NCBI GenBank assembly: GCA_913009915.1
Contig: CAJVYZ010000020.1
Coordinates: 1 to 12,733, forward strand
From: an uncultured Gemmatimonadota bacterium
Lineage (GTDB): Bacteria; Gemmatimonadota; Gemmatimonadetes; Gemmatimonadales; GWC2-71-9
Reading direction: 5' to 3'
DNA: 12,733 nucleotides
Made by a program: the position numbers and the translations under genes. Shown here piece after piece: positions 1-12,733 of the stretch. A model generated the notes under the pieces. It made no database searches. It had not been told where the DNA came from and saw nothing but the letters and a program-made list of their open reading frames with translations. Within the stretch, counting starts at the first letter, position 1; each line of letters begins with the position of its first letter.

Positions 1-457
1 AATCGGTGCTCTTCACCGGCAGACCCTCGGTCGCACACGGGACACCGGTCGCTCCACCCTGGGTGTCGGCCCGGCACTTGGAAAGGATGGATACCTGGGG
101 ACCGGCGTAGAATTGCACGCCCAGGGCACCCTCCATCGGGACGTCGACAGTAAACAGCACGGGGACTTCAAAATACTCGATCTTGAAGGTCGTGGACGGG
201 GTAATGTTGCGTGTGGCGCCCTTCTGGACGTACAGGAATTCCGGCCTGAGCCCAATCATCCCGTTCAATTCGAGACCGACAAACCCGCCGGCCGCGAACC
301 CCGTGCGGCTGTTGAACGCGTCCGAGTTGTTCCCCCGGAAGCTGGAAAACGTCGGCCCCACCAGGACACCTATGCCTTGAATCTGGGCTTCGGCCTGCCT
401 CCCGTTCCCGATCCCTATCATCCCCACTATGAACGCCATGGCGATTACTCGACTCAT
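1..457 (-). CDS. PorT-like outer-membrane beta-barrel protein (3' end beyond window)
   Basis: This gene starts at ATG 457 and runs off the left edge, leaving 152 complete codons. A strong AAGGAGG (470-464) lies 6 bases before the ATG and fixes the start. Residues 1-24 are a signal peptide (hydrophobic core, then AEA cleavage before QIQGIG). The mature part has alternating hydrophobic strands: VLVGPTFSSF, TGFAAGGFVGLEL, IGLRPEFLYVQKGA, IEYFEVPVLFTV and GVQFYAGPQVSIL. The order 'GLRPEFLYVQKGA ... YFEVPVLF ... AGPQ' matches the PorT / OMP_b-brl_2 family of small eight-stranded barrels. Two cysteines flank a loop near the cut (SKCRAD... VPCATEG) and could form a disulfide. It is the last gene of the minus-strand group after rnz and the DUF4136 lipoprotein. 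The function of such barrels is generally unknown. Family assignment is confident; role is not. Confidence 0.85.
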   Translation of the reverse strand, partial: MSRVIAMAFIVGMIGIGNGRQAEAQIQGIGVLVGPTFSSFRGNNSDAFNSRTGFAAGGFVGLELNGMIGLRPEFLYVQKGATRNITPSTTFKIEYFEVPVLFTVDVPMEGALGVQFYAGPQVSILSKCRADTQGGATGVPCATEGLPVKSTD

Positions 458-460
458 CAG

Positions 461-621
461 GTTCCTCCTTGCCGCATGAACGATCCGCGAAGCTGAAAGA
501 TTGAAGGAATGGGGACTCCCCGCAACGGTGCCCGCGACACGCGGACACCGCCGTGGTGTCAGGGACGCCTGGGGATCACAACCAACAGCTGCGCGGCGGC
601 CACAGCAATGATTCAAGTCGC
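461..621. other. Intergenic region with three tandem small hairpins
   Basis: This gap separates the lipoprotein stop (622) from the PorT-like start (457). Within 50 bases it holds three perfect inverted repeats in a row: GGGGACTCCCC (511-521), CCGCGACACGCGG (532-544) and GACACCGCCGTGGTGTC (544-560). None is followed by a T-run in either direction, so a classic intrinsic terminator is not shown. They could attenuate or separate transcription of the PorT-like gene from the upstream genes, or stabilise the mRNA end. I see no coding potential here. Confidence 0.5.
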
Positions 622-1221
622 TCAATGAGGGGGGAAGCTCTTCATGATCTTTCGAACCACCTCAGGGACCTTCTCGCCCGGATTTTCCGCCTTGATCGCT
701 CCCGACCCGATCCCCCGCCACACCAGTGTGTCGGTCCGGGCGTCAATGACATCGATGACCAACGTCCCTTGGAGCGACTGCGAATAGTTCCTGTTGAGGA
801 CTGCGGGCTCCTGCCCTTTCTTCCATTCGTTGTACCCGTACCCCAGGTGGTTTCCCGGATGCCAGCTATCATAGGGTTGGCCGGAGTTCGAGTACCACTG
901 GCTGACCTCGGATTTCCTGCTGATTCTCAGGAAATACGCGACGTGTACATCCGCGGAATCGCCTTCCATCCGACGGATACCCCTGCCCTCCAACTCCTGC
1001 TCAATGGAACTGGTGATCCGCTCGTTGAGCCGTGGCGAGTTGAGCAACATTTCGTTCGCTGTGGTTTCAGGCGTCCCCGTGGTGATGGTGTCCGGCAGTA
1101 TGCGCCAGTGAAAGCTGTGATAGCTGGCGAACGGAGCCGCACCGTCGAACTCCGATTGCACGGTGATCTTCGAGCAACCCGCTAGGACCATGAGAAGTAC
1201 CAGATTCACTGCATTGCGCAT
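622..1221 (-). CDS. DUF4136-family lipoprotein
   Basis: The product is a 199-residue predicted lipoprotein. The start chosen is ATG 1221, because GGAGG (1232-1228) lies 6 bases upstream and translation then opens with MRNAVNLVLLMVLAGCSK, a short signal peptide with the lipobox LAGC (Cys16). The frame stays open upstream to 1302, but that extension would bury the signal peptide. After Cys16 the features fit DUF4136: an early 'FASYHSFHW' block, 'LNERITSSIEQELEGRGIRR', 'ADVHVAYFLRIS', a Tyr/Trp/Gly-rich middle, then 'QGTLVIDVIDARTDTLVWRG' near residues 150-170. DUF4136 proteins are envelope lipoproteins of unknown function. The gene starts 31 bp after the rnz stop, so the two are probably cotranscribed. 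No Asp follows the lipobox Cys (Ser-Lys does), which by the E. coli rule would favour outer-membrane sorting; that rule may not hold here. Confidence 0.88.
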   Translation of the reverse strand: MRNAVNLVLLMVLAGCSKITVQSEFDGAAPFASYHSFHWRILPDTITTGTPETTANEMLLNSPRLNERITSSIEQELEGRGIRRMEGDSADVHVAYFLRISRKSEVSQWYSNSGQPYDSWHPGNHLGYGYNEWKKGQEPAVLNRNYSQSLQGTLVIDVIDARTDTLVWRGIGSGAIKAENPGEKVPEVVRKIMKSFPPH

Positions 1222-1252
1222 AGCTATCCTCCAACCATTCAGCCTTACCGGG

Positions 1253-2173
1253 TTAGTCCTCGGACCGGAACGGCACATCCACCACCATCCCATCCCTGGC
1301 AACTTCGGCGTTGTGGAACACCGCGGTCGCCTCGTCCACCATCTCCAGAGCCTCCCTGCTGTACCGGGCGGAGATATGAGTGAGCACCAACCGGCCTACC
1401 CCAGCGTCCCGTGCAGTTTCCGCCGCCTGGCGGGCGGTCGAGTGGCCGGTCTGCTGCGCCCGGTCGGCTTCCTCGTGGGAGAACGTGGCCTCGTGGATCA
1501 ACAGATCCGCGCCCCTGGCAGCCTCGACCACCGCCGCAGTGGGACGGGTATCGCCGGTGTAGACTACCGTCCGCCCAGGTCGTGCTGCCCCCACGAGATC
1601 TTCGGGCGAAACCCGAGACCCGTCGGCCATCTCCACCGTTTCGCCGCGGTGGAGCGCTCCCCACAATCGGCCCTCGGGCACGCCGGCCTCTCGGGCACGC
1701 TCGGGGTTGAACCGTCCCAGTCTGTCGTGCTCCACCAGGGAGTATCCGACCGTGTTGGCTCGGTGGTCGGTCGGGAACACCGCGATGTCATACTCGGCGC
1801 GTGCCAGTCGATCGCCCGCGGCGACCTCGACGATCTCCACCGGGAACCTGGTCCGTTCGATACCGACGTTCAGCACCGCCCCGAGAATCCTGTGCGCGGG
1901 CTTGGGGCCGTACAGCGTGATACCCTCCGTCCGGTCCTGCAATCCCATGGTTCTGATCAGGCCCGTAAGGCCGAGGATGTGGTCGGAGTGATAGTGGGTA
2001 AAGAAGATCTCGCGCAGTGAAAACCCCACGCCGTAGCGCATCATCTGGCGTTGGGTGCCCTCTCCGCAATCGAATAACAGCATCTCGCCCTCACGGTGCA
2101 CGGCCAGAGCGCTGACGTTGCGATCGAGCGTGGGAATGGCGGCACCGGTTCCCAGGAACGTGACACTGAGCAT
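1253..2173 (-). CDS. rnz: Ribonuclease Z (tRNA 3'-processing endonuclease)
   Basis: This is a cytoplasmic metallo-beta-lactamase-fold nuclease that removes the 3' trailer of precursor tRNAs. The 306 residues are the normal length of the short RNase Z form. Visible motifs: N-terminal 'FLGTGAAIPT' (6-15), the zinc motif THYHSDH (59-65), TDH (135-137), YTGDT (205-209, metal Asp208), HEATF (227-231), GHST (243-246) and LTHISARY (264-271, metal His266). The 'VPEGRLWGALHRGE' stretch (165-178) is also typical of the family. The second motif position usually holding Gly (HxHGDH) is Ser here. ATG 2173 is chosen because homology starts at once (MLSVTFLGTG). An upstream extension to 2257 would overlap the divergent gene. 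No Shine-Dalgarno is visible, but TACCTT lies 5 bases before the ATG (possible leaderless start). It heads a group with envelope genes downstream. Confidence 0.96.
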   Translation of the reverse strand: MLSVTFLGTGAAIPTLDRNVSALAVHREGEMLLFDCGEGTQRQMMRYGVGFSLREIFFTHYHSDHILGLTGLIRTMGLQDRTEGITLYGPKPAHRILGAVLNVGIERTRFPVEIVEVAAGDRLARAEYDIAVFPTDHRANTVGYSLVEHDRLGRFNPERAREAGVPEGRLWGALHRGETVEMADGSRVSPEDLVGAARPGRTVVYTGDTRPTAAVVEAARGADLLIHEATFSHEEADRAQQTGHSTARQAAETARDAGVGRLVLTHISARYSREALEMVDEATAVFHNAEVARDGMVVDVPFRSED

Positions 2174-2178
2174 GTGGT

Positions 2179-2184
2179 AAGGTA
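2179..2184 (-). promoter_or_regulatory. Candidate -10 hexamer for leaderless rnz transcript
   Basis: On the minus strand TACCTT is followed by five bases (ACCAC) and then the rnz ATG at 2173. This TANNNT spacing would put the transcription start at or next to the start codon, consistent with the missing Shine-Dalgarno. I see no convincing -35 element. The hexamer is short and could be chance on its own. Confidence 0.4.
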
Positions 2185-2235
2185 TCTCGGCCTCAGGCGC
2201 GGCAGAAGGGGAACTCCGCGGGACACCGGCGCGGC

Positions 2236-2241
2236 TATATT
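2236..2241 (+). promoter_or_regulatory. Candidate -10 hexamer for leaderless transcript of the Omp85-like gene
   Basis: TATATT is followed by six bases (CGGACC) and the GTG start at 2248. It is a near-consensus -10 in otherwise GC-rich DNA. The upstream 17-base spacing lands on ACTCCG, so there is no recognisable -35. No Shine-Dalgarno precedes the GTG. It lies back to back with the rnz promoter candidate, about 50 bp apart. Confidence 0.5.
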
Positions 2242-2247
2242 CGGACC

Positions 2248-4905
2248 GTGACATCATTCGTCGTGTCCCAACCGTTCCTGACCCGCGGATGTGCGGCGGC
2301 TCTCCTGTCGCTCGCCGTTCCAGCGCTAGGTCTTTCGCAGGCCGCGACCAAACAGGCCAGGCCGGATACAGTCGTGCAGGTCGTGCCGGGTTTTGAATAC
2401 CGGACCTTCGGCAAGCAAGCCTGGCTGTTCGGCTCCGGCTACCGCCACTTATGGGCCGACACCATCACCGTTCCGCTGCTGGACCTCGAACGTGTGAGCG
2501 GCGGGCTCACCCCTGTCTGTTCCCCGGCCACGCTCCTCACCGAGGACCTGCGGTTCTCCTCGGACGACGGCCCCAACCTGCTGTTCCGCTCGATCAACAA
2601 ACAGTTCGCGGGGAGGTATCTGCCGCCTTCTCTGCGACGTAGCCTTGCCGGACAGCTAGTCCAGGACATCGTCAGCGCGAATCATCCGGCCGGGCCCCTC
2701 GTCGCACCACCGTTGTACCACGCTCTGGGGATTCCCTATCCCCGATCGACCCTGGTGTCCCTCCCCGACAGTCAGTCACTGGGAGACTTCGGCAAGGACT
2801 TTGGCGGAGTGCCGGGCTTCCTGAGCGTCGAGTTGGCTCCCGGCCTAGTGGCCGTGCCCGAGCTTCGGGAGACCGTCGAGATCATCACCACCGAAGAGTT
2901 GTGGGAGCGCACCCGTCGGGGAGACGACGTGGTCGACGCCCACGCCTATCTCACCGCCCGCCTCATGGACGTCCTGGTAGGCGACGCGGGGGTCAACTAC
3001 AGCCGGCTCCGCTGGGGCCGTCTTGCCGGAGTTGAGCCGCGCGTGTGGCGACCCATTCCCTGGGATCGCGATCACCCATTCACCAACAATGACGGGTTGG
3101 CAAAGTGGTACGCGCGCTTCTATCTCCCGGACCTGGTGCGCTTCGGCCGGGAATACCCCAGCATCTACGGACTCACGCGGATGGCGTCGGTACTCGACAG
3201 GCGGTACCTGTCCGGCTTGGGGCTGCCGGTTTGGGATTCGGTCGTGAGCGTCATCCAGACCCGCATCAGCGACAGCCTGATCGACGAATCAGTGGGCCGC
3301 ATGCCGCCGGAGATGTTCATTCAAGACGGGGCCGAGCTTGCCGCGGTCCTCAAGGCTCGCCGGGACGCGCTCACGGAAGCCGCGGAGCGCTACTACCGGC
3401 TTCTTGCCAAGTCTGTGAACATCCACGTCACCGGTGACGGCGATGTGGTGGAGGCAACCCGCCTGTCGAACGAGCGCCTGGGACTCTCGCTGTGGCGGGC
3501 AAACGCCGAAGAGGACAAGGTCGACAGTGTGCCCTACCTCACCCGAGTGTTCCGCCGGGACGAGACTGGCGAGATCCGGCTGTACCTCGATGGCCTGGAC
3601 GACAGCGTGGCCATCCGCGGCGAGGGGACCCAACGCATCAAGCTGCGCATCATAGCTGGTGAGGGAGAGGACGTCATCGATCCGTCCACCAGCCCGGAAA
3701 CGGAAGTATACCGCCCGGGAGGCGAGCCGGCCGCTATCATGGCAACCATCATTCAGCCACGGTTCGGCGGCCACGTCACGTTCAACCGTACTCCTCAATC
3801 GGTCTCGCACGCTTGCGCGGTGTCTCCCTCGCAACCCGCTGCAGACCTCCGGGCACCGGCCCGCGATTGGGGCACGGCTTGGATCCCCATACCCGCCCTG
3901 GGGTATATCAGCGGGCTCGGCGTCTACGCCGGGGCTGGGGTATCCAAGACCGACTACGCGTTTCAGGCGTATCCCTTCAAGGCACAGCATGCCCTCTGGG
4001 GTGGCTACGCCTCGACGCCGAGCTCGTTCTTTGCCGAGTACTACAGCGATTTTCGCCGGGTTGTGGGCCCGGTCGGCGGATACCTGGGCGCCAGCATATC
4101 CGGAGTGGCCAATCCTGAATTTTACGGCATCGGCAACGAAACCGCCAAAGATCAACCGGACTCGTTCTATCAGATAGAGCAGGTCGAAGGTGCCGTGACA
4201 CCTCTGGCCACTCTTAACCCCAAGGCCTATACCCAGATCGCCGCCGGGGTGTACTACAAGCACTCCCGAACACCGCTCGGCGCCGGCAACATCATCGACG
4301 TCCTGCAACCGTTCGGCGGCGGCGACGTCGATGAAATCGGTCTCACATCGTACTGGAGATTCGACAGCTACGACAACAACATCGCCACGCCGACCGGTCT
4401 GCAACTCAACATCAACGCCCAACTCGGTTTTGTTTCCGGGGATTCCGTCTATGGGGCACTCTCGGCGGACGTTTTGGGATTCACGTCCACCGACCGCCTC
4501 CCTGGCAACCCAACATTGGCCGTCCGGGTGGGGGGCCAGCAGAACATCGGGGCTTATCCCTTCTACGGCGCCGCTTACCTCGGCGGGACGGACAACCTCA
4601 AGGGCTACGCCCCCAATCGCTTTGCCGGAGACGCCTCGGTCTACCTCAATTCCGAACTGCGCGTGTTTCTCACGGAGATCCGCTGGCCGATCCCGGCCAA
4701 CTTCGGCATTCTAGGTATCGCCGACGTGGGGCGGGTATTCGTGAGCGGGGAAACGTCCAGAGTATGGCACAGCGGCTTCGGCGGCGGAGTATGGTTCGGG
4801 CTACTACGCTCAGGCCAGGGGCTCAATCTGGCCCTGGTCGACGGTGAGAGCTTGCGCCTGTACATTAGTACTGGTTTCATCCTCAAGAAGAAACGCATCT
4901 TCTGA
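2248..4905 (+). CDS. Exported protein with kinase-like domain and C-terminal Omp85 (BamA/TamA-type) barrel
   Basis: The 885-residue product has a signal peptide (residues 1 to about 32, hydrophobic AALLSLAVPALGLSQA). Residues about 85-470 resemble the region found before Omp85 barrels in many Bacteroidota and Gemmatimonadota proteins: 'FRSINKQ', 'VQDIVSANHPAG', 'YHALGIPYPRS' (157-167), 'YLTARLMDVLVGD', then 'PIPWDRDHPFTNNDG' (DRD at 273-275). The order resembles HipA/CotH/FAM20-type kinase folds, where a DRH motif and a metal-binding Asp motif follow each other. At 246-250 this protein reads DAGVN where relatives, as I recall them, read DWDRH, so the domain may be inactive. A beta-rich linker follows ('EIRLYLDGLDDSVAIRGEG', 'KLRIIAGEGEDVID'). 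Residues about 545-885 form the barrel: 'GGTDNLKGYAPNRFAGD' (the conserved RGY-like turn), 'NSELRVFL', 'GILGIADVGRVF', 'GFGGGVWFGL', ending in Phe. A metallophosphoesterase domain that I recall at the N-terminus of longer relatives is absent. GTG 2248 gives an intact signal peptide. The Vps62-like gene follows 28 bp later. Confidence 0.85.
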   Translation: MTSFVVSQPFLTRGCAAALLSLAVPALGLSQAATKQARPDTVVQVVPGFEYRTFGKQAWLFGSGYRHLWADTITVPLLDLERVSGGLTPVCSPATLLTEDLRFSSDDGPNLLFRSINKQFAGRYLPPSLRRSLAGQLVQDIVSANHPAGPLVAPPLYHALGIPYPRSTLVSLPDSQSLGDFGKDFGGVPGFLSVELAPGLVAVPELRETVEIITTEELWERTRRGDDVVDAHAYLTARLMDVLVGDAGVNYSRLRWGRLAGVEPRVWRPIPWDRDHPFTNNDGLAKWYARFYLPDLVRFGREYPSIYGLTRMASVLDRRYLSGLGLPVWDSVVSVIQTRISDSLIDESVGRMPPEMFIQDGAELAAVLKARRDALTEAAERYYRLLAKSVNIHVTGDGDVVEATRLSNERLGLSLWRANAEEDKVDSVPYLTRVFRRDETGEIRLYLDGLDDSVAIRGEGTQRIKLRIIAGEGEDVIDPSTSPETEVYRPGGEPAAIMATIIQPRFGGHVTFNRTPQSVSHACAVSPSQPAADLRAPARDWGTAWIPIPALGYISGLGVYAGAGVSKTDYAFQAYPFKAQHALWGGYASTPSSFFAEYYSDFRRVVGPVGGYLGASISGVANPEFYGIGNETAKDQPDSFYQIEQVEGAVTPLATLNPKAYTQIAAGVYYKHSRTPLGAGNIIDVLQPFGGGDVDEIGLTSYWRFDSYDNNIATPTGLQLNINAQLGFVSGDSVYGALSADVLGFTSTDRLPGNPTLAVRVGGQQNIGAYPFYGAAYLGGTDNLKGYAPNRFAGDASVYLNSELRVFLTEIRWPIPANFGILGIADVGRVFVSGETSRVWHSGFGGGVWFGLLRSGQGLNLALVDGESLRLYISTGFILKKKRIF

Positions 4906-4933
4906 TCGAAGCAACCTCCTCCCGAGGACCCAA

Positions 4934-7495
4934 ATGCGCATCTTGGTGTTCGGCTCCATCCTCCTGTTGGCCGTCGCGGCGGAGATCGAGCCACTGACGG
5001 CTCAAGACATCCCCCACGACCAATACCTCAATTACATGCCCCTGGAGTATCATCGCATCGTGCGGCAGACCGATGCCAGTGCGGCGTTGCAACTCTATGG
5101 CGATCCCGACGCGCCCGGCTTCCGCGACGAGGATCCCCGGGACGGCGTCGACGACACCCGCGGGCGGCTGTTCCACCAGCTCGGAGTACGCTTTGCGCCA
5201 TACCTAGTCAAGAACACCACGGCCGCCCCGATGGACTTCAAGAAGTTCATGGATCAGTCTTCCTCGTTCCTGTTGTACGTGGATCGGTGGAACATCGGCG
5301 TGCGGCCGCCCGACCTCGACGGCCAGGAGACCATTGACTGGGCCAACCTCCTCAAGGCCCCCTGCGAGATCAGTGGACCGGGTGTCCAGATAGGCCCACC
5401 AAGCAGGAGTTCGGGTAACGACGACTGCCGCTTGATGAACCTGCTCCAAGAGTTCGACCCGTTCAATCCCACCGACCCCCGGTTCAACGATCCCAGCCGA
5501 GCCACGGATTACGACCCGTTCACCGTCATGTACTTCAACTTTCCTGGAGACAGTCCCGAAACCTGGAAACTGGAATACGAACAGATCATCTCGGGCAACC
5601 TGCCGCACAAGTATCAGGACTACTCCAAGATCTACGTCCACCCGTTCCTGAAGGCGATCCGAAGCAACCTGGAGGGTGTGCAAGGGTACGAATTCGTGCT
5701 CCAGTATTGGCTGTTCTATCCGTTCAATGACGGCGGCAACAACCACGAGGGCGACTGGGAACACCTCAACGTGGCTATTTCACCGATGTCGGCAGTGGAA
5801 CGCTACCTGACCGAAGAGGAAGTGAACGGAATACTGAGCAGCGATCCCGGTGCGCTCGACGGCGCGGATCCTCTGGTCATCAAGCGCATCGATTTCTACT
5901 TCCACCATCAAGTGATGATGGTGGACTTCGGTAGTCCCAACGTGTACCTGCCGCAAGCCCAATGGGACTCGGTAATGCGCCATCGCGAGAAGGAACTCGT
6001 GTCGGAAGATTTTCTGTGGAAGTCGGCTCGCTACATGGCCTACCAGGACGACGCCGAAACCATCATCAACACCCATCCGATCGGTTACATCGGCGCCGAC
6101 AACAAGGGACTCGACCAGCTCCTTGCCGCACCCGGAGGCAAGAACCGGGATTCACACGGTACTTACCCCTTCACCGGCCTCTACAAGGACGTCGGCCCCG
6201 GTGGATCGACAGAGCAGATCAAGAGCCGCTGGGACCACCGCAAGTATTTCGCCGACGTGTCGAGAGGGTTGCCGACGGAAGTCGCGGCCTACGATCTCGC
6301 CGGGCGGGTGGAGGTCATCCCCGACTGGGAGGTATTCCACCCCATGCTGGCCGATGAGCCGGCTGTCCGCCAGGACTGGAGCTGGATGGTGTTGCCGATC
6401 CGCTGGGGATACCCGGCCTCGGAGTCGCCATTCGCGGGTTTCATCGCCAACGCGGAGACCGGCAACCTGGCGCCTCCCGGACCGACCTATCAGTCGAGCT
6501 GGAACACGTCCGGCGCCAGTGCCGGGTTCCACCACTACAACCCACACAAGTTCTCGTCACTGTTCCCGCTGGGCTATCAGGACACGTTCAACAACAGCCT
6601 CGGGTTCATCAACGGCATCACCTCGACCCTATTGGTCCTCCCGCCGATCGACTTCCTGTGGCGCGTGGTGGCGGCGCCGTTTCGCGCCGCCATCAATAAG
6701 CCGGTGCCGGTGTTCTTCCCTACCGAAAAGGTGCCCTTCCGATTCCTGGGCCTGTTCGGCGGTCCGGCAGCCGAATTCATTTCCGAAGACTTCAACCTCC
6801 TATTCCTCGACTCGACGCTGGCAATCCCGATATTCACCAGACCGGAACTCTCGACCGATACCGGCTTCGTGGCGTTAAACGAATCGATCCACGCCAGTAA
6901 CACCAGCTTCATCTTCGGGGGCTCGCTGTTCCTCGGCAAACGACTGGTGACCACCAACACCATCCGTAATTCGCACCATGAAATGGGGTTCGATCTTCTA
7001 ATATTGCCGACCCAACGGACGTACCAGGTACGGGGAAACCTGAACCTGTGGGAGTGGGCCGGCAGCCTCCGCTACAACCTGGCCACGGAGAAATTCCAGC
7101 CGTACCTCAAGATCGGCTATGGACTCAGTTGGTACCGCCTTCAAGACGTCACCACACAGATCGTCGGGACCGACGCCGATCCGGTAGCGCTCGACCCTCC
7201 CCAGGGCCTGTGGGTCAGGCAGCCGTGGCGCGATGACCAGGGCAACACCGACGCCTTCGCCAATCTGTGGCCCAACACGCTCCATTTCGGGGGCGGCATC
7301 GAGTTGATCCCGGTCACCAGCCGGGCTCCGATTCCCAGAGGGATCGACGTGAGCCTCCTGCTGGACTACTCCCATTTTCGCCACGCGCTGGGTGTCAAAC
7401 GCACTCTGGTCGAGGGTGTGACTTTCGAGGGCGGTGAGCGTGACAGGACCGTCACCAGAAACGTGGTGACGCTGGCGCTGTCGCTGGGGTTCTAG
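4934..7495 (+). CDS. Exported Vps62-like domain protein with C-terminal beta-barrel-like region
   Basis: The product is 853 residues. The start is ATG 4934, with GAGGA (4924-4928) five bases upstream and a signal peptide following (MRILVFGSILLLAVAAEIEP, cleavage near TA/QD at 23-24). The frame is open upstream to 4844 but would overlap the previous gene and mask the signal. Residues about 200-420 recall Vps62 / DUF946 proteins: 'LQYWLFYPFNDGGNNHEGDWEHLNV' split as YWLFYPFND (258-266) and NHEGDWE (270-276), then FHHQ (323-326) and a late DSHGTYP (406-412). In that family the HEGDWE and 'SH..YP' blocks are the hallmark; their function is not established. A hydrophobic stretch follows ('STLLVLPPIDFLW'). 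From about residue 640 to the end alternating amphipathic strands and a terminal Phe (VVTLALSLGF) suggest an outer-membrane barrel. It is probably cotranscribed with the Omp85-like gene. No enzymatic role can be named. The barrel call rests on pattern only. Confidence 0.78.
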   Translation: MRILVFGSILLLAVAAEIEPLTAQDIPHDQYLNYMPLEYHRIVRQTDASAALQLYGDPDAPGFRDEDPRDGVDDTRGRLFHQLGVRFAPYLVKNTTAAPMDFKKFMDQSSSFLLYVDRWNIGVRPPDLDGQETIDWANLLKAPCEISGPGVQIGPPSRSSGNDDCRLMNLLQEFDPFNPTDPRFNDPSRATDYDPFTVMYFNFPGDSPETWKLEYEQIISGNLPHKYQDYSKIYVHPFLKAIRSNLEGVQGYEFVLQYWLFYPFNDGGNNHEGDWEHLNVAISPMSAVERYLTEEEVNGILSSDPGALDGADPLVIKRIDFYFHHQVMMVDFGSPNVYLPQAQWDSVMRHREKELVSEDFLWKSARYMAYQDDAETIINTHPIGYIGADNKGLDQLLAAPGGKNRDSHGTYPFTGLYKDVGPGGSTEQIKSRWDHRKYFADVSRGLPTEVAAYDLAGRVEVIPDWEVFHPMLADEPAVRQDWSWMVLPIRWGYPASESPFAGFIANAETGNLAPPGPTYQSSWNTSGASAGFHHYNPHKFSSLFPLGYQDTFNNSLGFINGITSTLLVLPPIDFLWRVVAAPFRAAINKPVPVFFPTEKVPFRFLGLFGGPAAEFISEDFNLLFLDSTLAIPIFTRPELSTDTGFVALNESIHASNTSFIFGGSLFLGKRLVTTNTIRNSHHEMGFDLLILPTQRTYQVRGNLNLWEWAGSLRYNLATEKFQPYLKIGYGLSWYRLQDVTTQIVGTDADPVALDPPQGLWVRQPWRDDQGNTDAFANLWPNTLHFGGGIELIPVTSRAPIPRGIDVSLLLDYSHFRHALGVKRTLVEGVTFEGGERDRTVTRNVVTLALSLGF

Positions 7496-7519
7496 GAAAC
7501 TCGGGACTACTGAACTGGA

Positions 7520-7555
7520 GAACTGGGGAGAAAGTCATTGAAGTTTCCCCAGTTC
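7520..7555. terminator. Hairpin between convergent genes (possible bidirectional terminator)
   Basis: GAACTGGGG (7520-7528) pairs perfectly with CCCCAGTTC (7547-7555). The next positions add A-T, a G-T wobble and A-T. The loop is about 12 bases. It lies between the stop of the Vps62-like gene (7495) and the stop of mlaD (7557), so it could serve both. No long T-run follows on either strand, which weakens the call for classical intrinsic termination. Confidence 0.5.
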
Positions 7556-7556
7556 C

Positions 7557-8444
7557 CTAGAACAATTCAACCTTGATGTTCAGCTTGCCGGGCGAGGCCG
7601 TGAGGGTGTCGATCAGCGCCTGGATGGACCGCTGGGTCTCGATCAATCCCTGATACAGCGTGGTGTCGGTCACCAGTTTGCCCAGCGTGCCCTTGCCGCT
7701 GTTCATATTGACGAGGAGCGTGTCCATCCGGGCGGTGGTCACGGTGAGTTGCCGAGTCATGGCCTTCAACCCGGCGGCGGTAGAATCGAAATTGCTGAGC
7801 ATATCCCGAAACGTGGGACTGGCGATGGCACTGTCTATCCGGGTAGTCAGGCGCCGCATCGCCGCCAGAGTCCGGGTGAGTTCTCCCATCGGCCCGGCGG
7901 CCGTGTCGGCCAGTACCTGAAACATCTCCTGCGACGCCAGGAAGGTTTCGTGCAAGTCTTGCGACAACTGCGTGGTGAACATGATCGCCATGCTGTCCAT
8001 CAGCGCCTCGGCCCTTTTCACCATGCCCGACCCCAAGTCTGCCAACCCGCCGGTCAGAGAGCCTGGGATCTCACCACCGTCCGCCAGCGGCGTGGCTGAA
8101 GTCCCGGGGAAATAGTCGAGCACCACGTCGCCGATGAGTCCGATCGAGGTGATGGAAGCCGTCGCGTCTTCCCGTGGCAGGACGTCCGGGTTGGATAGGT
8201 TCAGACGCACCGCGACGTCGCCCACCGCTCTGAAGTCGATTCGCTCCACATTGCCCACGTCGACGCCGGACACCCTGACGGCCGATCCGCGCTTGAGGCT
8301 TCCGATGTTGCTGAACGTGGCCGTGTAGAGGGTCCCGCCGCCGAATGACCGGCCCTGCAGCCACAGCGTCCCGGCCAGGAACAAGACCACTGTCACCAGT
8401 ACCATGCCGCCGACGGCCGTTGCCTGTTTATAGTGCAGATCCAT
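7557..8444 (-). CDS. mlaD: MCE-family lipid-binding protein MlaD
   Basis: The 295-residue product is the periplasmic, membrane-anchored substrate-binding part of an Mla-type phospholipid transporter. One N-terminal membrane helix (about 11-30, VGGMVLVTVVLFLAGTLWL) is followed by the MCE domain (about 38-118): 'TATFSNIGSLKRGSAVRVSGVDVGNVERI', here seen as FSNIGSLKRGSAV then VSGVDVGNVERIDF, and 'SIGLIGDVVLDYFPG'. The rest (about 130-270) is a long helical region, as in MCE proteins that form extended assemblies. It includes the frequent 'GKGTLGKLVTDTTLYQGL' motif near residues 250-267. The C-terminus KLNIKVELF looks like a strand. The ATG at 8444 lies 9 bp after the mlaF stop, so it is the last gene of the mlaEFD operon. 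It ends next to a hairpin facing the convergent operon. Separate MlaC and MlaB proteins are not encoded in this window. Confidence 0.93.
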   Translation of the reverse strand: MDLHYKQATAVGGMVLVTVVLFLAGTLWLQGRSFGGGTLYTATFSNIGSLKRGSAVRVSGVDVGNVERIDFRAVGDVAVRLNLSNPDVLPREDATASITSIGLIGDVVLDYFPGTSATPLADGGEIPGSLTGGLADLGSGMVKRAEALMDSMAIMFTTQLSQDLHETFLASQEMFQVLADTAAGPMGELTRTLAAMRRLTTRIDSAIASPTFRDMLSNFDSTAAGLKAMTRQLTVTTARMDTLLVNMNSGKGTLGKLVTDTTLYQGLIETQRSIQALIDTLTASPGKLNIKVELF

Positions 8445-8453
8445 AAGGTACGC

Positions 8454-9206
8454 TCACGCCGCAAAAGAAGGGTTTTCGAAGTCGCGCTCGAGAAAGGCCT
8501 TGACCTCGGGACGGGAGGACTCCATGAACTCCTCCTTGGTCCCCTCCAAGACGATCTTCCCGTTGGCCAGAAGCGCAATGCGGTCGGCAACCCGGAAGGC
8601 ACCACGCACGTCGTGGGTAACCGTGACGCTGGTGACACCCAGTTCCTCCGCCAGCCGCGTCACCAGGTTGTCGATGATATCAGCGTTGACGGGGTCGAGT
8701 CCCGACGTTGGCTCGTCATACAGCAGGTACTTGGGTTCGCCGGCGATCGCCCGAGCGATGCCCACCCGTTTCCGCATCCCACCTGACAGTTCCGCCGGCA
8801 GCTTCCAGCTCGTGTCTGCTGCCAGGTTGACCAACTCCAGGCATCGTTGCACGCGCTCGGCGCAATAGTCGCGGTCGCGATAGTGATCGGAATCGACGAT
8901 GCCGATGCGGATGTTCTCGAACACATTCATCGAATCGAACAAGGCGCCATTCTGGAAGACGTAACCTATGCGGGTGCGCAACGCCGCCAGTTCCTTGCGG
9001 CGGAGCCGCGCAACCTCCAGACCGTCGACCAGGACCCGGCCGAGATCGGGACGGATCAACCCATTGATGTGCTTGAGGAGCACACTCTTGCCGGTACCCG
9101 ACGGGCCGAGTAGGGCAACCGTCTCCCCTTCCAGCACGTCGAAGTTGACCCCGTCGAGGACGACCTGGTCGCCGAAGCGCTTGTGCAGATTGGTGATTTC
9201 GATCAT
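8454..9206 (-). CDS. mlaF: ABC transporter ATPase MlaF
   Basis: The 250-residue product is the cytoplasmic ATPase that powers the Mla lipid transporter. Motifs are complete: Walker A GPSGTGKS (34-41), Q-loop YVFQNGALFDSMNV (82-95), ABC signature LSGGMRKRVGIARA (140-153), Walker B LLYDEPTSGLDP (161-172) and the H-loop VTHD (196-199, His198). The 'GALFDSM(N/T)V' Q-loop and 'LSGGMRKRV' signature are characteristic of the MlaF/Ttg2A subfamily rather than generic ABC importers. Its ATG (9206-9204) overlaps the mlaE stop as ATGA, pointing to translational coupling. mlaD follows after 9 bp. Confidence 0.96.
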   Translation of the reverse strand: MIEITNLHKRFGDQVVLDGVNFDVLEGETVALLGPSGTGKSVLLKHINGLIRPDLGRVLVDGLEVARLRRKELAALRTRIGYVFQNGALFDSMNVFENIRIGIVDSDHYRDRDYCAERVQRCLELVNLAADTSWKLPAELSGGMRKRVGIARAIAGEPKYLLYDEPTSGLDPVNADIIDNLVTRLAEELGVTSVTVTHDVRGAFRVADRIALLANGKIVLEGTKEEFMESSRPEVKAFLERDFENPSFAA

Positions 9207-10060
9207 CCGTGCAACAGCACCCGGGCCAGAAGCGTGTCCAACAGCAGGATCAAGACCGAGCTCACCACCACCGCCGTGGTGGTAGCCTTACCGACGCCCT
9301 CGGCACCCTGCTGGGTGCTGAACCCCATGTAGGTCGAAGTCACGGCGATCGACACGGCGAAGGCAAAGGCCTTGATGACGGAGTAGTAGGCGTCGAAGTC
9401 CCGCCAGAACGCACGAGCGCCATAGCTGAAATCCGAGTTGGTGATCGGCAACACCTGCATGGCAAAATACCAACCGGAGGCTACGCCGATCACATCGGCC
9501 AGGACGGTCAGCACCGGAATCATCAACATGCACGCTAGGATCCGGGGCACCAACAAGTGTGATGCCGGTGAGCGCCCCAAGCTCTCCAGCGCGTCGATCT
9601 GCTCGGTCACCCGCATGGTGCCCAGCTCCGCGGCGTAGCGCGCACCGATCCTGCCGGCCAGCACCAGGGCGGTCAGGACCGGGCCCAACTCCAAGATGAT
9701 GGACTCCACCACCAGGCTGCCAACGATGTAGAGCGGAATGCTCCCGGTAAACTGATAGCCGGCCTGCAGGGCCGTGACCGCTCCGGCAAAAGCCGAGACC
9801 AGCACAATGATGAACAAGCTGCCGATGCCCACATTGTACGACTCCTCGATGGTCCGCGGCAGCCAGATGCGCCACTCCGCCAAGCCACGGACGAACTCGG
9901 CCAACATTCTCGTCACCCGACCGACAGCCGCCAACGCGTGCAGGACATACGTCCCGACGGCGTGGGGAAGTGAAAGAATGGTCGGTGTCGAAGTTACGGT
10001 CATCGGCGCTATACACCCGGTGGATGCGGTCGGTACGGGAACCCATCGGTCACCGTCCAC
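9203..10060 (-). CDS. mlaE: MlaE-type permease of the Mla lipid transporter
   Basis: The product is the inner-membrane permease of the MCE/Mla system, 285 residues from GTG 10060 or 266 from ATG 10003 (MTVTSTPTIL). The family core starts about residue 33 of the long form: an amphipathic helix, then 'GSLFIIVLVSAFAGAVTALQ', 'GSLVVESIILELGPVLTALVLAGRIGARYAAELGTM' (visible as ELGPVLTALVLAGRIGAR and AAELGTMRVTEQIDALE), 'SHLLVPRILACMLMIPVLT', and a last pair of helices to LLARVLLHG. ELGP...GRIGAR...ELGTM..TEQIDAL is the MlaE signature. Neither start has a Shine-Dalgarno. GTG 10060 is preceded by TAGCCT at six bases, which fits a leaderless start, but the first 19 residues are not conserved-looking, so the start is uncertain. 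It is the first gene of mlaEFD. Confidence 0.93.
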   Translation of the reverse strand: MDGDRWVPVPTASTGCIAPMTVTSTPTILSLPHAVGTYVLHALAAVGRVTRMLAEFVRGLAEWRIWLPRTIEESYNVGIGSLFIIVLVSAFAGAVTALQAGYQFTGSIPLYIVGSLVVESIILELGPVLTALVLAGRIGARYAAELGTMRVTEQIDALESLGRSPASHLLVPRILACMLMIPVLTVLADVIGVASGWYFAMQVLPITNSDFSYGARAFWRDFDAYYSVIKAFAFAVSIAVTSTYMGFSTQQGAEGVGKATTTAVVVSSVLILLLDTLLARVLLHG

Positions 10061-10306
10061 GTGTTGAGGCTATATTGTGGCCCATCCAGCAGCCGAAGTC
10101 TAGCCCCCCGTTCAACCCCCACGCCAACGCCAACATGGCGGCGGCGCTACATGGGCCGGCCATAAAGCACCCATCGAATTAGCTACCATCATCTGCCGGC
10201 CGGAGAACCATGGGACTCCCGGCGATGCCTCGTCAAACGGGAATGCAGGACCGAAGAAGAGGTGCCGCAGAAACCCCGGTAATCACCAGCGGATGAGCAC
10301 GAGCGC
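10061..10306. other. Intergenic region upstream of mlaE and downstream of the membrane-protein gene
   Basis: About 245 bases with no supported gene. Next to mlaE is a minus-strand TAGCCT (10072-10067) followed by six bases and the GTG at 10060, a candidate -10 for a leaderless mlaE mRNA. A hairpin GCCGGAG (10199-10205) with CTCCCGGC (10216-10223), one bulged base and a 10-base loop, lies about 85 bp beyond the stop of the minus-strand DUF2203/membrane-protein pair. It could mark the end of that transcript, although no T-run follows. The rest is featureless GC-rich sequence. Confidence 0.45.
10067..10072 (-). promoter_or_regulatory. Candidate -10 hexamer for leaderless mlaEFD transcript
   Basis: Read on the minus strand, TAGCCT is followed by CAACAC and then GTG at 10060. 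The local sequence (AATATAG) is AT-rich against its surroundings. No -35 is recognisable. If mlaE really starts at ATG 10003, this would instead give a 57-base leader. Confidence 0.35.
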
Positions 10307-10759
10307 TTACAGCATGACCGCAGAGATCAGCGCTACTAGTGCCAGCGTCCCCGCGATGGAGCTCAGAATGCTCTGGCGTTTGCGGAGGAGGAGAAAGAGC
10401 GGTGCGGTGTTTCCCTGGGGATCTATGCGGGACAGCTTAGCCGCCGTCGGCAGCGCGGCCAACAGCACGACCAGGGCGCCGATGGCGCCCGCGGCCTGCA
10501 TGACGAACAGCCAGTGACTCGCCTGGGCCATGGCCGCACCGGGGTATTTGTCTACCGTGAGCCACAAGCCGGAAAGGAGGACGATGGCCGCTCCGGGAGC
10601 GATGATGCGGCTGGTGATGGCGGCTTGTAGTCGAGCGACAGCCGCAAACAGTTCGGGCGCTTCACGGCGGGACGCCGCACCGACGACCATGCTCGCGAGG
10701 GCGCCACCGAGCCACAGCACGAATCCCATCAGGTGAACCAGGACGACAACTCGTATCAT
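10307..10759 (-). CDS. Four-helix integral membrane protein (DUF2269/CopD-like)
   Basis: The 150-residue product is almost wholly hydrophobic, with four membrane segments at about 2-28, 51-69, 83-104 and 129-150. The first contains 'VHLMGFVLWLGGALA' (His9, Trp16, GG), a pattern shared by small haem- or copper-linked membrane families such as DUF2269, CopD and HemJ-like proteins. A second His-Trp pair lies at 82-83 just before helix three. These histidines could be metal or haem ligands, which is inference. The ATG (10759-10757) overlaps the stop of the DUF2203 gene as ATGA, so the two are translationally coupled. I cannot name a specific function. Confidence 0.75.
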   Translation of the reverse strand: MIRVVVLVHLMGFVLWLGGALASMVVGAASRREAPELFAAVARLQAAITSRIIAPGAAIVLLSGLWLTVDKYPGAAMAQASHWLFVMQAAGAIGALVVLLAALPTAAKLSRIDPQGNTAPLFLLLRKRQSILSSIAGTLALVALISAVML

Positions 10760-11193
10760 GGTGAAGCACTCCCTTCGGTGTGTGATCCGCGGAACATCAA
10801 GACGTCGTCGATGGGCTCACGCCCCGCAAATCCGGTATCGACCTCGTGCCAATGCGAGACGTGCTCCTCACCCAGCCACCAGCACAGAAAAACCAATCGA
10901 TCATGGCGCAACGCGTAGAAGTCCACAAGGCCGTTCTCGAACCCCTTGAACACGCAGCCGATTTGCTCCAGCTCACGCAGGCACTCGTTGATCCGTTCGG
11001 CGTGTGCCATGACGTTCTGGCGGGCCGACAGCAACTCGTCCGTCTCACCGTCGTCCGCCTTGGCGCCCCCACTGAGCATCTCATAGTCGGCGACGGCACT
11101 TCGCCACCGGGGATACTCGTCAGTGAGGTCCCGTGTTATCCGTCGAACCAGGGGCAGAGTCTCTTCGGCCTCATCCACACTGAAGATTTTCAC
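10756..11193 (-). CDS. DUF2203 family protein
   Basis: The product is 145 residues when started at GTG 11193, where the family sequence begins at once (MKIFSVDEAEETLPLVRRI). A weak AGAGG precedes it. The frame is open upstream to 11304, but the extra 37 residues are Arg/His/Trp-rich and unlike the family. The C-terminal half carries the DUF2203 hallmarks: 'EQIGCVFKGFENGLVDFY', 'LVFLCWWLGEEHVSHWHEVDTGFAGREPI', seen as GLVDFY, LCWWLGE, HWHE and GFAGR. The N-terminal half is helical with a charged central loop (GGAKADDGETDE). It is a soluble cytoplasmic protein. The family's role is unknown; it often neighbours varied housekeeping genes. Here it is coupled by a 4-bp overlap to a small membrane protein. 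Confidence 0.88.
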   Translation of the reverse strand: MKIFSVDEAEETLPLVRRITRDLTDEYPRWRSAVADYEMLSGGAKADDGETDELLSARQNVMAHAERINECLRELEQIGCVFKGFENGLVDFYALRHDRLVFLCWWLGEEHVSHWHEVDTGFAGREPIDDVLMFRGSHTEGSASP

Positions 11194-11316
11194 GCGGCCT
11201 CTGCAGGCGTGGGGAAATCCGTGTCGCCACCGACGCACGGATCGCCACCAATGCTTGTGGACAGGTGATGGCGGGTATGCTCTGTGGCACCGTGCTGCAT
11301 TCACCTGGCAATTTCA
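11194..11316. other. Intergenic gap with a hairpin between the patatin remnant and DUF2203
   Basis: About 120 bases. ATCCGTG (11217-11223) and CACGGAT (11236-11242) form a perfect 7-bp stem. An inner TCG/CGA pairing gives a CCAC tetraloop with a 2-base bulge. No T-run follows on the minus strand, so this is a possible processing or weak termination site after the patatin remnant. No promoter for the DUF2203 gene is obvious. Confidence 0.4.
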
Positions 11317-12108
11317 TCAAAGGGACAGACTTCGGTCAACCCCGGAGCCCGACACATTCTCATTCTGTAACATTTCAGTCACCGCTACGTAGCCGCGCGA
11401 CTCGTAGTCTCGGATTTTCTCGACCTCGAACGTCACCCCGCTCTCAACCCTCGGCCGGACATACAGCAATTGGGGAAGTCCCTCCGTCCGACGCCACCAT
11501 TCGAGCGCGCTTTGGGTGGCACCGGCCATGAGGATCCCGACGGCGTCCCCGTGGGCTCGCATGAGCGGAGGTACCCGGGGGGCGGCTCCGCCTCGCTCCT
11601 CGAACCCCGGGCCGACGTCGATGGCGATGACGAGGTCGCACGGGGTCTTGGCGGCTACCTCGAGCGGAAGGACGGCCCGAATGCCGCCGTCTCCCAGCCG
11701 CCGGCCGTTGATGACGGTCGACGGATAGTACACCGGGAGGGCCGCGCTGGCGTAGAGGACGTCGATCAGCGGGGCATCTTCACCGCCGGCGCCGAACAGC
11801 ACCAGTTCACCGCTGTCGAGATCGGTGGCGGTAACCGTCAGGGGGATTTCGAGGTCGCCGAATCGGTGGGCAGGCACGATTCGTTCGATCGTGCGCCGGA
11901 GCGGCGACGCCCGGAGCACCGAGCGCGCCCGGATGCCGGCCAACAGGGCCAGCGGGTTGATGGAGGCGACATCACTCCGCTTCATGGACGACACGTCGTC
12001 GCTGAGCGCGTCGGGTGAGCGGCCGCTCGCCAGCCCCCCCCCGACGATTGCGCCCACGGCCGTCCCCCCCACCCCTCTTTTTCCTCCAACCTGCGCGACA
12101 CCTGACAC
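11317..12108 (-). pseudogene. 5'-truncated patatin-like phospholipase (no N-terminus, nucleophile Ser replaced by Ala)
   Basis: The readable frame is 263 codons from GTG 12108. An internal GTG at 12072 behind GGAGG is another possible start. Downstream sequence is good patatin: 'PLTVTATDLDSGELVLF', 'LYASAALPVYYPS' (118-130), and the catalytic Asp motif GDGG (139-142, Asp140), then 'LPLEVA'. The normal N-terminus, with the oxyanion-hole GGGxxG and roughly 40 residues before the nucleophile elbow, is absent. The elbow itself reads GTAVGAIVG (15-23) where GTSVGA is expected, so the nucleophile serine is Ala17 (codon GCC, 12060-12058). Two C-runs on the plus strand flank this spot: nine C at 12034-12042 and seven C at 12064-12070. 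The residues before it (MSGVAQVGGKRGV) do not resemble patatin and reach into the AT-rich segment. It reads as a remnant cut at a junction and is very unlikely to be an active lipase. A sequencing or assembly fault at this spot is also possible. Confidence 0.72.
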
Positions 12109-12154
12109 AATACATCGTTAGCCAACTAAACTTGATACTCATTCTGGTCGTATC

Positions 12155-12183
12155 TTGTCACAGCGTACCAATAATGATACACT
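12155..12183 (+). promoter_or_regulatory. Promoter of the higBA operon
   Basis: TTGTCA (12155-12160) and TACACT (12178-12183) are 17 bases apart, a good sigma-70-type pair. The -10 is followed by six bases (CTGTCT) and the ATG at 12190, so the transcript may be leaderless. A GATAC motif occurs before and within it (12133-12137, 12176-12180) and might be part of an operator for the antitoxin; this is only a suggestion. Confidence 0.6.
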
Positions 12184-12189
12184 CTGTCT

Positions 12190-12540
12190 ATGAACGACGA
12201 AATGCGATTGCAGGTTTACTTTTTAAAAACAACAAGCGGCAAGCAACCTGTTCGTGATTGGCTCATAGATCTGCCCCGTAAAGATAGGAAAATAATTGGG
12301 GATGACCTGAAAACGGCACAATTTGGTTGGCCGTTAGGTATGCCGCTCATTCGCAAGCTAGATACGGCTTTATGGGAGGTTCGTTCGAAGTTAGACAATC
12401 GCATTGCCCGTGTCATTTTTACTGTTGATGAAGACAAAATGGCTTTGCTACATGGCTTCATCAAAAAATCTCAGAAGACACTGCCCCGTGATTTAAGTTT
12501 GGCAAAACAACGCCTCAAGGTATTGAGAGGGACAAAATGA
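12190..12540 (+). CDS. higB: HigB-type toxin (phage Gp49-like / RelE superfamily)
   Basis: The 116-residue product matches the Gp49/HigB-like branch of the RelE toxin fold, which cleaves mRNA at the ribosome. Diagnostic blocks: 'VRDWLIDLPRKDRKIIGDDL' (29-48), 'FGWPLGMPLIRKL' (about 53-65), 'LWEVRSKLDNRIARVIF' (about 69-85) and 'LLHGFIKKSQKT' (about 94-105). The GxPxxRKL...LWEVR...RxxF...LLHGFxKKxxKT order is the family signature. Start ATG 12190 has no Shine-Dalgarno and follows a -10 by six bases; ATG 12202 (MRLQVYFLK) is an alternative that fits the usual length better. The toxin precedes its antitoxin, the reverse of most toxin-antitoxin pairs but normal for higBA. AT-rich codon use differs sharply from the genes to the left, suggesting transfer. 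Confidence 0.92.
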   Translation: MNDEMRLQVYFLKTTSGKQPVRDWLIDLPRKDRKIIGDDLKTAQFGWPLGMPLIRKLDTALWEVRSKLDNRIARVIFTVDEDKMALLHGFIKKSQKTLPRDLSLAKQRLKVLRGTK

Positions 12541-12733
12541 ACGAACAACATTTAGGCGATACGCTAGATGACTTTCTAGAAGAAGAGGGGTTTCTAGCCG
12601 GAGCGGAAGCAATTGCGGTCAAACGAGTCATTGCCTATCAAATATCTCAGTTAATGGACGAACAGAATTTGTCAAAGACAGAAATGGCTCGTCGAATGCA
12701 AACGAGCCGTGCCGCTGTAGGTAGGTTACTTGA
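12537..12733 (+). CDS. higA: HigA-like antitoxin with Xre-type helix-turn-helix (3' end beyond window)
   Basis: 65 complete codons are present before the right edge. The ATG (12537-12539) overlaps the toxin stop as ATGA, with GAGAGG (about 12525-12530) upstream. After an acidic N-terminus (LDDFLEEEG) comes 'VKRVIAYQISQLMDEQNLSK', then TEMARRMQTSRAAVGRLL, a Cro/C1-type helix-turn-helix whose recognition helix includes TSRAAVGRLL. It should bind and neutralise the upstream toxin and repress the shared promoter, as in HigBA systems. The helix-turn-helix is cut near its end, so the remaining C-terminus cannot be judged. Confidence 0.9.
   Translation, partial: MNEQHLGDTLDDFLEEEGFLAGAEAIAVKRVIAYQISQLMDEQNLSKTEMARRMQTSRAAVGRLL

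Follow-up and report, generated by a model that had tools for sequence, protein, structure and literature searches.

A kinase-like/Omp85 gene and a Vps62-like barrel gene side by side in Gemmatimonadota, with a decayed kinase-like domain and hints of a phosphate link

Results

The window, by which we mean the whole stretch of 12,733 nucleotides analysed here from an uncultured Gemmatimonadota bacterium, carries two genes on the forward strand, separated by 28 bp (4906–4933), as a preliminary description of the sequence had placed them. Gene 1 (2248–4905) encodes an exported kinase-like/Omp85-barrel protein of 885 aa, and gene 2 (4934–7495) an exported Vps62-like/8-strand-barrel protein of 853 aa; all features described below lie on the same strand. 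Gene 2 is preceded by a ribosome site (GAGGA, 4924–4928), and direct reading of the sequence upstream of gene 1 revealed no Shine–Dalgarno sequence, again as first described. The −10-like hexamer TATATT (2236–2241, read directly), 6 nt 5′ of the gene 1 start codon, may act as a promoter element, and the start is possibly leaderless. Mla and patatin genes adjoin the pair and were dropped as partners.

The gene 1 protein begins with a signal-peptide-like N-terminus, extending by eye to about residue 32 (2248–2343), and continues with (i) a kinase-like region (residues 40–390; 2365–3417), delineated by motifs common to relatives and by AF2 secondary structure, (ii) an all-beta linker domain (residues 389–488; 3412–3711; AF2 secondary structure) and (iii) a 16-strand Omp85/TamA-like barrel (residues 543–875; 3874–4872), seen in the predicted structure and in the structure-match lists. 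In the structure search the barrel is closest to TamA/BamA. AF2 secondary structure contains no POTRA-like helices, with no helix of at least 4 residues between positions 388 and 543. The definition of the Omp85 superfamily given in sections of PMC11116518 requires at least one POTRA domain, and sections of PMC4104836 describe Omp85 proteins without N-terminal extension; gene 1 has the predicted 16-strand barrel and, by predicted secondary structure, no POTRA domain. Pfam returned no family for the gene 1 protein and NCBIfam nothing above cut-off (Omp85_fam, E 1.3e-9, below the family cut-off). This hmmscan miss is weak evidence, because the open frame scored 32.7 bits for Omp85 in a separate HMM scan and 32 of 52 gene-1 family members match the Omp85 HMM. 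Single-sequence searches of PDB sequences yielded nothing useful for either protein; a gene-1 profile retrieved chiefly BamA barrels and a gene-2 profile had no match. The gene-1 family is abundant in Gemmatimonadota: with two candidates scored per genome, matches at E ≤0.001 occur in 233/395 genomes, weak and probably barrel-only matches included, and the best match reaches E ≤1e-100 in 128/395 (hand count).

The gene 2 protein likewise starts with a signal-peptide-like N-terminus, to about residue 24 by eye (4934–5005). Its Vps62-like core (residues 232–526; 5627–6511) was defined from a 20-protein motif table and hhalign, and its C-terminus forms an 8-strand OmpA/OmpW-like barrel (residues 605–852; 6746–7489) in the predicted structure and the structure-match lists, consistent with the C-terminal barrel first proposed. 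The core contains HEGDWEH (residues 271–277; 5744–5764) within a conserved His/Asp/Glu set comprising H236, H271, D274, E276, H277, H324, H381 and H408. Among 121 aligned sequences, positions H236 to H324 of this set are invariant, while conservation of H381 and of H408 is 90% or higher; judged from sequence, the set is probably a metal site. Neither the Vps62 (PF06101) nor the NPP1 (PF05630) HMM matches gene 2, and Pfam and NCBIfam gave nothing above cut-off for its protein. Gene 2 nevertheless shares QYWFFYPYND, NHEGDWEH, THP and HxxYP-like motifs with Paenibacillus proteins, of which one scanned protein (L172) matches PF06101 (E 1.1e-12), and the motif table extends the chain to the short Vps62-barrel family and to KSB1 and Eisenbacteria proteins. 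NPP1 is matched weakly by one bridging protein (L157, E 0.017, below cut-off). An hhalign comparison of gene 2 with the Vps62-like set gave a probability of 98.6 over 49 columns only, with a set gathered by the same motif. Among the Foldseek/VIA matches listed for gene 2, barrels fill the list and no NPP1-type chain appears; the viral structure library returned mostly barrels. Matches to gene 2, fragments and motif-only matches included, occur in 28/395 genomes, and its members stand without a gene 1 nearby in several groups, among them Myxococcota, Krumholzibacteria, Acidobacteria and Cloacimonadota, which weighs against the reading preferred below.

With signal-like N-termini by eye and predicted barrels of 16 and 8 strands, both proteins resemble barrel proteins exported to the outer membrane, as had been proposed. 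Of the two locations initially considered for their soluble parts, periplasm or outside, the periplasm would be the simplest, since both barrels are even-stranded with the domain preceding strand 1. A type Vd-like secretion in which the barrels move the N-terminal domains to the cell surface appears quite improbable. An 8-strand barrel is too narrow for passage of a folded domain, which argues against such transport by gene 2. Gene 1 has the order of soluble domain and 16-strand Omp85 barrel found in the patatin-Omp85 proteins PlpD and FplA (type Vd; sections of PMC11116518), but its domain is kinase-like with no patatin match, no POTRA is seen in the AF2 model in place of the patatin–POTRA–barrel arrangement of type Vd, and it is paired with a second barrel gene; according to the same sections, moreover, the patatin domain of the prototype PlpD itself stays in the periplasm. 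The secretion or surface-modification role initially envisaged for the pair found no support in the present analysis.

The names kinase-like and Vps62-like are fair as motif-level labels. In the gene-1 family alignment the catalytic loop is present in all 108 rows outside the window clade and absent from all 14 rows within it; outside this clade D[RK] occurs in 108/108, the Lys in 106/108 and D[RHY][DE] in 107/108 rows, motifs that we take to have kinase roles. At the loop position (residues 245–259; 2980–3024), where relatives typically have GDxDRHxxQWRWARF, window gene 1 reads GDAGVNYSRLRWGRL, and it retains WRPIPWDRDHPF (residues 267–278; 3046–3081), the equivalent of PIPRDRDxAF in relatives, presumably a metal-binding motif. 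Window gene 1 accordingly lacks the full motif set expected of a kinase-like fold of the Fam20C/CotH/HipA type, namely the Lys, the loop with the catalytic Asp and the metal-binding Asp motif, and no profile match to a kinase family was obtained. Across 52 gene-1 family members, no Pfam kinase family was matched even with the E threshold set at 1, and among the Foldseek/VIA matches listed, from a search not restricted to the N-terminal half, barrels fill the list and no kinase appears. A Fam20C identity was dropped (PF06702 without HMM match in the window genome), as was CotH homology (hhalign probability 0.4, profile against one sequence). Because the catalytic loop is lost in the window clade, the kinase-like domain has probably become a binding or scaffold part there.

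Motif decay is almost confined to one clade that joins the window-clade representatives with L143 and L142 (support 98/95, 59-row tree). The clade recurs in quick trees (SH-aLRT 88 with 117 rows, 93 with 59 rows) and, with L142 removed, in 47-row trees from the N-terminal half alone (SH-aLRT 80) and the barrel alone (96). Gene 1 of L142 is a fragment covering 34% of alignment columns, and gene 1 of L143 has intact kinase motifs, points that weigh against the reading preferred below. The 117 rows were kept from 124 by dropping P0001 (= L023), P0015, P0016, P0042, P0052, P0055 and the L081 fragment; rows of the 59- and 47-row trees were hand-picked to span branches, and alignment A4 is without P0003 and P0016. 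Neighbours in the clade were read in three lineages (window, L143 and L142), the contexts of 3 of the 6 window-clade rows of the 59-row tree being unread. On the 117-row tree, with L086 included and unread contexts set apart, a Vps62-next label is unclustered (6 changes versus a shuffled mean of 5.9).

Recurrence of the pair in relatives holds to some extent. Of 47 loci with a complete or nearly complete gene 2, only two have gene 1 at a distance of up to 4 kb, the window and L128, the latter with a partial and weak match (74 bits). Within the window's own clade we infer adjacency in P0009/P0056 and P0014/P0061, whose gene 1 proteins are 82% and 59% identical to that of the window, because the longest contigs are of equal size (37,991 bp and 47,186 bp, respectively). 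A short Vps62-barrel gene begins 10 bp past the gene 1 stop codon in L143 and adjoins gene 1 divergently in L142; in L086, whose gene 1 falls outside the clade, it lies ~2.7 kb away with an opposed gene between. The short partners are only 25–27% identical to gene 2, so the window-clade partner was either replaced or is very old. Gene 2 as a general conserved-operon member was dropped, the largest neighbour cluster having 4 members among the 44 of 47 entries whose gene-2 ORF was retained by the ORF caller. That the two genes are chance neighbours working separately is improbable: the scarcity of full-length gene-2 relatives beside gene 1 speaks for it, while the shared strand and 28-bp gap, the pair likely kept with P0009/P0056 and P0014/P0061, and the second Vps62-barrel family, which adjoins gene 1 elsewhere in this clade, speak against it.

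Unlikely, yet to be weighed seriously, is that gene 1 is a dedicated BamA/TamA/Sam50-like assembly factor that inserts the gene 2 barrel, its kinase-like remnant serving as a substrate-binding appendage. A TamA/BamA-closest Omp85 barrel gene directly upstream of another barrel gene, and the dead kinase motif, would fit this role. Another Omp85-like family lies near 3 of 44 gene-2 loci, with POTRA and Omp85 matches in L096 and none above cut-off in L109 and L130, which makes assembly more probable and both chance neighbourhood and our preferred reading less so. Against assembly stand the missing POTRA-like helices, the 45 of 47 gene-2 loci without gene 1 within 4 kb (although insertion there could fall to BAM or to an Omp85 encoded elsewhere), and the phosphate genes beside which most gene-1 family members lie.

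Phosphate-type genes occur within 4 kb in 34/46 gene-1 family loci versus 2/47 gene-2 loci, a comparison between sets that differ in flank length and taxonomy, with gene families chosen for recurring on the same gene-1 loci, such that the contrast weighs more than the rate. Both sides were surveyed by tblastn and six-frame HMM searches, with Pfam names taken from representatives. The gene-1 loci were hand-picked, non-randomly, from listed genome matches before their neighbours were seen; near-duplicates (L093 and L094; L126 and L128) count separately, and L086, L212, L217 and L226 match by construction, having given the reference proteins. Among the 46 gene-1 loci we found PPK in 17 (with a CYTH-like N-terminus in some), DUF4956 in 19, SdiA/phytase-like genes in 10, Ppx/GppA in 3 and metallophosphoesterases of two types in 14 and 8. 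A metallophosphoesterase lies directly upstream of the gene-1 paralogue of the window genome (L092) and is fused in front of the 1231-aa relative P0200 (residues 22–360, phmmer E 3.9e-33); in the genome G370, a lipoprotein-type metallophosphoesterase directly precedes gene 2 on two contigs (L126 and L128). None of the surveyed genes lies within 4 kb in the window or in L143, which counts against the link. Overall, the gene-1 neighbourhoods hint at phosphate or polyphosphate metabolism.

Discussion

Several described systems resemble parts of this pair. The 'noNterm' Omp85 barrels lack an N-terminal extension and the 'Metallo' ones carry PF00149, the barrels being alike, in the sections of Heinz and Lithgow 2014 (PMC4104836) considered here. 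Judged by description rather than by the clustering of that study, the gene-1 family resembles them in its frequent metallophosphoesterase neighbour, fused in P0200, and differs in its kinase-like half and polyphosphate link; the main text of PMC4104836 contains no word beginning 'polyphosphate', 'phosphat', 'kinase' or 'Gemmatimon'. The CotH–polyphosphate polymerase–DUF4956 gene sets (sections of PMC7112168) combine a kinase-like protein with a polyphosphate enzyme and DUF4956, a grouping also seen around several members of the gene-1 family; these sets are Gram-positive, however, and the profile comparison against one sequence detected no relationship between CotH and gene 1. Gene 2 has the motif chain of the Paenibacillus proteins that links it to Vps62, but matches neither the Vps62 nor the NPP1 HMM and carries an 8-strand barrel of the outer membrane as a fusion partner. 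Two papers caution that some of what Pfam labels 'Vps62' is in fact a beta-tripod domain assigned by mistake, so the label says little on function. Among the matches listed in a search of open-access literature excluding preprints, no title or abstract start described a kinase-like Omp85 or Vps62-barrel protein, and in the AnaToc75 paper polyphosphate is mentioned nowhere but among the references.

The reading that we prefer, tentatively, is a phosphate-linked outer-membrane family of which one clade, now partnered by a Vps62-barrel protein, has lost the active site. Going beyond the computed architecture, motif decay, clade and phosphate-gene neighbourhoods, this reading presumes a periplasmic orientation, metal binding, contact between the two proteins and the ligand. 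The family would normally have an intact kinase-like domain tied by neighbourhood to phosphate or polyphosphate metabolism. Gene 1 and gene 2 would form a two-barrel module, most likely with the soluble domains on the periplasmic side; the gene 1 barrel would be an anchor or pore, and gene 1 would hold or position gene 2, whose Vps62-like domain, tethered by its own small barrel, may do the actual work on an envelope ligand that bears phosphate.

A further-reaching version, rather improbable, has a polyphosphate pathway spanning the cell envelope in Gemmatimonadota, with the gene-1 family as its component in the outer membrane. Cytoplasmic PPK would make polyphosphate, and DUF4956 would handle the polymer at the inner membrane. 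In the periplasm, with no ATP at hand, the kinase-like domain on the Omp85 barrel would bind polyphosphate or take phosphate from it, opposed by the lipoprotein-type metallophosphoesterase. The window would represent a later state of this pathway in which one enzyme has been exchanged for another, the dead kinase remaining as scaffold and a metal domain of Vps62 type, carried by a second barrel, taking its place.

The known roles of Omp85 proteins lie mainly in protein assembly and translocation. The phosphate and polyphosphate genes often found beside gene-1 relatives hint that the outer membrane may contain a phosphate-related module that is as yet uncharacterised. A large POTRA-less Omp85 branch with a kinase-like domain and phosphate neighbours would extend Omp85 to outer-membrane phosphate chemistry, and would make polyphosphate handling outside the cytoplasm testable in two-membrane bacteria. 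The window clade would then be a natural experiment, in which loss of the enzyme motifs coincides with the presence of a new partner in the outer membrane.

Organization of the gene pair in the window

The window, contig C20 of a 3.47 Mb genome assembly with 676 contigs, holds the two-gene layout given in the preliminary description: gene 1 (2248-4905), encoding the kinase-like/Omp85 barrel protein, and gene 2 (4934-7495), encoding the Vps62-like/barrel protein, lie on a shared strand with a gap of 28 bp. The exported nature proposed for both proteins agrees with their signal-peptide-like starts, as judged by eye. Also as described, gene 2 has a ribosome site and gene 1 lacks one; the site reads GAGGA, with a five-base spacer to the ATG. 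Gene 1 starts with GTG, six bases downstream of TATATT; the stretch 2236-2250, with a GTG start, no SD and a −10-like hexamer, resembles leaderless mRNAs, and translation of gene 1 may start as in leaderless genes.

Three further features were observed around the pair. MlaD, ABC ATPase and MlaE genes form a single run (7557-10060, minus strand), convergent with the gene pair, so that phospholipid-transport genes adjoin an outer-membrane pair. A patatin-like protein (11317-12108, minus strand; PF01734, E 5.7e-20) reads GTAVG, with the start as called, in place of GxSxG, the usual patatin motif, and because of this its catalytic Ser seems to be lost. A Gp49-like protein (12190-12540, plus strand; PF05973) belongs to what we take to be a RelE/HigB-type toxin family.

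A phosphate-linked Omp85 family

Gene 1 matches with E up to 0.001 occur in 233 of 395 Gemmatimonadota genomes, the weaker ones probably being in part other Omp85 barrels, and matches reaching 1e-100 occur in 128 of the 395 by hand count. We surveyed gene 1 neighbourhoods in 46 loci, comprising 42 retrieved with wide flanks from the phylum match list (including L093 and L094), L086, L143, L092 and the window. At least one phosphate-type gene lies within 4 kb of gene 1 in 34 of these, a rate inflated because the phosphate families were selected for recurrence on these same loci, four of which supplied the reference proteins. The same search around gene 2 loci gave 2 of 47, both metallophosphoesterases. 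The evidence for a phosphate link is this contrast between gene 1 and gene 2, together with the range of phosphate functions, and not the rate itself. Neighbours within 4 kb in the 46 loci include (i) DUF4956 (19) and polyphosphate kinase (PPK, 17), (ii) two kinds of metallophosphoesterase (14 and 8) and (iii) SdiA-regulated/phytase-like proteins (10) and Ppx/GppA (3); representatives of the phosphate-type families were named by Pfam.

PPK neighbours are scattered over many branches of the gene 1 tree, where supported branches force at least ten changes (gains or losses) for 17 rows. Two of three PPKs scanned, those at L202:7011-10199 (minus strand) and L213:6608-9394 (plus strand), each adjoining a gene 1 relative, carry an N-terminal CYTH-like match that scores 17.1 and 22.5 bits respectively, under the cut-off of 23.2. 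At L093 and L094, gene 1 is tandemly duplicated and adjoins a PPK. A metallophosphoesterase lies directly upstream of the second gene 1 copy in the window genome (C405, L092), and a member of the same metallophosphoesterase family is fused in front of the relative P0200 (1231 aa; phmmer E 3.9e-33, residues 22-360), for which Pfam gives Omp85 as the sole match and leaves the metallophosphoesterase part unmatched. We read these observations as a phosphate-linked Omp85 family.

By its barrel architecture, gene 1 can be placed close to two Omp85 subfamilies, 'noNterm' and 'Metallo', described by Heinz and Lithgow 2014 (PMC4104836); the words kinase and polyphosphate are absent from the main text of that paper. 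In Gram-positives, passages of PMC7112168 report CotH, polyphosphate polymerase and DUF4956 together, a trio like the gene 1 neighbourhoods but with a different kinase-like protein. Our searches of an open-access library turned up no paper on Vps62-barrel proteins, and none on the kinase-like half of gene 1 or its polyphosphate-gene neighbours.

Decay of the kinase-like motifs in the window clade

Gene 1 relatives share, with variations, FRSVDK, GDxDRHxxQWRWARF and WRPIPRDRDxAF. In our view these look like three motifs of Fam20C/CotH/HipA-type atypical kinases, namely the Lys motif, the catalytic loop and the metal-binding motif; no profile (Pfam kinase families, Fam20C and CotH comparisons) supports the resemblance. 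We aligned 124 rows, near-copies included, of which 110 fall outside the window clade (that of the window's gene 1) and 108 of these cover the motif region. D[RK] in the catalytic loop is kept in 108 of 108, Lys in 106 and D[RHY][DE] in 107; P0194 has lost the Lys, and L142 has lost it together with the DRD motif. The catalytic loop is lost in 14 of 14 window-clade rows (13 distinct proteins, P0001 being identical to L023), and DRG replaces DRD in P0012-P0014. From this motif loss, the window's domain would be a pseudokinase-like remnant, provided that the family is kinase-like at all.

A 59-row tree whose bootstrap was not fully settled groups L143 and L142 with the window-clade representatives in a single clade (98/95). 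L086 falls elsewhere in quick trees of 117 and 59 rows. With the L142 fragment left out, SH-aLRT support is 80 on the N half alone and 96 on the barrel alone. Motif decay is almost restricted to this clade (window lineage and L142), and L143 has intact motifs. Where neighbours are known, namely in the window, L143 and L142 lineages, the clade has Vps62-type barrel neighbours; a label test for such neighbours over the 117-row tree, with L086 included and unknown contexts kept apart, showed no clustering.

The gene 2 family and its putative metal site

We found 474 gene 2 relatives, and the named ones among 120 listed include Myxococcota, KSB1, Cloacimonetes and Gemmatimonadota. They occur in 12 of 102 genomes of the window's family (E up to 1e-30) and in 28 of 395 phylum-sample genomes (E up to 0.001, counting fragments and motif-only matches). 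H236, H271, D274, E276, H277 and H324 are invariant in the family alignment and H381 and H408 at least 90% conserved, and gene 2 likely has a metal site. The same residues are found in a family of shorter Vps62-barrel proteins (L141-L148) and, for the most part, in proteins of KSB1, Eisenbacteria and Paenibacillus; L139, L149 and L151 lack an H408 equivalent. Several of the short proteins have a lipobox-like start (e.g. LAGC, L143) although their C-termini are barrel-like and finish in RF, an unusual pairing of lipid anchor and barrel.

The Paenibacillus protein of L172 matches PF06101 (E 1.1e-12). Comparison of gene 2 with a Paenibacillus-led set by hhalign gave a probability of 98.6. The match, however, covers just 49 columns surrounding a single motif, the very motif with which the set was gathered; the link thus supports a shared motif more than a whole shared domain. 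Pfam's Vps62 label is partly a beta-tripod mis-assignment according to sections of two papers.

Adjacency of the two genes among relatives

Of 47 gene 2 loci, two have a gene 1 no more than 4 kb away: the window and L128, where the gene 1 match is partial (74 bits). In the window clade, adjacency is also likely for P0009 with P0056 and for P0014 with P0061, because the members of each couple report an identical longest contig (37,991 and 47,186 bp). Another Omp85-like family lies near gene 2 in 3 of 44 loci: at L096:7941-9698 (minus strand), divergent from gene 2 and with POTRA and Omp85 by Pfam; at L109:5167-6831 (plus strand), as the next gene on the same strand; and at L130:9177-10838 (plus strand), as the second gene on, the latter two with nothing above the Pfam cut-off.

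Among the eight short Vps62-barrel loci, the barrel gene begins 10 bp past the gene 1 stop codon in L143 (8195 and 8206), is divergent from gene 1 in L142 and lies ~2.7 kb from it in L141/L086 with an opposed gene between; gene 1 was not found in the other five. In genome G370 (L126 and L128, two contigs of one assembly), a metallophosphoesterase with a lipoprotein-type start directly precedes gene 2, so gene 2 can join a gene 1-type neighbourhood.

Proposed working of the pair

The simplest account, whose strongest rival is that gene 1 serves as an assembly factor, is that the working part has changed: the Vps62-type domain would now act, and the old kinase-like domain of gene 1 would be kept to bind or hold, with both domains anchored at the outer membrane.
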